A stretch of DNA of 64,000 nt, taken from Pontiellaceae bacterium B12219 (GTDB lineage Bacteria; Verrucomicrobiota; Kiritimatiellia; Kiritimatiellales; Pontiellaceae). The position numbers were made by a program, and so were the translations under genes. Below are positions 1 through 64,000 of this stretch, piece after piece (positions within the stretch are counted from its first letter, which is position 1; every line of letters begins with the position of its first letter). A model generated the notes under the pieces. The model was not told the origin of the DNA. It made no database searches and worked only from the letters and a program-made list of their open reading frames with translations. The stretch covers positions 1-64,000 of the forward strand of contig JARNMJ010000016.1 of assembly GCA_029432795.1 (NCBI GenBank), written 5' to 3'.

Positions 1-1076
1 TCATTGATTTCTATTTGAAGAATTGGTCTACCCATGCAAACCATCATGCCATAACTTTTTGTAATGTAAACCGATTTGCGGCGCACTACACTAGAGGTTA
101 AATTTCTGGCTTTTTTCATGCACCAAGCTGCTAGAGGCAAGAACTTGCGGGACCAGATTCTCTTTTCTGTTTTCTGTAAAAATTCCATGCATGCAGAAAA
201 GTCATTTTTTAGTTGGTGATCCGCAGTTTCGCCGCTGACGTTCCAGAGACTGCGTACTTCTTCGTTTCCTTCAATCATCTTATAGCCGCAACTGCTAATA
301 AGGTTATGAAGTGTGGTTAATGAAAAATAGTATACATGCGCATTCTGAAGACTCTTCAGAAAATCACCGAGATAGGGGCGCAAGAGATTTTTTGTTCCGG
401 GTACTTTGATGTAGAGCACTCCATCGGGTTTCAGTAAACCTTTTATTTTATCGAGATGTTCACGTGGAGCAATAATGTGTTCCATAACATCTGAATAGAT
501 AACCAAATCGAATTCATGGTTGTCTGGAAGGTCAAAAAGGTTGGTAGTGGAAAGATCCAGTCCATAGCGTTCTTTGCCGTATTTCAGATATTCTAGACTG
601 AGGTCAATACCTTTTACATTCGCCCCACTGTCGTGCAGGTATTTTAAAATAGCCCCTGACCCGCAACCCACTTCAAGAATGCGTTTCCCTTTTATTTCTA
701 TATGTTGAGAGAGATAGTCGTAGGTAGCACGTCCTGCGCGGTAGCGTCCTTGGAAGTACGCGTCATCCGGTTGATCCGACCCTACATAGAGGCGCCTGTC
801 CCCATCATTGTAGAAATGGGTATATGACGCTTCCGTCATACGAGGAGAGGCTTGCACCAAACCACAGTCTCGACAAATTACAACAGGCATATAGAGGCCA
901 TAACGATCTTTTTCGGAAAGTGGTTCGAACTTGGATCCTCCACAGACGAGGCAATTGACATTCTCGAATACATAATCGGAAACAATATGCTCTTCGATTT
1001 TTCTTTTTTGGTCAAGCTGGATTGAGTTCAGCCTTAGGCAGGGATGGCCATCATTTGAATATCGTTTACTTAGCAC
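1..1076 (-). CDS. Class I SAM-dependent methyltransferase, C-terminus beyond window
   Basis: Translated by eye from the minus strand; open from a GTG at 1076 to the window edge (358 codons, stop not reached). A GGAG ribosome site 7 nt upstream supports the GTG. Residues about 45-80 hold two Cys pairs (NCLVCGG and VICRDCG), a likely zinc ribbon. The Rossmann motif I follows (ILEVGCGSGAILKYL), then DLVIYSDVMEHI and a post-motif LLKPDGVLYIKVPG. This layout of zinc ribbon plus methyltransferase fold is common in sugar or polysaccharide methyltransferases, so O- or C-methylation of a surface sugar is inferred from its place at the 3' end of a glycan operon. The exact substrate cannot be told. Confidence 0.85.
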   Translation of the reverse strand, partial: MLSKRYSNDGHPCLRLNSIQLDQKRKIEEHIVSDYVFENVNCLVCGGSKFEPLSEKDRYGLYMPVVICRDCGLVQASPRMTEASYTHFYNDGDRRLYVGSDQPDDAYFQGRYRAGRATYDYLSQHIEIKGKRILEVGCGSGAILKYLHDSGANVKGIDLSLEYLKYGKERYGLDLSTTNLFDLPDNHEFDLVIYSDVMEHIIAPREHLDKIKGLLKPDGVLYIKVPGTKNLLRPYLGDFLKSLQNAHVYYFSLTTLHNLISSCGYKMIEGNEEVRSLWNVSGETADHQLKNDFSACMEFLQKTEKRIWSRKFLPLAAWCMKKARNLTSSVVRRKSVYITKSYGMMVCMGRPILQIEIN

Positions 1077-1103
1077 CAATAGGCTCCTTTTTTATCAACA
1101 GCT

Positions 1104-1838
1104 TTATTTGGTCGCTTCAACGTATAATGATCGATTGGTCTCATTAGCTTCACTGGGATATGTCCCTTCAAATGAAAAATCGGGGACATTGCTTTTCTGG
1201 AAAGATGTCTTCTCTACTGAAGAGAAACCGGCATGAAGCAAGTCCTTGCGTATCGTTTCAAAATCCCAGGCGTTTTGGTGGGCAAGTGCCTGTTCTCCGA
1301 GGATCGATTGCCCAGATCGAGAAAGGAAGTCTTCCCTAAGGCATTCAAAGGGAGTGTAGTTTTTTATGCCCCATAGTTTTTCAGCCCGTTCCGTTCGCCG
1401 TTTAAAAATATCGAATTCGCTATTGCCCGCTACATACTCCCGGATACTTTTTTCCGCATCGGGAAGAATCAATCTCAATGTGCCGCCGGGAACAAGGGTG
1501 CGACAACACTCAGCGAAGACTGTTGGAGTCGTGTAGATACTCATATGCTCAAAGACATGAGATCCGTAGATACAGGATACCGAGGCTGTTTCCAGCGGGA
1601 ATGAGGTGAAATCCGCAAAATCAACGATGATATCTCCCCGGTTGGGGTCAATATCGACATTAATCCAATGATCATCCATTTTTTTCCAATTTGCTCCCGG
1701 GCCAAGGTGAATTTTGTAGGGAGAGGAAAATGCGCTTAAATCAAATAAAGGAGCGCGACGGTCCGCCTTCCAATAAATCTTGAGCTTCCCAATTCTCAAG
1801 GAACCGCATGTTAGGCGATTAGTGATTCTACTTATCAT
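1104..1838 (-). CDS. SAM-dependent methyltransferase-like protein
   Basis: 244 residues. The methyltransferase fold is recognisable: a motif I-like HLGPGANWK near residue 44, an acidic VDIDP strand, a central YGSHVFEHM, and LVPGGTLRLILPD. HLGPG replaces the usual GCGxG, as in the family of predicted methyltransferases often found in glycan clusters. The start ATG overlaps the neuB stop by one base (TGATG), indicating translational coupling. Probably modifies a surface glycan made by this operon; substrate unknown. Confidence 0.8.
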   Translation of the reverse strand: MISRITNRLTCGSLRIGKLKIYWKADRRAPLFDLSAFSSPYKIHLGPGANWKKMDDHWINVDIDPNRGDIIVDFADFTSFPLETASVSCIYGSHVFEHMSIYTTPTVFAECCRTLVPGGTLRLILPDAEKSIREYVAGNSEFDIFKRRTERAEKLWGIKNYTPFECLREDFLSRSGQSILGEQALAHQNAWDFETIRKDLLHAGFSSVEKTSFQKSNVPDFSFEGTYPSEANETNRSLYVEATK

Positions 1839-2710
1839 CAGATCTGACCCCGATATTTCAGTTTTTCGCGCTGGACCTGTTCGATTGCGAGCACTTCGGT
1901 TTGTTTGTAGATCAGCGCTTTGTGGACGTTGCGCAGGTCACGGGCGAGTTTGCGCATGCCGTCAGGTTCGAGTGAGGCGGAATGATCTGTGCCTTTCCAT
2001 GTGCGGTCGAGTGTGAAATGGCGCTCAACCCATTCCGCACCGATGGTCATGGCGGCAACGTCGGCTGCGATACCGAGGTGGTGGCCGGAAAATCCGATGG
2101 CCTTGACCTTGTTGTCGAACTTTTCTTTAAGACGGGTGATTTCCAGCAGGCAGATATCTTCGAATGCGACCGGATAGCCCGAGGTGCAACTGTAGAGTAC
2201 AAGATCTTTGGCACGACCCAATGATTGGAAAAATTCTACGATCTGATCTTCTTCTACGTGGGTGGTCATGCCGAATGACAGATGAATTTCTCCGCTATAA
2301 TTTTTGCATAGGTAGTCGAGCATTTCCCAATGAAGGTTACAGGCGGAAGGGATTTTAATCAGGCAGGGCTGAAGCTCCGTGATTTCTTTCGCAGATGTCA
2401 CATCCCATACGGAGGTGCTGTATTCGATGCCGAATTCGTCGCACCATTGTTTCAACTGGCGATGCTGGTCGAGGTCGAACTCCAGAAATTCCCTGTGTGC
2501 GCCATAGGTATCTCCATAGGCATGCATCGGATTAGGATGGGGTGCGTTGTACTGTTCCTCGGTCAGCAGTTCTTTCGAACAGCGTTTTTGAAATTTAACG
2601 ACGTCGGCTTTACAGAACATAGCGGCGGTGAGAATCATTTCCCGCGCAATCTGCATATCGCCTTTGTGGTTGCATCCAATTTCAGCAATTACTTTAGGGG
2701 GATTCATCAT
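1838..2710 (-). CDS. neuB: NeuB-type nonulosonate (sialic acid family) synthase lacking the SAF domain
   Basis: 290 residues. NeuB enzymes condense phosphoenolpyruvate with an N-acyl-mannosamine-type sugar to make nine-carbon acids. The N-terminus AEIGCNHKGD and the motifs VKFQKR, IKIPSACN, IGFSGH and ERHFTLDR..GTDHSASL are typical of the TIM barrel. The protein ends right after the barrel; the usual C-terminal antifreeze-like SAF domain of about 60 residues is absent. It starts directly after the neuA stop; ATG at 2710 or 2707 are both possible, the second better spaced from GAGG. The neighbouring NeuA-phosphatase fusion suggests the product is a 9-phosphate acid such as Kdn-9-P or Neu5Ac-9-P. 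That is inference. Confidence 0.88.
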   Translation of the reverse strand: MMNPPKVIAEIGCNHKGDMQIAREMILTAAMFCKADVVKFQKRCSKELLTEEQYNAPHPNPMHAYGDTYGAHREFLEFDLDQHRQLKQWCDEFGIEYSTSVWDVTSAKEITELQPCLIKIPSACNLHWEMLDYLCKNYSGEIHLSFGMTTHVEEDQIVEFFQSLGRAKDLVLYSCTSGYPVAFEDICLLEITRLKEKFDNKVKAIGFSGHHLGIAADVAAMTIGAEWVERHFTLDRTWKGTDHSASLEPDGMRKLARDLRNVHKALIYKQTEVLAIEQVQREKLKYRGQI

Positions 2711-3859
2711 CTACCTCTTTTCCTTGTTTAGAATCATATCGCAAAGTTCCCGGACTGCTCCATGACCTCCTTGGGTAGAAAGAACGATATCCGCTACCTG
2801 TCTGGCTGAATCATGTGCATCGGAAGGTACAATGCCTGTGCCGGCGGTCATCAGACATTCGATATCATTTTCATCGTTGCCAACATATATTATGTTGTTG
2901 AGATTCAGTTGATGTTGTTTGCACCAGTCTTGCAAACGGCTTATTTTTCTGTCACCAAGCTGATGAAAACATTCGAGCTTAAGTTTGGTGCAACGGGCCT
3001 GAACCACCGGATTTTCTTCTGTCGACATAACGGCCATCCGGATTCCAGCATCACGCAGTCGGGCAATGCCCCATCCATCGCCCCGATCACAGCGCACGCT
3101 CTCTTCCCCCATCTCAGTAACATAAACAGCATTGTCCGTCATTACGCCGTCAAAATCAAAAACAACAGCCTCTACAGGTTCTGGGAGTTCCGTCGGTTGT
3201 GTCCAGAGCTCGGCAAGGGCCTCTGCAACGTGGAGATCCTCATGCGAGTCAATTTCCCATGTGCGGGTCAAAGGCATTTCAGATATTACGGTTTTGCCGA
3301 AGAAACGATGACGGGATTGGAGGAATCCCTCTGTCTTCATCACGTAAACCGCTCCGTTTTCGGCGTATTCTTTTTCAAGATCCTGCCGGCGCTTCCGTTC
3401 CGCTCCGTCGTGGTTTACACCGGTTGCCGCATCCGGGTTTTTCCATAGAAAACGATGCGATTCGGTGGCGGTAAAGGCACTGTCGGCATTGGTGTCGATA
3501 AGTTTTTTTATACAGCGATCTATGTCGTCACTTTGTGTCAACGGGGATGTACACTGTAGAAAGACAGTCAATTCAGGTTGAGAGTCGAGGGACTTCAACG
3601 TGTGAATAAGCGCATCTTCTGAGGAGGCAATATCCGAACTGATATCATCGGGGCGCATTACCACGATTGCCCCGGCGGACCGGGCAATTTCTGCAATTTC
3701 TGCATTGTCTGTGGATACGATGACCCGATCAACGTGTTCTGCCCGAAGGGCAGCATCAATATTCCAGCAAATAAGAGGCTTTCCTCTGAAGGGATAGATA
3801 TTTTTTCGAGGAATTCCTTTAGATCCGCCGCGCGCTGGGATTATTGCAACGGTATTCAC
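2711..3859 (-). CDS. neuA: Fused CMP-nonulosonate cytidylyltransferase and KdsC-like HAD phosphatase
   Basis: 382 residues in two domains. Residues 1-215 are a NeuA cytidylyltransferase: IIPARGGSKGIPRKN for CTP binding, then IVSTDN and QCTSPL. Residues 220-382 are a KdsC-type HAD phosphatase with the nucleophile motif VVFDFDGVMTDN, RGDGWGIARLRDAGI, and GNDENDIECL. The pair would remove a 9-phosphate from the NeuB product and activate the acid as a CMP sugar. Separate versions of these enzymes act in succession in known Kdn and Neu5Ac pathways. Its start overlaps the upstream glycosyltransferase stop by 4 nt. The fusion is seen directly; the order of reactions is inferred. Confidence 0.9.
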   Translation of the reverse strand: MNTVAIIPARGGSKGIPRKNIYPFRGKPLICWNIDAALRAEHVDRVIVSTDNAEIAEIARSAGAIVVMRPDDISSDIASSEDALIHTLKSLDSQPELTVFLQCTSPLTQSDDIDRCIKKLIDTNADSAFTATESHRFLWKNPDAATGVNHDGAERKRRQDLEKEYAENGAVYVMKTEGFLQSRHRFFGKTVISEMPLTRTWEIDSHEDLHVAEALAELWTQPTELPEPVEAVVFDFDGVMTDNAVYVTEMGEESVRCDRGDGWGIARLRDAGIRMAVMSTEENPVVQARCTKLKLECFHQLGDRKISRLQDWCKQHQLNLNNIIYVGNDENDIECLMTAGTGIVPSDAHDSARQVADIVLSTQGGHGAVRELCDMILNKEKR

Positions 3860-4866
3860 GATGCTGCTCCATCAAGGTTGGTTTGTTTGATTAGGTAGAG
3901 GGGACGTTCCTTAATTTCGTCGAAGACGCGGCGCAGGTATTGGCCGAGAATGCCCATACAGAACATTTGCAGTCCGGAGACAAAAAAGATGGCCAGAGTC
4001 AGATAGGTAGTTCCGGCATGGGCAGGGGAAGTCTGTATAAAATTCCAGACGATGAACAGATAGATGCCTATACCGATAGAGAGGGTGCAGAGCAACCCGC
4101 CTAGATAAAAAATAAACCGCAACGGGGTTCCGCTGAAGGAGGTGATGGCGTTGAGGGCCAGACCAATGGATTTAATAAGCGGATATTTGGTGACTCCGGC
4201 GAGCCGGGCGTCCCGGACGTATTCCACGGTGGTCTGATTGAATCCAATCCAGGAAGCGAGCCCGCGCATATAACGATGTTGCTCCGGCATAGAGTTGAGG
4301 GCATCAAGCGCTTTTCGGCTGAGAAGGCGGAAGTCGCCGGCATCGACCGTCATTTGGACCTCGGTCATTTTACTCATGACGCGGTAAAAAACATGTGCGA
4401 GGAACTTTTTGAGTCCCGTTTCGCCTTTGCGCTCAGAGCGAACGGCATGGACGACATCGTAACCCTCTTTCCATTTCACGATCATGTCGGCAATGGTTTC
4501 CGGGGGATCCTGCAGGTCGGCATCGATAATGACTGCGGCGTCACCGGTGCATAAGTTCATGCCGGCGGTGATAGCGCGCTGGTGGCCGAAATTGCGGGAA
4601 AGCTGGATGTATTTAACTCGGGGATCTGTTGCTGCGGCCTGCAGAACCCATGGCAGGCTGCCATCGTTGCTGCCGTCGTCGATGAATACAAATTCCAGAT
4701 CTTCTTCCAGTGATTGGAAAACCTTGGCGCAGCGTTCATAGAGCACCGGCAGGTTTTCCTGCTCGTTGAGAAAGGGGACGATAACGGAAACCCTCTTATT
4801 TTCTGAGTCTGTATTCATAGGCTCCATAATGGAGTTTAGTAACGCAGCTTGCAATCTCTGCATCAT
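3856..4866 (-). CDS. Family 2 glycosyltransferase, GtrB/DPM1 type with two C-terminal membrane helices
   Basis: 336 residues. The GT-A domain begins VSVIVPFLNEQENLPVLYE and includes FIDDGSNDGS, SRNFGHQ and IDADLQDPPE, the hallmark of polyprenyl-phosphate sugar transferases. Two hydrophobic stretches follow at about residues 245-275 and 285-310. It probably loads a sugar on undecaprenyl phosphate for later transfer outside the inner membrane. ATG 4866 overlaps the upstream stop (ATGA); a methionine 16 residues in (MNTDSENK) with a nearby GGAG is an alternative start, and the first 16 residues look unlike the family. Confidence 0.87.
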   Translation of the reverse strand: MMQRLQAALLNSIMEPMNTDSENKRVSVIVPFLNEQENLPVLYERCAKVFQSLEEDLEFVFIDDGSNDGSLPWVLQAAATDPRVKYIQLSRNFGHQRAITAGMNLCTGDAAVIIDADLQDPPETIADMIVKWKEGYDVVHAVRSERKGETGLKKFLAHVFYRVMSKMTEVQMTVDAGDFRLLSRKALDALNSMPEQHRYMRGLASWIGFNQTTVEYVRDARLAGVTKYPLIKSIGLALNAITSFSGTPLRFIFYLGGLLCTLSIGIGIYLFIVWNFIQTSPAHAGTTYLTLAIFFVSGLQMFCMGILGQYLRRVFDEIKERPLYLIKQTNLDGAAS

Positions 4867-5693
4867 TTGTTTTTAAGCTTCATCCATCCGTAAAATCCGC
4901 CTCGGGCAATTTCAAGAATTATACTTTTTATCGTTCCGATACAGACATCGGCTGGCTGAATGGTTTCGGGATTGAGTTTTTCCAGACGCTGGAAAAATGC
5001 GCGCATGGATTTTGACTGACTGCCGAACAGTTTAACCGAAGCGGAGTCGGGCCAAACTCTGAAGGAGCTGAGAATTTCATCAATGTAATATTTTTTACCT
5101 TTGGCTAAAAGGCGTGACCAGTAATCAATATCGATTGAATACATATCTTCATTCGAAAACGGTCCGATTTGTTCTTTTGTTTTGCGGCGGAACATCACGG
5201 AGGCGGGCTCACCGATCGGATTTGTGCCAGACCGGACAATCTCCCGCAGACTTGAATTGGAATCTTTAATGCCGGAGGATTCCTTTAATCTTCGCAGAGT
5301 CAGAACTCTTCCGTTCGGGTCAATAATTTTCCGTGCGTTGTGGACCAATACCACTTCAGGAAACTCATCCAGAATTTGAACCTGTTTCTCCAGACAGGTC
5401 GTTTCCAGCGTATCGTCATGAGGAAGCAGTTTGCAGTAGGTGCCGGTCATGAATTCAAGGCATGCATTCCAGTTCCCGAAAAAGCCCTGGCGTTTAATAT
5501 TTTTGATTACCCGTATGCGAGGATCATCATACGATTTTGCAATGTGATAGGAGTGATCGGTTGACTGGTCATCAATTATGATCAGTTCAAAATCACTGAA
5601 AGTTTGAGCGAGCACGGAATCAATCGTTTCCCGTATATGTGACTCACAATTATAGAGCGGAATTGTGATGCTGACTTTCGGAATGTTTTTCAT
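4863..5693 (-). CDS. Family 2 glycosyltransferase (soluble GT-A)
   Basis: 276 residues from ATG 5693, which overlaps the recO stop by 4 nt. The open frame continues upstream but only as recO in another frame. The N-terminus KVSITIPLYNCESHIRETI, then LIIIDDQSTD and KLLPHDDTL (a DxD-like DD) define the fold. No membrane helix is evident. A FQRLE motif near the C-terminal third is encoded by one of the 15-bp palindromes described below. The acceptor and donor sugars cannot be told. Position between recO and the nonulosonate genes places it in the same operon. Confidence 0.85.
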   Translation of the reverse strand: MKNIPKVSITIPLYNCESHIRETIDSVLAQTFSDFELIIIDDQSTDHSYHIAKSYDDPRIRVIKNIKRQGFFGNWNACLEFMTGTYCKLLPHDDTLETTCLEKQVQILDEFPEVVLVHNARKIIDPNGRVLTLRRLKESSGIKDSNSSLREIVRSGTNPIGEPASVMFRRKTKEQIGPFSNEDMYSIDIDYWSRLLAKGKKYYIDEILSSFRVWPDSASVKLFGSQSKSMRAFFQRLEKLNPETIQPADVCIGTIKSIILEIARGGFYGWMKLKNK

Positions 5694-6433
5694 GCTGCGT
5701 GGAGGGCCGCGGTGCGGTGGTGGGGATTGAGGTTGAAGTGGGTGTGCATGAAGGTGCTGAGAATGGCGTTTATTTCGGTACGTTGTTTTGCGGTCAGCGC
5801 GGTGTTGATGACGGGCGCAGGAGTTGAGCTCTGCTGCCAGGCGCGCAGGATGGCGAGTACATCGGGCGGACTTCCAAGGGCTGGAAGCTTCCGGGCTTTG
5901 GAACAGGATCCGCAGACGACGCCGCCTTGCGACGCGCAGAACCGGAGGTCGTGTCTGGTTGAGCACAGCACGCAGTTTCCAAGGTTTGGAGCGTGTCCGT
6001 GCGCCTCGGAAAAATGGAGTTCTGCCCAGGGAATAAACTGGGGAGCCTGTCCATGGTTTTCCGCGAGGTCCAGCAGTTCTTCGTAGAGGGAGAACAGCTC
6101 GGGATGCGGTGCGTCTTCGGGAGTGGTTTTGCTGAAGAGCGCGGTGATGTAGGAGGCGGACTGCATGGCTCGCCAGTTAGTGCGGAATGCGTTTCGGGAT
6201 TGGAGCATCGAGCACTCTTTGGCGGTAAACAGGGTTTTGTTCGGTGTGGCGAAAAAGAGCAGCTCGGTGGTACTGAAGAGTTCGTATTCGCCGAGGAAAC
6301 GGTTTTTGGGGCGGGTTGCGCCTTTAATGATGGTGGAAATTTTTCCGTTTTGCCGCGTGAGCCAATGCACAATATGGGAGGTGCTGGAGTAGGGGAAGAT
6401 GGCAATCGGGATGGCTGTGGCTTTTATTATCAC
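5690..6433 (-). CDS. recO: DNA repair protein RecO
   Basis: 247 residues, the normal length. The N-terminal OB fold begins IIKATAIPI and includes GKISTIIKGATRPKNRF. A zinc-binding region follows with CVLCSTR and CGSC. RecO works with RecR to load RecA on SSB-coated single strands. It lies 10 bp after mgtE and overlaps the next glycosyltransferase, so a housekeeping gene heads a glycan operon. Two of the TTCC...GGAA palindromes fall here in other reading frames (exact at 5872, near at 5977). Confidence 0.88.
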   Translation of the reverse strand: MIIKATAIPIAIFPYSSTSHIVHWLTRQNGKISTIIKGATRPKNRFLGEYELFSTTELLFFATPNKTLFTAKECSMLQSRNAFRTNWRAMQSASYITALFSKTTPEDAPHPELFSLYEELLDLAENHGQAPQFIPWAELHFSEAHGHAPNLGNCVLCSTRHDLRFCASQGGVVCGSCSKARKLPALGSPPDVLAILRAWQQSSTPAPVINTALTAKQRTEINAILSTFMHTHFNLNPHHRTAALHAA

Positions 6434-6443
6434 GAATGGAATC

Positions 6444-7829
6444 CTAGGCCAGGTGAGTGACGCCGATCATGAGCAGCGTGACGGCATAATAAATCAACAG
6501 AGCGAAAATGTCGTTCGATGCAGAAACAAAGGGGCCGGAGGCAACGGCGGGGTCGATTTTGGCCCGGTTGAGCAGAACCGGAACGAGTGCGCCGAAGACG
6601 GCTGCAAACGACATGGCGCTGAACAGCGCAATGCCAACGGTGAGCGCTAGATAGGCCGGGGCCACTGCAGATGTGGTTTCGCGCGAAATCACGAAGGCGG
6701 CCCAGAGTCCGATTGTGGTGCCGCAGATCAAGCCCATGGTGGCGCCGGAAATGATTTCGTTGGTGAGAATTTTAAGTAGCTTGCGGCTTTGGCTGCTGCC
6801 CACGGCGATACCGCGGATAATTAAGGTGGAGGATTGAATGCCGGTGTTTCCGCCCATGGCCATGATGATGGGGACAAAAAAACTGAGTGCAACAATTTCA
6901 GCCATGCTTAGGTGAATCATAAACTGTTTCAGTATCAGACTGCTGATGAAGCCGGTTCCGAGGGTGATCAGCAACCAGGGCAGACGGGCCTTACAGGCGG
7001 TGAACGGCGAGGAATATTCCAGTTCTGAATCGTGGGAACCGGCCAGCTTGAAGATATCTTCGGTGGCTTCCTCTTCGATAACGTCCATGATGTCGTCGAC
7101 GGTAATGCGACCGACGAGTTTATCCTGCCAATCGAGAACGGGTAATGAGCTGAGGTCGTATTTGGAGGCAAGCCGGGCCACTTCTTCCTGGTCGGTGTCG
7201 GTGTGAACGGTGATGATCTCTTTTTCGACCAGCTCATTGAGAGGTGTCTTCAGATTGTTTTTCTTGAGCAGTTCCCATAGTTGAACCCAGCCGGTCAGGC
7301 GGCCTTCGGGGTCGGTGACATAGACATAATAGAAGGGCTCTTCGAGTTCGAGTGAGCCGATGTATTCAATGGCGAGGCCCGCCGTCATATCGGCCGGGAC
7401 AGCAACGAAGTCGGTGGTCATGATGCCGCCGGCGGTATCTTCGCCGTATTGCATCAGTTCGCGGACTTCGTCGGAATCCACATCTTCCATCAGCTCGAGA
7501 ATGTCGGCACTACGCTCATTTTCCATTTCGCCGAGCACGTCCGCCGCGTCATCCGGAGCCATCTCTTCAATGATTTCGGAAATCTCTTCATCGGAGAGTT
7601 CTTCCAGAATGTCAGCTTCAGCCTGATCGTCGAGCTCGGCCAGCACGTCCGGCTTAATATCGTTCGGAAGCAGCTCAAACAGCTTGTTCTGAGCGGGGGT
7701 GGCCGTGTTGTTGATAACTTCCGCAATGTCGGCAGGGTGCAGTTCCTCAAAAAACTTTGGAATCTGCTCCCATAGTTCGCCTTTAATGCAGAAATTAATC
7801 CGCTCTTTGATTCGGTTGATGTCCGACAT
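6444..7829 (-). CDS. mgtE: Magnesium transporter MgtE
   Basis: 461 residues from ATG 7829 (MSDINRIKERI). The frame is open 66 nt further upstream, but that segment is unlike MgtE. Order: acidic superhelical N domain (about 20-120, with repeated AEVI, ADIL and AADVLGEM helices), two CBS domains (about 130-255), and five membrane helices (about 280-461) including the pore-lining PIIMAMGGNTGIQ and the C-terminal YYAVTLLMIG. In known MgtE, magnesium bound by the N and CBS domains gates the pore. No M-box or other leader RNA is seen upstream. Confidence 0.93.
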   Translation of the reverse strand: MSDINRIKERINFCIKGELWEQIPKFFEELHPADIAEVINNTATPAQNKLFELLPNDIKPDVLAELDDQAEADILEELSDEEISEIIEEMAPDDAADVLGEMENERSADILELMEDVDSDEVRELMQYGEDTAGGIMTTDFVAVPADMTAGLAIEYIGSLELEEPFYYVYVTDPEGRLTGWVQLWELLKKNNLKTPLNELVEKEIITVHTDTDQEEVARLASKYDLSSLPVLDWQDKLVGRITVDDIMDVIEEEATEDIFKLAGSHDSELEYSSPFTACKARLPWLLITLGTGFISSLILKQFMIHLSMAEIVALSFFVPIIMAMGGNTGIQSSTLIIRGIAVGSSQSRKLLKILTNEIISGATMGLICGTTIGLWAAFVISRETTSAVAPAYLALTVGIALFSAMSFAAVFGALVPVLLNRAKIDPAVASGPFVSASNDIFALLIYYAVTLLMIGVTHLA

Positions 7830-7900
7830 GGTTTTCCGGCCTGCGTTAATATTAATATTGAAACGAACAATAGGGCTTGGGGTTAGGCAGTCCAAGCCTT

Positions 7901-8854
7901 TTAATATTCAGGATAATGGGCGGGATAGGTTGTGTTTGTTTTGCGCCGCCAGTGTTTGTAGGACCAGAGCCAGAATTCCGGGGTTTTCATGATCTGTTCT
8001 GAAATAATGTCCTGAATCTGGCGCGTCAGATCCAGCACGATTGCATCCATATCCGCCTCTTTATCAAAAGGGGGCGGGGTGATGCTGTTGCTGATTTGAA
8101 TGGTATAGCGTCCATCCGGCAGCGGCAGACAAAATCCGAACATAATCTCTGTGCCGGTCCGATAGGCCAGCGCGGCAGGGGCGGGAGAAACCGGCATCGG
8201 CAGTCCGAGAAAGTCTACAAGAATACCGCCATCTGCTTCATGGGTGTTCTGATCCAGCACAAAAGCCGTTTTTCCATTTTTCCGGAGTCTGGAAATCAGA
8301 GATTTCAGCGCCCCCTTTTGCGGGATGATGGTTTGTCCCGTCTTTTCCCGAAGCTCAATGAGAACCCGGTTTACTGTTTTATTCTTCACGGTGGCCGCAA
8401 TACTTGCCATATCGGCCCCTTTCAGGGCGGCTGCCTGACCAATAATTTCCCAGTTTCCAAAGTGGGCGGTAATGCAGATGACAGCCCGATCTTTAAAGAA
8501 GTCCTCCTTAAACGCGGTGTCTTCGAACGAAACGTAATCCGAGATCCGCTGAGCTGAGTTTTTTGAAAACCAGAACAGATCGAGCATGGTCTGAGCAAAG
8601 GTTGAAAACGAGGTTGCGAGAATTTGACGCTTTTCCTGCTCCGTTTTCCGATCGCCGAATACGGCGTCGAGATTTTTACGGCCCACCTTGCATTCGCGCA
8701 ACGGAAAGCATACCGCCATATTGCCCAGCGTTTTGGACAATCTCATCACGGCCCGGCGCGGCAGGGAGGGAATCATCCATTTTAATAGTATATATCCACC
8801 GGCTTCAAGCGGCCGGCGAAGGGCTCGCCTGATTTTTTTCCTGTGGTCGTGCAT
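7901..8854 (-). CDS. LpxL/HtrB-family lysophospholipid or lipid A acyltransferase
   Basis: 317 residues. The catalytic motif HFGNWE near residue 130 and a later DQNTHEADGG are characteristic of HtrB/MsbB-type enzymes, which add a secondary acyl chain to the lipid A precursor at the cytosolic face of the inner membrane. A hydrophobic N-terminal stretch (GGYILLKWMIP) probably anchors it. It supports a Gram-negative envelope. It runs on the same strand as mgtE with a 71-bp gap. Related proteins acylate other lipids, so the substrate is inferred. Confidence 0.85.
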   Translation of the reverse strand: MHDHRKKIRRALRRPLEAGGYILLKWMIPSLPRRAVMRLSKTLGNMAVCFPLRECKVGRKNLDAVFGDRKTEQEKRQILATSFSTFAQTMLDLFWFSKNSAQRISDYVSFEDTAFKEDFFKDRAVICITAHFGNWEIIGQAAALKGADMASIAATVKNKTVNRVLIELREKTGQTIIPQKGALKSLISRLRKNGKTAFVLDQNTHEADGGILVDFLGLPMPVSPAPAALAYRTGTEIMFGFCLPLPDGRYTIQISNSITPPPFDKEADMDAIVLDLTRQIQDIISEQIMKTPEFWLWSYKHWRRKTNTTYPAHYPEY

Positions 8855-8946
8855 AGATTAATCCAAAAAATGAACGGAAACTTTATCGACAACTTCTTTG
8901 AAGACCAATAATTTTTTGACCCGTGAATTTAACCAGGAGATTAGGT

Positions 8947-9726
8947 ATGAAGCGTATTGCACTGTTAGCTCTGTTGTCCGGATTGATGTTCGGCTGTCAA
9001 TCACCGCATGAAGACGCATTTAAGGAAGAGATCGATACGCATCAGCAGATGGCGGAAAAGGCTGCCGAAAAGGCAACTGAAGAAGCCGGGGCGGCAGAAA
9101 AAACAGAAGCTGTTGAAACTGCATCTGCCAAAGCGGAAGAACCTGCTGCCACACCTGTTGAAGAAGGGAAACCGGTTGAGGCCGCGCCGGTGGCTGCCCC
9201 TGTAGAAAAACCAAAAGTAGAAGAAAGGAATACTGTTATGATTCTGATGAAAACGTCCAAAGGGGACATTAAAATGGAGCTCTATGAAGACAAAGCTCCG
9301 AAAACTGTGGCCAATTTCCTGGCCTATGCCAATGCCGGTCATTACGACGGAACCATCTTCCACCGTGTCATGGACGGATTCATGATTCAGGGGGGCGGGT
9401 TTGATAAAGATATGAACCAGAAAAACGCGCCGAACACCGTTGAAAATGAAGCCAAAAACGGCCTCAAGAACGTTGTCGGCAGCGTGGCTATGGCCCGTAC
9501 GCCCGATCCGCACAGCGCCAGCGCCCAGTTTTTCATTAACCTGAATGACAATGCATTTCTGGACTATCCCGGACAGGACGGATGGGGATACTGCGTATTC
9601 GGTCAGGTGGTCGAGGGCATGGACGTCGTAAATGAAATCAAAAATGTGCCTGTTGGAAATGCGAGAGGGCATCAGAATGTACCGAAAGAACCGGTCACCA
9701 TCACGGAAGTGACTGTGATCGACTGA
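8947..9726 (+). CDS. Cyclophilin-type peptidyl-prolyl isomerase lipoprotein
   Basis: 259 residues from ATG 8947, with AGGAG 7 nt upstream. The signal peptide ends in a lipobox (LMFGC, Cys17), so the protein should be membrane-anchored in the periplasm. Residues 20-95 are an Ala/Glu/Lys/Pro-rich tether. The cyclophilin domain spans about 97-259 with FHRVMDGFMIQGGGF, ASAQFFINLNDN and GYCVFGQVVEGMDVV, covering the usual active-site Arg, Phe and Gln. It would assist folding of exported proteins. The gene ends at a strong terminator containing one of the palindromes. Confidence 0.92.
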   Translation: MKRIALLALLSGLMFGCQSPHEDAFKEEIDTHQQMAEKAAEKATEEAGAAEKTEAVETASAKAEEPAATPVEEGKPVEAAPVAAPVEKPKVEERNTVMILMKTSKGDIKMELYEDKAPKTVANFLAYANAGHYDGTIFHRVMDGFMIQGGGFDKDMNQKNAPNTVENEAKNGLKNVVGSVAMARTPDPHSASAQFFINLNDNAFLDYPGQDGWGYCVFGQVVEGMDVVNEIKNVPVGNARGHQNVPKEPVTITEVTVID

Positions 9727-9751
9727 CCTTTTCCAACCATTGGAAAACGAT

Positions 9752-9796
9752 GAATGCCGGACCTTCCAAACCCTGGAAGTTTCCGGCATTCTTTTT
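9752..9796 (+). terminator. Intrinsic terminator with a nested palindrome, after the cyclophilin gene
   Basis: A 10-bp stem, GAATGCCGGA (9752-9761) with TCCGGCATTC (9782-9791), is followed by TTTTT (9792-9796). Its loop is itself a hairpin built from the 15-bp palindrome at 9764-9778. Another copy lies just upstream at 9731-9745. Confidence 0.85.
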
Positions 9797-9799
9797 GTC

Positions 9800-10258
9800 A
9801 TGAATCCGCCGATCGAATCCATTCATAATTCAGGATACCAAGCCTGTCTGGTTGTTGCCGGCGGGGGCAGCGGGGCCGTACACGCTCTGCTTTCCCGCCC
9901 CGGAGCTTCGCGGTTCGTACTGGACGTACGAATTCCTTACAGCCGGGAGGCGATGATCGAGTTTCTCGGAGAAAATCCGGTTGTGTTTTGTGCTGAACAA
10001 ACCGTACGGAAAATGAGTGCTGCGGCTTTGAAACACGCTTCACGCTATAGTAAACACGGAGCCCTTGGTATTGCCTGCACGGCTGCACTGCGTTCGACGG
10101 TGGAACGGACAGAACCGGACGAGGCTTTCATCGGCTTTCAAACCTTGGAAAATGAGGTTTTCCATCGCTTGGAATTCCCGGCAGGAACCCGGGAACAACA
10201 GGAGGAACAGTTGAGCGCTTTCCTGTTGGAAAAGCTAGCCGACTTTGTGGCGCAGTAG
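9800..10258 (+). CDS. CinA-like (nicotinamide-nucleotide amidase-related) protein
   Basis: 152 residues from ATG 9800; no clear ribosome site, and the start lies just after the terminator T-run. VVAGGGSGAVHALLSRPGAS, LDVRIPYSREAMIEFLG and ALGIACTAALRS resemble the CinA-like domain attached to NMN adenylyltransferase-like proteins in some bacteria and eukaryotes, where the sequence runs GGG(S/A)..L...PGAS...VPYS. It is thus a distant cousin of the convergent pncC gene; the two overlap by 24 bp at their 3' ends. A role in pyridine-nucleotide salvage is inferred only. Two near-copies of the palindrome encode FQTLE and FHRLE. Confidence 0.7.
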   Translation: MNPPIESIHNSGYQACLVVAGGGSGAVHALLSRPGASRFVLDVRIPYSREAMIEFLGENPVVFCAEQTVRKMSAAALKHASRYSKHGALGIACTAALRSTVERTEPDEAFIGFQTLENEVFHRLEFPAGTREQQEEQLSAFLLEKLADFVAQ

Positions 10259-10720
10259 CTTCAGAAACTCGGCCAGCACTTTCTCTGCGGCTTGCTTTTG
10301 TGCCGCAATGCGATCTCCGGATAATTCTGATTTTATGCAGAACACATCGGCATCGCCTTTTTCGGCAATTGCAAAATAAGCAAATGGGGCATCGATTGAC
10401 CGCTCTGCATATTTTTCGGCATACCCGCATGTTGCGATGGCATAATCCGATTTAAAGACGGCCAGGGCTCCCTTTGCCATCTGGCGGGCAACTTCCGGAT
10501 CAACACAGTCGGTTTTGCAGCCGAGATCGGCGTCCACTCCCAGCACTTCCGATTTGATCGAGAGTTTGTAGGCGGTGATGCCGCCCTTGAAGACATCCGA
10601 TGCTCCGGAAACAGAAGCTAACATGGTTTGGAGGTGGCCGGCGGTAATGCTTTCGGCCGTGCAGACTGTTTTTCCTGCATCGAAAAGAAGTGTTCTGATT
10701 TGTTCCGCGGTATCATTCAT
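10235..10720 (-). CDS. pncC: CinA C-terminal-type nicotinamide-nucleotide amidase
   Basis: 161 residues from ATG 10720. VCTAESITAGHLQTMLASVSGASDVFKGGITAY matches in parts the PncC core, which carries a catalytic Ser and Lys (here within AESITAG and the AYKLSIK region). PncC deamidates NMN to nicotinic acid mononucleotide in the pyridine-nucleotide cycle. Length fits stand-alone PncC. It converges on, and overlaps by 24 bp, another CinA-like gene on the opposite strand. Confidence 0.82.
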   Translation of the reverse strand: MNDTAEQIRTLLFDAGKTVCTAESITAGHLQTMLASVSGASDVFKGGITAYKLSIKSEVLGVDADLGCKTDCVDPEVARQMAKGALAVFKSDYAIATCGYAEKYAERSIDAPFAYFAIAEKGDADVFCIKSELSGDRIAAQKQAAEKVLAEFLKLLRHKVG

Positions 10721-10733
10721 GGTGCCTGTATAC

Positions 10734-10771
10734 AAAAAAGCACAAAGCCCGACGAGCGGTCTTTGTGCTTT
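10734..10771 (-). terminator. Intrinsic terminator downstream of leuB
   Basis: On the minus strand an 11-bp stem AAAGCACAAAG (right arm 10761-10771) pairs with CTTTGTGCTTT (10737-10747) across a 13-nt loop, and a T-run continues through 10734. It separates leuB from pncC. Confidence 0.8.
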
Positions 10772-10776
10772 GATTT

Positions 10777-10839
10777 GTCAAAGGTCTGAAAGTCAGGTAA
10801 ATGGCCTTTGACTTTCGACTCTCAGACTTTTGACTTCTG
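10777..10839. repeat. Heptad-period inverted repeat (GTCAAAG type)
   Basis: Imperfect 7-nt units run GTCAAAG, GTCTGAA, AGTCAGG, then after TAAATGG the inverted units CCTTTGA, CTTTCGA, CTCTCAG, ACTTTTG, ACTTCTG. The two halves can pair. No gene lies here. It is similar in architecture, though not in sequence, to the elements at 11982 and 33387. Confidence 0.6.
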
Positions 10840-10849
10840 GCGAAGTTGC

Positions 10850-11935
10850 TTACATTGCCGCCAGAGTTGCGGTTTTCACCAGATCGCCGAGTTCGGTGGT
10901 GGAGGCGAGTTTATTGCCTTCGCGCCACAGGTCGCCGGAGCGGTAGCCATCGTCGAGGACTTGCTTAACACCGGCGCGGATGGCGTTTGCTGCGGCATCT
11001 TCGCCCAGCGTATCGAGCATCATGCCGGCTGACAGAATCATTGCGAACGGATTGGCTTTGCCCTGTCCGGCAATATCCGGAGCTGAACCGTGAACCGGTT
11101 CAAAGATGCCGACCGGTCCGCCAACGGAAGCCGAAGGCAGGAGGCCGAGGGATCCGCCGAGCGTGGCGGAGGTGTCGGAAAGGATATCGCCGAAAATATT
11201 GCCGGTCAGAATCACGTCGAACTGACGCGGGTTGATGACCATCTGCATGGCGGCGTTGTCGATATAAAGGTGATCGAGTTCCACATCGGAATATTCCGCC
11301 TGATGCAGTTCAATCACGGTGTCTCTCCAAAGTCTGGAAACATCCAGAACATTGGCTTTGTCGACACTCGTCACTTTATTGCGGCGTTTGCGGGCCCACT
11401 CAAAAGCCACACGGGCAACGCGTTTGATTTCGCCAACCGAGTAAACCATGGTGTTCCAGGATTTCCGGTCGTCGCCTTCACCTTCGGTGCCACGCGGTTC
11501 GCCGAAATAGATGCCGCCGGTCAGCTCACGGACCGTGAAGAGATCAAGGCCGGCAACGGTTTCCGGACGCAGCGGGGAATTTTCTGCGAGCGATTCCGGG
11601 ACGGTTACCGGACGCAGGTTGGCAAAGGCGCCGAGTTCTTTACGGATTTTGAGCAGGCCGCTTTCCGGACGCATGGCTCCGGTGAGGGCATCCCATTTCG
11701 GGCCGCCAACCGCGCCAAGCAATACCGCGTTGGATGCTTTGCAGGTTTCCACGACCGAATCGGGCATCGGGTCGTTGTGTGCATCAATGGCGGCGCCGCC
11801 GGCATTGCAGGTGGTGTATTTCAATTCGAAACCGGCTTTTTCGGCAACGGCATCGAGAACTTTTACGGATTCAGTGATAACTTCCGGGCCGATCCCATCG
11901 CCGGGCAGCAGGGTAATATTGTAGGTTTTGGACAT
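10850..11935 (-). CDS. leuB: 3-isopropylmalate dehydrogenase
   Basis: 361 residues, standard length. LLPGDGIGPEV at the N-terminus, GAVGGPKWD, the substrate Arg region (AFANLRPV, RELTGGIYFGEPRG), VDKANVLDVSRLWRD, DHLYIDNAAMQ and the NAD-binding EPVHGSAPDIAGQGKANP identify it clearly. It oxidatively decarboxylates 3-isopropylmalate in leucine biosynthesis. No leuA, leuC or leuD is nearby, so the gene is isolated here. A heptad repeat element sits in its 5' leader, and a terminator follows it. Confidence 0.96.
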   Translation of the reverse strand: MSKTYNITLLPGDGIGPEVITESVKVLDAVAEKAGFELKYTTCNAGGAAIDAHNDPMPDSVVETCKASNAVLLGAVGGPKWDALTGAMRPESGLLKIRKELGAFANLRPVTVPESLAENSPLRPETVAGLDLFTVRELTGGIYFGEPRGTEGEGDDRKSWNTMVYSVGEIKRVARVAFEWARKRRNKVTSVDKANVLDVSRLWRDTVIELHQAEYSDVELDHLYIDNAAMQMVINPRQFDVILTGNIFGDILSDTSATLGGSLGLLPSASVGGPVGIFEPVHGSAPDIAGQGKANPFAMILSAGMMLDTLGEDAAANAIRAGVKQVLDDGYRSGDLWREGNKLASTTELGDLVKTATLAAM

Positions 11936-11981
11936 AATTCTTCCTTAGGGAATCAGCAGGTGTTTCACCTTTCAGATTCCG

Positions 11982-12047
11982 GTTAACAGTTATTTGTTAA
12001 GGGTTATCAGTAAGAACCAATAACCAATAACGATTAACGAATAACTG
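11982..12047. repeat. Heptad-period inverted repeat (GTTAACA type) upstream of leuB
   Basis: Nine 7-nt units: GTTAACA, GTTATTT, GTTAAGG, GTTATCA, GTAAGAA, then the inverted CCAATAA, CCAATAA, CGATTAA, CGAATAA. Half of the units are GTTA-type and half xxxxTAA-type, so the element can fold on itself. Read toward leuB it ends in the tail GTTAACCGGAAtctGAAAGG (11967-11986), which recurs in the DUF1015 gene leader at 33454-33473. Confidence 0.7.
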
Positions 12048-12161
12048 CCGCAGAAAAACTTTCGATGATCTGCGACAATTGAAAATGAGCGCGGATTTTA
12101 CTTAGGCTTGAAAATAATGCAAACCCTGAATCCAGCGCTCATTCCAAATACAGGAAGATAT

Positions 12162-12938
12162 TTAGCGTCCGCCGCCACCGCCGCCACCTCGACCGCCACC
12201 GCGCGGTATCTGGATGGATGTGGCATTGATGATTTCCTCGACGTGTTCAGCAAACGCGACTGAATCATCGCCCGTGTAGCCGATTTCCGAAGCGAGCTGT
12301 TTGAACATGACGGTCCGTTCCTGTTGCAGCAATGGCCGGGCTTCGCTGATGGTTTCATACATTTCGCGCATGGTTTCGCGATCAGGAGCGGCTTCCGGAT
12401 CCTCGAAGTTTGCGGTCAGTTCCCAGACTTTGGACATTTTTTCGACGAGCAGGTCATGGTTCGCCAATTCTTCGGGGGTCATCGTGGAGGTGTCGAGGTC
12501 CAGAAATGTGGCGGTTCGTTCGGCAAGATTATACTTCATTTGCTCTTGCCGTTCCTGCCGTTTCTGAATCATTTCGGCGTATTCTTCGGGTTGTTCCGCT
12601 TTCATTTTTGCAATGCGGTCTTCCCAGCTTTCCCGTTGGCGGGATGGGCGGTTGGTTGAGGAGGTTTGCGCCGACTCCAGCATGGCCATTGCTTTGGCCA
12701 GTTCGGACTTCAGAACGGTGACCTCGTTGGTGTTTCCTTCTGCCGTCATGTAGACAATTTCCGGTTCGGGAGTTGGGGGCGGCGGGGCATTTCTCAGGTC
12801 GGCCAGTTGCTCCTGCAAGGCGAGGATTTCGGCCTGAGCCTGTTTGTTTTTGGCCGATTGCGAAGCAACTGACGCCAGGCTGATGGCGGAAACGGCAGCA
12901 AGCGCGGCACTAATAATGGTTAATGTTTTTTTATTCAT
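12162..12938 (-). CDS. Membrane-anchored coiled-coil protein with Gly/Arg-rich tail, function unknown
   Basis: 258 residues. A hydrophobic N-terminal segment (ISAALAAVSAISLASVA, about residues 9-25) should anchor it, leaving a periplasmic domain. A helical stretch follows (KQAQAEILALQEQLADLRN), then a PPPPTPEPE linker, more charged helix with SWEDRIAKMKAEQPEEYAEM, and a tail of about 15 Gly and Arg residues. The repeated Glu/Met/Arg helices resemble periplasmic heavy-metal-sensor or Spy-like folds, but I cannot assign a family. A possible long-loop terminator lies at 12083-12147. Confidence 0.7.
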   Translation of the reverse strand: MNKKTLTIISAALAAVSAISLASVASQSAKNKQAQAEILALQEQLADLRNAPPPPTPEPEIVYMTAEGNTNEVTVLKSELAKAMAMLESAQTSSTNRPSRQRESWEDRIAKMKAEQPEEYAEMIQKRQERQEQMKYNLAERTATFLDLDTSTMTPEELANHDLLVEKMSKVWELTANFEDPEAAPDRETMREMYETISEARPLLQQERTVMFKQLASEIGYTGDDSVAFAEHVEEIINATSIQIPRGGGRGGGGGGGR

Positions 12939-12996
12939 AACGGTCTCCTTGCCGATAATAACGGGATGCGGTGTATTTTATTGCGGCAATTTCCAA

Positions 12997-13779
12997 CTAT
13001 TGGAAGATTTCCGGTTTGAGGCGCTGATAGTCGTCGAACGCGACGGGGAGACTGAGCAGAATATTGACCAGTGCGGCAATCACCATGGAGGTGAAAATGC
13101 AGAGCATAATGCCGATCTGGTATTTAATGGCTTCCATCGGCATGGCACCGCCGAGAATCTGACCGGTCATCATGCCGGGCAGGGAGACAATACCCATGGT
13201 GGCCATGCTCGCCAACGAGGGATTGATGCAGGATTTAAGTGCGATCCGCAGGTAGGGAGCCACGGCTTCCTTAAGGGTGGCACCGAGCATGAGATAGGTC
13301 ATGAATTCATGTTCATTCTTGCGAATGCCGCTATAGAAACGTTCCAGGCTCAGGACGTTGCTGCGCTGGCAGTTTCCGAGAATCATTCCAATGATCGGAA
13401 CCATATAGCGTGCGTCGTAGAATGGGTCCGGGCGGATGGCAACCAGAATAAACCAGCCGCTTACAATCAGCGTACTGACAGTAATACCGGCAAGTGTTCG
13501 CCAGAAAAACAGCTTTCGTTTTAAGCCGGATTTTCCGAGTACGCTGACGTTGGCCGCCACCATCATGACCGCCACCCAGACCAGATTGACGAAGCCGTTA
13601 TTCAGCTGAAAAACATACTTTAAATAAAGTCCGACCAAAACCAGCTGTACGGTCATTCGGATGGCCGCGAGAATCGTTTCTTTAACCAGTCCCAGTTGAA
13701 GCCAGATGAAGATGCCGATCGGGATCAGCAGGAGCGCATACATCGAGACGGTCGACAGGATATCCATTTCAACCATCAT
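12997..13779 (-). CDS. fetB: FetB/YbbM-type (UPF0014) ABC permease
   Basis: 260 residues with about seven membrane helices. The family signature is clear: IIGMILGNCQRSNVLSLERF, EHEFMTYLMLGAT, LGAT.KEAV, ALKSCINPSLASMATMGIVSLPGMMTGQ (in two parts) and GAMPMEAIKYQI. FetA-FetB of E. coli is implicated in iron export and peroxide resistance. The start overlaps the fetA stop by 4 nt, which fixes the pair as an operon. A palindrome (12991-13005) overlaps the 3' end. Confidence 0.88.
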   Translation of the reverse strand: MMVEMDILSTVSMYALLLIPIGIFIWLQLGLVKETILAAIRMTVQLVLVGLYLKYVFQLNNGFVNLVWVAVMMVAANVSVLGKSGLKRKLFFWRTLAGITVSTLIVSGWFILVAIRPDPFYDARYMVPIIGMILGNCQRSNVLSLERFYSGIRKNEHEFMTYLMLGATLKEAVAPYLRIALKSCINPSLASMATMGIVSLPGMMTGQILGGAMPMEAIKYQIGIMLCIFTSMVIAALVNILLSLPVAFDDYQRLKPEIFQ

Positions 13780-14417
13780 GGGTGCACCTCAATCAGTTGC
13801 TGTTCATTAATTTCAACGATGCGGTTGCAGGCCTGAATCCAGTCCGGATCGTGTGAAACCGACAGCAGGGTGATTCCGGGGCGGAACAGCTCGTCCATCA
13901 CAGCCTGTTTGCTTTCCGGATCGAGCGCAGAGGTAATTTCGTCGGCAAAGAAAACAGTTTTGTTCAGCAGGAGCGCGCGGGCAATGGCAATGCGCTGCTT
14001 TTCGCCGCCGGAAATGCGATTCGTCGACTGGTCCAGAATGGAGGCATTCAGCTTCAGGTTTTCCAATGTTTGGAAAATGTGCGCGTCGCCGGGGCGGGTA
14101 TGGCGGTGAGCTTTGTAGCTGAACGGCAGCAGTAAGGCATCGCGGACGTTTTCTGCGCCCAGTACCGGCTCCTGTCCAATAAACGCGATGCGGCTGCGGA
14201 CTTCTCGAACCGTTTTTTCGGAAAGGGTTAAGCCGGAAAACTGTACAGACCCACCTGTCAGAGGAAGTGCACCGACCGCGCATTTCAGCAGCGAGCTTTT
14301 TCCGCAGCCGGACGGCCCGCGAATCACCACCTTTTCTCCGCCCTGAACATGTAGGTCAACGTCGGTAAGCAGGGGCTGTTTGTGTACACGAATAGTGATG
14401 TTGTTAAACGCAATCAT
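13776..14417 (-). CDS. fetA: FetA/YbbL-type ABC ATP-binding protein
   Basis: 213 residues. Walker A GPSGCGKSSLLK, Q-loop AFIGQEP, signature ISGGEKQRIAIARALL, Walker B VFFADEITSALD and switch His in LLSVSHD are all intact. Partner of the permease that follows. FQTLE within the helical domain is encoded by a palindrome at 14061-14075. It follows the AEC carrier with no gap, so the carrier and fetAB may be cotranscribed. Confidence 0.9.
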   Translation of the reverse strand: MIAFNNITIRVHKQPLLTDVDLHVQGGEKVVIRGPSGCGKSSLLKCAVGALPLTGGSVQFSGLTLSEKTVREVRSRIAFIGQEPVLGAENVRDALLLPFSYKAHRHTRPGDAHIFQTLENLKLNASILDQSTNRISGGEKQRIAIARALLLNKTVFFADEITSALDPESKQAVMDELFRPGITLLSVSHDPDWIQACNRIVEINEQQLIEVHP

Positions 14418-15350
14418 TCAGAGACCCAGTGCAATGACGATGGGCAGGGTGAGCGCGGAAAGCAGAGTGCTGAGCGCAACAATGCGGCCGGCCAGCGGGC
14501 CGTCGTTGCCCATGACTTCCGCCATGACATACGACATACCGGCGGCGGGGCAGGCGAGGTAGAAAATCGCAATCATCGATTCCGTCTGATCGAGCTGGAA
14601 GAGCCCGACAATCAGGAAACCAATAGCCGGGGTGATGACCACTTTAATGAGAGAAGCAATCAGCGTGGGCGATGCTGAACCGCGCAGTTTTTCAAATTCA
14701 AGCCCTCCGCCGATGCTCACCAGAATCAGGGCCAGCGCCGCCCTGCCGAGGGCATCGAGTGGACGATATAGAAACAGCGGAAGTTCAACCGAGGCGAGAT
14801 TGAGCGCAAGACCTGCGACGCAGGACATAATCAGGGGGTTTTTGACCAGCTGAATGAAAAAGGCGGCTACGGAGTTTCCGGTACCGCTTTGCTTTCTTCC
14901 GTAATGGGTCAGCACGGTTACGCCGAGAATATTGAAGATAATCACGACCGGCGCAAGAATGACGGTGCCGAGCATTTCTGCACGGGGATCGAGCGAGCCC
15001 AGGGTGTAGACAATCACCGGCAGGCCGACAAAGGCACCGTTTCCCCGGAAAGAGCCCTGGATAAACGAACCGGTTGAAGGGGGCGGAAGTTTCAGCATCC
15101 GGGCAATGCCCCATGCAACGATCAGACTCAATACGGTCCCGGCCGTAAACATCAGAATAATTTGCGAGATGGTTCCCATTTCCAGCTTGGCAACGCTGAT
15201 TCGGCTGATCAGGAGGGAGGGTAGAGCAAACCAGAAGACAAACTTATTGAGGCCTTTAAAAAATACCTCCGGCATAAAATCGGTCGCCCTCAGTATTTTA
15301 CCGAGGGCAATCAGCAGGAAAATCGGAGCAATGCTGTTGAAAATAAACAT
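14418..15350 (-). CDS. AEC-family (auxin efflux carrier-like) transporter
   Basis: 310 residues from ATG 15350 (MFIFNSIAPIFLLIALGKIL), the usual length. About ten hydrophobic helices; FWFALPSLLISRIS, SFRGNGAFVGLPV and VGLALNLASVELP fit the family. Bacterial members export or import organic acids such as malate or malonate; substrate unknown here. It lies immediately upstream of fetA on the same strand. Confidence 0.87.
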   Translation of the reverse strand: MFIFNSIAPIFLLIALGKILRATDFMPEVFFKGLNKFVFWFALPSLLISRISVAKLEMGTISQIILMFTAGTVLSLIVAWGIARMLKLPPPSTGSFIQGSFRGNGAFVGLPVIVYTLGSLDPRAEMLGTVILAPVVIIFNILGVTVLTHYGRKQSGTGNSVAAFFIQLVKNPLIMSCVAGLALNLASVELPLFLYRPLDALGRAALALILVSIGGGLEFEKLRGSASPTLIASLIKVVITPAIGFLIVGLFQLDQTESMIAIFYLACPAAGMSYVMAEVMGNDGPLAGRIVALSTLLSALTLPIVIALGL

Positions 15351-15389
15351 GTGCCGCAGGGTAAAAGCTTCGGCAGTCTTGCGCAATCG

Positions 15390-16313
15390 CTATTTGAGCT
15401 CGGTTGCCCAGACGTTGCGGAACATGACCGGGGTGCCGTGGTTCTGAAAATAGACGGGGCCTTCGGCGAGTTGCGGCCTTTTTGCGCCGGCACCGGTTCC
15501 GGTTTTCAGTTCGACATCGTCGTGAATCAGTACGCCGTTGTGGTAGACGGTGATCCGGGCGTTTTTAACTTTTTGATCGCCCTCGAACTTGGGAGCGATG
15601 AAGTCGATGTCGTAGGTCTGCCAGGTGAGAGGCGGGAAACACATATTTACATCCGGCAGCTTCTCTTTGTAGAGACTGCCGCACCATTGCTTGTTGAGCG
15701 ATTCAATGGTGTTGGCATTATTTGCGGGGTTTTCAAAATCGAGTCCGAACGAATCGATCACCTGTATTTCGTAGTTGTGGAAAATATAGATTCCGCTGTT
15801 GCCACGATCCTGACTGGATAGATTCCGGCCCGGCTTGAAGGGCATCAGAAATTCCAGGTGCATGTGGAAAGAGCTCAGCTCTTTTTCTGTTTTTCCGCCT
15901 GCCATCAGGTAGCCGTTCTGTACGTTTGAGAAATCATCCGGAAATTTAAGGAGGGCATCGGCGGGCTGCGGTTTTCCAAGGGTTGGAGATTTCCGTTCCA
16001 CTTTTTTAAAACCGGAAAGGGCGGTTTCGAGTTCGTCGGCTGTTTGGATGGACGATTCAATGGGGGACCGATCCCAGCCGTCGCCCGGAAGTCCGCCGCT
16101 ATAGCGTGCAACCAGGAAGGTGCCTTCAGGCAGCAGGTTGACCTGAATGGCGGTTTTCCCATCGTTGGAGATATATTCTCCAACCTTTGGAAAAACAGCC
16201 ACTGCTTCGTTTGCCGATTGAGGATCGGTATACATTGGAACCGGGGCAGGTTTTGCGGCCTGCACCGTAAGGGAAGCCAAAGCAAACATGAGGGTTGCCG
16301 ATACTGTTTTCAT
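15390..16313 (-). CDS. Secreted DUF1080 (3-keto-disaccharide hydrolase family) protein, variant
   Basis: 307 residues from ATG 16313; the frame is open 177 nt upstream but the signal peptide MKTVSATLMFALASLTVQA sets the start. After a 100-residue N-terminal extension the concanavalin-like beta-sandwich contains FHMHLEFLMPF, GNSGIYIFHNYEIQVIDSFG, WQTYDIDFIAP, ITVYHNGVLIHDDVEL and GPVYFQNHGTPVMFRNVW, diagnostic of DUF1080. Family members cleave 3-keto-glycosides. Two shorter paralogues follow upstream on the same strand. Near-copies of the palindrome lie at 15974 and 16178. Confidence 0.88.
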   Translation of the reverse strand: MKTVSATLMFALASLTVQAAKPAPVPMYTDPQSANEAVAVFPKVGEYISNDGKTAIQVNLLPEGTFLVARYSGGLPGDGWDRSPIESSIQTADELETALSGFKKVERKSPTLGKPQPADALLKFPDDFSNVQNGYLMAGGKTEKELSSFHMHLEFLMPFKPGRNLSSQDRGNSGIYIFHNYEIQVIDSFGLDFENPANNANTIESLNKQWCGSLYKEKLPDVNMCFPPLTWQTYDIDFIAPKFEGDQKVKNARITVYHNGVLIHDDVELKTGTGAGAKRPQLAEGPVYFQNHGTPVMFRNVWATELK

Positions 16314-16371
16314 ATTGTTATTCCTGTCTTTATGAATCCGCGTGGTCATCATTTCCTGCTGTAAAACTGTT

Positions 16372-17007
16372 TTAGAGTTCTTTGATACGGATGTTACGGA
16401 ATTTGTAGGTCTGGCCTTTTTCGCCATGGTGCTGGATGCCGATATAGCCTTCTGCGTCCATGCCGTCGATATAGTCGGTGCAAAGTACATCGTTCACCCA
16501 GATCTGGAGGTGGTCGCCCTGAGCTTTTATTCTATAGGTATTCCAGTCGCTGCGTTTGAGGGCGCCCTTTGTTTTTTCACGAAAGGCATCGGCGGAGGGG
16601 GAATTGACCGGTTTGAGCGGGTTGAGCCAGAGGCGGCGACTTTCGTCGTAGAGGCCCCCCGACCAGGCGCGGCTGCTGGGGTCGCATTCGGCCTGATAGC
16701 CGTAGACTTTGTTCGGCTCAACATGACACCGGAACATGATACCGGAATTGGCCTGACCCTCGGGAAGCTTCAGGTCAACTTCCAGAATGAAGTCGGAATA
16801 TTTTTGTTCGGTGCAGAAGAAAAACTTTTTGTCGGCCGTCAGATGAATTTCGCCGTCAACCACGGCGACGTCGCCGTGGGAATATGGGTTCGTCCATCCA
16901 GTGGTGGTTTTGCCGTCAAAGAGATCGGTCCAACCATCATTTCCGGCCTGCAGAGTTGAACAGCCGGCCACGGCGGCCAGAAGCAGCGCATACGCGAATT
17001 TTTTCAT
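16372..17007 (-). CDS. DUF1080 lipoprotein (3-keto-disaccharide hydrolase family)
   Basis: 211 residues. Lipobox at Cys16 (MKKFAYALLLAAVAGC). The domain starts WTDLFDGKTTTGWTNP and contains YSDFILEVDLKLPEGQANSGIMFR, in parts, plus YGYQAECDPSSRAWSGGLYDE, WNTYRIKAQGDHLQIWVND and GYIGIQHHGEKGQTYKFRNI. Full-length for the core family. Its first base is the last base of the preceding gene's stop (TAATG), so translation is coupled. Probably acts on oxidised sugars in the periplasm. Confidence 0.9.
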   Translation of the reverse strand: MKKFAYALLLAAVAGCSTLQAGNDGWTDLFDGKTTTGWTNPYSHGDVAVVDGEIHLTADKKFFFCTEQKYSDFILEVDLKLPEGQANSGIMFRCHVEPNKVYGYQAECDPSSRAWSGGLYDESRRLWLNPLKPVNSPSADAFREKTKGALKRSDWNTYRIKAQGDHLQIWVNDVLCTDYIDGMDAEGYIGIQHHGEKGQTYKFRNIRIKEL

Positions 17008-17762
17008 TAGAGTTCCTTAATTTTAATATTTCGAAAGAGGATGATTCCGTTTTTTCCTTTATGGACCTGAAGGCCGATGAACCCCTTCATGTATTCGGTT
17101 GTTTTCCAATGGGCAGAAGGGAGGCCGTTGAGCCATGTCTTGATGGTGTCGCCGTCCGCTTTGATGGTCAGCCGATTCCATCCATCCTTTTTGAGGCACA
17201 GGCGAACATCATCGTGCGCTTCGAGCCAAAGCGGGTAAATCCATCCACCGGCAGCTTCGCCGTATATTCCGCTGGACCATCCGCGGGAATTATTGATGCC
17301 TTCCATTTCACATTGAGGGCCATAGACACGCGGTTTTCCATTTTGATCTTTAACCCGGGCCCGGAACATGACGCCGGAATTTCCATCAACTTCCCATTTT
17401 ATTTCGCAGCTGAAGATGAAGTTTGAATAGTCGGTGTCGGTACATAAAAAGGCGTTCGCCTCATCCGGCACACAGGTCCCCACGATTACCCCGTCTTTCG
17501 ACTCAAATTTATGCGCACCACCTTTCTGGTTCCAGCCGTCAAGGTTTCTGCCGTTATAGAGATTGATAAATCCTTGGGTCAGGTCTGGTTCGGTATCGGT
17601 GTTGATCAGCATTTCCTCCGGTGCCGGGATGTTTGCCTGTTTTGCATATTTCTTAACATATTGCTGCTGGCTCTCGGCGATCTGGTTGGCGAACGAGGAT
17701 TGTGTAAGGCTGGTGAGTCCAATAATGCAGATGAACGAACGTCTAATGGTCGTGGTTATCAT
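17007..17762 (-). CDS. Secreted DUF1080 (3-keto-disaccharide hydrolase family) protein
   Basis: 251 residues from ATG 17762, with AAAGG about 6 nt upstream; the frame is open 42 nt further. A signal peptide (RSFICIIGLTSLTQSSFA) precedes a 45-residue helical region and the beta-sandwich: FINLYNGRNLDGWNQKGG, YSNFIFSCEIKWEVDGNSGV, YGPQCEMEGINNSRGWSSG, WNRLTIKADGDTIKTWLNG and GFIGLQVHKGKNGIILFRNI. Head of a three-gene DUF1080 operon, divergent from a Gfo/Idh/MocA oxidoreductase. Confidence 0.9.
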   Translation of the reverse strand: MITTTIRRSFICIIGLTSLTQSSFANQIAESQQQYVKKYAKQANIPAPEEMLINTDTEPDLTQGFINLYNGRNLDGWNQKGGAHKFESKDGVIVGTCVPDEANAFLCTDTDYSNFIFSCEIKWEVDGNSGVMFRARVKDQNGKPRVYGPQCEMEGINNSRGWSSGIYGEAAGGWIYPLWLEAHDDVRLCLKKDGWNRLTIKADGDTIKTWLNGLPSAHWKTTEYMKGFIGLQVHKGKNGIILFRNIKIKEL

Positions 17763-17828
17763 AGCGCACCTTTGCGGGTTTGGCGTAAAATCCTTGTTTG
17801 TCACTGAAAGTTACAAAACGGGGTTGCG

Positions 17829-17842
17829 TTGGCAAGTGCCAA
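17829..17842. promoter_or_regulatory. Candidate operator between divergent sugar genes
   Basis: Inverted repeat TTGGCA-AG-TGCCAA in the 143-bp gap between the DUF1080 operon and the divergent oxidoreductase. Length and symmetry suit a dimeric repressor of the LacI class, but no regulator gene is in the window, so this is only a candidate. Confidence 0.4.
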
Positions 17843-17905
17843 ACGGTAAAAGATTTAGTATCCATTGAGAAAATGCGGCTTGACCGCCTGAAAGGGACAA
17901 CCATT

Positions 17906-19252
17906 GTGAAAATTTCCAGAAGACATACGCTTGGAGCAGCCGGTGCCGCAGCCGGTTGGTCGCTCATTCCCGGCAACGTACTGGGAGCCAACGGCAAGGT
18001 GAATATTGCCTGTATAGGAATTGGAAATCGAGGTGCGGGGGTCATGAACTCGATTCATCAAACCGGCCATACGAACTTTGTTGCGCTGTGTGATGTGGCT
18101 CTCGGCAGCAAGCACACGCAGGAAATGGAAGCCGCTTTTCCGAATGCCAAACGGTATTCCGATTTTAGAAAAATGTTTGACCAGATGGGCAATCAGATTG
18201 ATGCCGTGCTGGTCTGCACGCCCGATTTTTCCCACTTTCCGGCCTCGATGATGGCGATGGCGTTGGGTAAGCATGTTTATGTGGAAAAGCCCATGGGCCG
18301 CACCTTTCAGGAAGTGGGGCTGATAATGCGCGCCGCAGAGAAATACGGTGTGATGACGCAAATGGGGAATCAGGGCCATTCTGAAAATAACTACTACCAA
18401 TTTAAAGCCTGGCAGGAGGCGGGGATTATCAAAGATGTCACCCATGTGGATGCCTATATGAACAACAGACGCCGCTGGCATGGGTGGGGTGATGTTAAAG
18501 GGTATCCGTCGGCCGAAAAAATGCCGAAGGGGTTGCAATGGGATCTGTGGCAGGGAACCACGCCGGAATTTCATCCCTATAATACAAAGCTGCATCCGGG
18601 GAACTGGCGGGGCTGGCACCAATATGGAACCGGTTGCTTTGGTGACTGGGGCGCCCACATTCTGGATACGATTCATCAGTTTCTGGATCTCGGTCTGCCG
18701 GAACGGGTCTCCGCCAAATATCTCGATGGGCGAAACGATTTTATTTTCCCGATGGAGTCGACCATCAACTTCGCTTTCCCGGCGCGGGGCGATATGCCGG
18801 CGATGGATATCGACTGGTACGATGGGCAGCATAACAAACCGGAAGTGCCCAAAGAATTCGGAGACAAGCCGTGTCCTGGCCGTCCCGGAAAGTTCATTTA
18901 TTCCAAAGAATATGTCTTTCAGGGCGATAGCCATGGCTCAATGCTGCAGGTGGTCCCTTATGCAAAGATGCGGGAACTGCTGAAAGCCGGAAAACTGCCG
19001 CGCGACTTCGGCAAAAACTCCGACCACTACATGAATTTTGTTCAGGCCTGCCGAGGCGAGGAGCAGCCGAATTCCCCGTTCTCCATTGCCGGTCCGTTAT
19101 CCCAAATGCTGTCCCTCGGCTGCATGGCGCAACGATTGGGCGGAACGCTGGAATTCGACCGCAAAAATCAGCGGATCACCAACAATAAATTTGCCAACAG
19201 TCTTTTGAAAGACAACGTCCGCAAAGGCTGGGAGCAGTATTACACGGTGTAA
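17906..19252 (+). CDS. Gfo/Idh/MocA-family oxidoreductase with Tat-type signal
   Basis: 448 residues from GTG 17906, with AAGGGA about 8 nt upstream; the longer open frame from 17798 adds unlikely sequence. KISRRHTLGAAGAAAGWSLIPG resembles a twin-arginine signal (RR at residues 4-5). The Rossmann core begins VNIACIGIGNRGAGV, and EKPMGRTFQEV holds the family's Glu-Lys-Pro motif; GNWRGWHQYGTGCFGDWGAH is typical of the secreted clade. Such enzymes oxidise or reduce sugars at C3 with NAD(P). Its divergent DUF1080 neighbours point to 3-keto-sugar chemistry. Confidence 0.9.
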   Translation: MKISRRHTLGAAGAAAGWSLIPGNVLGANGKVNIACIGIGNRGAGVMNSIHQTGHTNFVALCDVALGSKHTQEMEAAFPNAKRYSDFRKMFDQMGNQIDAVLVCTPDFSHFPASMMAMALGKHVYVEKPMGRTFQEVGLIMRAAEKYGVMTQMGNQGHSENNYYQFKAWQEAGIIKDVTHVDAYMNNRRRWHGWGDVKGYPSAEKMPKGLQWDLWQGTTPEFHPYNTKLHPGNWRGWHQYGTGCFGDWGAHILDTIHQFLDLGLPERVSAKYLDGRNDFIFPMESTINFAFPARGDMPAMDIDWYDGQHNKPEVPKEFGDKPCPGRPGKFIYSKEYVFQGDSHGSMLQVVPYAKMRELLKAGKLPRDFGKNSDHYMNFVQACRGEEQPNSPFSIAGPLSQMLSLGCMAQRLGGTLEFDRKNQRITNNKFANSLLKDNVRKGWEQYYTV

Positions 19253-19272
19253 CAGATCACTTGCTGTTGATG

Positions 19273-19309
19273 AAAAAAGGGTGCGATTTTCAGAACCGTG
19301 TCCTTTTTG
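19273..19309 (+). terminator. Probable intrinsic terminator after the Gfo/Idh/MocA gene
   Basis: A-rich arm AAAAAAGGGTGCG pairs imperfectly (three G-T wobbles) with CGTGTCCTTTTT across an 11-nt loop, ending in a short T-run. Confidence 0.45.
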
Positions 19310-19326
19310 TTTGAAGTTCTTCAATG

Positions 19327-19380
19327 TGGAGGGCCGCTGTCCTCAGCGGCCGCGCGGACAGTGAGGAAACTGTCCCTCCA
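19327..19380. repeat. Paired GC-hairpin repeat flanked by TGGAGGG/CCCTCCA
   Basis: Outer arms TGGAGGG (19327-19333) and CCCTCCA (19374-19380) enclose two hairpins: GGCCGCTG/CAGCGGCC with loop TCCT, and GGACAGT/ACTGTCC with loop GAGGAA. A related copy is at 20486 and a diverged one at 28207. Confidence 0.65.
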
Positions 19381-19390
19381 ACATGTCAGT

Positions 19391-20473
19391 TTACATCAAT
19401 CCGTCCGCCATGGCCTGCGCTTTCATCGAAAGCTCGGCCGCTTTGAAGGCATGTTCCTGCGTCATGGCATGTTCGGTGCGGTTGATGCAATCAAGAATCA
19501 GATCGCCGAAGAAGGGGAATCCGGTATTTTCCAGACATTGGATTTCGCGCTCTTCTGTTCCGTTCACCAGAAAAATTTTACTGGCCGGCGCTTCGCGGGC
19601 GACATCCATATATTTTCGCACTTCCATGGTGCCTTCTGTTCCCACAACAAATGTGCGTCCGTCGCCCCAGCTGGCGGAGCCGTCGGGGGTGAACCAGTCC
19701 AGGCGGCAATAGAACGATGCGCCGTTATCGGCGGTGAGTGAAGCCTCGCCAAAATCTTCAAGACCGGGCCGGTCCGGATTATTAAAATTTTCCACACGGG
19801 CAAAATTGATCGTGGCATCTTTCGCGCCGGTGTAGGAAAGAAACTGTTCAAACTGGTGAGAGCCAATATCGGTCAGAATACCGCCGTATTGTTCTTTATC
19901 AAAAAACCAGTCCGGACGAATGGATTTTGAAAGGCGGTGGGGAGCCAGGTTGATAACCTGCAGTACGCGTCCGACCGCACCATCGGCAATCTGTTTTCCG
20001 GCGGCCATGCCGGCTTCGTTATGCAGCCGTTCGCTGTAATAGACCATATATTTTTTTCCGGTCTCTTTCACGAGTTTACGCGCCGTTTCGAGTTGCTCTA
20101 TGGTGGTGAAAGGGGATTTGTCAGTAAAATAATCTTTGCCGGCTTCCAGGGCCTGGAAGCCGATTCGGGCGCGTTGCGAGGGAATGGCCGCGGAACAGAC
20201 CAGTTGGACTTCCGGATCGTTCAGGATTTGTTCGTAGGATTCGGCGACCTGAGCTTCCGGATTCTTTTCCAGAAAATCGGTGATCCGTTTCGGATCGGGA
20301 TCGTAGACCCATTTCAAAGTGGCCCCGGCATCTTTGAGTCCATTGGTCTGGCCGTAAATATGGCCGTGATCCAGAAACGCGGAAGCAAAAATAAATTCGC
20401 CCGGTTCCACCACGTTGTCCATTTTGGCGGTGGGAGCATAATGCGCTCCACTGGCAATCTGGTGTTTACTCAT
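19391..20473 (-). CDS. Gfo/Idh/MocA-family oxidoreductase
   Basis: 360 residues from ATG 20473, with AGGAGA 8 nt upstream. The N-terminal region IFASAFLDHGHIYGQTNGL is an atypical Rossmann entry, without the usual GxGxxG; VYDPDPKR and YFTDKSPFTTIEQLE follow, the latter replacing EKP with DKS. GGILTDIGSHQFEQFLSYTG is the substrate-binding segment. No export signal, so cytosolic. It belongs to the minus-strand run with another oxidoreductase and a transporter. Confidence 0.85.
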   Translation of the reverse strand: MSKHQIASGAHYAPTAKMDNVVEPGEFIFASAFLDHGHIYGQTNGLKDAGATLKWVYDPDPKRITDFLEKNPEAQVAESYEQILNDPEVQLVCSAAIPSQRARIGFQALEAGKDYFTDKSPFTTIEQLETARKLVKETGKKYMVYYSERLHNEAGMAAGKQIADGAVGRVLQVINLAPHRLSKSIRPDWFFDKEQYGGILTDIGSHQFEQFLSYTGAKDATINFARVENFNNPDRPGLEDFGEASLTADNGASFYCRLDWFTPDGSASWGDGRTFVVGTEGTMEVRKYMDVAREAPASKIFLVNGTEEREIQCLENTGFPFFGDLILDCINRTEHAMTQEHAFKAAELSMKAQAMADGLM

Positions 20474-20485
20474 AAGTATTTCTCC

Positions 20486-20531
20486 TGGAGGGACAGCGTC
20501 CTCGCTGTTCGCGGGTGCCGGGGACGGCACC
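20486..20531. repeat. Paired GC-hairpin repeat, second copy
   Basis: TGGAGGG then GACAGCG/CGCTGTT with loop TCCT, then GGTGCCG/CGGCACC with a 4-nt loop. It lies between two minus-strand oxidoreductase genes and abuts the ribosome site of the downstream one. Confidence 0.6.
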
Positions 20532-20537
20532 CCGTCA

Positions 20538-21683
20538 TTATCTATAGGATTTTGACATATCGACTTTCGCGGCCGTTTGAACTACTTTGCGGGGTTTCGA
20601 CTGTGCAATTTTTTCCTGAATCGCGATTTCGTAAGCTGCCCCGTCGAGCGGCAGGTTTACTTCGTCATTAATCCAGGAGGAATAAATCATGGCACCTGCC
20701 AGTTCGAGAGAGTTGAGCCCCTCGATGGCGGGCGAAATCAATGCCGCTTTTCCGGCAGCGGCCTGAACAACGTTGTTCAGGATCGCGGCATGCTGATTGA
20801 CTGCTTCCAAAGGCTGGAAGTTTTTTTCAACCGTTTCAGGCGACCCGAACATTTCATCGGTTGATTTGCTGAAGGCCGAAACAGACTCTTTGTTGCTGAT
20901 CAATTTAACGGAATTTCCATCGGTAATAATGGTTCCCGAATCGCCTACAATTTCCAGGCGGTTGGTTCCGGGCGATTCGCCGGTGCTGGCGGTGAACTGC
21001 CCTGTGGCCCCGTTGGCAAATTCAAAGAAGGCATTCACTTCATCTTCCACTTCAATATCGTGATATTTCCCGAACGAGCAGGAGGCTCGCACCTTGGTCG
21101 GCATGCCGACCAGCCATTGAAGGACGTCGATATTATGCGGGCACTGATTCATCAGCACTCCGCCGCCTTCGCCCTTCCAGGTGGCACGCCACGGGCTGGA
21201 TGCATAATAGATTTCCGGCCGGAACCAGTTCGTCATCGTCCAGGAGACGCGTTGGAGTCCGCCAAGAGCTCCTTCATCGATCCACTGTTTAATCTTGGTG
21301 TAGCACGGGTGTGTGCGCTGATTCATCATGAGCGCGATAATCTGATCGTCCCGCTGTTTGGCAGCCAGAATTCGTTCGCCTTCCGCCTTATGGCAGGCGA
21401 GGGGTTTTTCCATAATCAGATGCAAGCCTGCTTCCAAGGCCTGGATTCCGATCGGCGCGTGCAGGTGTGTGGGCAGGGCCACAATCACGGCATCGCAGAT
21501 CCCGGAAGCGATCAGCTCGGAAGCGTCGCCGAAACAGGCAATGTTCTGCTGTTTAAAATCATCCATCGAGGCGGCGGGCTGGTTGGCCACGGCCACCAAG
21601 TCGGCACCATCGATGAGTCCGTCCTGTATATTCTTTGCATGTACCCGGCCGATATTACCGAGCCCAATAATTCCGAATTTCAT
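20538..21683 (-). CDS. Gfo/Idh/MocA-family oxidoreductase
   Basis: 381 residues. Canonical Rossmann start MKFGIIGLGNIGRVHAKNI, the EKPLACHKAEGERIL motif with its catalytic-region Lys, and GGGVLMNQCPHNIDVLQWLVG for substrate binding. Cytosolic. GGGA 8 nt before the ATG. FQPLE and IQALE are encoded by palindrome copies at 20805 and 21432. Family chemistry suggests reversible NAD-dependent sugar oxidation. Confidence 0.9.
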   Translation of the reverse strand: MKFGIIGLGNIGRVHAKNIQDGLIDGADLVAVANQPAASMDDFKQQNIACFGDASELIASGICDAVIVALPTHLHAPIGIQALEAGLHLIMEKPLACHKAEGERILAAKQRDDQIIALMMNQRTHPCYTKIKQWIDEGALGGLQRVSWTMTNWFRPEIYYASSPWRATWKGEGGGVLMNQCPHNIDVLQWLVGMPTKVRASCSFGKYHDIEVEDEVNAFFEFANGATGQFTASTGESPGTNRLEIVGDSGTIITDGNSVKLISNKESVSAFSKSTDEMFGSPETVEKNFQPLEAVNQHAAILNNVVQAAAGKAALISPAIEGLNSLELAGAMIYSSWINDEVNLPLDGAAYEIAIQEKIAQSKPRKVVQTAAKVDMSKSYR

Positions 21684-21704
21684 GTAAATTCCCGCGTTAG
21701 TTGA

Positions 21705-23408
21705 TCAGGCTGTTTTCTTGCGTACAACGTGAACGATAATGGCCAAGGTGATGAAGCTGACCAGAATTCCAATACCGGTCCAGTGAAGTTTCGACCACAG
21801 ACTCCATAAGCTGCCGAAGGTGGCAAGCGAGGCCGCGATCAACATGGCCGTATTCCAGGCGATCCGTTTGCCACCGGTCGGCATGTTTTCTTTGAGAAAA
21901 CTTTTTGAGTTCATCAGCAGGAAGAACGAAAAGTAGGCGATGGGGAGCAGAACCATACCGAACACAGAGGTCGGGACCGCGAGCCAGAAGCGGGCCTTCG
22001 CCTGGCCCCAGACAAATGGGCCGATGATGCCGATCAGGGGCATCATGGCACCCAGTTTATAGGTGAGGCCGTGCATTGGTTTGTTGGCAATTTCGCAGAT
22101 CACAAATCCGTTGATCAGCATCAGAACAATGATGGTGGAAACCGCCATGCCGGTTACGCCGAAGCCGAAAATGGCATTGGCCACCGTGCTTCCTGTAAGT
22201 GGTGCGAGGCTTTGGGCAAGCTGCCCGGCATCGCGTTTAACGAGCATGGCAGCCATGCGGCGGTCGGGCAGGGGAAGGTCGGCTGTTTTTTCGTCGAGCT
22301 GGTCTGGCGAGAGAGCGGCGACGGCTTCCGGGCCAAGCTCCACGGTGAGGCATTGCGTGGCCAGTCCTTTATATTGCGAGAGCAGTCCGCTGGCCGGCTG
22401 AATGATCTGTCCGTTCGCATCTTTTTCGCCGAGCAGTCCGGGGGCGGGGTGAGCATGAAATTGACTGGAAGCCACAATCACGATGCAACTGGTAACCAAG
22501 AGGAAGGGAATAAAAAGTCCGGTGCTGAGGTCGAAAATGGCCATGCCGCGAAAATCTTTGTCCCACCCGCGTTTCAACATGGAATAGGGCAGCAGAAGCG
22601 TCATATTGATGCCAACGGCTGTGGCAGCTGCTCCGATCATGACATCCCGCTGCTGGGCGATGATCAGACCGGTCCAGAATTCCCGCATATGTTCCGAAAC
22701 GGCGGCTAGCGCAGGATCAAAGCTGGCGGTCGGTTTGGAGAGCAATGACAGGTCGGGGATAAAGCCGGAAACGATTTCACCCCAAGGCAGTCCGTCGCCG
22801 GTCGTGGCCATTTTGACCACAACGCCGAAAAATGAGATGACGACCATGCCGACTACGCCTTTCAGCATGCCATCGAAGATTTTAACGCCTTTTTTCCCGC
22901 TGTCGTAGGACCAGATGAAGGTGATGGCAATGGCAGCGATGACCAAACCGATGATGGTCTGGGCGGCTCCGGCCGGCATCGCTTCCTCTCCGAAAATGCC
23001 GGGCATCAGATTTTGGCGGGTGGCGGCGGTGGCGAGGTTGAATTGGGGTAATGCCCAGACACAGTTGGCGAGCAGGGTCGCGATAATCCAGCCCCAGCCG
23101 AGCACGGGATTGACATGTTTGTTGATGGCCCGAAAGGGTTTTTCACCGGTCGAAAGCGTGATGTAGCCGATTGCACTGAGCATGATGATGCCCATGATCA
23201 TGGCAATGGGTTGCAACCAAAGAAAAGCCAGACCGCCCAGTACGCCGAGATATAAAGCTGTTGCCAGCGAGCCGCCGCCGAGAGTGATCGCGCTTTGCAG
23301 CCAGCCGGGTCCTGATAACTTGATAAAGGCCTTTAGCATGGCGCCTTTGCCGACTTTCCGGGCGCTGTTAATGAGCTCCCGATTGCTCTCGATGGATGAC
23401 GGTTCCAT
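21705..23408 (-). CDS. Nramp-like membrane transporter with non-canonical metal site
   Basis: 567 residues from ATG 23408 (AAGGAA upstream). Ten or more hydrophobic helices. GPGWLQSAITLGGGSLATALYLG aligns with helix 1 of the Nramp family, where metal transporters have a DPGN motif; here it is TLGGGS, so the metal ligands Asp and Asn are missing. A periplasmic insertion of about 100 residues (around 320-430) sits between helices. Beside sugar oxidoreductases, it may import a sugar or other solute rather than Mn or Fe. That is inference. Confidence 0.78.
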   Translation of the reverse strand: MEPSSIESNRELINSARKVGKGAMLKAFIKLSGPGWLQSAITLGGGSLATALYLGVLGGLAFLWLQPIAMIMGIIMLSAIGYITLSTGEKPFRAINKHVNPVLGWGWIIATLLANCVWALPQFNLATAATRQNLMPGIFGEEAMPAGAAQTIIGLVIAAIAITFIWSYDSGKKGVKIFDGMLKGVVGMVVISFFGVVVKMATTGDGLPWGEIVSGFIPDLSLLSKPTASFDPALAAVSEHMREFWTGLIIAQQRDVMIGAAATAVGINMTLLLPYSMLKRGWDKDFRGMAIFDLSTGLFIPFLLVTSCIVIVASSQFHAHPAPGLLGEKDANGQIIQPASGLLSQYKGLATQCLTVELGPEAVAALSPDQLDEKTADLPLPDRRMAAMLVKRDAGQLAQSLAPLTGSTVANAIFGFGVTGMAVSTIIVLMLINGFVICEIANKPMHGLTYKLGAMMPLIGIIGPFVWGQAKARFWLAVPTSVFGMVLLPIAYFSFFLLMNSKSFLKENMPTGGKRIAWNTAMLIAASLATFGSLWSLWSKLHWTGIGILVSFITLAIIVHVVRKKTA

Positions 23409-23492
23409 AGCGCTTCCTTGATTAGTTAATAAAGATGACATAATGTCATGCACAAAGATGAGCGTCAAGGGTGATCTCTTTGGGAGGGGTGA

Positions 23493-24164
23493 TTAGAGGA
23501 GGCCGTCGAGCAGGTTCTTCATGGCCAGATTGACGTTTCCAATGTTTGGAAGTCCGTTGCGCATGGTTTCTGCCGATTGGATGTGCGGGGCATCGACGAG
23601 CTCATGGCCGCAGTGCTCGATAATGGATTCCATACTGGCCGGGGTGGTTTCCATATGAAACTGAAGGCCGATGGCTTTTTTATTGTAGACGAATCCCTGA
23701 TTAATGCCCGGTTCACTGGTCGCCAGTTTAACGGCACCTTCCGGAATTTCGAACGTGTCGCCGTGCCAATGAAATACGGTGAGTTCCTCGGGGATGAGGG
23801 GCGGCGCGCCCTCCGAACGCCGAATGGGAAACCACCCGATTTCCTTTTCGGGACCGGGGTAGACCTTTGCGCCGAGCACATCGGCCATCAGCTGTGCGCC
23901 GAGGCAGATGCCGAGCACCGTTTTTCCTTTGTTGATGGCCTGTTCGATAAATGCTTTTTCGTCGGTGAGCCAGGGATGTTCTTTATAGTCAAAGATGCCC
24001 ATGGGTCCGCCCATCACAATCAGCCAGTCAAAACTTCCAGGGGTTGGAAGTTTTTCCCCGGCATAAAGCCGGGTGCAGGAGATTTCCGCTCCGCGTTCCT
24101 GCGCCCAGGTTTCGATCATTCCCAATCCTTCAAACGGTACGTGCTGCAGCCAGTGTAGTTTCAT
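23493..24164 (-). CDS. Class I glutamine amidotransferase (GMP synthase-like)
   Basis: 223 residues. The nucleophile elbow GICLGAQLMADVLGAKV places Cys about residue 93; His follows in QFHMETT, with Glu two residues later, completing the triad. The preceding WLIVMGGPMGIFDY and later VFHWHGDTFEIP are typical of stand-alone GuaA-like amidotransferases, some of which hydrolyse gamma-glutamyl compounds. ATG overlaps the stop of the DUF3857 gene by 4 nt. Two palindromes occur in frames giving LPNIG and LPTPG. Confidence 0.85.
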   Translation of the reverse strand: MKLHWLQHVPFEGLGMIETWAQERGAEISCTRLYAGEKLPTPGSFDWLIVMGGPMGIFDYKEHPWLTDEKAFIEQAINKGKTVLGICLGAQLMADVLGAKVYPGPEKEIGWFPIRRSEGAPPLIPEELTVFHWHGDTFEIPEGAVKLATSEPGINQGFVYNKKAIGLQFHMETTPASMESIIEHCGHELVDAPHIQSAETMRNGLPNIGNVNLAMKNLLDGLL

Positions 24165-27100
24165 CGTATTTCTTTCTTTTTCAGGAGAATTGTGCGCATG
24201 TCGGGGTGGGCGAGTTTTTTCGATGCGGCGATAATGTCCGGGAATTTTTCGGCGGGGATGATGGCCGGATTGAGATCGGCAATCTGCATGATACGCAGTG
24301 TGTGCGACTGCTCTTCATATTTGACCGCAATTTCCACCATGCCAGCCCCGTTGGGTGCCTGCCATGAAAAGGATTCGGGAAGGATCAGGGGTTCGTATCC
24401 TTCGGGCAGGGTGATGTGATATTCCGAGATGGAATCCACGTAGCCGTTCCAGGCCAACGGGAGTTCCCGATCGTTGGAACGGTATTTAAGCAGTCCGCCG
24501 AGTCCGCCGGGGATGGTGAAGTAGAGGTAGTCGCCGTCCTGCACAGCATAACGTTCGGCGTTCACTGAAAACTCCAGTTTGCCGGGATAGGTGTCGTATG
24601 CGGTCAGCAGTTCGGAAGCGGCCTTGGCCGACTGGGAGACGCCGGTGACAATTTCCAGATAATGCCGACGCCGGTTTTCGGGGGTGATTTCGGCATAGCG
24701 CTGGTGGAAACCTTCATAGGTGGTTCCCTGCACGGTGGAGCTTTGGGTCAGGCTTGCGTTTCCATCGGCCGAAAGCTTCATGGTGTAAACGATGTGTGAG
24801 CGGTCTTCCTTGTCGCTATCGACTTTAATTTTTCCGATCGAACCGTTGTTCAGATCCAGTATATGACGGTGATCATAGGGCGTGGCACCGAGTTCCGCAT
24901 ACTGCGATGAGCCATTCAGATAAACCGTCTCTTTGTCGAGGTCGACTTTAACCAGAACCGCATTGAAGGCCAGGCGAGACGGAACGGTCAGCATCGGCTC
25001 TGCTTCTTCCTGAATCAGGGGAATGCCGCCGGAAAGAACAAACTCGGGGCTGAATCCGGCCGCTTTAAGCAACGTGTAAATCAGAATCATACGGTCGGGA
25101 TTGTTTCCGTAGCGATCGGCCAATGTAACGTCGGCCGGTGAAAGGGCGGATAACGGAAGACTGGTGAGGCCCGGCCCTGCCTGCCGAATATTCTCCGCCA
25201 CCCAGTTGCGGATCGCAACGACTTTTTCGGCGGCATCTTTTTTGCCCGCAGTCAGTGTGGCGGCCAGTTCCTGCACTTCAGTCTGGTCGGTCGAGGCTGT
25301 TTCGAGCGCTTCAAGGATGCGGCTGCTGTAGGTTTTCCAATCGCTGGAAGAAATGAACACGGCTGGATTGAAGGTGTACCAGGCCGGCGTGGACTCTTCG
25401 ATTTCAACGGCGGGCTGGTTTTCCGCTTTCCAGACATAGGAAACTGTGCCGTCGCTCGCGCTGCGGGTTTCGTCGATTCCTGTATTCCGGATATTCAGTT
25501 CCAGCGAGTCCGGTGCGGACAGGGTAACCGTTTTTGAGTCAACCGGTTCAAAGCCGTTAAAGGACTGTATGGTGGAAAAGAAGGGCTTGCCATTGACCGT
25601 GGAGACAAATTCATATTCCAGAATACTGCCGACTTCCACGCCGGGAAGGGTGGCCACGAGCAGTTTCTCTGCGGGATAGCGCGGCGCTGAAGCCACCCAG
25701 CCGGCATCCATGATATTCAGCTCATTTTCGGCGAGTTCCTTAACTGAACCATCCGGCTGAATCACACGCGCCTGTGTCAGTTCAATGTTCTGCCAGGCGG
25801 GGTTGTAGCTCAGTTTGATTTCAGAATTTTTCTTGGTGCCGCCATAGGTCAGAATTTCAATTTTCGACCGCTGGGTTTCTTTCCAGACACTGGCACTTTT
25901 CAGATCGATGGTGGTTTCGCGCGAAAGGATCCGAACGTCGGATTTCACGTTGCTTCCAGGCGTTGGAAGATCGAGAATCAGTTTCTTGCGCAGGTTGTAT
26001 TCGATCTCCTTGAGGTTCTGTTTCAGCACCAGATACTGCTCCGGTGTGAATTCAACCGTATTTATCAGGAAGGTGTTGGTGGCAGTAAGGTTCCGGCTGG
26101 TTTTCGCCACATCCATATTCCAGGTCAGTTCATCGGTATTGATGGCGTGATAATCCGGAATATTCAGCGTTCCGATATCTTCCGGCAGTTCGAGGTCGAG
26201 CGTTTCGCGGATGCCCGCGGTCATGCGGGTATAGAGCGGATATTTCCGTTCTTCGAGTCCGGTCTGGCCGATCAGAAAATTGGCATAGCCGAGTGAACTT
26301 CCAAGCTTTGGAAGAACGAGCATTTTATGCTGAGTGCCATCAATCAGTAGATTATCGGCGGTGTAGGAAATGAGGATGGTCAGCGGCTGCGTTGTATCGC
26401 GGAGTTCTTCAGGTAAAATTTTCAGGGTCTGGAGCTCGGCCGTCGGCATGGACCGTTTCAGGTGCGCCTCAAAAAACTGGCGACGTTCTTCATCTTTGAT
26501 TTTCGAGAAGTAGCCACGGTAAACGGTATCGTTGATTCCTTCGAACACCAGCGAGCTTTCGGCCTCCAGATTACCCGCTTTATCGAGTGAACCGGACGAG
26601 GTGATCTTCAGCAGATTGTCTTCGGCAGGAATGATGGGTGAGGTGAGCAGGGTTTCGCCTTCGGGGCGGGCGACGATATAGCTCATATTCTGCAGATAGG
26701 AAGGGAAAATATCTTTTGTATTTTCGTCGGTGGAATCCATTAGAATGTATTCCCCGTCATCGCCCAGCGCAGCGGTTACGGCGTGGTTGAAAAAGGGTTG
26801 CGGCACTTCTTCGTCTTTTTTCGGTCCGGCCATAATAATCACCGGGAAAGCTTCCACATCGACAATGCGCAGCATGGCGGCGAGCAGGGCGGCTTTGTCG
26901 CGGCAGACGCCGTAGCGATTCGAAAACGTCATGCTCACATCGTGGGGTTCATAGCCCGGCGCTTCGTCTTCGGTGGTGATGCCCATGTAGCGGATATCCT
27001 GCGAAACAAAGTTGAAAATGGCATCGATTTTTTGTGCGGTGTTGGTGGCGTCTTCCACCAGTTCGTTGGCCATGGCGATCATTTCGGGAGTGGTCGATTC

Positions 27101-27931
27101 CAAACGCGGCAGGCAGAGTTCCCAATACCATTTGGAGAGGTCTTCCCAGTTCTCCATTGTGCTGATCAAAAGTCGCTGAACGACGGTGTAAGGAGTCGGC
27201 ATATTCGGTTCGTTGAACATGCGCGGAACATCCTTCACTTCCCAGGTGTAGACAATCTGATCGCTCTGCTCGGTTTTCATTTCATTGAAGGAAACGGTTC
27301 CGGGAATCTCGCTCTTCAACGCGGTTTTCACAAGCGGGCGCTCTTTCGGGGCAATCACCTGATAGGTGAAACGCTCGTACGGAGTGGTAGACTCAAAGGT
27401 TTGGTAATCGCTGAATGAATTCGGGACAACGGTTTTATGGCGCTGCCGGCGAATGACGTAGCGCAGGGTGTCGCCCACTTCAAGGCCCGGGATGGACATG
27501 CTGAGCTGTTTCGAATTCGGATTATAGATGTTGGCGCTCATCTGGCCCGGATCCACCATCACTTTGCTGTTGGCGGCGGGATCAATATCCACCACCGAGC
27601 CGTCGGGCTTGATGATCTGAACCTTGTCAAAGTAGTTTGTGCCGTAGGCGACATCAAAGCCGAGGGTGATGGTGCGTTGGTCCCGCTTGCCCTTTTCGGT
27701 CAGAATTTTTACGGCGGTGTCGTCCCACGAATCGGAGGTGCCGTCGGCCTGATATTCCACCTGAATGAAATCGTCCAGCAGCACTTCATCGGAATCGGGA
27801 TACTTTTCAATCGTTGCGGCTGCGGCCTGCTCTTTGATTTTTTCCAGATCCAGGAATTCCTTGGCCGAAAGCGGGGAGAGAGTCAGAAAAACAGCGAGAA
27901 CGATAAAGCACGGACGCAACAAACGAATCAT
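24161..27931 (-). CDS. Duplicated DUF3857/transglutaminase-like exported protein
   Basis: 1256 residues from ATG 27931 (GGAG 8 nt upstream; signal peptide LLRPCFIVLAVFLTLSPLSA). Two tandem modules of DUF3857 plus a transglutaminase-like core occupy about 25-620 and 640-1256. In the first, the Cys-His-Asp triad is visible: NRYGVCRDKAALLAAML, FFNHAVTA and LMDSTDE. In the second the matching positions read DRYGNNPDRMILIYTLL, AFNAVLVKVD and YLNGSSQ, so Cys and His are lost. DUF3857 proteins are periplasmic and mostly uncharacterised. Three palindromes fall within the gene. Confidence 0.88.
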   Translation of the reverse strand: MIRLLRPCFIVLAVFLTLSPLSAKEFLDLEKIKEQAAAATIEKYPDSDEVLLDDFIQVEYQADGTSDSWDDTAVKILTEKGKRDQRTITLGFDVAYGTNYFDKVQIIKPDGSVVDIDPAANSKVMVDPGQMSANIYNPNSKQLSMSIPGLEVGDTLRYVIRRQRHKTVVPNSFSDYQTFESTTPYERFTYQVIAPKERPLVKTALKSEIPGTVSFNEMKTEQSDQIVYTWEVKDVPRMFNEPNMPTPYTVVQRLLISTMENWEDLSKWYWELCLPRLESTTPEMIAMANELVEDATNTAQKIDAIFNFVSQDIRYMGITTEDEAPGYEPHDVSMTFSNRYGVCRDKAALLAAMLRIVDVEAFPVIIMAGPKKDEEVPQPFFNHAVTAALGDDGEYILMDSTDENTKDIFPSYLQNMSYIVARPEGETLLTSPIIPAEDNLLKITSSGSLDKAGNLEAESSLVFEGINDTVYRGYFSKIKDEERRQFFEAHLKRSMPTAELQTLKILPEELRDTTQPLTILISYTADNLLIDGTQHKMLVLPKLGSSLGYANFLIGQTGLEERKYPLYTRMTAGIRETLDLELPEDIGTLNIPDYHAINTDELTWNMDVAKTSRNLTATNTFLINTVEFTPEQYLVLKQNLKEIEYNLRKKLILDLPTPGSNVKSDVRILSRETTIDLKSASVWKETQRSKIEILTYGGTKKNSEIKLSYNPAWQNIELTQARVIQPDGSVKELAENELNIMDAGWVASAPRYPAEKLLVATLPGVEVGSILEYEFVSTVNGKPFFSTIQSFNGFEPVDSKTVTLSAPDSLELNIRNTGIDETRSASDGTVSYVWKAENQPAVEIEESTPAWYTFNPAVFISSSDWKTYSSRILEALETASTDQTEVQELAATLTAGKKDAAEKVVAIRNWVAENIRQAGPGLTSLPLSALSPADVTLADRYGNNPDRMILIYTLLKAAGFSPEFVLSGGIPLIQEEAEPMLTVPSRLAFNAVLVKVDLDKETVYLNGSSQYAELGATPYDHRHILDLNNGSIGKIKVDSDKEDRSHIVYTMKLSADGNASLTQSSTVQGTTYEGFHQRYAEITPENRRRHYLEIVTGVSQSAKAASELLTAYDTYPGKLEFSVNAERYAVQDGDYLYFTIPGGLGGLLKYRSNDRELPLAWNGYVDSISEYHITLPEGYEPLILPESFSWQAPNGAGMVEIAVKYEEQSHTLRIMQIADLNPAIIPAEKFPDIIAASKKLAHPDMRTILLKKKEIR

Positions 27932-28308
27932 AGGGAATCTCCAAAATAAACACTCCGGAAAACGTACCTTCCGACATCGTTCCCCGCAAACTCTTTCTAA
28001 TGGACCCTTCGCGGTTCGCAGCGTTGAATTCCAATCGCAGGAACGTGGCGGCGCGGGGATGAAACGGCGCAGTAACCAACTGAAAACGTTGCTGTCCTGT
28101 ATACGGGGTGAATCTGTTGTTGGTGATCTTCTCTTAATAGCTCTTGATCTATTCTGGAACATTAAAGTCCAGCTGTTTTACCTCTTTTTGCCCATCCCAA
28201 AGAACCAGGAGGGTGGGGCTGCGGCCTTGCTGGCTGATTCCGCGCGGGCGGCGGACGCAGAGGGCGGCATCCCTCCAACTTAGCGATTTGTAGAAATGAA
28301 TCTTATTT
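27932..28308. other. Intergenic region with GC-rich repeat
   Basis: 377 bp upstream of the DUF3857 gene. No credible gene. It holds the diverged hairpin repeat at 28207-28280 (ending CATCCCTCCAA) and a GC-rich stretch at 28000-28060. Longer open frames across it are chance extensions. Confidence 0.5.
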
Positions 28309-28812
28309 CTAAATGATGCCTTCGCGGCCGAGCTCGCGGAAGATGCGCTCGACTTCGGCGTGGGCGACCTCGATGAATTCTTCAAAGTCGGCGGTATTCT
28401 GGCCGGTGGGGTCGGGGATGTCGCGAATGTCCTCGGGATCGCCGCTCTGCAGGTATTCCATCATTCGGAAAATCTTATTTCCAGCCTTTGGAAAACGCTC
28501 AGTCAGTTCGTCTTTCTGCCATTGTTCCATCACGAGGATGACGTCGGCCTTATTGACCAGTTTGTTGGTGAAGGGGTCGGAGCTGTGTCCGCCGAGGCTG
28601 AAGCCGTTGATGCGGGCGACGTGTTTAACGACGGAATTTGCGGAGCTGCCGCGGCGGGCGCGGACACCGGCGGAGAGGATGCGGACTTTTTTCCGGGCGT
28701 AGGGATAATGATCCTTTAGATATTGTTTCATATATCCGTCCAGATAGGCGCTGCGGGTGATGTTTGCTTTGCAGGCCACCACGATCGTAAATTTTTTATC
28801 GAATAATCCCAT
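28309..28812 (-). CDS. Low-molecular-weight protein tyrosine phosphatase family protein
   Basis: 167 residues from ATG 28812 (MGLFDKKFTIVVACKAN); ATG 28842 is an alternative. The P-loop C-KANIT-RS fits CX5R(S/T) and the general acid lies in DIPDPTG. ILSAGVRAR, GHSSDPF and ADVILVMEQWQ complete the fold. These enzymes dephosphorylate protein tyrosines, often partners of tyrosine kinases controlling polysaccharide export, or act in arsenate reduction. A palindrome at 28479 encodes FPKAGN in this frame. Confidence 0.85.
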   Translation of the reverse strand: MGLFDKKFTIVVACKANITRSAYLDGYMKQYLKDHYPYARKKVRILSAGVRARRGSSANSVVKHVARINGFSLGGHSSDPFTNKLVNKADVILVMEQWQKDELTERFPKAGNKIFRMMEYLQSGDPEDIRDIPDPTGQNTADFEEFIEVAHAEVERIFRELGREGII

Positions 28813-28941
28813 GTCCAGAAGATAGCGGGCTGCGTAAGCCATGGCAACTTCAGGAAAAACTTTCCTCTGCATGCAGTAAAAATTTCTGAAACCTTCCGTG
28901 GATAAATGGGTGGAGTGTTGTATTCTCTGCACTCTGTGAAT

Positions 28942-30318
28942 ATGAAAACGACATTGAAAGTGATGGGATCGATTTTGGCGCTGGGTCTGGTGATATTGGG
29001 GATCTTTCATCTGGTGATGCTGTATGGCCTGACCAAAGCGATGCGCGAGGTGGTCCTTCCCCGAATTAAAGCGGAAACGGGTATTGATGCCCGCGTTGGA
29101 CGCTTATCGATCAATGTTGCGGCGGGTAAGCTGTTTCTGGACGATGTTGAAATTCGGAACCCGGAAGGTTTTCTGCTGGAAAATCTGGCTTCGGTGGAGC
29201 GCATCGAAGTGGAAACAGATGTGAAATCGCTGATTTTTCAAAAACCGCTTATTGTGAAGAATGCGGTGATTGAGCGCACATTGGTGAATGTGATCCGGAA
29301 TAAAGACGGTGAAATCAACCTCAACCAACTTCAGGGGCCGAGCGCTCCTGCGCCGGGCCGTCCGGGAGAGCCGCTGCCAGAGTCCGGGAAACAGCCAACG
29401 GAACCGGTTCCAACCCCTGGAAAACCTGCGCCTTTGCCGGAAGAACCGAAACCCTGGCCGGAAGTTTTGCTCGAACGGGTGCTTTGCGATGCGACCATTC
29501 GTTATGTTGATTTTAAACTGAACGAGCTGGATATTGCGCTGAAACTGAATGTGAAGGCGGCGGGGCTTTCAACGCTGCGTGCTGCCGATGCCGCGTGGGG
29601 AGCGGCGGCCATTTCCGGTTCGTTGAGTGACGATCATAACAGTTATGTCACGGACCTGAATCTGCGGTTGGCTCCGATCCGGAATCTGGAAACCTGGTCG
29701 TTCGATCTCACGGGGCGGGTGATGGAGATTGATCCACGGTCGCTGAAGTCGATGTATGAACGAATGGGCATTCGTACGGAGCCGTTCGGGTTGGAGCCGG
29801 AGTTTTATTGCCGCGATAACCGCTTCATGAATTCGCAGGTGAGCATCTCGCTCAAGAATGTTCAGTTTGAGGATAAGCTGTCGCGTAAGCTGGGCGGCAT
29901 GGGGGCGATTGATTCGCTGCGGGTTACGGCTCCGATTGGAGGAACACTGAACCGACCGGAGATTGACCTTCAGGCGGCGCTGATGAAATCGATCAGTGGA
30001 AATGCGGGTTCGCTGATTGATGCGTGGATTCGCGGGCAGGCCGCGAAACAGGCGGGCATGGAAAATCCTCCGGAGTCGATTGCCGAAGCCGCCGTTGAAG
30101 CGCTGGCCGGCGAGGTGCCGGAAATTGCCGCCAGCCCAACCGCAAAGAAGGTTTTAAAGGATTTGGCAGATGGTAAGCCATCCGCTACAAACGCGCCTGC
30201 ACCCATCAGTTCAGATACCGTCATTGATCTTCTCGGGGAACAGGTGGAGGAGATCGGGGAAAATGAAGAACTTAAGAATGAACTCAAAAATCTGGGAAAA
30301 TGGCTGTTCGGTGAGTAG
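28942..30318 (+). CDS. AsmA-like envelope protein
   Basis: 458 residues from ATG 28942. One N-terminal membrane helix (VMGSILALGLVILGIFHLVM). Residues 30-120 resemble the AsmA/DUF748 start: ARVGRLSINVAAGKLFLDDVEIRNP and VIERTLVNVIRNKDGEINLNQL in parts. A Pro-rich linker spans about 135-175, followed by a beta-rich domain. AsmA-like proteins form periplasmic bridges for lipid transport. It precedes plsY by 12 bp, so a link to phospholipid synthesis is plausible. Confidence 0.75.
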   Translation: MKTTLKVMGSILALGLVILGIFHLVMLYGLTKAMREVVLPRIKAETGIDARVGRLSINVAAGKLFLDDVEIRNPEGFLLENLASVERIEVETDVKSLIFQKPLIVKNAVIERTLVNVIRNKDGEINLNQLQGPSAPAPGRPGEPLPESGKQPTEPVPTPGKPAPLPEEPKPWPEVLLERVLCDATIRYVDFKLNELDIALKLNVKAAGLSTLRAADAAWGAAAISGSLSDDHNSYVTDLNLRLAPIRNLETWSFDLTGRVMEIDPRSLKSMYERMGIRTEPFGLEPEFYCRDNRFMNSQVSISLKNVQFEDKLSRKLGGMGAIDSLRVTAPIGGTLNRPEIDLQAALMKSISGNAGSLIDAWIRGQAAKQAGMENPPESIAEAAVEALAGEVPEIAASPTAKKVLKDLADGKPSATNAPAPISSDTVIDLLGEQVEEIGENEELKNELKNLGKWLFGE

Positions 30319-30330
30319 CTTCTACTGCGT

Positions 30331-30939
30331 ATGACGATTTTACTTTTAACGATAGCCGCTTATCTGTTCGGTGCTGTTCCATTCGGTTTGCTGGTTGCCC
30401 GATCCCGCGGCGTGGATATTCGGAAGCAGGGCAGTGGCAACATCGGCGCGACCAATGTGTTCCGGGTGATTGGTAAAGGATGGGGCATTTTCACTCTGGT
30501 GCTGGATGCGCTGAAGGGATTTATTCCGGCGTTCTTTTTTCCAATGCTTGGAAATCTGGCAGACCCGATCTATGGCGTCCTCTTCGGTTTTGCCGCGATT
30601 ATCGGCCACACGTTCCCCGTTTATCTGAAATTCAAAGGCGGAAAGGGCGTGGCTACGAGTGCCGGGATGCTGCTGGGTGTGGCTCCGGTTGCGATGGGCA
30701 TCGGTCTGTTCTTTTTTGTAATCACGGTGGTGATTTCCCGCTATGTGTCGCTTGCTTCTATCGTTGCGGCTATTGCCGTGGCGATTACGGTCTGGTTTGA
30801 GGGCGATAAGGTAATGATTGTGAAAGTGGTGCTGACAGTGATGGCGATTTTGATTGTCTGGCTGCATCGAGCCAATATTAAACGACTGCTGAACGGTACT
30901 GAAAACCGCTTTGGTAAAAGGAAGGAAACATCCGTATGA
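30331..30939 (+). CDS. plsY: Acyl-phosphate:glycerol-3-phosphate acyltransferase
   Basis: 202 residues, five membrane helices. GSGNIGATNVFR, FAAIIGHTFPVYLKFKGGKGVAT and the N-terminal YLFGAVPFGLLVAR are the three PlsY motifs. It makes lysophosphatidic acid at the inner membrane. The next gene, gpsA, starts within its stop codon (ATGA), giving the enzyme that produces its substrate. A palindrome at 30539 encodes FPMLGN. Confidence 0.95.
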   Translation: MTILLLTIAAYLFGAVPFGLLVARSRGVDIRKQGSGNIGATNVFRVIGKGWGIFTLVLDALKGFIPAFFFPMLGNLADPIYGVLFGFAAIIGHTFPVYLKFKGGKGVATSAGMLLGVAPVAMGIGLFFFVITVVISRYVSLASIVAAIAVAITVWFEGDKVMIVKVVLTVMAILIVWLHRANIKRLLNGTENRFGKRKETSV

Positions 30940-31925
30940 ATGTAACAGTTATTGGAGATGGGGGCTGGGGCAGTGCGCTGGCGACGGTATTGGATCGAAA
31001 CGGGCACGATGTTACGGTTTGGGGCCCCTTCTCGGATTATATTGATGAGATCAAGGTGTTCCGCGAAAACATCACCTATCTTCGCGGTGTAAAATTGTCG
31101 GAATCCATTCATTGGACGGCGGACCGTAAATCGGCCGTAGATGAAGCCGACCTGATTGTGCTGGTGGTTCCCTCCCGTTTTTATCGGGAAACCGTGGAAT
31201 CTCTGAAACCGTTTATTCCGGAAAATGCGCTGATTGTGAGCGCAACAAAGGGCCTGGATGAAAAAACGCATGAGCGTATGAGCGAGGTGGCCGAGTCGAT
31301 TCTCGGCCGCGATGTGGCGGTGCTTTCCGGGCCGAGCCATGCCGAAGAAGTGGCACGCGGCGTTCCCTGTGCGGTGGCGATTGCCGCGAAAGACCATGCC
31401 GTTGCTGAGCAGATTCAGGATATTTTTGTAAACGATACCTTCCGGGTTTACACGCTTGACGATGTGATCGGGGTGGAGCTGGGCGGTGCGCTTAAAAACG
31501 TGATTGCCGTGGCGGCCGGAATTTCCGATGGACTCGGATTCGGCGACAATACCAAGGCTGCACTGATGACCCGCGGGCTGGCGGAAATTACCCGTCTCGG
31601 AGTCGCGCTCGGTGCCCAGCCGGAAACCTTTATGGGACTCAGCGGTATCGGGGACCTGATGGTGACCTGCATGAGTCAGCACAGTCGCAACCGCGGCGTG
31701 GGCGAACGGCTCGGTAAAGGTGAAACGCTGGCAGATATTATGGACGGTATGCAGATGGTGGCCGAAGGCGTCTGGAACTGCAAGGCCGCCAGGGAACTGG
31801 CTGCTGATAAAGGAATTCCGGTTCCGATTACAGATCAGGTGACCGCCGTGGTTCACGAAGGAAAAGATCCGCGCGAAGCGGTTATGGCCCTGATGGGCCG
31901 TGCTCCGAAAGCCGAACAGGAATAG
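30936..31925 (+). CDS. gpsA: NAD(P)-dependent glycerol-3-phosphate dehydrogenase
   Basis: 329 residues. Rossmann start VIGDGGWGSALATVL, SGPSHAEEVARG, catalytic Lys region GGALKNVIAVAAGISDGL and GLSGIGDLMVTCMSQHSRNR. It reduces dihydroxyacetone phosphate to sn-glycerol 3-phosphate for phospholipids. Coupled to plsY by a 4-nt overlap. Confidence 0.96.
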   Translation: MNVTVIGDGGWGSALATVLDRNGHDVTVWGPFSDYIDEIKVFRENITYLRGVKLSESIHWTADRKSAVDEADLIVLVVPSRFYRETVESLKPFIPENALIVSATKGLDEKTHERMSEVAESILGRDVAVLSGPSHAEEVARGVPCAVAIAAKDHAVAEQIQDIFVNDTFRVYTLDDVIGVELGGALKNVIAVAAGISDGLGFGDNTKAALMTRGLAEITRLGVALGAQPETFMGLSGIGDLMVTCMSQHSRNRGVGERLGKGETLADIMDGMQMVAEGVWNCKAARELAADKGIPVPITDQVTAVVHEGKDPREAVMALMGRAPKAEQE

Positions 31926-31946
31926 GGACTGAAATCGGCGCGGATA

Positions 31947-33146
31947 TTATTTCCGTGCCTTACTGAAGTCGTTAATGACGTCGATGAGATCCTGCCTTCC
32001 AATCGGTTTCGGCAGGTAGGCATTCATTCCGCTTTCCAGGCACTTTTGTTTGTCGCCTTTCATGGTGTGGGCCGTGAGGGCGATAATCGGTATGTTGTTT
32101 TTAGGTTCGCTCAGACTGCGGATACGTGCCGTGGCTTCGAAGCCATCCATTACCGGCATCTGACAATCCATAAGAATAATGTCGTAGCGGTTTTCAGAAA
32201 TAAACTGAATGGCTTTTTCGCCGTTTTCAACTGCATCCACCTCACAGCCGGCTTTGCGTAAAATGGATAGAATTACTTTCTGGTTCAGCCGGTTGTCTTC
32301 TGCCAGCAACACGCGGGTACCCGGGGTAATTGTGGTAACTCGATCACTGACTGCGAGGTGAATCGCTGCCGGACGGTTGGCCTGCCGCAGGGTTAAATTC
32401 ATGCGATAGATGGAGCTGTGTTCCGTTTTGCGAATGACATCAAACCGTCCCCCCATAAGTTCAATCAGTTGTTTGCTTATAAGAAGATTGTCGTCGGAGT
32501 TCCTGGATGCAGCTGATTCGCCGCCTTCCGGCAAATCCTGCAGGGAACCGGTGCTGCTCACATGAACCGAAAGAGCTGCTCCATCGCTGCTTTTATGAAT
32601 GCATTCAATACTCAGTTTTATTGAGCCTCCGGCTTCGGAGGTGCCTTTTAGCGCATGTGTGATGAGGTTGTTCAGCACGCGTTCCATGATCCGTTCATCG
32701 CACATCACCGAAAGAGGCACGTTGCTCATGCATTCACATTCGAGATTAACCCTTTTTTGCGCGGTACGGGGGCGGAACATGCGATGGAGTGTGCTGCACA
32801 TTTCACGCAGATCAACGGGTTCGTCATGAATGTCCATTTGTCCCGTTTCTATTTTTGAAATATCCATCACGTAACTGATGCTTTTAATCAGTCCGTTCAT
32901 GGATTCCAGAATCGTATCGATATAGGTTTGCTGTTCCCGCGTCAGGTTGGTATCTGCAACCAATTGTGCCATGCCCACAATGCTGTTGAGTGCTGTTCGG
33001 ATTTCATGACTGGTGGTGGCAAGAAGATTGCCGGTCAGGTTTCTCGGGAGAGCCGGGGCCTTGGGGGGTGCGGGGGAGGGACCCGTTGGTCTGCTTCCAG
33101 GATCGCAATATTCGATTTTATCCGTTTCGAGAATCAGTTTATTCAT
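31947..33146 (-). CDS. Hybrid histidine kinase/receiver with degenerate ATPase domain
   Basis: 399 residues, no membrane helix. The dimerisation domain keeps the phospho-acceptor His (TSHEIRTALNSIVGMAQL). The ATPase domain is degraded: the N-box reads NLITHAL where Asn-Ala is expected, the DTGxG motif is VSSTGS, and the G2 glycines before ISKQLIELMGG are replaced by SDDNLL. The C-terminal receiver (about 275-395) is intact: EDN, phospho-Asp in ILMDCQMPVMDG, Thr in ALTAHT and Lys in YLPKP. It may act as a phospho-receiver or phosphatase rather than a kinase. Confidence 0.85.
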   Translation of the reverse strand: MNKLILETDKIEYCDPGSRPTGPSPAPPKAPALPRNLTGNLLATTSHEIRTALNSIVGMAQLVADTNLTREQQTYIDTILESMNGLIKSISYVMDISKIETGQMDIHDEPVDLREMCSTLHRMFRPRTAQKRVNLECECMSNVPLSVMCDERIMERVLNNLITHALKGTSEAGGSIKLSIECIHKSSDGAALSVHVSSTGSLQDLPEGGESAASRNSDDNLLISKQLIELMGGRFDVIRKTEHSSIYRMNLTLRQANRPAAIHLAVSDRVTTITPGTRVLLAEDNRLNQKVILSILRKAGCEVDAVENGEKAIQFISENRYDIILMDCQMPVMDGFEATARIRSLSEPKNNIPIIALTAHTMKGDKQKCLESGMNAYLPKPIGRQDLIDVINDFSKARK

Positions 33147-33494
33147 TTTACAGTCCTGGATTCAGCCGTTTCTAATGGTTTTATGGCCGTTATATAACCT
33201 TATTTAAAGCAGTTATTATGCCATTAGATGTGAGGGTTTTGTAACGTGCCGGCTTTTTTTGAGCCCGGTTTTTAAAAAAAGGCCGGATTCCTGAATGAAC
33301 ACAGGAATTTAATCAAGCGGATTTTGACAAGCCACAGGGGGCGCATTATGGTTCGTCCCTTTAATTGTGCAGGCCTCTGCGAGGCTGTTCACAGTTAAAC
33401 GCTATTGGTTAATGGGTCGGGTGTATTCCCTCATAACGAATAACAGATAACGATTAACCGGAACCGAAAGGTTCCCCATGAGAGGATTTTTACG
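33147..33494. other. Intergenic region with heptad repeat element
   Basis: 348 bp between divergent genes. Contains AT-rich DNA, a weak GCCGGC/GCCCGG hairpin with T-run near 33250-33290, and the heptad repeat at 33387-33473. No small open frame or RNA was recognised. Confidence 0.5.
33387..33473. repeat. Heptad-period inverted repeat upstream of the DUF1015 gene
   Basis: Units GTTCACA, GTTAAAC, GCTATTG, GTTAATG, a 17-nt centre, then CATAACG, AATAACA, GATAACG, ATTAACC. The tail TTAACCGGAACCGAAAGGTT (33454-33473) matches the leuB leader tail apart from one substitution and one indel, and lies 22 nt before the start codon. Confidence 0.7.
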
Positions 33495-34715
33495 ATGAGA
33501 GTGAAAGCATTTAAAGCATGGCGTCCCGCAGAAGGAAAGGCCGAGAGTGTGGCTTCAGTTCCGTATGATGTGGTCGATACAAAAGGAGCGGCCGCATTGG
33601 CAGCCGGGAAGCCCGACAGCTTTCTGCACGTCGTGCGCGCAGAGATTGATCTGCCGGAAGGGACCGATCCGTACAGCGATGCCGTTTATGCTCAGGCAAA
33701 AGCCAATTTGGAACGGTTGCAGAATGAAGGCATTCTGATTCGCGAAGACGAACCGTCGATTTATCTTTATTCTCAGCAAATGGGCGATCACGTTCAATTC
33801 GGTATCGTAGCCACCTGCCACTTCGAGGATTACGAAGAGGGAAAAATCAAGATTCACGAAAAAACCCGTCGCGTGAAAGAAGAGGATCGAATTCGGTATG
33901 TCGATACGCAGAATGCGAACACGGGGCCGGTTTTTCTGGCGTACCGCGACAGTGAAAAAATCAATGCCGTTGTGGATGCTGCAAAGGCATCCGAACCGCT
34001 CTATAAATTCACCGCAGAAGACGGCGTGATTCATACGGTTTGGAAGTTTGAAGATGCAGCTGTGCTGGAAGCGGCCTTTGGCGAAATTCCGGCGACGTAT
34101 GTGGCGGACGGGCATCACCGTTCTGCTTCTGCGGCAAAAGTGGGTGCAAAACGCCGTGCGGCCAACCCGAACCACACCGGAACGGAACCCTATAACTATT
34201 TTCTCGCGGTTATGTTCCCGGAAAGCGAGCTGAAGATTCTGGCATATAATCGTGTCATTCTGACACTGCCGGGCACTCAGGACGAATTTTTCCAGGCACT
34301 GGAAAAAACGTTTACGATTGAAGCGAATGGCGTTTCAAAACCTCGGAAGGCCGGCGAAATCTGCATGTATATCAATGGAGCATGGAGCACGCTGACGCCG
34401 AAAGTGATGCCCGATGCGGCTGATCCGGTGGCTTCGCTGGATGTGAGCATTCTGCAGGACAACGTGCTGGCCCCGATTCTGAATATCGCCGATCCGCGCG
34501 AGAGTAACGATATTGACTTTATCGGCGGGATTAAAGGCACGGAAGAGTTGGAAAAATGGGTGAACGACGGACGGGCTGTGATGGCCTTTTCCATGTATCC
34601 GACTTCGATGGATCAACTCTTTTCGGTGGCCGATGCCGGTATGCTGATGCCCCCGAAGAGCACCTGGTTCGAGCCGAAGCTGCGTTCTGGCTTGCTGGTG
34701 AACACGCTGGATTAA
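33495..34715 (+). CDS. DUF1015 family protein
   Basis: 406 residues. VKAFKAWRP, SVPYDVV, DEPSIYLYSQ, KIKIHEKTRRVKEEDRIRYVD in parts, and ATYVADGHHRSASA are the conserved blocks; the DGHHR motif is the best marker. The family is widespread in bacteria and archaea, sometimes beside phosphoglycerate dehydrogenase or serine genes, and its biochemical role is unsettled. AGAGGAT upstream of the ATG. FQALE is encoded by a palindrome at 34290. Confidence 0.88.
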   Translation: MRVKAFKAWRPAEGKAESVASVPYDVVDTKGAAALAAGKPDSFLHVVRAEIDLPEGTDPYSDAVYAQAKANLERLQNEGILIREDEPSIYLYSQQMGDHVQFGIVATCHFEDYEEGKIKIHEKTRRVKEEDRIRYVDTQNANTGPVFLAYRDSEKINAVVDAAKASEPLYKFTAEDGVIHTVWKFEDAAVLEAAFGEIPATYVADGHHRSASAAKVGAKRRAANPNHTGTEPYNYFLAVMFPESELKILAYNRVILTLPGTQDEFFQALEKTFTIEANGVSKPRKAGEICMYINGAWSTLTPKVMPDAADPVASLDVSILQDNVLAPILNIADPRESNDIDFIGGIKGTEELEKWVNDGRAVMAFSMYPTSMDQLFSVADAGMLMPPKSTWFEPKLRSGLLVNTLD

Positions 34716-34743
34716 TTCCGGCTGACAAATCGTGCAATGTAAA

Positions 34744-34772
34744 CGGGGGCCGGGCGGTCCCCCTTTTTTTTT
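34744..34772 (+). terminator. Intrinsic terminator after the DUF1015 gene
   Basis: GGGGG (34745-34749) pairs with CCCCC (34759-34763) over a 9-nt GC-rich loop, then nine T. Confidence 0.8.
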
Positions 34773-35155
34773 GCCCGGTATCTTTCGGTTAATTGTTGGT
34801 TCTATGTAGATTTTTGTGGTGAAGCTCGTGGTTTCAAGAGCCTCTATCCCGTACTCCGAAAATTTATTTGCAACGGATTAGCAGGAGCAACGGATCGCGG
34901 TGCGCATGTTCTCAGGTGCCAACGGATTAACATAAGCGGTATAAGTCTATACTGAAAAGCCTGTTACATTCATGCGCAGCTCATGAAATCAATTTTTGGA
35001 CAGCAAAAAAGTAACCTTGCGAATGGGCGTTTCTTAAAAATATCATCCGTTTCCTCTTCCATGAAATGCTGCGTAGAACCTAATTGTTATTCTTTTTTAA
35101 GCCGCAGATTATTTGTATCTTTATTGCTTCTGTGGCGAAAGAATGGGGGGTTGCG
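34773..35155. other. Intergenic region, no gene recognised
   Basis: About 380 bp. It includes a short direct repeat CAACGGATTA (near 34871 and 34919). I see no credible open frame, RNA or clear promoter. Confidence 0.4.
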
Positions 35156-36286
35156 GTGAGGGGCATGATATTTAGCAGGGGACGGTTGGCTGTATGCATT
35201 TTGAGTGCGGCATTTTTTGCGCTCACTTCCCGTGCTGCAACCTATTTGGGGCCATCCACACAAACGCAAACGCCGGATGGGAAGGTGGATTCGTATACCC
35301 CGTCGTACCCGGAAGAGGCTGAAGAGGCAACCGATAAAACGGATGCGGAGGCCGATGACCACATTCCTGCTTATTTGCGTTTTCTTGAGCCGGAGGATGT
35401 TCCGGAAAACTGGCTCCCCGCACGGTTCCGGGCCAGCGCTGAAATCGGGCTGCAGTTTTGGTATCCATCCAGCAGCAGCGGACAATATGAGGCGTCCTAT
35501 GATATCGATCCGGTAACCGCCACGATTTTTGAAACCTCGGTGCGGATGAAAAGCTGGCTCTTTCTGGTGGATTATACGACCTCCTTTTCGGAGCCGGATC
35601 GCGTTCGCAATCTGCTGGCTCAGGTTTCCCGTATTGATCCGGGGAAGGGGGCTTGGTGGAGCCTTTATGCAGAAAGCGGTGCGGTGGAAGGGGAGGCCGG
35701 CACGGTGGATCAGTTCGGAACGCCGGTTGAATATCCCGTGGATACGGTCTGGCATCGAATCGGTATCGATTGGCGAACTTACGGGGGCTATGCCGTCGGG
35801 TTGGTGTATGAAGATTTAACGATGCCGAATATTCTCACCTTTAATAATGAAGAGGTTGCCTTTGCCATTTTTGATGAGGATGTGCGGTCCCGGACGCTTT
35901 CGTTGAGTCTGGGGTATGATCGTGCCCGTAAGTTGATGGATGCGTTTAACGAGGGGGGCGCATGGGCCTGGACGCTGGAGGGGTCGCTCGGGTTTGGCTG
36001 GTTGAGTTATTCTGAAGGTGAGGCGCGAGGGATTGTTGAGCAGCAAGGGTATGACTTTGAATCGAATAATCTGCTGTTGGCCGGAGCGCTTGATGGCCGA
36101 CTGGGCTATACCTATTCAAAAGAGATCTGGGGGAATGAAATTCAGTGCTTTGCGGGCGTTCGTCTGCGCACCTCGGGGTGGGTCAACTTAAGGAGCGATG
36201 AAAGTGAATCGGATACCGTTGAACTTGATGCCGCTTTGGGGCTGATTATTCCGGGAGCCTTCGCCCGTGTTTCCTTTCAGTGGTAA
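35156..36286 (+). CDS. Exported beta-rich protein, probable outer-membrane barrel
   Basis: 376 residues from GTG 35156, which has GGGGGG 5 nt upstream; ATG 35165 is the alternative. Signal peptide LAVCILSAAFFALTSRA. An acidic, Pro/Thr-rich stretch (residues 30-75) is followed by alternating beta strands (ARFRASAEIGLQFWYP, SWLFLVDYTTSF, GGYAVGLVYEDL) ending in ARVSFQW; an aromatic C-terminus is usual for barrels inserted by BamA. No family recognised. It converges on a second barrel gene 21 bp away. Confidence 0.65.
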   Translation: MRGMIFSRGRLAVCILSAAFFALTSRAATYLGPSTQTQTPDGKVDSYTPSYPEEAEEATDKTDAEADDHIPAYLRFLEPEDVPENWLPARFRASAEIGLQFWYPSSSSGQYEASYDIDPVTATIFETSVRMKSWLFLVDYTTSFSEPDRVRNLLAQVSRIDPGKGAWWSLYAESGAVEGEAGTVDQFGTPVEYPVDTVWHRIGIDWRTYGGYAVGLVYEDLTMPNILTFNNEEVAFAIFDEDVRSRTLSLSLGYDRARKLMDAFNEGGAWAWTLEGSLGFGWLSYSEGEARGIVEQQGYDFESNNLLLAGALDGRLGYTYSKEIWGNEIQCFAGVRLRTSGWVNLRSDESESDTVELDAALGLIIPGAFARVSFQW

Positions 36287-36307
36287 TACCGTGCCTGTTT
36301 GCCGGTT

Positions 36308-37585
36308 TCAGAACGATTGCCCGAACATGGCGGCAACGGTCATCCCTTCCGGGGAGGCCATAAAATCGATGCGGGCCACGCCGGTGTTAAACATGCCGCG
36401 GAAGCCGATTCCGAAGTCGTATTTCATGTCGGAGTGCAGGGTTTCAAAATTCCAGGTCGGGGCCACCCGGCCGGCTTCTCCAACCAGCACCATCTGCCAC
36501 CAGCGAATATGAAGGGGCTTGAGCCAGCTGATTTTTCCGAACGGCTGCCATTCCGGCATAATGCGATATTCAGCGGTGTAATAAATGGCGGCTTTATCGT
36601 GAAAACGGTAGGAGGGATATGCGCGCATGCGCCATAGTCCGCCCAGAGTCGGCCCGGCGAAATAGGGAGGCCTGTCGCTGAAGTCGGCCGATCCGGAATC
36701 GTAGGAGGGCGAATAGGCGGACCACCAGGACAGTGCGATGGTCTGCTGCCTGGTCCAGGATGTATCAGGCAATGGTATATAGCCATCAATCTGTCCATCA
36801 ACCATATTCCATTGCCGCGTATCGGATAGCCAGTCCGGGTCATAGGTGTACCCGGCGGTGACTTTATAGCCTCGATGCGGATTGGGAATAAAATCGGTGT
36901 TATCGTATTCCATACCTGCCCTGAAGTTCAGCGTTTCAACACCGATAACATCGGTGTATTGCTGCTGATAATAGGGGGTGAGAACCAGGGTGGTTTTTCC
37001 GCTTTGCAAAGGGTTCCACGATTCGGCCCCGCTTGGATTTTCAACGAGACGCCCTTCTTTCACAATGTAGGTGTGCAGGGCATTCTCGGCATAGTTTCCA
37101 AGCGGGAGGGTGTAGCGCATTTCAAGATTGACGATGGCTTCCTGTTCGTTGACTTCAATGTAGTTATTCGCACTGGAGCCGTTGGAGCCGGCCGGAGGAA
37201 GTCCCGCATAATCCGGATTTCCCTGCACATAGAGGCGCATTTGGGTGTAGCGTCCAAGCGAGGCATGCGGTCGAATATAAAAACGTTCGGTTTTGGGAAC
37301 CCGGATGTTGTATCCGCCCAGCAGCGTCAGCCACGATCCGTTTTCCGTGGCGTAAGCCGTTCCGAAGTAGGTTGTTTCTGGATTGTTTTCGGAGTTGTAG
37401 CTCCCGCCGACGCCGATGCCGAAATCGAGTACGTCCGTTGAAAAGAAATAGGGAACCAGTAACTTATGTGTTCGGATTTTTCCGGCTGCATCATCCTGTC
37501 GTATGATGAATTGCGCCTCTGTTTCCAAAGGGGGGATGTTGAGCAGAAGAGCAAGTATTGATAACTCCAGGATGGATTTTTTCAT
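36308..37585 (-). CDS. Omp85/surface-antigen-type barrel without POTRA domains
   Basis: 425 residues. Signal peptide ELSILALLLNIPPLETEA. The rest is beta-strand rich, with GMEYDNTDFIPNPHRGYKVTAGYTYDP in parts matching the BamA/TamA barrel (PxxGYxV), GLWRMRAYPSYRFHDKAAIYYTAEYR in parts (the GxxxLRGY-like turn), and a C-terminal Phe (MFGQSF). No POTRA repeats precede the barrel, so it is not BamA itself. Small Omp85-like proteins may secrete or attach a partner; none is identified. Confidence 0.78.
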   Translation of the reverse strand: MKKSILELSILALLLNIPPLETEAQFIIRQDDAAGKIRTHKLLVPYFFSTDVLDFGIGVGGSYNSENNPETTYFGTAYATENGSWLTLLGGYNIRVPKTERFYIRPHASLGRYTQMRLYVQGNPDYAGLPPAGSNGSSANNYIEVNEQEAIVNLEMRYTLPLGNYAENALHTYIVKEGRLVENPSGAESWNPLQSGKTTLVLTPYYQQQYTDVIGVETLNFRAGMEYDNTDFIPNPHRGYKVTAGYTYDPDWLSDTRQWNMVDGQIDGYIPLPDTSWTRQQTIALSWWSAYSPSYDSGSADFSDRPPYFAGPTLGGLWRMRAYPSYRFHDKAAIYYTAEYRIMPEWQPFGKISWLKPLHIRWWQMVLVGEAGRVAPTWNFETLHSDMKYDFGIGFRGMFNTGVARIDFMASPEGMTVAAMFGQSF

Positions 37586-37628
37586 ATGATGATTCTATCT
37601 TTTACTCTGTTTAACGAGCAAGGGTTTT

Positions 37629-38423
37629 ATGAATAACACGATGGTTAAAATACAGGTTTTAGTATGCGCAGTTCTGCTCTCAGGCTGTTCAACGGTTCCG
37701 ATTACGGGAAGAAAACAACTCAAGATTATTCCGGAGCAGCAGATGATTGCGCAAAGCGCAGTAAGCTACGCCGAAGTTATCAGTGAAGGACCGCTTTCGA
37801 CGAATAAAGAGCAAACCGAGCAGATCAAGCGGGTAGGCGAGCGCATTGCCGCGGCTGTTGAAACCTATTTGACGGCGAACAATCAACAGGATTTGATTGA
37901 AGGATTTGATTGGGAATTCAATCTGATCGACGACGATGTGCCGAATGCCTGGTGTATGCCGGGCGGCAAAGTGGTGTTTTATACGGGTATTCTTCCTTAT
38001 ACAAAGGATGAAACCGGGATTGCGGTTGTGATGGGGCATGAAATTGCTCACGCGATTGCGGGGCATGGGACGGAGCGCGTAAGCCATCAGCTGGTGCAGC
38101 AGGGCGGCGGAATTCTGGCCTCGTATTTCAGCAAAGACACCGATTATCATGAGGCCATCATGATGAGCTACGGACTGGGCACACAATATCTTGCCATCCT
38201 TCCGTACTCCCGCGGGCATGAGAGTGAGGCCGATCACATGGGATTGGTTTTCATGGCAATGGCGGGGTATAACCCTGAAGGGGCCGTTGAATTCTGGCAA
38301 CGGATGGGCGCCGCAGGCGGCGAAAAACCGCCGGAGTTCCTCAGCACACACCCCTCCGATCAAACCCGGATCCGCGAGCTGCGCGAGCATATGCCGGAAG
38401 CACTGAAATATTATACCCCGTAA
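37629..38423 (+). CDS. Periplasmic M48-family metallopeptidase lipoprotein
   Basis: 264 residues. Lipobox around Cys20 (VLLSGC). Zinc site HEIAHAIAGHG and the third ligand in HESEADHMGL. VPNAWCMPGGKVVFYTGI and GYNPEGAVEFWQRM, plus LSTHPSDQTRIREL, match the BepA/LoiP-like group, which degrades or refolds outer-membrane proteins. Its place beside two barrel genes fits envelope quality control. Confidence 0.9.
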   Translation: MNNTMVKIQVLVCAVLLSGCSTVPITGRKQLKIIPEQQMIAQSAVSYAEVISEGPLSTNKEQTEQIKRVGERIAAAVETYLTANNQQDLIEGFDWEFNLIDDDVPNAWCMPGGKVVFYTGILPYTKDETGIAVVMGHEIAHAIAGHGTERVSHQLVQQGGGILASYFSKDTDYHEAIMMSYGLGTQYLAILPYSRGHESEADHMGLVFMAMAGYNPEGAVEFWQRMGAAGGEKPPEFLSTHPSDQTRIRELREHMPEALKYYTP

Positions 38424-38546
38424 ACTTTTTATCTGTTGCGTCCAATATGTCGGAAGCGTATACGTTCGATGTGTATCTCCCGTACTGACTCATGATTGGG
38501 ATTGGGTAGTGCCGGAGTACAAAAATCCTTAATTGGAGGATGGAAC

Positions 38547-38879
38547 ATGAAAAAATGGTTGATCGTTGCATTGGTAGCGTGTGTTGCAGCAGGCGTTCAA
38601 GCTACTGATGGCAAAAAAGACTCGGGGAAAAAGGGAAAAGATGCTCCTGTGACAAAAGAGCAGTTTCTTAAGCAGATGAAAGCCCGAGCCGAAAAGGTGG
38701 GCAAAGAATTTGATCCGGCCAAAGCGGAGGCCGAATTTAAAAAACTCGATAAAGATGCGGATGGCGTGCTGACCGGCGCTGAAAAGAAAAAGAAAAAAGG
38801 CCCAAAAGCCGGTGCCGAGAAACCCAGGAAAAAAGCTCCTCCGAAAAGTGATGATTCAGACGATTCTGATTCCGAATAG
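38547..38879 (+). CDS. Small exported EF-hand-like protein
   Basis: 110 residues from ATG 38547, GGAGG 7 nt upstream. Signal peptide MKKWLIVALVACVAAGVQA. One EF-hand loop, LDKDADGVLTGAE, has Asp at positions 1, 3 and 5, Gly 6 and Glu 12. The flanks are Lys-rich and the tail is Ser/Asp-rich (SDDSDDSDSE). Probably binds calcium; partner unknown. A strong terminator follows. Confidence 0.8.
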   Translation: MKKWLIVALVACVAAGVQATDGKKDSGKKGKDAPVTKEQFLKQMKARAEKVGKEFDPAKAEAEFKKLDKDADGVLTGAEKKKKKGPKAGAEKPRKKAPPKSDDSDDSDSE

Positions 38880-38901
38880 GCAGAAGTGTTGAAATGAAAT
38901 G

Positions 38902-38930
38902 AAAACCCGGATTTTTGTCCGGGTTTTTTT
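38902..38930 (+). terminator. Intrinsic terminator after the EF-hand gene
   Basis: Perfect 10-bp stem AAAACCCGGA/TCCGGGTTTT with a 6-nt loop and a T-run. Confidence 0.88.
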
Positions 38931-38984
38931 GTGTCTCGATAGCGGGTGCGGATTGGGCTTTTCCAACCCTTGGAAATCGTTATC

Positions 38985-40358
38985 ATGCCGCGCATGTCAA
39001 TTTATAACCCCGATACCATTGCAGCCATAGCCACGCCTCCCGGAGAGGGCGGTGTGGGCATCGTCCGGATTTCCGGTTCCAAGGTTTGGAACATTGCGGA
39101 CAGCCTTTTCAAACCCCTGGATGCCGTTCCGGTTTCCGCGCGCGAACACGGTACCTTTGCTTATGGAAAAGTGGTTGATGCCAACGGCGAGGAGATTGAT
39201 ACCGGTCTGGCGCTGATTATGCGCGCTCCGAAAAGTTATACCCGCGAGGATGTGGTGGAAATTCAGGGCCACGGCGGGGCGGTCGGAATGCGCCGTATTC
39301 TGCGCCGCTGTCTGGAAGCCGGTGCCCGAATGGCCGAACCGGGCGAATTTACCAAGCGCGCCTTCCTGAACGGCCGGATTGATCTGCTGCAGGCCGAGGG
39401 CATTTTTGATTTGATCCGTGCGCGGTCCGATCGCGCCGCATCGGCCGCCCTCGAGCAGATGGAGGGCCGGCTCAGTGCGCAGTTTGATCTGATTTATGAA
39501 GCCTTTCTGGAAGTGGCTGCCAATCTTGAAACCACACTGGATTTTGTGGAAGACGAACTGCCGGACGATGTTTTTTCAGGAATCGCCGATCTGCTCGACC
39601 GCACATTCCAATCGCTGGATCACTTGCTCGACACCTGGGATGAAGGCCGCCTGTTGCGTGAAGGCGCACGCGTGGTGATTCTCGGGCGTCCAAACGCCGG
39701 AAAATCCACCCTGCTGAATGCGCTGCTTGGATTTGACCGCGCCATTGTTTCAAGCACGGCCGGAACAACGCGCGATACGATTGAAGAAGGATTTGTGCTC
39801 GATGGCATTCCCTTGCGTATTATCGACACCGCCGGCCTGCGTGTGACGAAAGATGAAATCGAAGCCGAAGGCATCCGCCGTGCCGAAGCCCATGGGCAGG
39901 AAGCCCATTTGGCAATCTATCTGATCGATGCCTCTCAGCCGCTTCACGAAGAGGACCGGGCCCGGTTGGAAAAACTCGATCCGGACCGCACCGTCATTCT
40001 TTTGAATAAAGTGGATTTGGGAAAAAAGGTGGAATTGGATGGTGTTGAGGCATCGCTGGTTACGGGTGAAGGCGTGGAAGCGTTAAAACGGGCCATGGCC
40101 GAAGCACTTGAAAAAGGTGCCGATCTGCAGGCCCCGCCGCATGCGGTGATTTCCGAGCGGCACCGTCATCTGCTGATAGAAGCGCACAGCGAGGCCAAAC
40201 AGGCGCGCGCTTTTCTGAACGTGAATGTGGAGGAAAATGCGGTTTTGGCGGCCGAGCATCTGCGTTCGGCATTGGAATATCTGGGGCAGGTGACCGGCAG
40301 GCAGTATCACGAAGAGTTGCTGGATAACATCTTCTCGCGCTTTTGCATTGGGAAATGA
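38985..40358 (+). CDS. mnmE: tRNA uridine-5-carboxymethylaminomethyl modification GTPase
   Basis: 457 residues from ATG 38985; ATG 38994 (MSIYNPDTIAAIATPPG) is an alternative. The folate-binding N domain, then the G domain with GRPNAGKSTLLNALL, TAGTTRDTIEE, DTAGL and NKVD, then the C-terminal CIGK with the catalytic Cys. With MnmG it modifies U34 of several tRNAs. Palindromes occur just upstream (38961) and inside (39077, read as SKVWN). Confidence 0.95.
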   Translation: MPRMSIYNPDTIAAIATPPGEGGVGIVRISGSKVWNIADSLFKPLDAVPVSAREHGTFAYGKVVDANGEEIDTGLALIMRAPKSYTREDVVEIQGHGGAVGMRRILRRCLEAGARMAEPGEFTKRAFLNGRIDLLQAEGIFDLIRARSDRAASAALEQMEGRLSAQFDLIYEAFLEVAANLETTLDFVEDELPDDVFSGIADLLDRTFQSLDHLLDTWDEGRLLREGARVVILGRPNAGKSTLLNALLGFDRAIVSSTAGTTRDTIEEGFVLDGIPLRIIDTAGLRVTKDEIEAEGIRRAEAHGQEAHLAIYLIDASQPLHEEDRARLEKLDPDRTVILLNKVDLGKKVELDGVEASLVTGEGVEALKRAMAEALEKGADLQAPPHAVISERHRHLLIEAHSEAKQARAFLNVNVEENAVLAAEHLRSALEYLGQVTGRQYHEELLDNIFSRFCIGK

Positions 40359-40359
40359 T

Positions 40360-40394
40360 CCTGAAACGTGAAATTTGAAATTTGAAACCTGAAC
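40360..40394. repeat. Heptad tandem repeat (nnTGAAA)
   Basis: Five imperfect units CCTGAAA, CGTGAAA, TTTGAAA, TTTGAAA, CCTGAAC between mnmE and hisD. No inverted half was found. Confidence 0.6.
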
Positions 40395-40441
40395 AGAGGC
40401 AGGGTAGGTTTTCCTCCCTTTGGAAAAATAAGGAATTTGAT

Positions 40442-41749
40442 ATGAGTAGCAAATTGGCACCAATCGTTAAATGGGACACCGAGGCAACCTATAAGATCGT
40501 TGACGACTTTCTGTTGCGCCCGTCGGTTGAAGAAAAGGCGATGAAGGCCGCTTCTGAAATTCTGGCCGATGTGAAAGCGCGCGGCGATGAGGCTGTGATT
40601 GATTGCGCCCGCCGGTATGACGGCTCTGATATCTCCCTCGACCGCCTGCGTGTGACTGAGGCGGAAATTGCCGCCGCGGATCAACTGGTGGACGAAGATT
40701 TCAAGGCCGCAGCCAACGAAGCGCACCGGCGCATTACCGCATTCTCGGAAAACGGCTTGCGCGATGACTGGAAAATGGCAACGCCGAAGGGCGGAATGCT
40801 GGGCGAAAAATTTGTACCGTTCGATCGTGTTGGTGCTTATATTCCGGGTGGAGCCGCTCCGCTGGCTTCGACGGCGCTGATGACACTGACGTTGGCGCAA
40901 GTGGCTGGTGTTAAAGAGCTGGTGGCTTGTTCGCCGGCCGGAAAAGACGGAAAACTCAACCCGTATGTGATCTATGCCCTGAATCTTGCGGGGGCTACGG
41001 AGATTTATAAAATCGGCGGTGTTCATGCCATCGGTGCCATGGCTTACGGAACCAAAACCATTTCCAAGGTTCGGAAAATTGTCGGTCCGGGCGGGCCGTA
41101 TGTGACGGCGGCAAAGCGGCAGGTGTATGGCGATGTGGCGCTGGATATGGTGGCGGGACCGAGCGAAATTGCAGTGCTTTGCGATGCCACAGCTAAACCG
41201 TCGCACGTTGCGGCCGATCTGCTTTCGCAGGCCGAGCACGGCACCGGATCGGAAAAAGCATTGTTGGTGACAACCTCGCAGGACCAGGCCGAGGCCATTC
41301 GTGAAGAAGTGCTGAAGCAGGCGAAAGCGCTTTCCCGCGATGAACCCGTTTTGCAGGTATTGGAAAAAGGCATGCTGCTGGTGGTCGTCAACGATGTGGA
41401 CGATGGCATGAAACTTTGTAATCTGTTTGCGCCGGAGCACATGGAATTGATTGTTGAAAATCCGGAAAGCTGGGTGGATAAAGTGTTAAATGCGGGGGCG
41501 CTGTTTATCGGCGAATGGACCCCGGAATCGGTGGGCGATTTTGCGGCCGGGCCGAGTCACGTGCTTCCAACGGGGGGAACCGCCGCCTATTTTTCCGGTC
41601 TGACGGTGGAGGACTTCCGCCGCCGGGTGAGCCTGATTCAGTTTACGAAGGAAGATCTCGAGGATACGCTTCCGGTTGTGGAAGCGTTCGGCCGGGTTGA
41701 AACCCTCGACGGTCATGCCCGTTCCGCCACGATCCGGTTCGATTCGTAA
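40442..41749 (+). CDS. hisD: Histidinol dehydrogenase
   Basis: 435 residues from ATG 40442 (AAGGAA 7 nt upstream). YIPGGAAPLASTALM, KIGGVHAIGAMAYGT, VGPGGPYVTAAKRQVYG, AGPSEIAVLCD, DLLSQAEHGTGS and GPSHVLPTGGTA are the family blocks, including the zinc ligands Gln and His in SQAEH. It performs the last two oxidations of histidine synthesis. hisC follows 21 bp later. Confidence 0.96.
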   Translation: MSSKLAPIVKWDTEATYKIVDDFLLRPSVEEKAMKAASEILADVKARGDEAVIDCARRYDGSDISLDRLRVTEAEIAAADQLVDEDFKAAANEAHRRITAFSENGLRDDWKMATPKGGMLGEKFVPFDRVGAYIPGGAAPLASTALMTLTLAQVAGVKELVACSPAGKDGKLNPYVIYALNLAGATEIYKIGGVHAIGAMAYGTKTISKVRKIVGPGGPYVTAAKRQVYGDVALDMVAGPSEIAVLCDATAKPSHVAADLLSQAEHGTGSEKALLVTTSQDQAEAIREEVLKQAKALSRDEPVLQVLEKGMLLVVVNDVDDGMKLCNLFAPEHMELIVENPESWVDKVLNAGALFIGEWTPESVGDFAAGPSHVLPTGGTAAYFSGLTVEDFRRRVSLIQFTKEDLEDTLPVVEAFGRVETLDGHARSATIRFDS

Positions 41750-41770
41750 ACCATTTATTTAAGGAAAACT

Positions 41771-42826
41771 ATGAGCGATTTAATTAGAAAATCTGTCCAG
41801 GCGATGGAGGGCTATGTGCCCGGTGAGCAGCCGAAGATAGCGGATATTGTTAAACTGAATACCAATGAAAATCCGTATTTGCCGTCGCCGGACGTGCAGG
41901 ACATCCTTTCGATGATCGATATTTCCGTGCTGTCTCGCTATCCGGACCCGGTTTGTCTGGAGCTGCGCAAAGTGATTGCCGAGCTGCACGGCTGTGAAGT
42001 TGAAAATGTTTTTGTGGGCAATGGATCGGATGAAGTGCTGGCCCTTTGCATTCGGTCGTTTGTGGAACGGGAGGGGGCAGTGGGCTATTTTGATCCGTCC
42101 TATTCCCTGTATCCGATTCTGGCTGATATTGAAGATGTGGAGAAACGCCCGGTTGCATTAACTCCGGCGTTTGGCTGGAAAATGCCGAAGGATTATGACG
42201 CATCGCTGTTTTTTCTGACGAATCCGAATGCGCCGACGAGTTTGAAATATACCCGTTCCGATGTGGAATCGTTTGTGAAGGATTTCGGCGGAGTGGTGCT
42301 GATTGATGAAGCTTATGCCGATTTTGCAGATGAAAACTGCATGGATCTCGCTTTGGAAAATAAGAATGTGCTGGTGGCACGGACGTTGTCGAAATCATAT
42401 TCGCTGGCCGGAATCCGGCTGGGTTATTGTGTGGGATCGGCCGAATTGATCGGTGCAATGTTCAAGATTAAGGATTCCTACAACGTCAATTATCTGACGC
42501 AGGAAGTGGCCCGGGTGGCTGTCCTTGATCAGGATACGATGAAGGCCAATGTTTCGGCCATTGTTGAGACTCGCCGGATGGTTGCGGAAAAGTTGTCGAC
42601 ACTCGGTTTTGAAGTGGCGGATTCCCAGACCAATTTCCTGTGGGTGAAGCCGCTCGGGATTGGAGCGGAGCCCCTGTTTAATGCTTTGCGAAAGAAGAAT
42701 ATTATTGTTCGGTATTTTGCGAAGGATGAGCAGACGAAGGAATATTTGCGGGTTACGATCGGGACTGCTCCTGAAATGCTTCGGTTTCTGGATGCGGTTG
42801 AAGAAATCGTTAACGGCGAATCGTAG
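41771..42826 (+). CDS. hisC: Histidinol-phosphate aminotransferase
   Basis: 351 residues. KLNTNENPYLPS, VGNGSDEVLALCI, FLTNPNAPTS, LIDEAYADF and the PLP lysine in TLSKSYSLAGIRLGY identify it. It transaminates imidazole-acetol phosphate. Forms a two-gene his operon with hisD in this window. Confidence 0.95.
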   Translation: MSDLIRKSVQAMEGYVPGEQPKIADIVKLNTNENPYLPSPDVQDILSMIDISVLSRYPDPVCLELRKVIAELHGCEVENVFVGNGSDEVLALCIRSFVEREGAVGYFDPSYSLYPILADIEDVEKRPVALTPAFGWKMPKDYDASLFFLTNPNAPTSLKYTRSDVESFVKDFGGVVLIDEAYADFADENCMDLALENKNVLVARTLSKSYSLAGIRLGYCVGSAELIGAMFKIKDSYNVNYLTQEVARVAVLDQDTMKANVSAIVETRRMVAEKLSTLGFEVADSQTNFLWVKPLGIGAEPLFNALRKKNIIVRYFAKDEQTKEYLRVTIGTAPEMLRFLDAVEEIVNGES

Positions 42827-42916
42827 TCATTTTCCAGCCTTTGGAAACCGTGCGGTTGCTTGACTCGAAGCCGGCATCGGGCATAATACCGCGCTTTAAC
42901 TGGACGGACTGTTTTT

Positions 42917-43855
42917 ATGATCAAAGTTTCTGGGGTAACGAAAAAATATCCGGCCCGCCTGGCGGTGGATAATATTTCGTTTGAGGTTAATCGCGGGGAA
43001 ATTGTTGGATTTCTCGGCCCTAACGGGGCCGGAAAAACAACGACGATGCGTATGTTGACCGGTTATCTGCCCATGAATTCGGGCACGATTGAGGTGGCCG
43101 GGTTTGATATTGCCAAATATCCCGAGGACGTGCGTCGCCGTATTGGATATCTGCCGGAGAGCTGTCCGCTCTATCCTGAAATGCGGGTGGATGAATATCT
43201 CAAATTCCGCGCTTCGCTCAAAGGGGTCAAGCACTCGATCCGTCGGGCGAAGATCAATGAAGTGAAGGAGCAGTGCGGTCTTACAGAGGTTGGCAAACGG
43301 ATTATCGGCCAGCTTTCAAAGGGCTACCGTCAGCGTGTGGGACTGGCCGACAGTCTGGTGCATGATCCCGATCTGCTGGTGCTTGACGAACCGACCGTTG
43401 GTCTCGACCCTTTTCAGATTCGTCAGGTACGTGAGCTGATTACCAAACTCGCTGAACGGCACACCATTTTACTTTCCACCCACATTCTTCAGGAAGTCGA
43501 AGCGATCTGCGAACGCATCCTGATCATCAACGAAGGCAAGATTGTTGCTTCGGATACCGAAGCCAATCTGCACCGTAAACTGCATGCCTGTTCGATTATC
43601 GAAATGGAGATTCTGGCCGAAAAGGCCTTTGCCTCGGAAAAGGTTGCTCAAATACCGGGGCTCGATGTGCGCAATGCGACGGAGCTGGCGGATGGATGGC
43701 TTTGGCTGGAGGTTGAGGCGGATTCGGCTGCGATGCGGGTTGAATTGTTTAATCTGGCCGTTGCCGAGGGGTGGCCGCTTCGGGAACTTTCGGAGCAGCA
43801 GCATTCACTCGAAGACACCTTTGTACAGATTACCCGTAAGAAAGGGGCTGAATAA
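42917..43855 (+). CDS. ABC transporter ATP-binding protein, GldA/DrrA type
   Basis: 312 residues. Walker A GPNGAGKTTTMRML, signature LSKGYRQRVGLADSL, Walker B LLVLDEPTVGLDP, H-loop STHILQEVE; a C-terminal domain of about 90 residues follows. First gene of a tightly packed operon with a permease, a GldG-like protein and a DUF4340 protein, the arrangement of Gld-type ABC systems. In Bacteroidota this system is linked to gliding; outside that phylum the role is unknown. Confidence 0.9.
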   Translation: MIKVSGVTKKYPARLAVDNISFEVNRGEIVGFLGPNGAGKTTTMRMLTGYLPMNSGTIEVAGFDIAKYPEDVRRRIGYLPESCPLYPEMRVDEYLKFRASLKGVKHSIRRAKINEVKEQCGLTEVGKRIIGQLSKGYRQRVGLADSLVHDPDLLVLDEPTVGLDPFQIRQVRELITKLAERHTILLSTHILQEVEAICERILIINEGKIVASDTEANLHRKLHACSIIEMEILAEKAFASEKVAQIPGLDVRNATELADGWLWLEVEADSAAMRVELFNLAVAEGWPLRELSEQQHSLEDTFVQITRKKGAE

Positions 43856-44607
43856 TGAGCGTATTTATCAGTCTGCTTAAAAAAGAACTGCGCACCTGTT
43901 TTTACTCGCCGATTGCGTATGTTGTGATGTTTTTCTTCTGGGCCCTGACCGGCGGAAACTTTATCTGGCTGCTCAGTCAGCTTGCGCATGGTGAATCGCT
44001 AACGATTGCCACCCAGCTGATGTTCAGCGGTCCAATGCTCACGTTCGCACTGCCGGTTGTGGTTCCGCTGATTACAATGCGGTTATTTGCCGAAGAACGG
44101 AAACTGGGAACATTGGAGGCCTTGCTGACCACCTCGGTGCGGGTGCCGGAACTGGTGATTGCGAAATTTACCGGGGCCCTGATCTTTTACGGAGTGCTGT
44201 GGCTTCCGGTTTTTGTGTATGTCTTTTTTCAAAGCCGGCTTGCTCCGGCTGAAGTGACCGGCTTCCCGGATGGCGGCGCGTTGTTCTGCGGAGCAATCGG
44301 GGTGATGCTGGTGGGAGCGCTTTATGTTGCAATTGGGCTGTTTATGTCGAGCCTGACCTCAAATCAGATCGTGGCGGCCATCGGTGGCTTCGCAATCCTT
44401 TTCGGTTCCTTTCTGGGAATGATGTATATGGCCTATACCGCCCAGAGTTCCGGTGTTCGGATTGTCGGCCAATACTATTCCTCATTTGCACATATGTTGG
44501 ATTTTGCCCGCGGAATTCTGGATAGCCGGATTGTGGTTATGTATATCACACACGCCGCCTGGTTCCTTTTTGCGACGGTACGGATTGTAGAAAGTAAACG
44601 GGCCTAA
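43855..44607 (+). CDS. ABC-2 type permease, GldF-like
   Basis: 250 residues with six membrane helices. The first base is the last base of the previous gene's stop (TAATG). LLKKELRTCFYSPIAYVVMFFFW and LITMRLFAEERKLGTLEALLTTSVRVPELV, in parts, are hallmarks of ABC-2 permeases. Partner of the preceding ATPase. Confidence 0.9.
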   Translation: MSVFISLLKKELRTCFYSPIAYVVMFFFWALTGGNFIWLLSQLAHGESLTIATQLMFSGPMLTFALPVVVPLITMRLFAEERKLGTLEALLTTSVRVPELVIAKFTGALIFYGVLWLPVFVYVFFQSRLAPAEVTGFPDGGALFCGAIGVMLVGALYVAIGLFMSSLTSNQIVAAIGGFAILFGSFLGMMYMAYTAQSSGVRIVGQYYSSFAHMLDFARGILDSRIVVMYITHAAWFLFATVRIVESKRA

Positions 44608-44613
44608 GCGGAA

Positions 44614-46065
44614 ATGAGCATGAAACGATTTTTAACCAATTTAAATTCAATTGCCGCAGTGTTGCTTGCTTTTGTTCTGATTCAAATGATCGGGTTTATT
44701 TCGATGCGCAATCCGGTGCGATTGAACATGAGCGGCCGGACCTATTATGAGCTTTCTGATAAGACATTGAGATTGCTCAATGAGCTGGAGAGCGAGGTCA
44801 CCGTTACAGTTTTTTTTCAGGAAGAGCATAAGCTTTATCTGGATATTGAAAACCTGCTGGAAGAGTACCAATACCATTCCCGTAATATTCGGGTGGAATG
44901 GGTGGATCCGACCCGGGACCGGGCGCAGACCGAAAAGCTTGCGAATAAGTACGGGCTCACGGAAGCGCAGGTGGTGGTGTTTGATATCGGGGGTCGAAGC
45001 AAAGTGGTCAAGCAGGCCGACCTTGCGGATTTAACCCTTCCGAAAGGGCATAAAGAATACGTCATCACGGCATTTAAAGGTGAGCAGGCCTTTTCCAGCG
45101 CCATTTACGGATTGATGCAGGAAGAGGCTCCGATAGTGTATTTTCTGGTCGGGCACGGCGAGCAGCGCATTACTGATTTTGACCAGATGTCGGGGTATTC
45201 CAAGATTGGAACGGTTGTGCTGCGGGACAATGTTGAAGTGAAGGAACTGATGCTCAGCGGTGAGAAGCAGATTCCGGACGATGCGGCCGCCCTGATCATT
45301 CCCGGCCCTACTAAAATGATGAGTGCGGTTGAGATTGAGATGATCGAAGATTATCTCAATCGCAGCGGGCGGGTCATGGTGCTTCTCGATGCGTTGAAAG
45401 AGACCGGGCTGGAGCCGATGCTGAACCGTTGGGGAGTTGCGCTGCGCAACGATATTGTGGTCGATCCCGAAAATACACTGCGCGGAAGCGATGTGCACAT
45501 CCGGCGCTATAATACCCATCCCATCAGTATGGAAATGAATTCGATTGTTCAGTTCATTCTCCCGCGTTCTGTCATGCCGCTGGAAGTCGAGAGCGATGTG
45601 GTTTCGGAAGATCGCCCAACGGCTGTTCCGCTGTTTTTCACTTCGGACAAAAGCTGGTCTGAAACGCAGGTGGAGGAATCAACCGCCAAGTTTGATGAGG
45701 GAACCGGCGATATGCGCGGGAATGATCCGAACCGGCCGATCTCCCTCGGTGTGGCCGTGGAACGCGGTGCATCGCAGACGATGCTGGATGTGCAGATCCG
45801 TTCGTCGCGCATTGTTGTTTTCGGTGATTCGGATTTTGTGACAAACGGAAATTTGGTGGGCGGAAATGAAGACCTTTTCATGAGCGCATTGAATTGGCTG
45901 CTGGATCGTGAAGAGCTTATGGCCATTGCGCCCAAACCGATTGAAGAAGTTAAGCTGACGGTTTCCGCTCGGCAACTGAGACAACTTTTCTGGATTAATG
46001 TAACAGGCATTCCTGCTGTTGCCATGGTAATCGGCCTGATGGTCTGGTTCCGCAGAAGAAAATAG
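44614..46065 (+). CDS. GldG-family ABC auxiliary membrane protein
   Basis: 483 residues. N-terminal helix (SIAAVLLAFVLIQMIGFI), a large extracytoplasmic domain with RTYYELSDKTLRLLNELESEVTV and FKGEQAFSSAIYGLMQE in parts, YFLVGHGEQ, and a C-terminal helix (IPAVAMVIGLMVWF) before RRRK. This layout fits GldG and related IFT52-like domain proteins. Start could be ATG 44614 or 44620. Confidence 0.85.
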   Translation: MSMKRFLTNLNSIAAVLLAFVLIQMIGFISMRNPVRLNMSGRTYYELSDKTLRLLNELESEVTVTVFFQEEHKLYLDIENLLEEYQYHSRNIRVEWVDPTRDRAQTEKLANKYGLTEAQVVVFDIGGRSKVVKQADLADLTLPKGHKEYVITAFKGEQAFSSAIYGLMQEEAPIVYFLVGHGEQRITDFDQMSGYSKIGTVVLRDNVEVKELMLSGEKQIPDDAAALIIPGPTKMMSAVEIEMIEDYLNRSGRVMVLLDALKETGLEPMLNRWGVALRNDIVVDPENTLRGSDVHIRRYNTHPISMEMNSIVQFILPRSVMPLEVESDVVSEDRPTAVPLFFTSDKSWSETQVEESTAKFDEGTGDMRGNDPNRPISLGVAVERGASQTMLDVQIRSSRIVVFGDSDFVTNGNLVGGNEDLFMSALNWLLDREELMAIAPKPIEEVKLTVSARQLRQLFWINVTGIPAVAMVIGLMVWFRRRK

Positions 46066-46072
46066 GAGTTCC

Positions 46073-47857
46073 ATGAAGGATCGTTCCACGGTAGTCATCC
46101 TGATCTGTATTATTGTGCTAGGTGCGTTCATCTGGGCGCAGGAGAGTTGGCGTGCAAAGAACGCCTCTAAACGCTTGGAGCAGGTTCGTCTGTTTAATCT
46201 GGATGCGCAAACGTTGCTGTCCATCGAATTCGCGTCGTCCAACGGTGTGGTGCGGTGTGTGAAGGAAAACGGCGTCTGGATGGCCGGCGATGGCGAAGGG
46301 CATAGCGGCCGTGCAGATGAAGCGTTGATTCAGCGCATGGTATCCGGACTGAACTCCATGGGAAAAGGAACAACCATTACCGGAAAACAGCTCTCCATTC
46401 GGGGAATTGATTCGACCGAATACGGTTTTACGGACCCGGCTGTCAAAATTACTGCAGTGGATAACCAGGGGCGGCAAAGCTGGCTGGTCGGGCGCAAAAC
46501 GGTTTTGGGAGAAATGGTTTACGCCAAAGCAGAGCATGCGGAAAATATTTTCACCATTTCAGATAAACTGCTGCATGTCATTCCCGATACTCCGGACCTG
46601 CTGAGAGATCGTATTCTGTTTCCGGGCGATGCGGCAGGGGTGCGCCGTATTGAAGTGCGCGGCCCGTCGGGGTTTGTGCAGTTGGTGAAAGATCCGCAGG
46701 AAGGCTGGCGTATTCAGCAACCGGTGGCGGCACGGGCGGATGAGAAGGAAGTGAATATCTACGCCGAAAAACTATACCGCTTCCGCATCATCGATTTTAT
46801 CGCGGATAATGTGTCCGACTTTTCCATTTACGGTTTGCAGGGTGAAACCCGTCAGATTTCGCTGGGTCAGATGGATGGCAGTTCGCGTATGCTGGTGATC
46901 GGCGATGATATTCCGGACCGACCGGGTTATGTGTATGGGCGCCGTGCTGACGATACCTCCGTTTTTTCACTTTCAGCCGATATTCTGCCGCTGCTGAATG
47001 TTCCGGCGGAACGCTTTCGCGATGCCGGTGTGCTTTCGGTGCCGCCCGGCAGTATTTCATCGATTCGGATTATGCGCGGCGAAAATCAGCTCGATCTGGC
47101 GTATGACGGTTCCAGAGATTGGAAAATTACCAGTCCGATGGTTTGGGATGCTGAACCCAAAGCGATTTCTGATTTTGTGACGTTATGGGTTAACGCGGTT
47201 GTTACCGAGTTTGATGTGAACGAGGTTACGGCTCCGGTGGAATGGATTCTTGAATTCGGGTCGGCGGAGACCGGCACCACAAACCGACTTGAAATTTTAA
47301 ATGCCCAGGGCAGTAAAGAGGGCCTGTTGATTCGACGGGATGATGATCCGGCCTATTATCGGATTAATCTTCCGATGGTGCCGACTTCGATTATTGATCC
47401 CCTGGCTTACAGGAGCCGGAGTGTTCTGAATTTGAACCCGGATGGAATTAGCAAAATCACCCTTCTGAAAGAGGGCGAAGCCCCTCAGGTGATTGAGCGC
47501 ATGGAGGATCGGGCTTTTGCTCCGGTTTCTGCCAATGGAAATGTTCGGGTGAATGATAAAGCTCTGGATAAACTGCTGAACCGGTTGCGCAGGGTCGATG
47601 CATCCAACTTTGTGGTTTATAATCCGCGGGATCTCGATATTTACGGGCTGGCCCGTCCAAGCGCGGAGCTTCAGCTGGGACTTTCCGATACAAATCGGCT
47701 GGGGCAGGTCATGCTGGTTGGCAGAGAAACCACCGATGGATTTTATTCCATGATTAAGGGGCGCGATGTCATCTTTTATCTGGAAAAACCCGTGGTGGAT
47801 ATTTTGACGGCGAATCTGATTCAGGATGTCGAGGGGCTTCCTGACACTGTGGAATAG
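46073..47857 (+). CDS. DUF4340 domain membrane-anchored protein
   Basis: 594 residues. One N-terminal helix (TVVILICIIVLGAFIWAQ) then repeated beta modules with SIEFASSNGVVRCVKENGVWM, STEYGFTDPAVKITAVDNQG and SWLVGRKT in parts, typical of DUF4340, which usually follows GldG-like genes. At least two copies of the module are seen. Its stop is followed directly by the next ATG. One palindrome at 47110 is read as SRDWK. Confidence 0.85.
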   Translation: MKDRSTVVILICIIVLGAFIWAQESWRAKNASKRLEQVRLFNLDAQTLLSIEFASSNGVVRCVKENGVWMAGDGEGHSGRADEALIQRMVSGLNSMGKGTTITGKQLSIRGIDSTEYGFTDPAVKITAVDNQGRQSWLVGRKTVLGEMVYAKAEHAENIFTISDKLLHVIPDTPDLLRDRILFPGDAAGVRRIEVRGPSGFVQLVKDPQEGWRIQQPVAARADEKEVNIYAEKLYRFRIIDFIADNVSDFSIYGLQGETRQISLGQMDGSSRMLVIGDDIPDRPGYVYGRRADDTSVFSLSADILPLLNVPAERFRDAGVLSVPPGSISSIRIMRGENQLDLAYDGSRDWKITSPMVWDAEPKAISDFVTLWVNAVVTEFDVNEVTAPVEWILEFGSAETGTTNRLEILNAQGSKEGLLIRRDDDPAYYRINLPMVPTSIIDPLAYRSRSVLNLNPDGISKITLLKEGEAPQVIERMEDRAFAPVSANGNVRVNDKALDKLLNRLRRVDASNFVVYNPRDLDIYGLARPSAELQLGLSDTNRLGQVMLVGRETTDGFYSMIKGRDVIFYLEKPVVDILTANLIQDVEGLPDTVE

Positions 47858-50365
47858 ATGAGTTTCCGGCCGGACAGAAAACGAGTGTCGCGAATCGTTT
47901 TTAACGTGATTCGATTTTCGGTTCGTTTGCTGAGTCTGCTGGCTGTGCTGCTCATTTGCGGGTTTGTTTTTCTGCGACTGTACGGTGTGCCGGGACCTGT
48001 TCTGAAAGAATTGGTAAAACGGGCTAATGCCGCCGGTATTCCGGTGGATGTGGAGAGCGTGATACTTACGCTTCGCGGCTGGAAAGCTTCGGATGTTGCA
48101 TACTACAGTAAAAACCCGGACGATCTGCATCCCGTCTTTCAGGCCAGAGAGGTTCTTTTCGTTCGGAAAGTGGATATTGACGATCCAGCCTCCAAACAGT
48201 GGAGACTGGAGATTGATGCTTCCGATATTCAATTGAGCCCCTCGGTTAACTGGGGTGTCAGCCTGCCGGAAAACAGTAAAAGCCGCCGGGTGGACCGCAT
48301 CAGTCTGACGTTGGGATTCCAACCGGACCGTGTTGAATTTATCGATGGCGAAATGACGTGGCTTGGCCTTGATTTCAAGGTGGGCGGTGTGCTGTTGAAA
48401 GATCAGTCGCCCGATAGGCGTATGGCGGCGGATCAGGAGCCAGCTCAGAAAACAGTCCTTCCGGTATATATCAGTTCGGCGCAGTTCCGGGCATTGGAAA
48501 ATCGATTGCTGCAGGTGAAAATGGATGGAGCCGCGGAGGTGGATCTGCAGTTTATGATTGATGCCGGAAACTTTGCGGCGAGCTCTATCGATTTTTCTGT
48601 TCACGCGGATCGCACAACCGTTCGTGGTGTTGAGTTCGATGCATTGGCATTGAAGGGGTGCTATACGTATCCCGAACTCCGGCTGGATAAGGTCCGGGTA
48701 AGCCGGAACAGTCAGTCGCTGGAAATGAACGGGGGTTATGACCTGAAAACCAAGCTGGCTCAGCTCGATCTGAATAACACCATCACTTCCCGACAGTTGC
48801 TGTTGCTGGCACCGCAGTCGGTCATGGATCTCCTGGTGAAAGCGCAGCTTCAGTTTGACGAACTGCCGCAGTTTTCGCTGCGTTTCGGTCCGGCCTTGCT
48901 TGAAGATCTTCCTGATGCTATTTCCGGGACGTTTTCAATTCGTGATTTAACCTATTGTGAACTGCTGATTGAATCGGTGCGCGGTAATGTTGATCGGACG
49001 GACGGCTTACTGGACCTCACCGGTCTGCATGCGAATGTGCATGGGCAGGAGGAGCGGGCCGATGAGGTGGGTAGTGCCATGCATGGAGGGGAAGTTCGCG
49101 GCCGGGTCTTTTGGGATGCCAACCGGGAAACGTTCGGGGTGGAGGCCGATGCAACGGGAGACCCGAACCTTTTATTAAAGCCTCTTGCATTTGTTCCGGT
49201 GGCCACCAATGCGATTGGGCGGTTCAAGTTCCCGGAAGACCCGCCGAAGATCAACCTGAAGCTGGGGGCGAATTACAGGGATTGGAGCACATTTTATATT
49301 AATATTCACGGCATGGGGAATCAGGTCCGCCTGCATGAAGGGCTGATGAGCTCGCTCAATACGTCGGGTTATTATTCGAACGGTGTGTTGCGGTTGGAAC
49401 CGATTGCTGCAATGAGCGGTGTTGATTTTATGAAGGGGACGGCATCGATTAACTTTTTTGATTCAACGGCCACATTCGATGCATTCGGTACGCTGTCTCC
49501 GGCCTTGCTGGAGGATGCTGTTTTCCCGGGGTTTCATCTGTTCGGAAATAAGGTCAGGACCTTTGGAAATACGCAGTTTAAAGCCCGGGGTGTGCTGGAT
49601 TGGAAAACCATGCTGGCAACCGATTTCAGCGCGAAAGTGGAAACGGATCGACTGGAAATACCGATTGCTGCATTGGATGGATTTTCCGGCACGGTGAAAG
49701 GGGCGGGACCTTTGATTTCTATTTCAGATGCGGAATTCACCTTGTATGGCGGTCAGGGAAGCGGCGACTTTTCCATTGAACTCGATCCGGCGTCGAAGGG
49801 TATGCCGTATACTCTGAAGACGGATTTGTCCGGCGTGGATTTCAAGCAATGTCTGGAATATATGAAGCTGCCCTGCCGGGAGCACACAAAAGGAAAGGTT
49901 TCAGCACAGGCTGCCATACAGGCCGATATGCGTGAAAATTTCTATGAAACCGCAACCGGAGCGGGGCGGGTTTCCATTGTGGATGGCGAACTTGCTGATA
50001 TTCCTTTGTTTTCATCGCTTTCTCACTTAATGCGGAAGGTGCTGCCGGGATTCAAAACGTTTTCAATTACGCGCCTGAATATGAATTTTAAACTGGATGG
50101 CGGAGTGCTCTCCACGGAGAATGCATCATTCGAAGGTGATATTTTCAATGCAAAGGCCAGCGGGACCTTTGATCAGAAAACCGGATGTAATGCGCAGGTT
50201 CAGCTGCAGATATTGAGTGACAAAGGATTAACCAGGGTTATCCGTATGTTGACGAATCCCTTCTTTAAACTTTTCGAGCTCCGTCTCACGGGGCCGCTAT
50301 CGGACCCAACCTGGCGGTTGGATAAATTTTCAGGAGGAAAATCAAGTGAAATTCCGGCAGAGTAA
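47858..50365 (+). CDS. Large AsmA/YhdP-like envelope protein
   Basis: 835 residues. N-terminal helix (LSLLAVLLICGFVFLRLYG), then long beta-rich sequence. The C-terminal quarter (GGVLSTENASFEGDIFNAKASGTFDQKTG in parts, then LQILSDKG and NPFFKLFELRLTGPLSDPTW) resembles the AsmA C-terminal region. These proteins are thought to bridge inner and outer membrane and move phospholipids. Fifth gene of the ABC operon, so the operon may serve lipid or polymer export. Confidence 0.75.
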   Translation: MSFRPDRKRVSRIVFNVIRFSVRLLSLLAVLLICGFVFLRLYGVPGPVLKELVKRANAAGIPVDVESVILTLRGWKASDVAYYSKNPDDLHPVFQAREVLFVRKVDIDDPASKQWRLEIDASDIQLSPSVNWGVSLPENSKSRRVDRISLTLGFQPDRVEFIDGEMTWLGLDFKVGGVLLKDQSPDRRMAADQEPAQKTVLPVYISSAQFRALENRLLQVKMDGAAEVDLQFMIDAGNFAASSIDFSVHADRTTVRGVEFDALALKGCYTYPELRLDKVRVSRNSQSLEMNGGYDLKTKLAQLDLNNTITSRQLLLLAPQSVMDLLVKAQLQFDELPQFSLRFGPALLEDLPDAISGTFSIRDLTYCELLIESVRGNVDRTDGLLDLTGLHANVHGQEERADEVGSAMHGGEVRGRVFWDANRETFGVEADATGDPNLLLKPLAFVPVATNAIGRFKFPEDPPKINLKLGANYRDWSTFYINIHGMGNQVRLHEGLMSSLNTSGYYSNGVLRLEPIAAMSGVDFMKGTASINFFDSTATFDAFGTLSPALLEDAVFPGFHLFGNKVRTFGNTQFKARGVLDWKTMLATDFSAKVETDRLEIPIAALDGFSGTVKGAGPLISISDAEFTLYGGQGSGDFSIELDPASKGMPYTLKTDLSGVDFKQCLEYMKLPCREHTKGKVSAQAAIQADMRENFYETATGAGRVSIVDGELADIPLFSSLSHLMRKVLPGFKTFSITRLNMNFKLDGGVLSTENASFEGDIFNAKASGTFDQKTGCNAQVQLQILSDKGLTRVIRMLTNPFFKLFELRLTGPLSDPTWRLDKFSGGKSSEIPAE

Positions 50366-50434
50366 ACAGCAACATCGAAGGAATACACAGGTGTTTTCCA
50401 CGTGCATGAGCGGCCGTAAATCAGGAACGCTATA

Positions 50435-50878
50435 ATGAGTGTTCTTCACGCCAGTTTTTGGGCTGCTCTGTTGGGATGGATGGTGGCGCAGCTTGCCAAA
50501 ATGCTGAACTGTCTCATTGAATCCCGTAAATTGGACTTCAGTTATATGGTCAGCACGGGGGGGATGCCCAGTGCGCATTCCGCCATGGCCTCCGCATTGG
50601 CAACATCGCTCGGTCTATGCGAAGGATTCGACTCGCCCATTTTTGCATTGGGTGCCGCTTTTGCGGTGGTGGTAATGTTCGATGCGCAGAGTGTTCGGAA
50701 AGCGGCTGGCGAACAGGCCAAACTGCTCAATCAGATTGTTGATGAACTGCTGCGGGAACACCATTTATCAGAAATTAAGCTGAAGGAGTTGCTGGGACAT
50801 ACGCGGATCGAAGTCTTCATGGGCTGCCTAACGGGTATTGCCACGGCCATCGCCTCCTTCCGTTTTATTCATCCCTGA
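50435..50878 (+). CDS. Divergent PAP2-family (DUF212/YuiD-like) membrane protein
   Basis: 147 residues, four or five hydrophobic segments. GGMPSAHSAMASALATSLG holds the PSAHS motif and VVMFDAQSVRKAAGEQAKLLN the second block, typical of acid phosphatase/vanadium haloperoxidase-related proteins. Probably dephosphorylates a membrane lipid. Normal length for the family. Last gene of the operon, followed by a terminator. Confidence 0.88.
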   Translation: MSVLHASFWAALLGWMVAQLAKMLNCLIESRKLDFSYMVSTGGMPSAHSAMASALATSLGLCEGFDSPIFALGAAFAVVVMFDAQSVRKAAGEQAKLLNQIVDELLREHHLSEIKLKELLGHTRIEVFMGCLTGIATAIASFRFIHP

Positions 50879-50898
50879 CTAAGTTCCAAGGTCAGGAA

Positions 50899-50922
50899 GG
50901 TCCGTGAAACGGGCCTTTTTTA
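50899..50922 (+). terminator. Intrinsic terminator after the DUF212 gene
   Basis: AAGGTCCG pairs with CGGGCCTT (one G-T wobble) across TGAAA, then TTTT. Confidence 0.75.
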
Positions 50923-50930
50923 CAGCAGTA

Positions 50931-51254
50931 TCAGTGCGAATGGTGCACCCGGATCGGGTGTCTGTGCTTTTCCGAACCTTTGCTGGTATATTTAAGGAGC
51001 TCGTTCTGATCACCATTCTTAGCCTTATTCATTCGCCACATCAGCAAGCCCTGGGCCGCGCCTGCCGAGGGAAAGATCACCAGCGAATCGAGGAAAATAT
51101 CGCCAAAAGCCGGTGAGTTCCCGGTCATCATCGGGGCCAACATGTAGGCCGCACCTGATGATGCCGTGGAATAAACTGAACCCCATACTAAAGCACCTTT
51201 AGCTGATGCTCCCTTCCAGGTGTTACTGTTCTTATTCCGATGCTTTGCATTCAT
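50931..51254 (-). CDS. Small two-helix membrane protein, paralogue of the next gene
   Basis: 107 residues from ATG 51254 (AGGGTG about 7 nt upstream). GALVWGSVYSTASSGAAYMLAP and LVIFPSAGAAQGLLMWRM are hydrophobic, separated by a short loop; the tail is rich in His and Arg. It shares organisation and GAL(V/I)W..xYS..AS with its neighbour at 51293-51646. No family recognised. Confidence 0.65.
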   Translation of the reverse strand: MNAKHRNKNSNTWKGASAKGALVWGSVYSTASSGAAYMLAPMMTGNSPAFGDIFLDSLVIFPSAGAAQGLLMWRMNKAKNGDQNELLKYTSKGSEKHRHPIRVHHSH

Positions 51255-51292
51255 AGCAATCACCCTTTATTGGTCTATACAGAACTATTTGA

Positions 51293-51646
51293 TCAGGCGT
51301 GTTTCGGCCGCAAACCGTTGCTGTTTCGACGTGAAGAAATCCCGGGCATTTTAGGGAAACGAAACCGCATTCTACGCCGTCTGCGCGACGGACGTTTTGC
51401 GCTCAGTTTTTCCCGAATGCCGATACCTATCGCTTCCGCCATAATCATCGCCGGGGATATAATCAGCAGATTTCTCAGCATCAATTCTTTGAACGGGACA
51501 ACTCCAACCGAGTCATCTGCAATCAGGTAATAGCTGATTGTGCTGGCGCCTATGGAATAGAGGGGGGCCCAAATCAGCGCACCTCTGGCCATGGCATTAC
51601 TTAGTGAATTATCACGTTCGCTTTCTTTCAGTATTTTTTCATTCAT
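51293..51646 (-). CDS. Small two-helix membrane protein, paralogue of the previous gene
   Basis: 117 residues, AAGGAA before the ATG. Two hydrophobic segments (GALIWAPLYSIGASTISYYLI and LLIISPAMIMAEAIGIGI) match those of 50931-51254 in place and spacing, then a basic Arg/Lys-rich tail. The two genes lie in tandem, 38 bp apart. Function unknown. Confidence 0.65.
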   Translation of the reverse strand: MNEKILKESERDNSLSNAMARGALIWAPLYSIGASTISYYLIADDSVGVVPFKELMLRNLLIISPAMIMAEAIGIGIREKLSAKRPSRRRRRMRFRFPKMPGISSRRNSNGLRPKHA

Positions 51647-52427
51647 AGCATTTTCCTTTGTTTAAAGAAGAATTTTAAAATTTAAGGTCGGTGTGAGGAA
51701 CTGGTTGCTTTCGACGCACACCGTTCAGGATGCCTGTGTTCCGGGGGTTATTGTTTTGCTAGAACAGCGTTAAATCATGTGCAGTTAAAGCTGTTCACAT
51801 TCCACTGACCCATCCGAAACGCCGATATGCGGATTAGTTGTTTCCCGGCTGGCAGGATTGAGTTTGAGGGGGCATATGTGCCGGGTGCTGAACGCATCCC
51901 GGTCCTGTTCCGGTCCGATGGAACTCCGACCGGTTAGTCATGTTCCAGGCGGATGCCCGGAAAAAAGGTGTGAAGCGGATAATGGTTCTGATGCCCTTCA
52001 ACGGGCTGATCGTTTTCATTGTTTTTCTCGCAGGTTTTCATCGTCAGTTGATTTGTTACCAAAAGTGTTTCAGATGTGCGTCCCTTATCGCATAGGGTGT
52101 GCCATTTTTATGAAAGGCTTGTAAGCGATTAAGCAGCAGGGTATTATAAAAATAAGGCTGATTTGTTGGGTCTACTTTTGGTGTCAAAAATGTATATAAA
52201 GTTTTGTAAAACAACAAAAATGAAATCAATTGATGGGGTTGCGGAGGAAGCCTGTCGGTTTAAGGCACCGAGCTCGAGCGGGGGCTGTATTTTTTAGCGT
52301 CCGTCGTGTGCGGGACGACATATGGGCAGAGCAGGTATGATTTTTGCTATACTCTAAATGTTAGTAATATTGTCATGAATTAATTGAATTAGACAGTGCA
52401 GGTTGTAAATACGAAGGGAGAAAAGAA
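51647..52427. other. Long intergenic region, no gene recognised
   Basis: 781 bp. Open frames here are short, lack ribosome sites and have unlikely composition. A hairpin GTCC/GGAC lies near 52300-52320 and a TATACT box is at about 52349-52354, some 75 bp before the TraF-like gene; it could be a promoter with an untranslated leader. Confidence 0.4.
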
Positions 52428-54170
52428 ATGAAAGCAAAATTCGTCTTAAGACTCGGGGTTGGATTATTCGGAATAATGGCAGCGCAGCAGGTGCTGGCAG
52501 AGCACGCGGCGTTTGTGGGGCATCGTGCTCAAGGGATGGGCGGAGCCGGTGTGGCCACGGTGAATGACTCCTCTGCACAGTGGCAGAATCCAGCCGCGTT
52601 TGGTTTTTTCAGTCGCGATCCGGATCCGGTACAGGGGGCGGTGACGAATGCCGTAACGAATGTGGTGGCCGGGGTTGCTGCGCCAGACGATACCAATTCT
52701 GTTGCGACGGCCTCGGATGGAGCGGAAACCAATACGGTTGTAAGTGCCCTGATTCCGACTACCAACATTACATATGACATTACAATGGGGGATATAATTC
52801 CAGAGCGGGCACGGGTGGATAATGCCCATCTTGCGGAAAATGATTGGGGCTGGAATCTGTTGGGGATTGGTGTTGGATATACCATGACCGAAGATATGCC
52901 GGAGTATATCACGCAGATCGGTCTGATTGACGGGGACTCTTTTGATGGTGAAGGTCTGGCCGGCACAACGGAGGGCGTGGAATCCATGCTGTTAGTCGGA
53001 AGTGCGCTTTACGGGCTGGCCGGCAATCCGGACAATGCCTTTTATGTGGATACCACGGCGGGCATGAATTTCCGAATCGGCAAGATCGGATTCGGCATTC
53101 GGGCATTTGGCGAGGCCGCAGGATTTGTAGACTATCTCGATACCGCCAATCTCGGGGTGGAGCAGTCGGAGGCCGAATTCATTGCCGCCATCAATGTGGC
53201 TGCATCCAGTGTCGGGTTTAATCCGGGAACGTGGAACTTTCAAACGATTTCTGCCAATGCGTTAAATATTTCGACAAATGGTGTAAGCGGTCAAAATGCT
53301 GCGAAGTATATCGACTATCAGTATACCCAGCTTAAAAATGAAGGGGTTGTGACGGAGCAGAATATTGATGACTCCGTTTTTATGGCCAATCAGGTGACCT
53401 ATAATCAGGATCCGGATGATCCGACCAGCTCCAGCATTGAAAACAATAAAAGTACGGTAACGGCCCGGGGTTTCGGCCTGGTTGAAGTGCCGATCAGTTA
53501 TGGGTATGCCTTCAACGACAATTTTTCGATCGGTATTACGGCCAAGGGGATGTATGGCACCGTGACCGGAACGAAGGTGCAGGTGCTGAGCGATGATCCC
53601 TTCGAATCCGCCGCAGACAATCTGGAGGAAAATACAGAAGCCTCCTTTAATTTCGGCCTGGATCTCGGGGCGCTGTATCGCATGAAAATGCTGCAGTTCG
53701 GTGTGGTGGCGCATAATATTAATGCACCGACTTTTAAAGGGTTCAATGACACGATTGAGATTAAGAACGATGCCGGAACTGTAATCGATACGGTGGCGAT
53801 TGACGTGCCTGATTATACGATGGATCCACAGGTGACGCTGGGCATGGCTTTTATTCCTTCCAAGCGGTTCATGCTTGAAATGAGCTATGATGTGCTCGAA
53901 ACCGGAACCCTGCTCAAAAACTATAATATTCAGCGCCTGTCGTTCGGCGGGGAACTGGATCTTTGGCTGCTGGCCCTGCGTCTGGGGGCATACAACAATC
54001 TGGCCGCCGAGTGGCAGGACTGGGTGGCCACGGCAGGTGTCGGGGTGAATCTCTGGGCCATGCGGCTGGATGTAGGCGGAGCCTATTCTATCGGAGCCAA
54101 TGCCGAATATGAAGGAACGGAAATTCCGGAAGAAGCGCGCCTGTATGCGGCTGTTTCTGTGGAATTCTGA
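52428..54170 (+). CDS. TraF-like (conjugal transfer TraF_2 family) outer-membrane protein
   Basis: 580 residues, GGGAG 8 nt before the ATG, signal peptide ending VLA. The start of the mature protein, AFVGHRAQGMGGAGVATVNDSSAQWQNPAAF in parts, is the classic opening of the TraF_2/FadL-like barrels. It continues with many amphipathic strands (FGLDLGALYRMKMLQFGVVAHNIN in parts) and ends RLYAAVSVEF, with C-terminal Phe. Despite the family name there is no conjugation gene nearby; such proteins are common chromosomal barrels. Confidence 0.82.
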   Translation: MKAKFVLRLGVGLFGIMAAQQVLAEHAAFVGHRAQGMGGAGVATVNDSSAQWQNPAAFGFFSRDPDPVQGAVTNAVTNVVAGVAAPDDTNSVATASDGAETNTVVSALIPTTNITYDITMGDIIPERARVDNAHLAENDWGWNLLGIGVGYTMTEDMPEYITQIGLIDGDSFDGEGLAGTTEGVESMLLVGSALYGLAGNPDNAFYVDTTAGMNFRIGKIGFGIRAFGEAAGFVDYLDTANLGVEQSEAEFIAAINVAASSVGFNPGTWNFQTISANALNISTNGVSGQNAAKYIDYQYTQLKNEGVVTEQNIDDSVFMANQVTYNQDPDDPTSSSIENNKSTVTARGFGLVEVPISYGYAFNDNFSIGITAKGMYGTVTGTKVQVLSDDPFESAADNLEENTEASFNFGLDLGALYRMKMLQFGVVAHNINAPTFKGFNDTIEIKNDAGTVIDTVAIDVPDYTMDPQVTLGMAFIPSKRFMLEMSYDVLETGTLLKNYNIQRLSFGGELDLWLLALRLGAYNNLAAEWQDWVATAGVGVNLWAMRLDVGGAYSIGANAEYEGTEIPEEARLYAAVSVEF

Positions 54171-54194
54171 TCAGCCTGAATGCGGATCATGAAG

Positions 54195-54220
54195 AAAGCC
54201 GGGTTTGCCCGGCTTTTTTT
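54195..54220 (+). terminator. Intrinsic terminator after the TraF-like gene
   Basis: AAAGCCGGG/CCCGGCTTT stem with a TTTG loop region and seven T. Confidence 0.85.
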
Positions 54221-54259
54221 ATTTTTCTGCGGGGAAGGTGTTTAGTTCTGCGCTTCCTT

Positions 54260-54622
54260 TCAAGCGGCCATCTGGTGGCACCGGCGGTCGCTATGGCGGG
54301 AAATGGCCTGGCGTAATCTGAAGTGAGAACCGCCGGTCATTTTCAGGAAAAGCTTCTGTCCCTTGCGGGTTTGCAGAATATAAACCGGACAGACCGAGCG
54401 ATGGCTGGCCAGCAGCATCTGCGGCCAGTTCAGTAAGAAGTAGAGCGGAGTAACCTCATGACGCGTGGCCAGGCGGAGATAATGTACGGCACCGAGATGT
54501 ACTTTGTTAATCGGGATCAGGCCCAGAAAACGAACAATAATCTGATCGCCTGAAAGTTCGTAAGAGCAGGGCGATCCGAATGAAACTGAAGCAATACGGT
54601 TTTTTCCAATACGATCAGCCAT
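54260..54622 (-). CDS. Hypothetical 120-residue protein
   Basis: AAGGAG about 9 nt before the ATG supports translation. YELSGDQIIVRFLGLIPINKVHLGAVHYLRLA suggests, in parts, a PH-like beta domain (a strand followed by an isoleucine/leucine-rich strand pair). The C-terminus is basic and His-rich. No signal peptide. It precedes no partner on its strand; the znuABC-type genes end 147 bp upstream. No family recognised. Confidence 0.6.
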   Translation of the reverse strand: MADRIGKNRIASVSFGSPCSYELSGDQIIVRFLGLIPINKVHLGAVHYLRLATRHEVTPLYFLLNWPQMLLASHRSVCPVYILQTRKGQKLFLKMTGGSHFRLRQAISRHSDRRCHQMAA

Positions 54623-54768
54623 GCTTCATTTCTCCTTTAATTTTCATCCCGAACCTAAAAGCAGATGACATACCATATCTCGACTTAAATTCAGCAGGAC
54701 TGAAAATAAAGGGATTTCGGCGAAAAGAGCTGCAGACCAATCATGCTGAGAACGTCGGGGTTGAGAAA

Positions 54769-55599
54769 TTACCGCTTTTTAAACAGCAACGAAATCAGGT
54801 AGGCAACGCCGGTCAGTACAATGATGGTTGCTCCGGCCGGCAGATCGGGATCGTAGCTGATCGCCAGTCCGCCGAAAGTCAGGATGGCGCAGAGTCCGGC
54901 GGCCAGTGCCATCATGCTGCCCATGCGCAGGCAGAACCGCCCGGCAATTGCGGCCGGCAGGGTCAGCATCACAATCACCATCACAATGCCCACAATGGAA
55001 ACCATTAAAACCACGGTCAGCGCAGTGAGAGCCAGCATCAGGAAATAGAAAAACTGGGTATTGATTCCGCGCAACCGCGCAAACTCCTCATCAAAGCAGA
55101 CGGCCACAAACTGTTTATGAAAGAGCAGGGCGGTGGCCGCAATAAACAGGTCGAGCCCGGCAATTGCGAGCAGGTCTTTCTGTGAAACAAGCAGAATATT
55201 TCCGAACAGGTACGACATCAGGTCTTCGCCGTAGCCCGGCGTTTTGGCAATAAACAGAATGCCGATCGCCATGCCCATGCCCCAGAAGGCACTGATCACC
55301 GTATCGATGCGTTCTTTGGCTTTCATGTTCACCCAGCCGATGATGAAGGCGGCAAGCAAGGCGGCCAGCATGGCACCGAACATCGGAGTGAAAAACGTCC
55401 ATTCGTGCACCACCTGCATATAGCGGGCAAAGCCCATGCCGCCGAGCACGCAGTGTGCAATACCGCCGGCGAGATAAGTGATGCGCCGCGTCACCACATA
55501 GGTGCCGACAATGCCGCAGGAAACACTCACCAGCAGTCCGGCCAGCAAGGCGTGCTGCAGAAAACTGTGTTGGAATAAGGCCTGGAAAAATTCAGCCAT
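54769..55599 (-). CDS. znuB: Zinc/manganese-type ABC permease
   Basis: 276 residues, about eight helices. LLAGLLVSVSCGIVGTYVVTRRITYLAGGIAHCVLGGMG in parts, AFWGMGMAIGILFI and LTLPAAIA match the ABC-3 family. The first base is the last base of the znuC stop region. It imports Zn or Mn with the two genes that precede it. Confidence 0.9.
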   Translation of the reverse strand: MAEFFQALFQHSFLQHALLAGLLVSVSCGIVGTYVVTRRITYLAGGIAHCVLGGMGFARYMQVVHEWTFFTPMFGAMLAALLAAFIIGWVNMKAKERIDTVISAFWGMGMAIGILFIAKTPGYGEDLMSYLFGNILLVSQKDLLAIAGLDLFIAATALLFHKQFVAVCFDEEFARLRGINTQFFYFLMLALTALTVVLMVSIVGIVMVIVMLTLPAAIAGRFCLRMGSMMALAAGLCAILTFGGLAISYDPDLPAGATIIVLTGVAYLISLLFKKR

Positions 55600-56333
55600 C
55601 AGCCATGCTCCTGATCGTGTCGGACGGCGTGAACGTGCGCACCGTACATATCGTGAATCAGATTTTCGTCGATTTCGCAGACCGGGTGGGTGTGCACCGC
55701 ACGGTTCACACAGATCACTTTTTCAACGTAGCGCGAAACATAGGCCACATCGTGCGAAACCACCACAATGGTTAATTCCTTATTCAGCTCTCTCAGCAAA
55801 TCAAACAGCTCCTGTTCCACATAATCATCGAGACTGGAAGTCGGTTCATCGAGCAGCAGCAGCTTCGGTTCGGAAACCAGCGCACGCGCAATCAGCACCC
55901 GCTGTTTCTGTCCGCCGGAAAGGGCATTCAACGGGCGTTTATGCAGATCGCCGAGTCCCACACGCTCCAGCATGGCGTGCGCGGCCGCACGATCAGTTTT
56001 TGTATAAAACCCCAAATGGCGGGTTTTACCCAGCCGTCCCATCAAAACCACATCCAGTGCCGTGACGGGAAACTGGGCATCGAGGTTGGCATATTGCGCC
56101 AGATAGCCGATCCATTTTCTTCCCGCCGCAGGAACGTTGCCGAAAACAGAAACTGTCCCCGATTGCGGCTCCAACAAGCCCAGAATAATTTTAAGCAACG
56201 TCGTTTTTCCGCCGCCGTTCGGGCCGACAATCGATACGAATTCGCGCTCGCCCAGCGAAAGCTGTGCGTTTTCCAATACGGATACCGGGCCGTAGGAAAA
56301 GTTTAAATTATCAATCTGGATGGGATTATTCAT
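55599..56333 (-). CDS. znuC: Zinc/manganese-type ABC ATP-binding protein
   Basis: 244 residues. Walker A GPNGGGKTTLLKIILG, signature LSGGQKQRVLIARALV, Walker B LLLLDEPTSSLD, switch His in VVVSHDV. Middle gene of the importer operon. A large inverted repeat separates it from the binding-protein gene. Confidence 0.92.
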   Translation of the reverse strand: MNNPIQIDNLNFSYGPVSVLENAQLSLGEREFVSIVGPNGGGKTTLLKIILGLLEPQSGTVSVFGNVPAAGRKWIGYLAQYANLDAQFPVTALDVVLMGRLGKTRHLGFYTKTDRAAAHAMLERVGLGDLHKRPLNALSGGQKQRVLIARALVSEPKLLLLDEPTSSLDDYVEQELFDLLRELNKELTIVVVSHDVAYVSRYVEKVICVNRAVHTHPVCEIDENLIHDMYGAHVHAVRHDQEHG

Positions 56334-56342
56334 GAATGCTGA

Positions 56343-56412
56343 ACCACGGAATACACAGAATGCACTGAAACCAGATCAGTCCGCATTCCGTGTCTTCTGT
56401 GTATTCCGTGGT
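56343..56412. repeat. Large inverted repeat ACCACGGAATACACAGAA
   Basis: Perfect 18-bp arms at 56343-56360 and 56395-56412, with further partial symmetry inside (TGCaCTGA/ATCAGTCCGCA). It lies between the binding protein and ATPase genes, so it may form a hairpin in their transcript. The word ACCACGGAATACAC is known as part of dispersed repeats in several bacterial phyla. Confidence 0.75.
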
Positions 56413-56421
56413 TAATTCTTG

Positions 56422-57282
56422 TTAATTATACGACGAGGAAAGAGCATCCGCGATTTGCTGCAGGTTGGCAACAACATCTTCATCCAGCGGGTTGAGTTGT
56501 ACCACCGAGCCGCCGATTGCATCGGCCACGGCGTTGGCACTTTCAATCGGGAACTGCTTTTGCACAAAAATCACATTCACCCCATCCACCTGCGCCGCTT
56601 CAATCAAATCCCCCAGCTGACGGGGCGACGGTGACTTTCCATCCAGTTCAATCGGTACTTCAACCAGTCCGTACCGATCTGCAAAATAACCGAACGAAGG
56701 GTGGAAGACATAAAAGCGTTTCCCTTTATACGGCGCGAGCTGCTCCCGTGTGGTGGCATCCAGCGTTTCCAGCGTCTGGATTAAATTCGTGTAGGCATTC
56801 GGATCGGCCAACCCCTCGGCTTCCAGGCTTTGGAACATGGCAGAGGCAATCTGCTGGGCATTATTCGCGCTGAGCCAGACATGCGGATCTTTTTCGCCAT
56901 GATCGTGATCACAATGTTCGCCATGGTGTTCGTGCGGCATCGACCGTTTCTCAATCTGCGTATCCGTTCCAATGATTGGAAGATCCGGGTAGAGCGGTTC
57001 GATCTTTTTCAGGAGCGACTTTTCAAACGGAACGCCGATTGTAAACAGCATTTCAGCTTCGCCCAGCGCGGCCAGCTGGCGCGCCGTCGGCTCATACGAA
57101 TGCGGCGACTGCCCTTCGCCGACCAGCGTGCGGACATCGGCGCGGTCGCCCACCAGCGATTTCAGCAAACCGGCCTGCGGCTGAATGCTCACGAAGAGAA
57201 TGGGCTTTTCGTTTTTCTGCTCCTGTTTGGAGCAGCCGGAAAGCAGCAAAAGTGCGGATAAAATTAAAGTAGTACCTTTCAT
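56422..57282 (-). CDS. znuA: Zinc/manganese-binding lipoprotein of ABC importer
   Basis: 286 residues. Lipobox at Cys18 (LLLLSGC). The metal-binding cluster A-I features are present: the first His in GQSPHSYEPTARQL, a His/Asp-rich loop HEHHGEHCDHDHGEKDPHVW as in ZnuA, FYVFHPSFGYFADRYGL and a late Asp. The charged loop favours zinc over manganese. Palindromes at 56821 (FQSLE) and 56967 (LPIIG). Confidence 0.9.
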   Translation of the reverse strand: MKGTTLILSALLLLSGCSKQEQKNEKPILFVSIQPQAGLLKSLVGDRADVRTLVGEGQSPHSYEPTARQLAALGEAEMLFTIGVPFEKSLLKKIEPLYPDLPIIGTDTQIEKRSMPHEHHGEHCDHDHGEKDPHVWLSANNAQQIASAMFQSLEAEGLADPNAYTNLIQTLETLDATTREQLAPYKGKRFYVFHPSFGYFADRYGLVEVPIELDGKSPSPRQLGDLIEAAQVDGVNVIFVQKQFPIESANAVADAIGGSVVQLNPLDEDVVANLQQIADALSSSYN

Positions 57283-57298
57283 GGGCGATATAGTTAGC

Positions 57299-57598
57299 CT
57301 ACTCCTCAGCGAATGACAACAACTCGGCCCGTATTTCGTCCGTCGGGTTGAAAATCCGTACGCGTTTATTGCGCCCCGTCTCGCCCGAAAGAATCTCCAG
57401 GCTGTTGCGCGGAATCTTCCAATGCTTGGAAAGAAATTTAATCAGATAGGCATTTGCCTTTCCATCCACCGGCGGAGCCTGAATCCGTATTTTAAGCGCA
57501 TCGCCCAGTAACCCCGCCAAACCGTCCTTCGATGCCCGCGGCACCACCCGGATATTCAGAATGATCGAGTCTTCTTTTTCTTCAAAACAGGAGTTCAT
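57299..57598 (-). CDS. DUF167 (YggU) family protein
   Basis: 99 residues. LNIRVVPRASKDGLAGLLGDALKIRIQAPPVDGKANAYLIKFLSKHWKIP, in parts, is the conserved core of this small family, function unknown. It lies just before the cas operon on the opposite strand. The last palindrome of the window (57417-57431) is in this gene, read as SKHWK. Confidence 0.9.
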   Translation of the reverse strand: MNSCFEEKEDSIILNIRVVPRASKDGLAGLLGDALKIRIQAPPVDGKANAYLIKFLSKHWKIPRNSLEILSGETGRNKRVRIFNPTDEIRAELLSFAEE

Positions 57599-57632
57599 CA
57601 GTCGCCTTCTTCAAAAGAGTAGTAGGTATTGT

Positions 57633-57660
57633 TTGAGATTAATAATGTAAAAGATAGAAT
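57633..57660 (+). promoter_or_regulatory. Candidate promoter of the cas operon
   Basis: TTGAGA (57633-57638), 16-nt spacer, TAGAAT (57655-57660). Transcription would start near the cas3 ATG, and no ribosome site precedes that ATG, so cas3 may be translated from a leaderless or near-leaderless mRNA. Confidence 0.5.
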
Positions 57661-57669
57661 GGTTCATCT

Positions 57670-59874
57670 ATGAACTATTACGCACATAGTAATACCGAGG
57701 ATCCTTCCCGTTGGCAACCGCTCGAAGACCATTTAGAGCAAGTCGCCGAACTCGCAGCACAATTTGCCCGCCCCTTCGGCGGCGAGGAATGGGCGCGGCT
57801 CGCCGGACTCTGGCATGATTTAGGCAAATATCATCCGGACTTCCAGCGTAAGCTGAAAGGGGAAAGTATTCGCGTTGTCCATTCCGAGGCGGGTGGGCAT
57901 TTGGTTTCACTTAAAGAATGGCGTGGGATGGATGTAATTTTTTCGTGGCTGATTATGGGGCACCACGCCGGGTTGGCTGATTACGGCGCCGGGGATGCCG
58001 GAGGAAAGGCGCTGGAACCGAAGATGCGCCATCCTGAAAAATCCAATGACGTGTTGTCGAATGTTCCTGCGATAATTTTGGACCAAATACCGCCCGTAAA
58101 GCCGCCAATGTTTGCGAATGCAGATCGGTATCCGGATCAGGCGTTTTTTGTCCGCATGTTGTACTCTTGTTTGGTGGATGCCGATTTTCTCGATACGGAA
58201 GCGTTCATGGATGCATCGCGTAAGGCCGCACGTCCAAACAATCCCGCGAGCATGGAAGAGCTGTTATCTTGTTTCGATGCGCATATGGCACGATTCGATG
58301 GAGCGGAAGGTACGGTGAATCAATGCCGGGCGCAGGTGTTGGCACAGTGCCGCGCCGCTGCTGAGCAAGCGGGCGCATTTTCACTGACGGTTCCGACGGG
58401 CGGCGGAAAGACGCTGGCGTCGCTGGCATTTGCGCTGCGGCACGCAGTGAAGCACCAAAAGCGCCGCATCATTTATGTGATTCCCTACACGAGCATCATT
58501 GAGCAAACCGCTGAAGTGTTTCGTTCAATTCCTGGTTTCGAGGATGCCGTACTGGAACATCATTCGAATCTGGTTTTTGACGACGATCAGGAAATCGCGG
58601 AAAAACGCGCACGACTCGCGATGGAAAACTGGGATGCGCCCATTGTGGTGACGACGAACGTCCAGTTTTTCGAGTCGTTGTATGCGAACCGGAGCAGCCG
58701 GTGCCGCAAGTTGCATAATATTGCGAACAGCGTGGTGATTTTTGATGAAGCGCAATGTTTGCCGCCCGCATTTCTGCGGCCCTGTGTGTTCGCGATTCGA
58801 GAATTGGCTCGGCACTACGGTGTCACGCCTGTGCTTTGCACCGCTACGCAGCCCGTGCTCACGGAAACTAAGTCGTTTGATTTTGAATTCACCGAAGGTT
58901 TTAAGCAGGTCACTGAAATTATCGACAAACCGAATGCATTGAGTCAGCAACTTGCGCGCGTTCAGGTGGAAGTGCTCAATGAATTGAACCCGGTTGATCT
59001 CGCTGTGTTGGCCGATCAGTTAAAAGCGGAATGCAGTTCGTTACTCTGCATTGTAAACCGCAAGGCGGATGCGCGGGCACTTGCCGAGCGGCTTCCTGGG
59101 GAAAATACCATTCATCTTTCGACCAACCTTTGCGCGGCGCACCGGTTCGAGGTGCTCTCGGAGATTCGCCAACGGTTGAAGTGCGGTGAGCACCTGTTGG
59201 TGATCAGCACGTCATTGGTCGAAGCGGGGGTTGATCTCGATTTTCCGGTGGTCTACCGCGCATTGGCCGGACTCGACTCCATTGCTCAAGCCGCCGGACG
59301 ATGCAATCGCGAAGGAAAACTGAAAATGGGCCGCACGGTCGTTTTTATGCCGGGAAAACAGCCCGACTACGTAAAGCCCGCCGCATCGCTCGCGCTGAAC
59401 TATTTGAAACCCGACCGTTTGAACCGCATCTTTTTGCCGGAAACATTCCGCGCCTATTTCAAGCAATACTTTTTTATGAAAGGGACGCAGGCGCTCGATC
59501 AAAAAGGCATCCGTGAGCTCTTGCCGAATGAGACAGCCGCGATCCGCTTCCAAACCGCCGCAGAACGTTTCCGTCTCATTGATTCCGATTGGCAGCTTCC
59601 CGTCATTATGCCTTTCCGCGAAGCGTCGGAGCTGGTCGATCAGCTATTGACGCGCAAATGGGAAGCCAAAGCCATCTGCCGGAAACTGCAGCGCTATACC
59701 GTCAATATTTCCAAGCGCGTGGTGGATCAATTGGTGGATCAGGATTACGCGCGGCCCGTGGAAGGATTCGAAGGAATGGTTTTTCTGCATACCAGGCAAC
59801 TCTACGACGAACGTTTCGGATTCATTCCGCCCGACTCGATTGAAAGCTTTAATTCGGAGGAATTAGTCATATGA
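57670..59874 (+). CDS. cas3: Type I-C CRISPR-associated helicase/nuclease Cas3
   Basis: 734 residues. N-terminal HD nuclease (about 1-210) with WHDLGKYHPDFQ, SEAGGHL and MGHHAGLADY. The SF2 helicase follows: Walker A TGGGKTLASLAFALRH, TSIIEQTAEVF, the DEAQ box in VIFDEAQCLPP, CTATQPVL (motif III), and motif VI QAAGRCNREG. It unwinds and degrades DNA after Cascade binds a target. Its stop overlaps an ATG (ATGA) preceded by GGAGG, which looks like the ancestral start site for the next cas gene, now separated from it by an insertion. Confidence 0.95.
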   Translation: MNYYAHSNTEDPSRWQPLEDHLEQVAELAAQFARPFGGEEWARLAGLWHDLGKYHPDFQRKLKGESIRVVHSEAGGHLVSLKEWRGMDVIFSWLIMGHHAGLADYGAGDAGGKALEPKMRHPEKSNDVLSNVPAIILDQIPPVKPPMFANADRYPDQAFFVRMLYSCLVDADFLDTEAFMDASRKAARPNNPASMEELLSCFDAHMARFDGAEGTVNQCRAQVLAQCRAAAEQAGAFSLTVPTGGGKTLASLAFALRHAVKHQKRRIIYVIPYTSIIEQTAEVFRSIPGFEDAVLEHHSNLVFDDDQEIAEKRARLAMENWDAPIVVTTNVQFFESLYANRSSRCRKLHNIANSVVIFDEAQCLPPAFLRPCVFAIRELARHYGVTPVLCTATQPVLTETKSFDFEFTEGFKQVTEIIDKPNALSQQLARVQVEVLNELNPVDLAVLADQLKAECSSLLCIVNRKADARALAERLPGENTIHLSTNLCAAHRFEVLSEIRQRLKCGEHLLVISTSLVEAGVDLDFPVVYRALAGLDSIAQAAGRCNREGKLKMGRTVVFMPGKQPDYVKPAASLALNYLKPDRLNRIFLPETFRAYFKQYFFMKGTQALDQKGIRELLPNETAAIRFQTAAERFRLIDSDWQLPVIMPFREASELVDQLLTRKWEAKAICRKLQRYTVNISKRVVDQLVDQDYARPVEGFEGMVFLHTRQLYDERFGFIPPDSIESFNSEELVI

Positions 59875-59896
59875 AAAAGGCGGCCCGAAGGCCGCC
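59874..59896 (-). terminator. UUCG-capped intrinsic terminator of the crRNA-like RNA
   Basis: Minus strand: GGCGGCC, loop TTCG, GGCCGCC, then TTTTT. On the plus strand the same hairpin has no T-run, so it should terminate only minus-strand transcription. Confidence 0.75.
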
Positions 59897-59902
59897 CGAA
59901 TT

Positions 59903-59918
59903 ACTGAATATATTCAGT
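59903..59918. promoter_or_regulatory. Perfect 16-bp palindrome inside the spacer-like segment
   Basis: ACTGAATATATTCAGT is fully self-complementary. It could be an operator for a dimeric regulator, or a hairpin-forming part of the small RNA. Confidence 0.45.
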
Positions 59919-59923
59919 TTATG

Positions 59924-59955
59924 GTTTCAATCCACGTTCAATAAGAACGGCAATG
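59924..59955 (-). CRISPR. Solitary type I-C-like CRISPR repeat
   Basis: Minus strand: CATTGC, stem CGTTC, loop TTATT, stem GAACG, then TGGATTGAAAC. The last 11 nt equal the common type I-C handle, and the last 13 nt (CGTGGATTGAAAC) match common I-C repeats. Stem and handle keep the register in which Cas5 cuts (just 3' of the stem), while the stem bases differ from usual GC-rich repeats but still pair. No second full copy is found in the window. Confidence 0.75.
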
Positions 59956-59960
59956 TGGAG

Positions 59961-59990
59961 GTTGCACGGGACGTTAGAGCTGTGCAAGGA
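59961..59990. other. Second hairpin with repeat-like features
   Basis: TTGCACGG (59962-59969) pairs with CTGTGCAA (59980-59987; one wobble) around a 10-nt loop, followed by ATTGAAAT at 59993-60000, close to the ATTGAAAC handle. It may be a diverged, oppositely oriented repeat, but the match is weak. Confidence 0.35.
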
Positions 59991-60100
59991 AAATTGAAAT
60001 TGTCATATACTAATATAAAAGGTTATGGAAAAAAGTTTTTGACGCGGGGTGCCGAAGGGGCTATTTGTTTTTTAACAACGAGCCGATAGGAGGTGTTGAT

Positions 60101-60766
60101 ATGAATGAGATTCCGAGAATTAGTGCAAATAAACTTGGCGAGTACATGAATGCAACAGTTAGCCGGAGACGTCAGATCATTAAGGATCAGAAAAGTCCAA
60201 AGAAGTTTAAGGCTGCTTACTATCGGCCTGCTCAAAATGCTCTGAGTAAGTATATTTCCGGTGAATGGGCGTTACCTCAGCTTTTCGATAAATTAGCGGT
60301 TTTGCATGATGGCTCTGATGGCAGGGAATATCAGAACCGCGTCAAGGGATGTTCGGCAGGTGCAATAGAAGCATTCTTGGCTAATTACGAAGATTTTAGT
60401 TTTCCGGGGAGAGTCAACAGTGTGAGTTCCTTTTCCAGTATGGCCATGGATTTAAATGGAGTGATGATTTCAGTACGACCAGATCTTTTGCTTGAGAATG
60501 CCGATGACTCCGAGGTTGTCGGGGCTGTGAAATTTCATTTTTCGAAGTCTGTTCCTCTAGGAGATGTTGGGAGTGATTATGTGGCACTGATTTTACGGCT
60601 TTATTTGGAGGAAGAAATTGGGGTGAAAAATGTCGATCCCAAGAAATGTATTGTTTTAGATATTCACGATGGAAATTTACGATTTGCTCCAAAATCCTTC
60701 GTAAAACGGAAACGCGATATTCAGGCTGCTTGTGATGAAATTCGCTCTGGTTGGGAAACAATTTGA
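60101..60766 (+). CDS. Hypothetical protein inserted in the cas operon, possible PD-(D/E)XK-like fold
   Basis: 221 residues from ATG 60101, AGGAGG 7 nt upstream. Residues 1-50 are helical and basic (ISANKLGEYMNATVSRRRQIIKDQK). Residues 125-160 read VRPDLLLENADDSEVVGAVKFHFSKS; Asp of RPD and Lys of VKF sit where the PD-(D/E)XK fold has Asp and Lys, although the second acidic residue is not seen. It has no Cys cluster, so is not Cas4. Codon use is more A/T-rich than cas3 or cas8c, consistent with separate origin. I recall similar small proteins of unknown function but cannot name a family. Confidence 0.75.
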   Translation: MNEIPRISANKLGEYMNATVSRRRQIIKDQKSPKKFKAAYYRPAQNALSKYISGEWALPQLFDKLAVLHDGSDGREYQNRVKGCSAGAIEAFLANYEDFSFPGRVNSVSSFSSMAMDLNGVMISVRPDLLLENADDSEVVGAVKFHFSKSVPLGDVGSDYVALILRLYLEEEIGVKNVDPKKCIVLDIHDGNLRFAPKSFVKRKRDIQAACDEIRSGWETI

Positions 60767-60780
60767 TTGGAGAAATGATG

Positions 60781-61443
60781 ATGAAAAAAAGTAAACCCTT
60801 CCGGTTGCGAGTGAGCGGCGAAAACGCCTGCTTCACCCGTCCGGAAATGAAAGTGGAGCGCGTGTCGTATGATGTGATTACGCCATCGGCGGCGCGCGGT
60901 ATCTTCGAAGCGATTCTGTGGAAACCCGCGATCCAGTGGAATATTCGGCAGATCGATGTACTTAAACCGGTAAAGTGGGAATCCGTGCGGCGCAATGAAG
61001 TGGGCAAAAAGATGGGTAAGCCCTCAGCGGGTCATATGGCGGGCGGACGGCATAAGCCGTTGGAACTCTTTGTTGAAAAGGAGCGCCAACAACGTGCGGG
61101 CCTTTTTCTGAAGCATGTCGAATATGTGCTTCATGCTGACTTTGAAATGACAGCAAAGGCAGGCGCTGACGATACGGTGACTAAATTCGAGCAGATGTTT
61201 TTGCGGCGGGCGTCGCAGGGCCAATGTTTTCAGCAACCTTATTTCGGCTGCCGCGAATTCCCCGTCGACTTTGAATTGATTGGGTTGAAGGATGAGCTGC
61301 CTGAGCCAATTCAGGAAACACGCGATTTGGGGTGGATGCTCTACGATTTGGATTATCGCGGAAAGGAGCCGATGCCTCAGTTTTTTCATGCGCAACTCGT
61401 GAACGGATCATTGGACTTGAGGGACGTGGAGGTGCGGTCATGA
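60781..61443 (+). CDS. cas5c: Cas5c (Cas5d) pre-crRNA endonuclease of type I-C
   Basis: 220 residues from ATG 60781; GGAG 8 nt upstream (ATG 60778 also possible). SGENACFTRPEMKVERVSYDVITPSAARGIFEAILWKPAI in parts is the family N-terminus. In type I-C, Cas5 replaces Cas6 and cuts the repeat 3' of its stem; Tyr, Lys and His residues act there, and LKHVEYVLHADFEM supplies His and Tyr candidates. Stop overlaps the cas8c start by 4 nt. Confidence 0.95.
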   Translation: MKKSKPFRLRVSGENACFTRPEMKVERVSYDVITPSAARGIFEAILWKPAIQWNIRQIDVLKPVKWESVRRNEVGKKMGKPSAGHMAGGRHKPLELFVEKERQQRAGLFLKHVEYVLHADFEMTAKAGADDTVTKFEQMFLRRASQGQCFQQPYFGCREFPVDFELIGLKDELPEPIQETRDLGWMLYDLDYRGKEPMPQFFHAQLVNGSLDLRDVEVRS

Positions 61444-63242
61444 TTCTGCAGGCATTAGCTCAATATTACGATCGGTTACTGCATGATCCGAAGATCAATA
61501 TTGCGCCTTTGGGGTTTGAGCAGAAGAAGATCGATTTTTTAATTCTGCTTACAGAACAAGGTACCTTCAGTGCACTTTGGGATTTGCGGGAAGGAACTGG
61601 AAAAAAGAAGCAGGGCCGAATGACGCGTGTTCCAAAGGGCGTCAAGCGGACTGTCGGAGTCGCGGCGAATCTATTGTGGGACACCGCACCCTACGCGCTG
61701 GGCCATTTATTGCGCTCCGATAAGAAAGCGAAGTTGGCCTATCGTGGAAAGGGCGCAGCGAAGCGGCTCGACCTCTCCAAATCCAAAAAAGAGTTGGCGA
61801 AGATGAAGGCACGCTTGCCCAAACAGTACGCGGCTTTTATTGAGGAAATTGAAAAGACCTTTGAAGGCTGTGATGACGCTGGCATTCGGGCGGTATTGGC
61901 TTTTTTGCGAACTGCTGAATTTGATGTGTTGTTCGCGCATCCGCTGTGGCAAGAGGTGGAAGCGAGCGGGGGAAATCTGACCTTCGCGCTTGAAGATGGT
62001 GAGATGATTTGTCAACGCCCGGCAGTGGTTCGGGCGATTGTTGAGCAGGCGAAACCATCTACAGGCGGACAGGTGTGTGCGGTGCGGGGCGAACCCGATG
62101 AACTGGCGGAGCTGCATACGGCCATCAAAGGGGTGTGGGGAGCACAATCATCCGGAGCCAATATCGTCTCGTTCAATTTGGATGCCGTGAGTTCATTCGG
62201 GAAGAAGCAGGGGCATAATGCACCCATTGGAAAGCAGGCGGAGTTCGCCTACACGACTGCGCTGAATTATCTGTTGGCGAGCGATCGGCAGCGGATGCAG
62301 GTGGGCGACGCGAGCACGGTCTTCTGGGCAAGAGATCCCTCAGATTTCGAACAGACCTTTATTTCCTGCTTTGAACAGCCCCAAAAAGGCGAAGAGGCAG
62401 TGAAGTACGATAAAATCCGTTCCCTGCTTCGTTCAGTCAAAAGCGGTGTTCCGGCGGAGGACGAGATGCGCCCCTTTTATGTATTGGGTCTCGCTCCCAA
62501 TGCCGCACGTATTTCGATTCGGTTTTGGTATGAAGGTAATTTGAAGCAGATCAAAGAGCGTATGGCTCGTTTCTTCGAAGAAATTGAAATGGTTCGGTCA
62601 AAACGGGATCCCGAGTTCCTTTCGCTCTTACAACTGCTCAGCTCCACCGCTACGGAAGGGAAGATCGATAATCTGCCGCCGAATATTGCGGGTGATTTTG
62701 CGCGTGCAGTTTTCATGGGTGGAAATTATCCGCGTACGCTGCTTTCGAACGCGGTTCGGCGCTGCAAGGCGGAGCAGCGCGTTACATACGCACGGGTTTC
62801 AATCATTAAGGCGTGTTTAGTGCGAAACGCGCAGTTTCCAAATTTAACTAACCAGGAGGTCTCAGTGGCATTGGATAAAACATATGACGACATGGGCTAT
62901 GTGTTGGGGCGCTTATTCGCTGTGCTCGAACGTATTCAGGAGAAAGCGCAGCCGGGAATTAATAAAACGATTCGCGATACCTATTTCGGCGCCGCGACCA
63001 GTTCTCCGCAGATCACGTTTAAGCGATTGGATGAACTTTCGATTCATCATCTCGCGAAGATCCGAAATGGCGGTCAATCCATCGTGTGGTACGAGCGTTT
63101 GAAGCAGGAAGTTTACGACCTGATTCCCGCATCAGGAATTCGCAACCAGTTGACCTTGGAAGAGCAGGCGCGTTTCGCCGTCGGCTACTATCATCAGCGT
63201 CAGGATTTTTTCACCAAAAAAGAAATTGAAGGAGAAGTGTAA
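61440..63242 (+). CDS. cas8c: Cas8c (Csd1) large subunit of type I-C Cascade
   Basis: 600 residues from ATG 61440, GGAGG 7 nt upstream; the frame is open upstream through cas5c but the start is fixed by the overlap. [35 protein letters not shown] in parts, then [41 protein letters not shown] in parts and [14 protein letters not shown] are typical Csd1 blocks. It recognises the PAM and recruits Cas3. A Cas11-like internal product from its C-terminal part is known in I-C systems; a likely internal start lies at 62863-62865 (GTG) after an AGGAGG-like site (62853-62858). Confidence 0.94.
62863..63242 (+). CDS. Candidate internal translation of cas8c (Cas11c-like small subunit)
   Basis: In frame within cas8c, GTG 62863 follows CAGGAGGTCTCA, a strong ribosome site about 5-6 nt away that serves no other gene. 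It would yield about 126 residues beginning (V/M)[26 protein letters not shown], here in parts, an all-helical segment. Type I-C Cascade is known to contain a small subunit made by internal initiation in cas8c. Placement and length match that precedent, so this is well supported by inference. Confidence 0.7.
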
Positions 63243-64000
63243 TGAGTAATCCCATTAATAATCGATATGAATTCGTACTGCTGTTCGACGTAAAGGACGG
63301 AAACCCTAATGGCGATCCGGACGCGGGCAATCTGCCGCGCGTCGATCCGGAAACAGGCAATGGTCTCGTCACGGATGTTTGCCTGAAACGTAAGGTGCGC
63401 AACTATATTCAGCTGACGCAGGGCGATAAGCCGGAGATGAAAATTTTCATTAAGGAAAAGGGCATCCTCAATACGATGATTGATGCTGCGCATGAAGATG
63501 ATTTCGTGGCAAATAAGGAAAAACCGGGCGATAAAACCGAGGCGGCCCGTCAGTTCATGTGCAGAAATTATTTTGATATCCGTACCTTTGGCGCGGTCAT
63601 GAGCACCGGGAAAAATGCCGGCCAGGTGCGCGGCCCGGTTCAACTGGGATTTGCCCGCAGTAAGGACCGCATTTTTACCGGAGAGCACACCATCACGCGC
63701 ATGGCGGTTGCGACGGAAGCTGAGGCCGAAAAGCAGAAGGGCGACAACCGAACCATGGGGCGCAAGTTCACTATCCCCTACGGTCTCTACGAAGTGCATG
63801 GCTTTATCTCTGCGCCGTTGGCGAAGCAGACGGGGTTCTCCGAGGAGGACCTTGAACTGTTCTGGAATGCGCTGATTAATATGTTCGATCACGACCGCTC
63901 CGCCGCGCGTGGTGAAATGGCTCCGCAGAAACTGATCGTTTTCAAGCACGCTTCCGAACTCGGAAATGCCCCGGCGCAGAAGCTGTTTAATCTGGTGACG
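63242..64000 (+). CDS. cas7c: Cas7c (Csd2) backbone subunit, C-terminus beyond window
   Basis: 253 codons visible; the frame continues past 64000. ATG shares one base with the cas8c stop (TAATG), AGGAGA upstream. [20 protein letters not shown] begins the protein and [20 protein letters not shown] follows, the hallmark of Csd2. Several copies coat the crRNA spacer. In canonical operons cas4, cas1, cas2 and the array follow, outside the window. Confidence 0.95.

Follow-up and report, generated by a model that had tools for sequence, protein, structure and literature searches.

Known CRISPR-repressed modules and a putative relative in type I-C

CreTA modules are known for the type I-B system of Haloarcula and the type I-F system of Acinetobacter (PMC8501985, PMC10097628). 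In the archaeal CreA RNAs that have been tested, nucleotides 1-5 and 7-11 of the guide pair with a TTC-flanked target while nucleotide 6 remains free; in one tested archaeal CreA, each of the positions 1-5 and 7-11 was required (PMC8501985). In the Acinetobacter I-F CreA, it is nucleotides 2-5, 7-9 and 13-17 that are required (PMC10097628). A further account describes CrePA, in which a CRISPR-repressed protein toxin, CreP, is combined with a crRNA-like antitoxin, as well as CreR, a crRNA-like RNA with a limited match to the promoter feeding the Cascade genes (PMC12737573). Finally, RNA anti-CRISPRs (Racr) can also consist of a solitary I-C repeat unit (RacrIC1), once beside a protein gene (PMC10651486).

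The stretch of 64,000 nucleotides analysed here (the window) carries a type I-C cas operon with a solo repeat between cas3 and cas5c. We consider it fairly probable that positions 59874-60766 constitute an inserted regulatory module in this operon, in which a CreA-like guide represses a candidate guard gene. In this locus, CRISPR probably restrains a gene that damages the cell.

In several aspects the locus is reminiscent of CreTA. An ectopic, degenerate solo repeat with a processing hairpin and a 5' handle lies within the cas locus, and there is a candidate PAM-flanked match, a short one, to the presumed neighbouring promoter, with nucleotide 6 unpaired. The one-repeat form ends in a terminator, as in H. 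hispanica (PMC8501985), and the insertion follows cas3, ahead of the next cas gene, as it does in Acinetobacter I-F (PMC10097628). It differs from CreTA in its subtype (I-C, with Cas5c and no Cas6), in its shorter seed (nucleotides 1-5 and 7-8) and in having a divergent gene for a 221-aa protein where CreTA has a small-RNA toxin (creT). On the minus strand, the interval between target and repeat holds only a 10-codon frame without Shine-Dalgarno sequence. CreTA in the strict sense was therefore rejected, the candidate gene being the 221-aa ORF on the plus strand. The layout fits CrePA in so far as a protein gene is proposed to be under CRISPR repression by a crRNA-like antitoxin; however, Pfam gave no match to the 221-aa protein, which lacks the KilA-N domain typical of CreP (PMC12737573). 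With CreR (PMC12737573), the locus may share a crRNA-like RNA that matches, over a limited length, a putative promoter leading towards the Cascade genes, but it has an interposed extra gene, present only together with the guide. Racr elements, in contrast, are viral, lie outside host cas operons and are not promoter-targeting guides. A literature search, with most subscription papers outside its range, returned no I-C example of such regulation, CreR in I-C included, and no PIN toxin under the control of a CRISPR guide.

Anatomy of the solo repeat element

On the plus strand, the operon consists of cas3 (type I-C, 57670..59874), the 221-aa ORF (60101..60766), which is a candidate CRISPR-repressed gene of toxin- or abortive-infection-like type, cas5c (60778..61443), encoding the repeat-processing subunit in type I-C, cas8c (61434..63242) and cas7 (63242..64000). 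The last gene extends past the window and is followed on the contig by cas4, cas1, cas2 and the array. The solo repeat element lies on the minus strand, at 59949-59874. The initial annotation had recognized in it a 5-bp stem, an intact handle, a guide-like segment and a UUCG-capped terminator, and all of these parts were confirmed. The repeat stem-loop, CGTTC-TTATT-GAACG with a 5-bp stem (59935..59949), stands directly 5' of an intact type I-C 5' handle, TGGATTGAAAC (59924..59934), which is identical to the handle of the array repeat and of which this is the sole exact occurrence in the 64-kb window. Next comes a guide of 34 nt, CATAAACTGAATATATTCAGTAATTCGGGCGGCC (59890..59923), the array spacers measuring 32-35 nt, and then a UUCG-capped intrinsic terminator, GGGCGGCC-TTCG-GGCCGCCT plus a T tract (59874..59897), which extends to the cas3 stop codon. 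Guide and terminator overlap: the 5' arm of the latter is made up of the last 8 nt of the former, and a 34-nt guide would stop at the terminator loop. The genome contains one copy of the element. A short inverted repeat, TTGCAC...GTGCAA (59960-59990), which could be an operator, lies upstream of the repeat stem.

The true array begins at 67,250 on the contig, 7.3 kb from the solo repeat, and its repeat, GTCGCGCCCCGCCCGGGGCGCGTGGATTGAAAC, is present in 49 exact copies and a truncated last one. In comparison to this repeat, the handle and the adjoining stem position are the same, while the stem sequence is different and still pairs, just as had been claimed before, and the paired G directly before the handle is retained. 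Cas5c processes type I-C repeats. Since the handle is common to both repeats and the paired G is kept before it, Cas5c would cut the solo repeat at the same place, between stem and handle.

A PAM-flanked match in the divergent intergenic region

The region between the repeat stem and the 221-aa gene (59956..60100) presumably contains divergent promoters, one for the guide RNA on the minus strand and one for the 221-aa gene on the plus strand. Its core (59990-60035) has a G+C content of 18%; a scan of both strands with the sigma-70 consensus found no promoter. The guide starts with CATAAACT. A putative target (60020..60030) precedes it on the same strand, within the AT-rich core, and is composed of a TTC PAM (60030-60028) and the seed CATAACCT (60027-60020); the protospacer would extend to 59994. 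For the Xanthomonas oryzae I-C system, too, TTC is the reported motif (PMC8406640). Nucleotides 1-5 and 7-8 of the guide match the target, nucleotide 6 is mismatched, and nucleotides 9-11 are without match. The mismatched position is the one left unpaired in known CreA RNAs (PMC8501985), and the pairing is shorter than in any tested CreA. The target lies upstream of the 221-aa gene, which in turn leads into cas5c.

The site is the only one with that PAM and seed in 64 kb. Shuffled guides reach 7/7 matches in 0.04% of cases within the intergenic region (P ~4e-4) and in 0.5% over the whole gap (P 5e-3), and none of the 48 array spacers matches as well as the guide. Under a criterion of at least 7 of 10 positions, applied to the whole gap, the match loses its significance (P 0.22). 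An alignment with two 1-nt gaps, of CATAAACTGAATATATTCAGTA to CATAACCT-TTTATATT-AGTA, has a P value of 0.001, and this similarity would fit drift by small indels. As other possible targets, the cas3 promoter and the region before the array were considered and rejected, the seed match being absent there; a search for a better target elsewhere in the genome gave one TTCCATAANCTGA match on another contig, at about chance expectation.

A probable insertion between cas3 and cas5c

Between cas3 and cas5c the window has a gap of 907 bp, about 890 bp more than its close relatives. The spacing is 15 bp in a genome with a 98% identical Cas5c (G024) and the same in three others (G034, G033 and G115; 69-74% identical Cas5c). 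The extra stretch, holding the guide RNA and the divergent 221-aa gene, is absent in all four. The simplest reading of this presence/absence polymorphism is the gain of one module in the lineage of the window, with replacement of the last cas3 codons; it is less likely that all four relatives have lost it. The module was seen in one genome only, and no member of the genus and no plasmid searched carries the same stretch, except for a 24-bp terminator-like match in G009. That the closest relatives lack the stretch goes beyond the initial annotation, as do the 221-aa ORF and the PAM-flanked guide match.

The 221-aa ORF is preceded by the Shine-Dalgarno sequence AGGAGG, and its stop codon lies 11 nt upstream of the cas5c start. 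Its product has no match in Pfam, NCBIfam, PHROG or PADLOC and no recognized toxin domain, and a profile search against the PDB was without result. The AlphaFold2 model, for which two sequences served as input, is unusable (pLDDT 41). By eye, the protein has a PD-(D/E)XK-like look (RPD, VGAVK); this assignment was rejected, as only RP and one K are kept in three members. Relatives are rare. One, 40% identical, occurs among repeated small ORFs in an Acidovorax record that is flagged as unverified, in a stretch that looks, by eye, like a chromosomal integron cassette array. Another, 25% identical, occurs in G183 in the vicinity of defence-like genes, named by eye as SNF2-type helicase, XRE and metallopeptidase, and of an integrase, likewise named by eye; there is also a partial match on a Planctomyces plasmid. 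Phages and viral contigs yielded no homologues. In its behaviour, the 221-aa gene resembles mobile genes with an accessory or defence role.

Solo-repeat guides in related I-C loci

A search for the same element in related I-C operons, in two samples of loci from the same phylum, revealed the same anatomy with stronger guide-target matches. Solo repeats bearing a host-type handle are present in 11 other I-C loci, nine times in the cas3-cas5c gap (L050, L051, L055, L056, L070, L071, L139, L141 and L142) and twice upstream of cas3 (L067 and L154). Their stems differ in sequence and most still pair; those of L055 and L141 have no good stem beside the handle. In nine of the 11 loci, the match to a TTC-flanked site covers 9-10 of the ten guide nucleotides 1-5 and 7-11: ten of ten in L051, L055, L070, L141, L142, L067 and L154, and nine of ten in L050 and L056. 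Nucleotide 6 is mismatched in seven of these nine strong matches, the exceptions being L050 and L141. The remaining two guides match at 8 of 10 positions (L139) or at 9, with GTC instead of TTC (L071). Against gap shuffles, which preserve base composition only, the first sample has nine guide-target pairs (including L060, probably due to chance) versus 0.1 expected, and the second has three gap pairs versus 0.3 expected (L159, without handle, among them), in addition to L154 before cas3. L060, which came from a relaxed scan, and L159, from the second sample, have no repeat-like hairpin with handle and were set aside as chance.

What lies between target and repeat varies. In three loci, the target is flanked by the genes of a FitA-like antitoxin and of a PIN toxin (Pfam assignments), and the solo repeat follows the toxin gene. 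The latter is on the minus strand in the cas3-cas5c gap in each case (4603-4193 in L051 and 4559-4134 in L055, numbered with the cas genes on the plus strand; 1055-654 in L141). In L050 and L056, ORFs of 62-63 aa (4989-4801 and 5066-4875, respectively, minus strand) occupy the space between guide target and solo repeat; they look alike, have hydrophobic stretches and are candidate small membrane toxins. A clear ORF is absent from the corresponding interval of L070 (about 5215-5095, minus strand). The RNA is closed by a long helix, AGATTGTCTGC/GCAGACAATCT, and contains a motif resembling a tRNA T-arm, GGGTTCGATTCCC. It is possibly an RNA toxin that mimics tRNA; ARAGORN does not call it as a tRNA. 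The guides of L067 (about 2712-2800) and L154 (about 1960-2100) have their matches in the region before cas3, where no toxin ORF was seen, and going by their sequences these solo repeats may exert CreR-like autoregulation in type I-C.

The locus closest to the window in layout is L139 (3181-4000), with a MazE-like antitoxin gene on the plus strand, the solo repeat on the minus strand and a PIN gene on the plus strand that ends just before cas5c; in the window, the 221-aa ORF occupies the place of this PIN gene. The L139 guide has a gapped match like that of the window, beside an intact PIN gene. In a further locus (L121, 2965-3514, minus strand), the gap holds a toxin-antitoxin-like DUF433-DUF5615 pair and the solo repeat is absent.

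It could be imagined, with about even chances of being correct, that in this phylum the I-C operons have, in the cas3-cas5c gap, an exchangeable slot for guard modules under CRISPR repression, with mostly proteins as effectors. The effectors proposed for it, each with its own guide, are PIN toxins, small membrane-like proteins, a tRNA-like RNA and, in the window, a new toxin family, a list to which we would give equal odds of being right or wrong. Within this slot, the PIN toxins would stand apart from their own FitA- or MazE-like antitoxins, which is again an evenly balanced proposition.

Proposed mechanism and alternatives

The initial annotation had taken the element for a crRNA-like regulatory guide, either CreTA-like or cas-repressing, in an I-C operon. 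The PAM-flanked seed match nearby and the elements of the same anatomy with stronger matches in related I-C operons lend support to this. In the proposed mechanism, the minus strand would be transcribed and the RNA cut by Cas5c at the repeat-like hairpin; the processed small RNA would start at UGGAUUGAAAC, end at the terminator and be loaded as a CreA-like guide into the I-C Cascade. With pairing limited to a short seed, Cascade would settle on the AT-rich divergent promoter region (TTC plus CATAA.CT) without cutting it, thereby blocking transcription of the 221-aa gene and possibly also that of the guide itself. When Cascade is lost, or occupied by anti-CRISPRs or many crRNAs, the promoter would be released, and induction of the 221-aa gene would extend to the downstream genes for Cascade. 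Since it sits where a related locus has a PIN toxin, the 221-aa gene most likely guards the CRISPR system, by analogy, acting as a toxin or an abortive-infection effector. As the gene leads into cas5c-cas8c-cas7, some CreR-type feedback on Cascade is probably involved as well.

Such feedback might also be the main function. The guide would then be a CreR-like autorepressor throttling the Cascade operon (221-aa gene, cas5c, cas8c and cas7) according to crRNA levels, with the 221-aa gene as a co-regulated passenger or accessory. In line with this, the targeted region leads into cas5c with an intergenic gap of only 11 nt, two of the related guides have targets before cas3 without visible toxin ORF, and type I and V-A systems are described as having CreR widely (PMC12737573). 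We nevertheless regard it as rather unlikely: the closest relatives run from cas3 to cas5c without gap or guide, so that the guide appears to have arrived together with the 221-aa gene, and in most of the related gap elements the target stands ahead of a toxin-like gene and not immediately ahead of cas5c.

It is less probable still that the window contains a decaying module, a former CreA guide of which the pairing has drifted below the working threshold. The need for two 1-nt gaps to obtain a good guide-target alignment, as if the two had been better matched earlier, and the mismatch at nucleotides 9-11 could be understood in this way. The stem, handle, terminator and ORF with Shine-Dalgarno sequence are all intact, though, and in L139 a similarly gapped match accompanies an intact PIN gene.

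A Racr-like RNA anti-CRISPR originating from a mobile element, the solo repeat of which would jam Cas5c/Cas7 and the 221-aa protein of which would be an anti-CRISPR, seems very improbable. A type I-C Racr adjoining an Acr gene is known (PMC10651486), and the 221-aa family is mobile; here, however, the element is inside a host cas operon, its stem has diverged, phage and viral collections gave no match to it, and its guide has a PAM-flanked local match and belongs to a family of such guides. That one repeat-like unit beside cas genes is an array remnant with random drift can practically be dismissed: the array is intact beyond cas2, the relatives have no array between cas3 and cas5c, the solo unit comes with a terminator of its own and a putative target nearby, and both sides of its stem have changed while the handle stayed identical.

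Implications and further observations

If the module works as proposed, RNA-guided self-regulation or addiction would extend to type I-C, a common subtype with processing by Cas5c and no Cas6. The related loci suggest that protein toxins of ordinary toxin-antitoxin pairs have come under Cascade control several times over. The idea is directly testable, because guide and target are short and side by side, and the cas3-cas5c gap becomes a place to seek new toxins.

The operon has a second insertion point. The cas7-cas4 gap (8193-9059 in L002, 7787-8308 in L035) holds differing genes among close relatives: here, a gene for a HEAT-repeat-like protein with a nuclease-like C-terminus, and in G024 a gene that looks, by eye, like a member of the 23S rRNA intervening-sequence family. 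Elsewhere in the window, an imperfect palindrome of the CCACGGAATACACAGAA type, with 28-nt arms (89%), stands at 56342-56413 between two genes of an apparent zinc-type ABC transporter.

What the first reader, a model, noticed from the sequence alone, without database searches (positions are those of the whole stretch)
60101..60766. Uncharacterised cas-embedded protein with PD-(D/E)XK-like segment
A well-formed gene with strong ribosome site sits inside the interference operon. A basic helical N-terminus and RPD...VKF segment suggest a nucleic-acid protein. Pairing with a crRNA-like unit immediately upstream raises the possibility of an addiction or defence module guarded by Cascade.
Basis: inference. 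Interest (0 to 1): 0.7.

Follow-up and report, generated by a model that had tools for sequence, protein, structure and literature searches.

The report
CRISPR-silenced suspected toxin gene cassette
Inside a bacterial CRISPR operon sits a foreign gene next to a miniature CRISPR-like RNA whose guide matches a site just upstream of that gene, so the CRISPR complex probably keeps the gene off and disabling CRISPR would turn it on; related bacteria carry recognisable toxin genes wired the same way in the same spot.

Summary
The ORF at 60101-60766 is real: 221 aa, strong RBS, between cas3 and cas5 of a type I-C operon. Together with a solitary degenerate CRISPR repeat on the minus strand (59890-59949, then a terminator) it forms one AT-rich cassette. 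That cassette is absent from the same site in a sister genome whose cas5 is 98% identical. The repeat keeps the hairpin and exact 11-nt handle of the cognate array. Its spacer finds a single TTC-PAM seed match in 72.5 kb of contig, just upstream of the ORF. In 9 other I-C operons the same slot holds a solitary repeat with a PAM-adjacent target inside the same cassette, with mismatches at every sixth base (the Cascade signature). Their cargos include PIN toxins (3), small hydrophobic peptides (4) and a tmRNA-like RNA. I conclude this is a Cascade-repressed (CreTA/CrePA-like) module. Its cargo is an unnamed protein family with a Cas4/RecB-type PD-(D/E)XK fold but a broken catalytic motif. The protein is probably a toxin or abortive-defence effector released when Cascade fails. 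Toxicity and Cascade dependence are inferred, not shown. It is a new variant of a known kind.

The parts
57670..59874 (+). cas3 (type I-C helicase/nuclease), upstream edge of the slot
   Evidence: Pfam DEAD, Cas3-like_C_2, HD
59850..60760 (.). inserted cassette (approximate edges): terminator, crRNA-like unit, promoter region and ORF; GC 42%, GC3 37% against 56-60% GC3 for the cas genes
   Evidence: absent in sister genome G024, where the cas3 stop and cas5 start are about 14 nt apart; composition
59878..59897 (-). intrinsic terminator ending the crRNA-like RNA (GGGCGGCC-TTCG-GGCCGCC, T-run)
59890..59923 (-). psi-spacer CATAAACTGAATATATTCAGTAATTCGGGCGGCC; contains a 16-bp palindrome at 59903-59918
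   Evidence: sequence; array spacers are 32-35 nt; palindrome unique in window
59924..59934 (-). 11-nt crRNA 5' handle TGGATTGAAAC, identical to the cognate array repeat
59935..59949 (-). psi-repeat hairpin CGTTC-TTATT-GAACG (sequence diverged, stem kept)
   Evidence: fold z-score -3.5 for 59865-59960
59994..60030 (-). putative CreA/Cascade target: PAM TTC (60030-60028) and protospacer 60027-59994; spacer positions 1-5 and 7-8 match, 6 mismatched; overlies the AT-rich stretch upstream of the ORF
   Evidence: only TTC + 7/7 seed match in 72.5 kb; non-cognate maximum run 5
60088..60095 (+). Shine-Dalgarno AGGAGGTG of the ORF
   Evidence: sequence
60101..60766 (+). cargo ORF, 221 aa; Cas4/RecB-type PD-(D/E)XK fold with degenerate active site; putative Cascade-repressed toxin/effector
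60781..61443 (+). cas5c (Cas5d), downstream edge of the slot; possibly co-transcribed with the ORF
   Evidence: Pfam Cas_Cas5d
61440..63242 (+). cas8c
   Evidence: Pfam Cas_Csd1
63242..64000 (+). cas7c (runs past the window end); array of 49 exact repeats follows on the same contig at about 67250-70500
   Evidence: Pfam Cas_Cas7

Best explanation
The ORF and the solitary repeat form a Cascade-repressed module of the CreTA/CrePA kind, inserted between cas3 and cas5 of a type I-C operon. Proposed working: (1) the minus-strand RNA is transcribed to its terminator and cut at the base of its hairpin by Cas5c, giving a CreA-like guide with an authentic 11-nt handle [anatomy shown; transcription and processing inferred]; (2) Cascade loaded with this guide binds 59994-60030 through the TTC PAM and short seed, too short a match for destruction but enough to block transcription of the ORF, and perhaps of cas5-8-7 behind it [match shown; repression inferred]; (3) when Cascade is lost, mutated or inhibited by an anti-CRISPR, the ORF is made from a strong RBS [inferred]; (4) the protein, a degenerate Cas4/RecB-fold member of a family that also occurs near restriction and prophage genes, arrests growth or aborts infection, probably by engaging nucleic acid or its enzymes rather than by canonical PD-(D/E)XK cleavage [inferred; least certain]. 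Derepression could also restore Cascade by raising cas5-8-7 transcription [speculative].
For: Handle and hairpin: 13-nt exact match to the array repeat, the sole copy outside the array in 4.75 Mb; hairpin adjacent, z -3.5; terminator. Target: one TTC + 7/7 seed site in 72.5 kb, at the ORF's upstream region, 0.00065 per shuffle of that region (0.0045 over the whole slot). None of 48 array spacers exceeds run 4 in that region. One cassette: absent in G024 (cas5 98% identical) and in other relatives, with low GC3. Recurrence: of 67 I-C loci with measured slots, 7 real expansions (>200 bp) all carry a minus-strand psi-repeat beside the cas3 stop (the eighth, L045, is a cas3 frameshift). Each psi-spacer has a PAM-adjacent target in its own cassette (TTC in 6, GTC in 1); cognate runs 7-15 against non-cognate maximum 5. 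Pooled matches over 8 targets are 8/8 at positions 1-5, 7 and 8, but 2/8, 1/8 and 0/8 at 6, 12 and 18. Three further cassettes, two of them in another phylum, show 13-15 of 15 with TTC. Cargo includes PIN proteins with RHH antitoxin genes and a PIN protein with an antitoxin-like gene (by eye). Precedents: C. rodentium CreTA between cas3 and casA with antisense creA (PMC12055562); H. hispanica one-repeat CreA ending in a terminator, with 1-5/7-11 seed and TTC PAM (PMC8501985); protein toxin CreP (review PMC12737573).
Against: The window's complementarity is the shortest of the set: 7 seed bases against 10 needed in H. hubeiense (PMC8501985), with little pairing beyond. No sigma-70-like promoter reached the scan threshold, so the promoter position is inferred. 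The protein family was seen in an I-C operon only here; relatives outside cas operons have no CRISPR wiring that I could show, so the protein need not be a toxin. Catalytic residues are not conserved, leaving the biochemical activity open. No expression, processing, binding or toxicity data.
Confidence: 0.72

Rival explanations
1. CreR-like autoregulation: the unit's job is to let Cascade repress an internal promoter driving cas5-8-7, and the ORF is a passenger or accessory gene in that transcript, not a toxin.
For: The target lies upstream of cas5-8-7 in the same orientation, so binding there would also affect them. CreR units are common in type I systems (review PMC12737573). L165 has a psi-repeat with little cargo and no target found.
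Against: In this genome and 9 others the unit comes with a cargo, and in the PIN and small-hydrophobic cassettes the target sits at the cargo's own start, including cargo transcribed away from cas5. Most I-C operons of the phylum have neither unit nor cargo.
Confidence: 0.12
2. Backup defence rather than toxin: the ORF is an antiviral effector that is not self-toxic and is switched on when an anti-CRISPR disables Cascade.
For: Relatives lie beside HsdR, DrmD-like SNF2, BPTD_3080-type restriction and prophage-integrase genes.
Against: Other cargos in the slot are recognisable toxins (PIN) or toxin-like hydrophobic peptides. An effector with no cost would need no silencing.
Confidence: 0.3
3. 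RNA-based anti-CRISPR (Racr) or mobile cargo: the solitary repeat is a selfish repeat mimic that sequesters Cas proteins and the ORF is an accessory gene of a mobile element.
For: Solitary repeats are known phage-borne Racrs (PMC10651486, abstract); the cassette looks horizontally acquired and relatives occur in prophages.
Against: A Racr needs no spacer match; here the seed plus PAM site, and the Cascade-periodic targets in sister cassettes, point to guide function.
Confidence: 0.04
4. Chance: decayed array fragment next to an unrelated inserted gene.
For: The repeat is degenerate (18 of 33 positions identical) and the seed match is short.
Against: Handle, hairpin, terminator, PAM and seed are all kept; unit and ORF are both absent from the empty site; the arrangement recurs in 9 other operons.
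Confidence: 0.03

Closest known systems
CreTA, Citrobacter rodentium type I-E (PMC12055562)
   Same: Module between cas3 and the first Cascade gene; creA-like unit upstream of the toxin on the opposite strand; partial spacer match next to a cognate PAM near the toxin promoter; the toxin must be translated.
   Different: Type I-C here; cargo is a 221-aa folded protein rather than a 96-bp ORF; toxicity not shown here.
CreTA, Haloarcula hispanica / H. hubeiense type I-B (PMC8501985, PMC9458426)
   Same: Degenerate repeat, TTC PAM, seed matching with position 6 ignored, single-repeat form ending in a terminator.
   Different: [quoted passage not shown] seed 1-5 and 7-11 there, 1-5 and 7-8 here.
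CrePA with KilA-N toxin CreP (Shu et al. 2024, as summarised in PMC12737573)
   Same: Protein cargo repressed by crRNA-guided Cascade, proposed to answer anti-CRISPRs.
   Different: No KilA-N domain here; the cargo has a Cas4/RecB-type fold.
Cas4/RecB-type PD-(D/E)XK nucleases (Cas4, ACE1, Dna2, AdnA)
   Same: Overall fold over nearly the whole chain (Z 9.5-10.8).
   Different: About 10% identity; the acid of (D/E)XK is absent in all ten members aligned; three cysteines only, so no Cas4-type 4-Cys iron-sulphur site.

Membership tests
CreTA/CrePA (Cascade-repressed toxin module) | crRNA-like unit whose degenerate repeat keeps processing determinants of the cognate CRISPR repeat | tested here: met
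   11-nt handle identical, hairpin retained, single copy outside the array
CreTA/CrePA (Cascade-repressed toxin module) | spacer-like part partially complementary to a PAM-flanked site near the cargo's promoter | tested here: met
   TTC + positions 1-5, 7-8, unique in 72.5 kb; stronger in 9 sister cassettes. Promoter itself not mapped.
CreTA/CrePA (Cascade-repressed toxin module) | module linked to its cas locus | tested here: met
   between cas3 and cas5c; empty site in relatives
CreTA/CrePA (Cascade-repressed toxin module) | repression depends on Cascade and the guide | not testable with these tools
   needs reporter or RNA-seq
CreTA/CrePA (Cascade-repressed toxin module) | cargo is toxic when derepressed | not testable with these tools
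   indirect only: PIN proteins occupy the same slot elsewhere
CrePA sensu stricto | CreP toxin with KilA-N domain | tested here: not met
   no Pfam, NCBIfam, PHROGs or PADLOC match; different fold
PD-(D/E)XK superfamily (Cas4/RecB type) | alpha-beta-beta-beta-alpha-beta core fold | tested here: met
   confident model, top matches all of this type
PD-(D/E)XK superfamily (Cas4/RecB type) | catalytic PD...(D/E)XK residues | tested here: not met
   position 142 is never D/E in 10 members; D128 and K144 vary. Structural superposition of residues was not available.
Cas4 | four-cysteine iron-sulphur cluster site | tested here: not met
   only C84, C183 and C211 in the protein
CreR autoregulator | unit represses the cas promoter and has no toxin partner | tested here: inconclusive
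   target lies upstream of both the ORF and cas5-8-7
CAST homing crRNA | Tn7-like transposition genes beside an atypical crRNA | not tested
   no dedicated search; the operon carries cas3 and a full I-C gene set, which CAST systems lack (general knowledge)

The most novel reading that the evidence does not exclude
The cas3-cas5 junction of type I-C operons is a docking slot where interchangeable toxins of unrelated kinds (PIN RNases, small membrane peptides, a tmRNA-like RNA, and here a new Cas4/RecB-fold pseudo-nuclease family) are each acquired with their own solitary-repeat antitoxin and silenced by Cascade. The window's protein would be the first effector of its fold under such control.
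Probability: 0.55. Interest if true: 0.8.

Novelty: new variant of a known kind. Interest (0 to 1): 0.72.

Why it matters
CreTA-type guards have been worked out mainly in type I-B archaea and a few bacteria, and the 2025 review asks whether similar modules exist in other types and with other cellular targets (PMC12737573). Ten type I-C cassettes with sequence-encoded targets and at least four unrelated cargo classes give a direct, testable answer. They also supply a simple rule for finding more: a solitary repeat in the cas3-cas5 gap with a TTC-flanked match whose mismatches fall on every sixth base. If the cargo is toxic, the slot is a source of new toxins and of natural anti-CRISPR sensors.

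Tried and rejected
Profile libraries (Pfam, NCBIfam, PHROGs, PADLOC), Rfam and PDB sequence searches gave nothing for the protein or the unit. Upstream two-hairpin arrangements at relatives L014, L016 and L017 were considered as further crRNA-like units. For L016 the putative handle occurs exactly only once in its genome, so there is no array carrying it. The L017 and L015 genomes show no Cas1. L014 lies next to a truncated cas1, but no array was held and a viral scan for its putative repeat found nothing; left open. L045's apparent slot expansion is a cas3 frameshift. L103, L162, L158 and L161 have 109-206-bp gaps without a repeat, and L166 has a 241-bp gap without one; L120 has an ORF (GIY-YIG-like by eye) without a repeat; L139 has a repeat-like hit but its motif was not resolved. 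A LexA-like reading of the palindrome in the psi-spacer was dropped (half-site spacing 8, not 10; from memory). A direct repeat at the insertion edges was looked for by eye and not seen. In the VIA-align list, families that do not appear are not thereby excluded.

Full report
WHAT IS THERE. The 221-aa ORF at 60101-60766 has an AGGAGGTG ribosome site five bases before its ATG and is not a chance open frame. It sits between cas3 and cas5 of a type I-C operon (cas3-ORF-cas5-cas8c-cas7). The adaptation genes (by eye) and an array of 49 exact repeats (GTCGCGCCCCGCCCGGGGCGCGTGGATTGAAAC) follow on the same contig.

THE crRNA-LIKE UNIT. On the minus strand, between the cas3 stop and the ORF, lies CGTTC-TTATT-GAACG | TGGATTGAAAC | CATAAACTGAATATATTCAGTAATTCG... 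followed by a GC-rich hairpin and T-run. The 13 nt CGTGGATTGAAAC equal the 3' end of the array repeat and occur nowhere else outside the array in 4.75 Mb; the reversed-pattern control gives none. The rest of the repeat has diverged (18/33 positions), but the hairpin at the handle's base is kept; the unit folds better than all 200 shuffles (z -3.5). The terminator is the only one found in the region (about one is expected by chance in such a region, so its placement at the unit's end matters more than its presence).

ONE CASSETTE. Genome G024, same genus, with cas5 98% and cas3 88% identical at protein level, has cas3 and cas5 about 14 nt apart with no solitary repeat. Unit and ORF were therefore gained (or lost) together. 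The cassette's GC3 of 37% against 56-60% in neighbouring cas genes points to acquisition.

THE TARGET. Scanning 72.5 kb for a TTC PAM followed by a match to spacer positions 1-5 and 7-8 (position 6 is flipped out in Cascade; established knowledge, and PMC8501985) gives one site, minus strand 60030-59994, in the AT-rich stretch 71-107 bp before the ORF's start. Shuffles of the 164-bp region reach this at a rate of 0.00065, and shuffles of the whole slot at 0.0045. No array spacer exceeds a run of 4 there. The promoter has not been mapped and no canonical one passes the scan, so 'promoter' is inferred. The match is short; taken alone it would be suggestive only.

RECURRENCE. I measured the cas3-cas5 gap in I-C loci of the same phylum. 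Of 67 resolved loci, nearly all gaps are under 60 bp. Eight exceed 200 bp; one (L045) is a cas3 frameshift. All seven real expansions (L020 = window, L038, L043, L047, L049, L074, L075) carry a minus-strand solitary repeat just after the cas3 stop. Each psi-spacer finds a PAM-adjacent partner inside its own cassette (TTC six times, GTC once) with PAM-proximal runs of 7, 8, 12, 15, 7, 11 and 8, whereas 42 non-cognate pairings never exceed 5. Over eight targets, matches at positions 1-5, 7 and 8 are 8/8 each, but 2/8 at position 6, 1/8 at 12 and 0/8 at 18. This six-base rhythm is what selection through Cascade predicts. A second survey added L140 in the same class and L118 and L127 in the phylum of the Acidovorax genome, again with TTC and 14, 15 and 13 of 15 matches; in the last two the repeat is on the plus strand after the cargo.

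CARGO. L043 and L047: a PIN-domain protein (PF01850, E 9e-4, slightly under the curated cut-off) with a FitA-like ribbon-helix-helix gene (PF22513), tested on the L043 pair; the target overlies the start of the PIN gene. The L043 PIN sequence submitted to Pfam was typed by eye and has one extra glycine compared with the translated 134-aa ORF; this should not affect the family call. L047's pair resembles it by eye. L140: a PIN protein and a Phd-like antitoxin gene (by eye). L038, L049, L118, L127: hydrophobic ORFs of 46-63 aa. L074: an RNA with an 18-bp stem around a tRNA T-arm-like element and a weak, sub-threshold tmRNA match. L075: unassigned. PIN toxins in this slot are the best indirect evidence that the window's ORF is a toxin or abortive effector.

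THE PROTEIN. No Pfam, NCBIfam, PHROGs, PADLOC or PDB sequence match. Relatives at 23-40% identity were found in Verrucomicrobiota, Acidovorax, a gemmatimonad, a planctomycete plasmid, two further genomes of the Acidovorax phylum with intact genes and one with the gene split by a transposase ORF, and in viral contigs. None lies by I-C cas genes in the loci tested. Neighbours include EcoAI-type HsdR, a DrmD-like SNF2 helicase, BPTD_3080-type restriction (the last two below the curated cut-offs), an AAA ATPase, a phage integrase-like gene (by eye) and, in L014, a truncated cas1. The AlphaFold2 model from eight sequences is confident. Its best matches are AdnA, ACE1, Dna2 and type I-C Cas4 (Z 9.5-10.8; Foldseek E 1.5e-4 at best). 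Yet the (D/E) of (D/E)XK is absent in all ten aligned members, and D128 and K144 are not conserved; the invariant residues are P5, S8, L12, R23, F92, D187 and W218. I read it as a nucleic-acid-enzyme fold that has lost canonical catalysis.

COMPARISON. The layout equals C. rodentium CreTA (antisense creA between cas3 and casA, PAM-flanked partial match, toxin must be translated; PMC12055562), and the one-repeat-plus-terminator form equals H. hispanica CreA (PMC8501985). Protein cargo recalls CrePA, but KilA-N is absent. Of five defining CreTA features, three were tested and met and two (Cascade dependence, toxicity) cannot be tested here. I found no paper in the open library describing type I-C CreTA; subscription papers were not searchable, so prior description cannot be excluded.

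LIMITS. The surveys draw on one genome per species and many draft assemblies. Cargo calls marked 'by eye' were not run through profile searches. The phylum name is inferred because L012 in same-phylum genome G205 reads the same as L018, whose record is titled Opitutaceae.

Noticed in passing
L074 (G353), cas3-cas5 gap of 246 bp: Solitary-repeat cassette whose cargo is not a protein but an RNA with an 18-bp stem enclosing a tRNA T-arm-like element (weak tmRNA match): possibly a tmRNA/tRNA-mimic toxin silenced by Cascade.
   Followed up: partly
L043 (G187) and L047 (G316), cas3-cas5 gaps of 923 and 969 bp: PIN-domain toxin plus ribbon-helix-helix antitoxin genes with a creA-like unit behind the toxin gene; guide matches the start region of the PIN gene (12 and 15 consecutive scored positions). 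A classical TA pair apparently placed under Cascade control.
   Followed up: partly
L140 (G959), gap of 925 bp: Antitoxin-like gene, then a minus-strand creA-like unit, then a PIN gene on the plus strand; TTC target at the PIN gene's upstream region (14 of 15).
   Followed up: partly
L118 (G618) and L127 (G684): I-C operons in the phylum of the Acidovorax genome with small hydrophobic ORFs followed by a plus-strand solitary repeat and TTC targets (15 and 13 of 15).
   Followed up: partly
L014:5983-7218: A relative of the ORF (28%) lies directly upstream of a truncated cas1 of uncertain subtype, with a hairpin plus terminator on its minus strand; the contig ends in cas1, so CRISPR wiring could not be tested.
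   Followed up: partly
window 59903-59918: Perfect 16-bp palindrome ACTGAATATATTCAGT inside the psi-spacer, positions 6-21; it could form a hairpin limiting pairing to the first bases, or be a protein-binding site.
   Followed up: partly
L065 (G504): A copy of the ORF family is split by a transposase ORF (IS30-like by eye), and the two halves lie on either side.
   Followed up: no
L165 (G847), gap of 174 bp: Solitary repeat and terminator with almost no cargo and no target found in the slot: possibly a CreR-type autoregulator or a cassette that lost its cargo.
   Followed up: no
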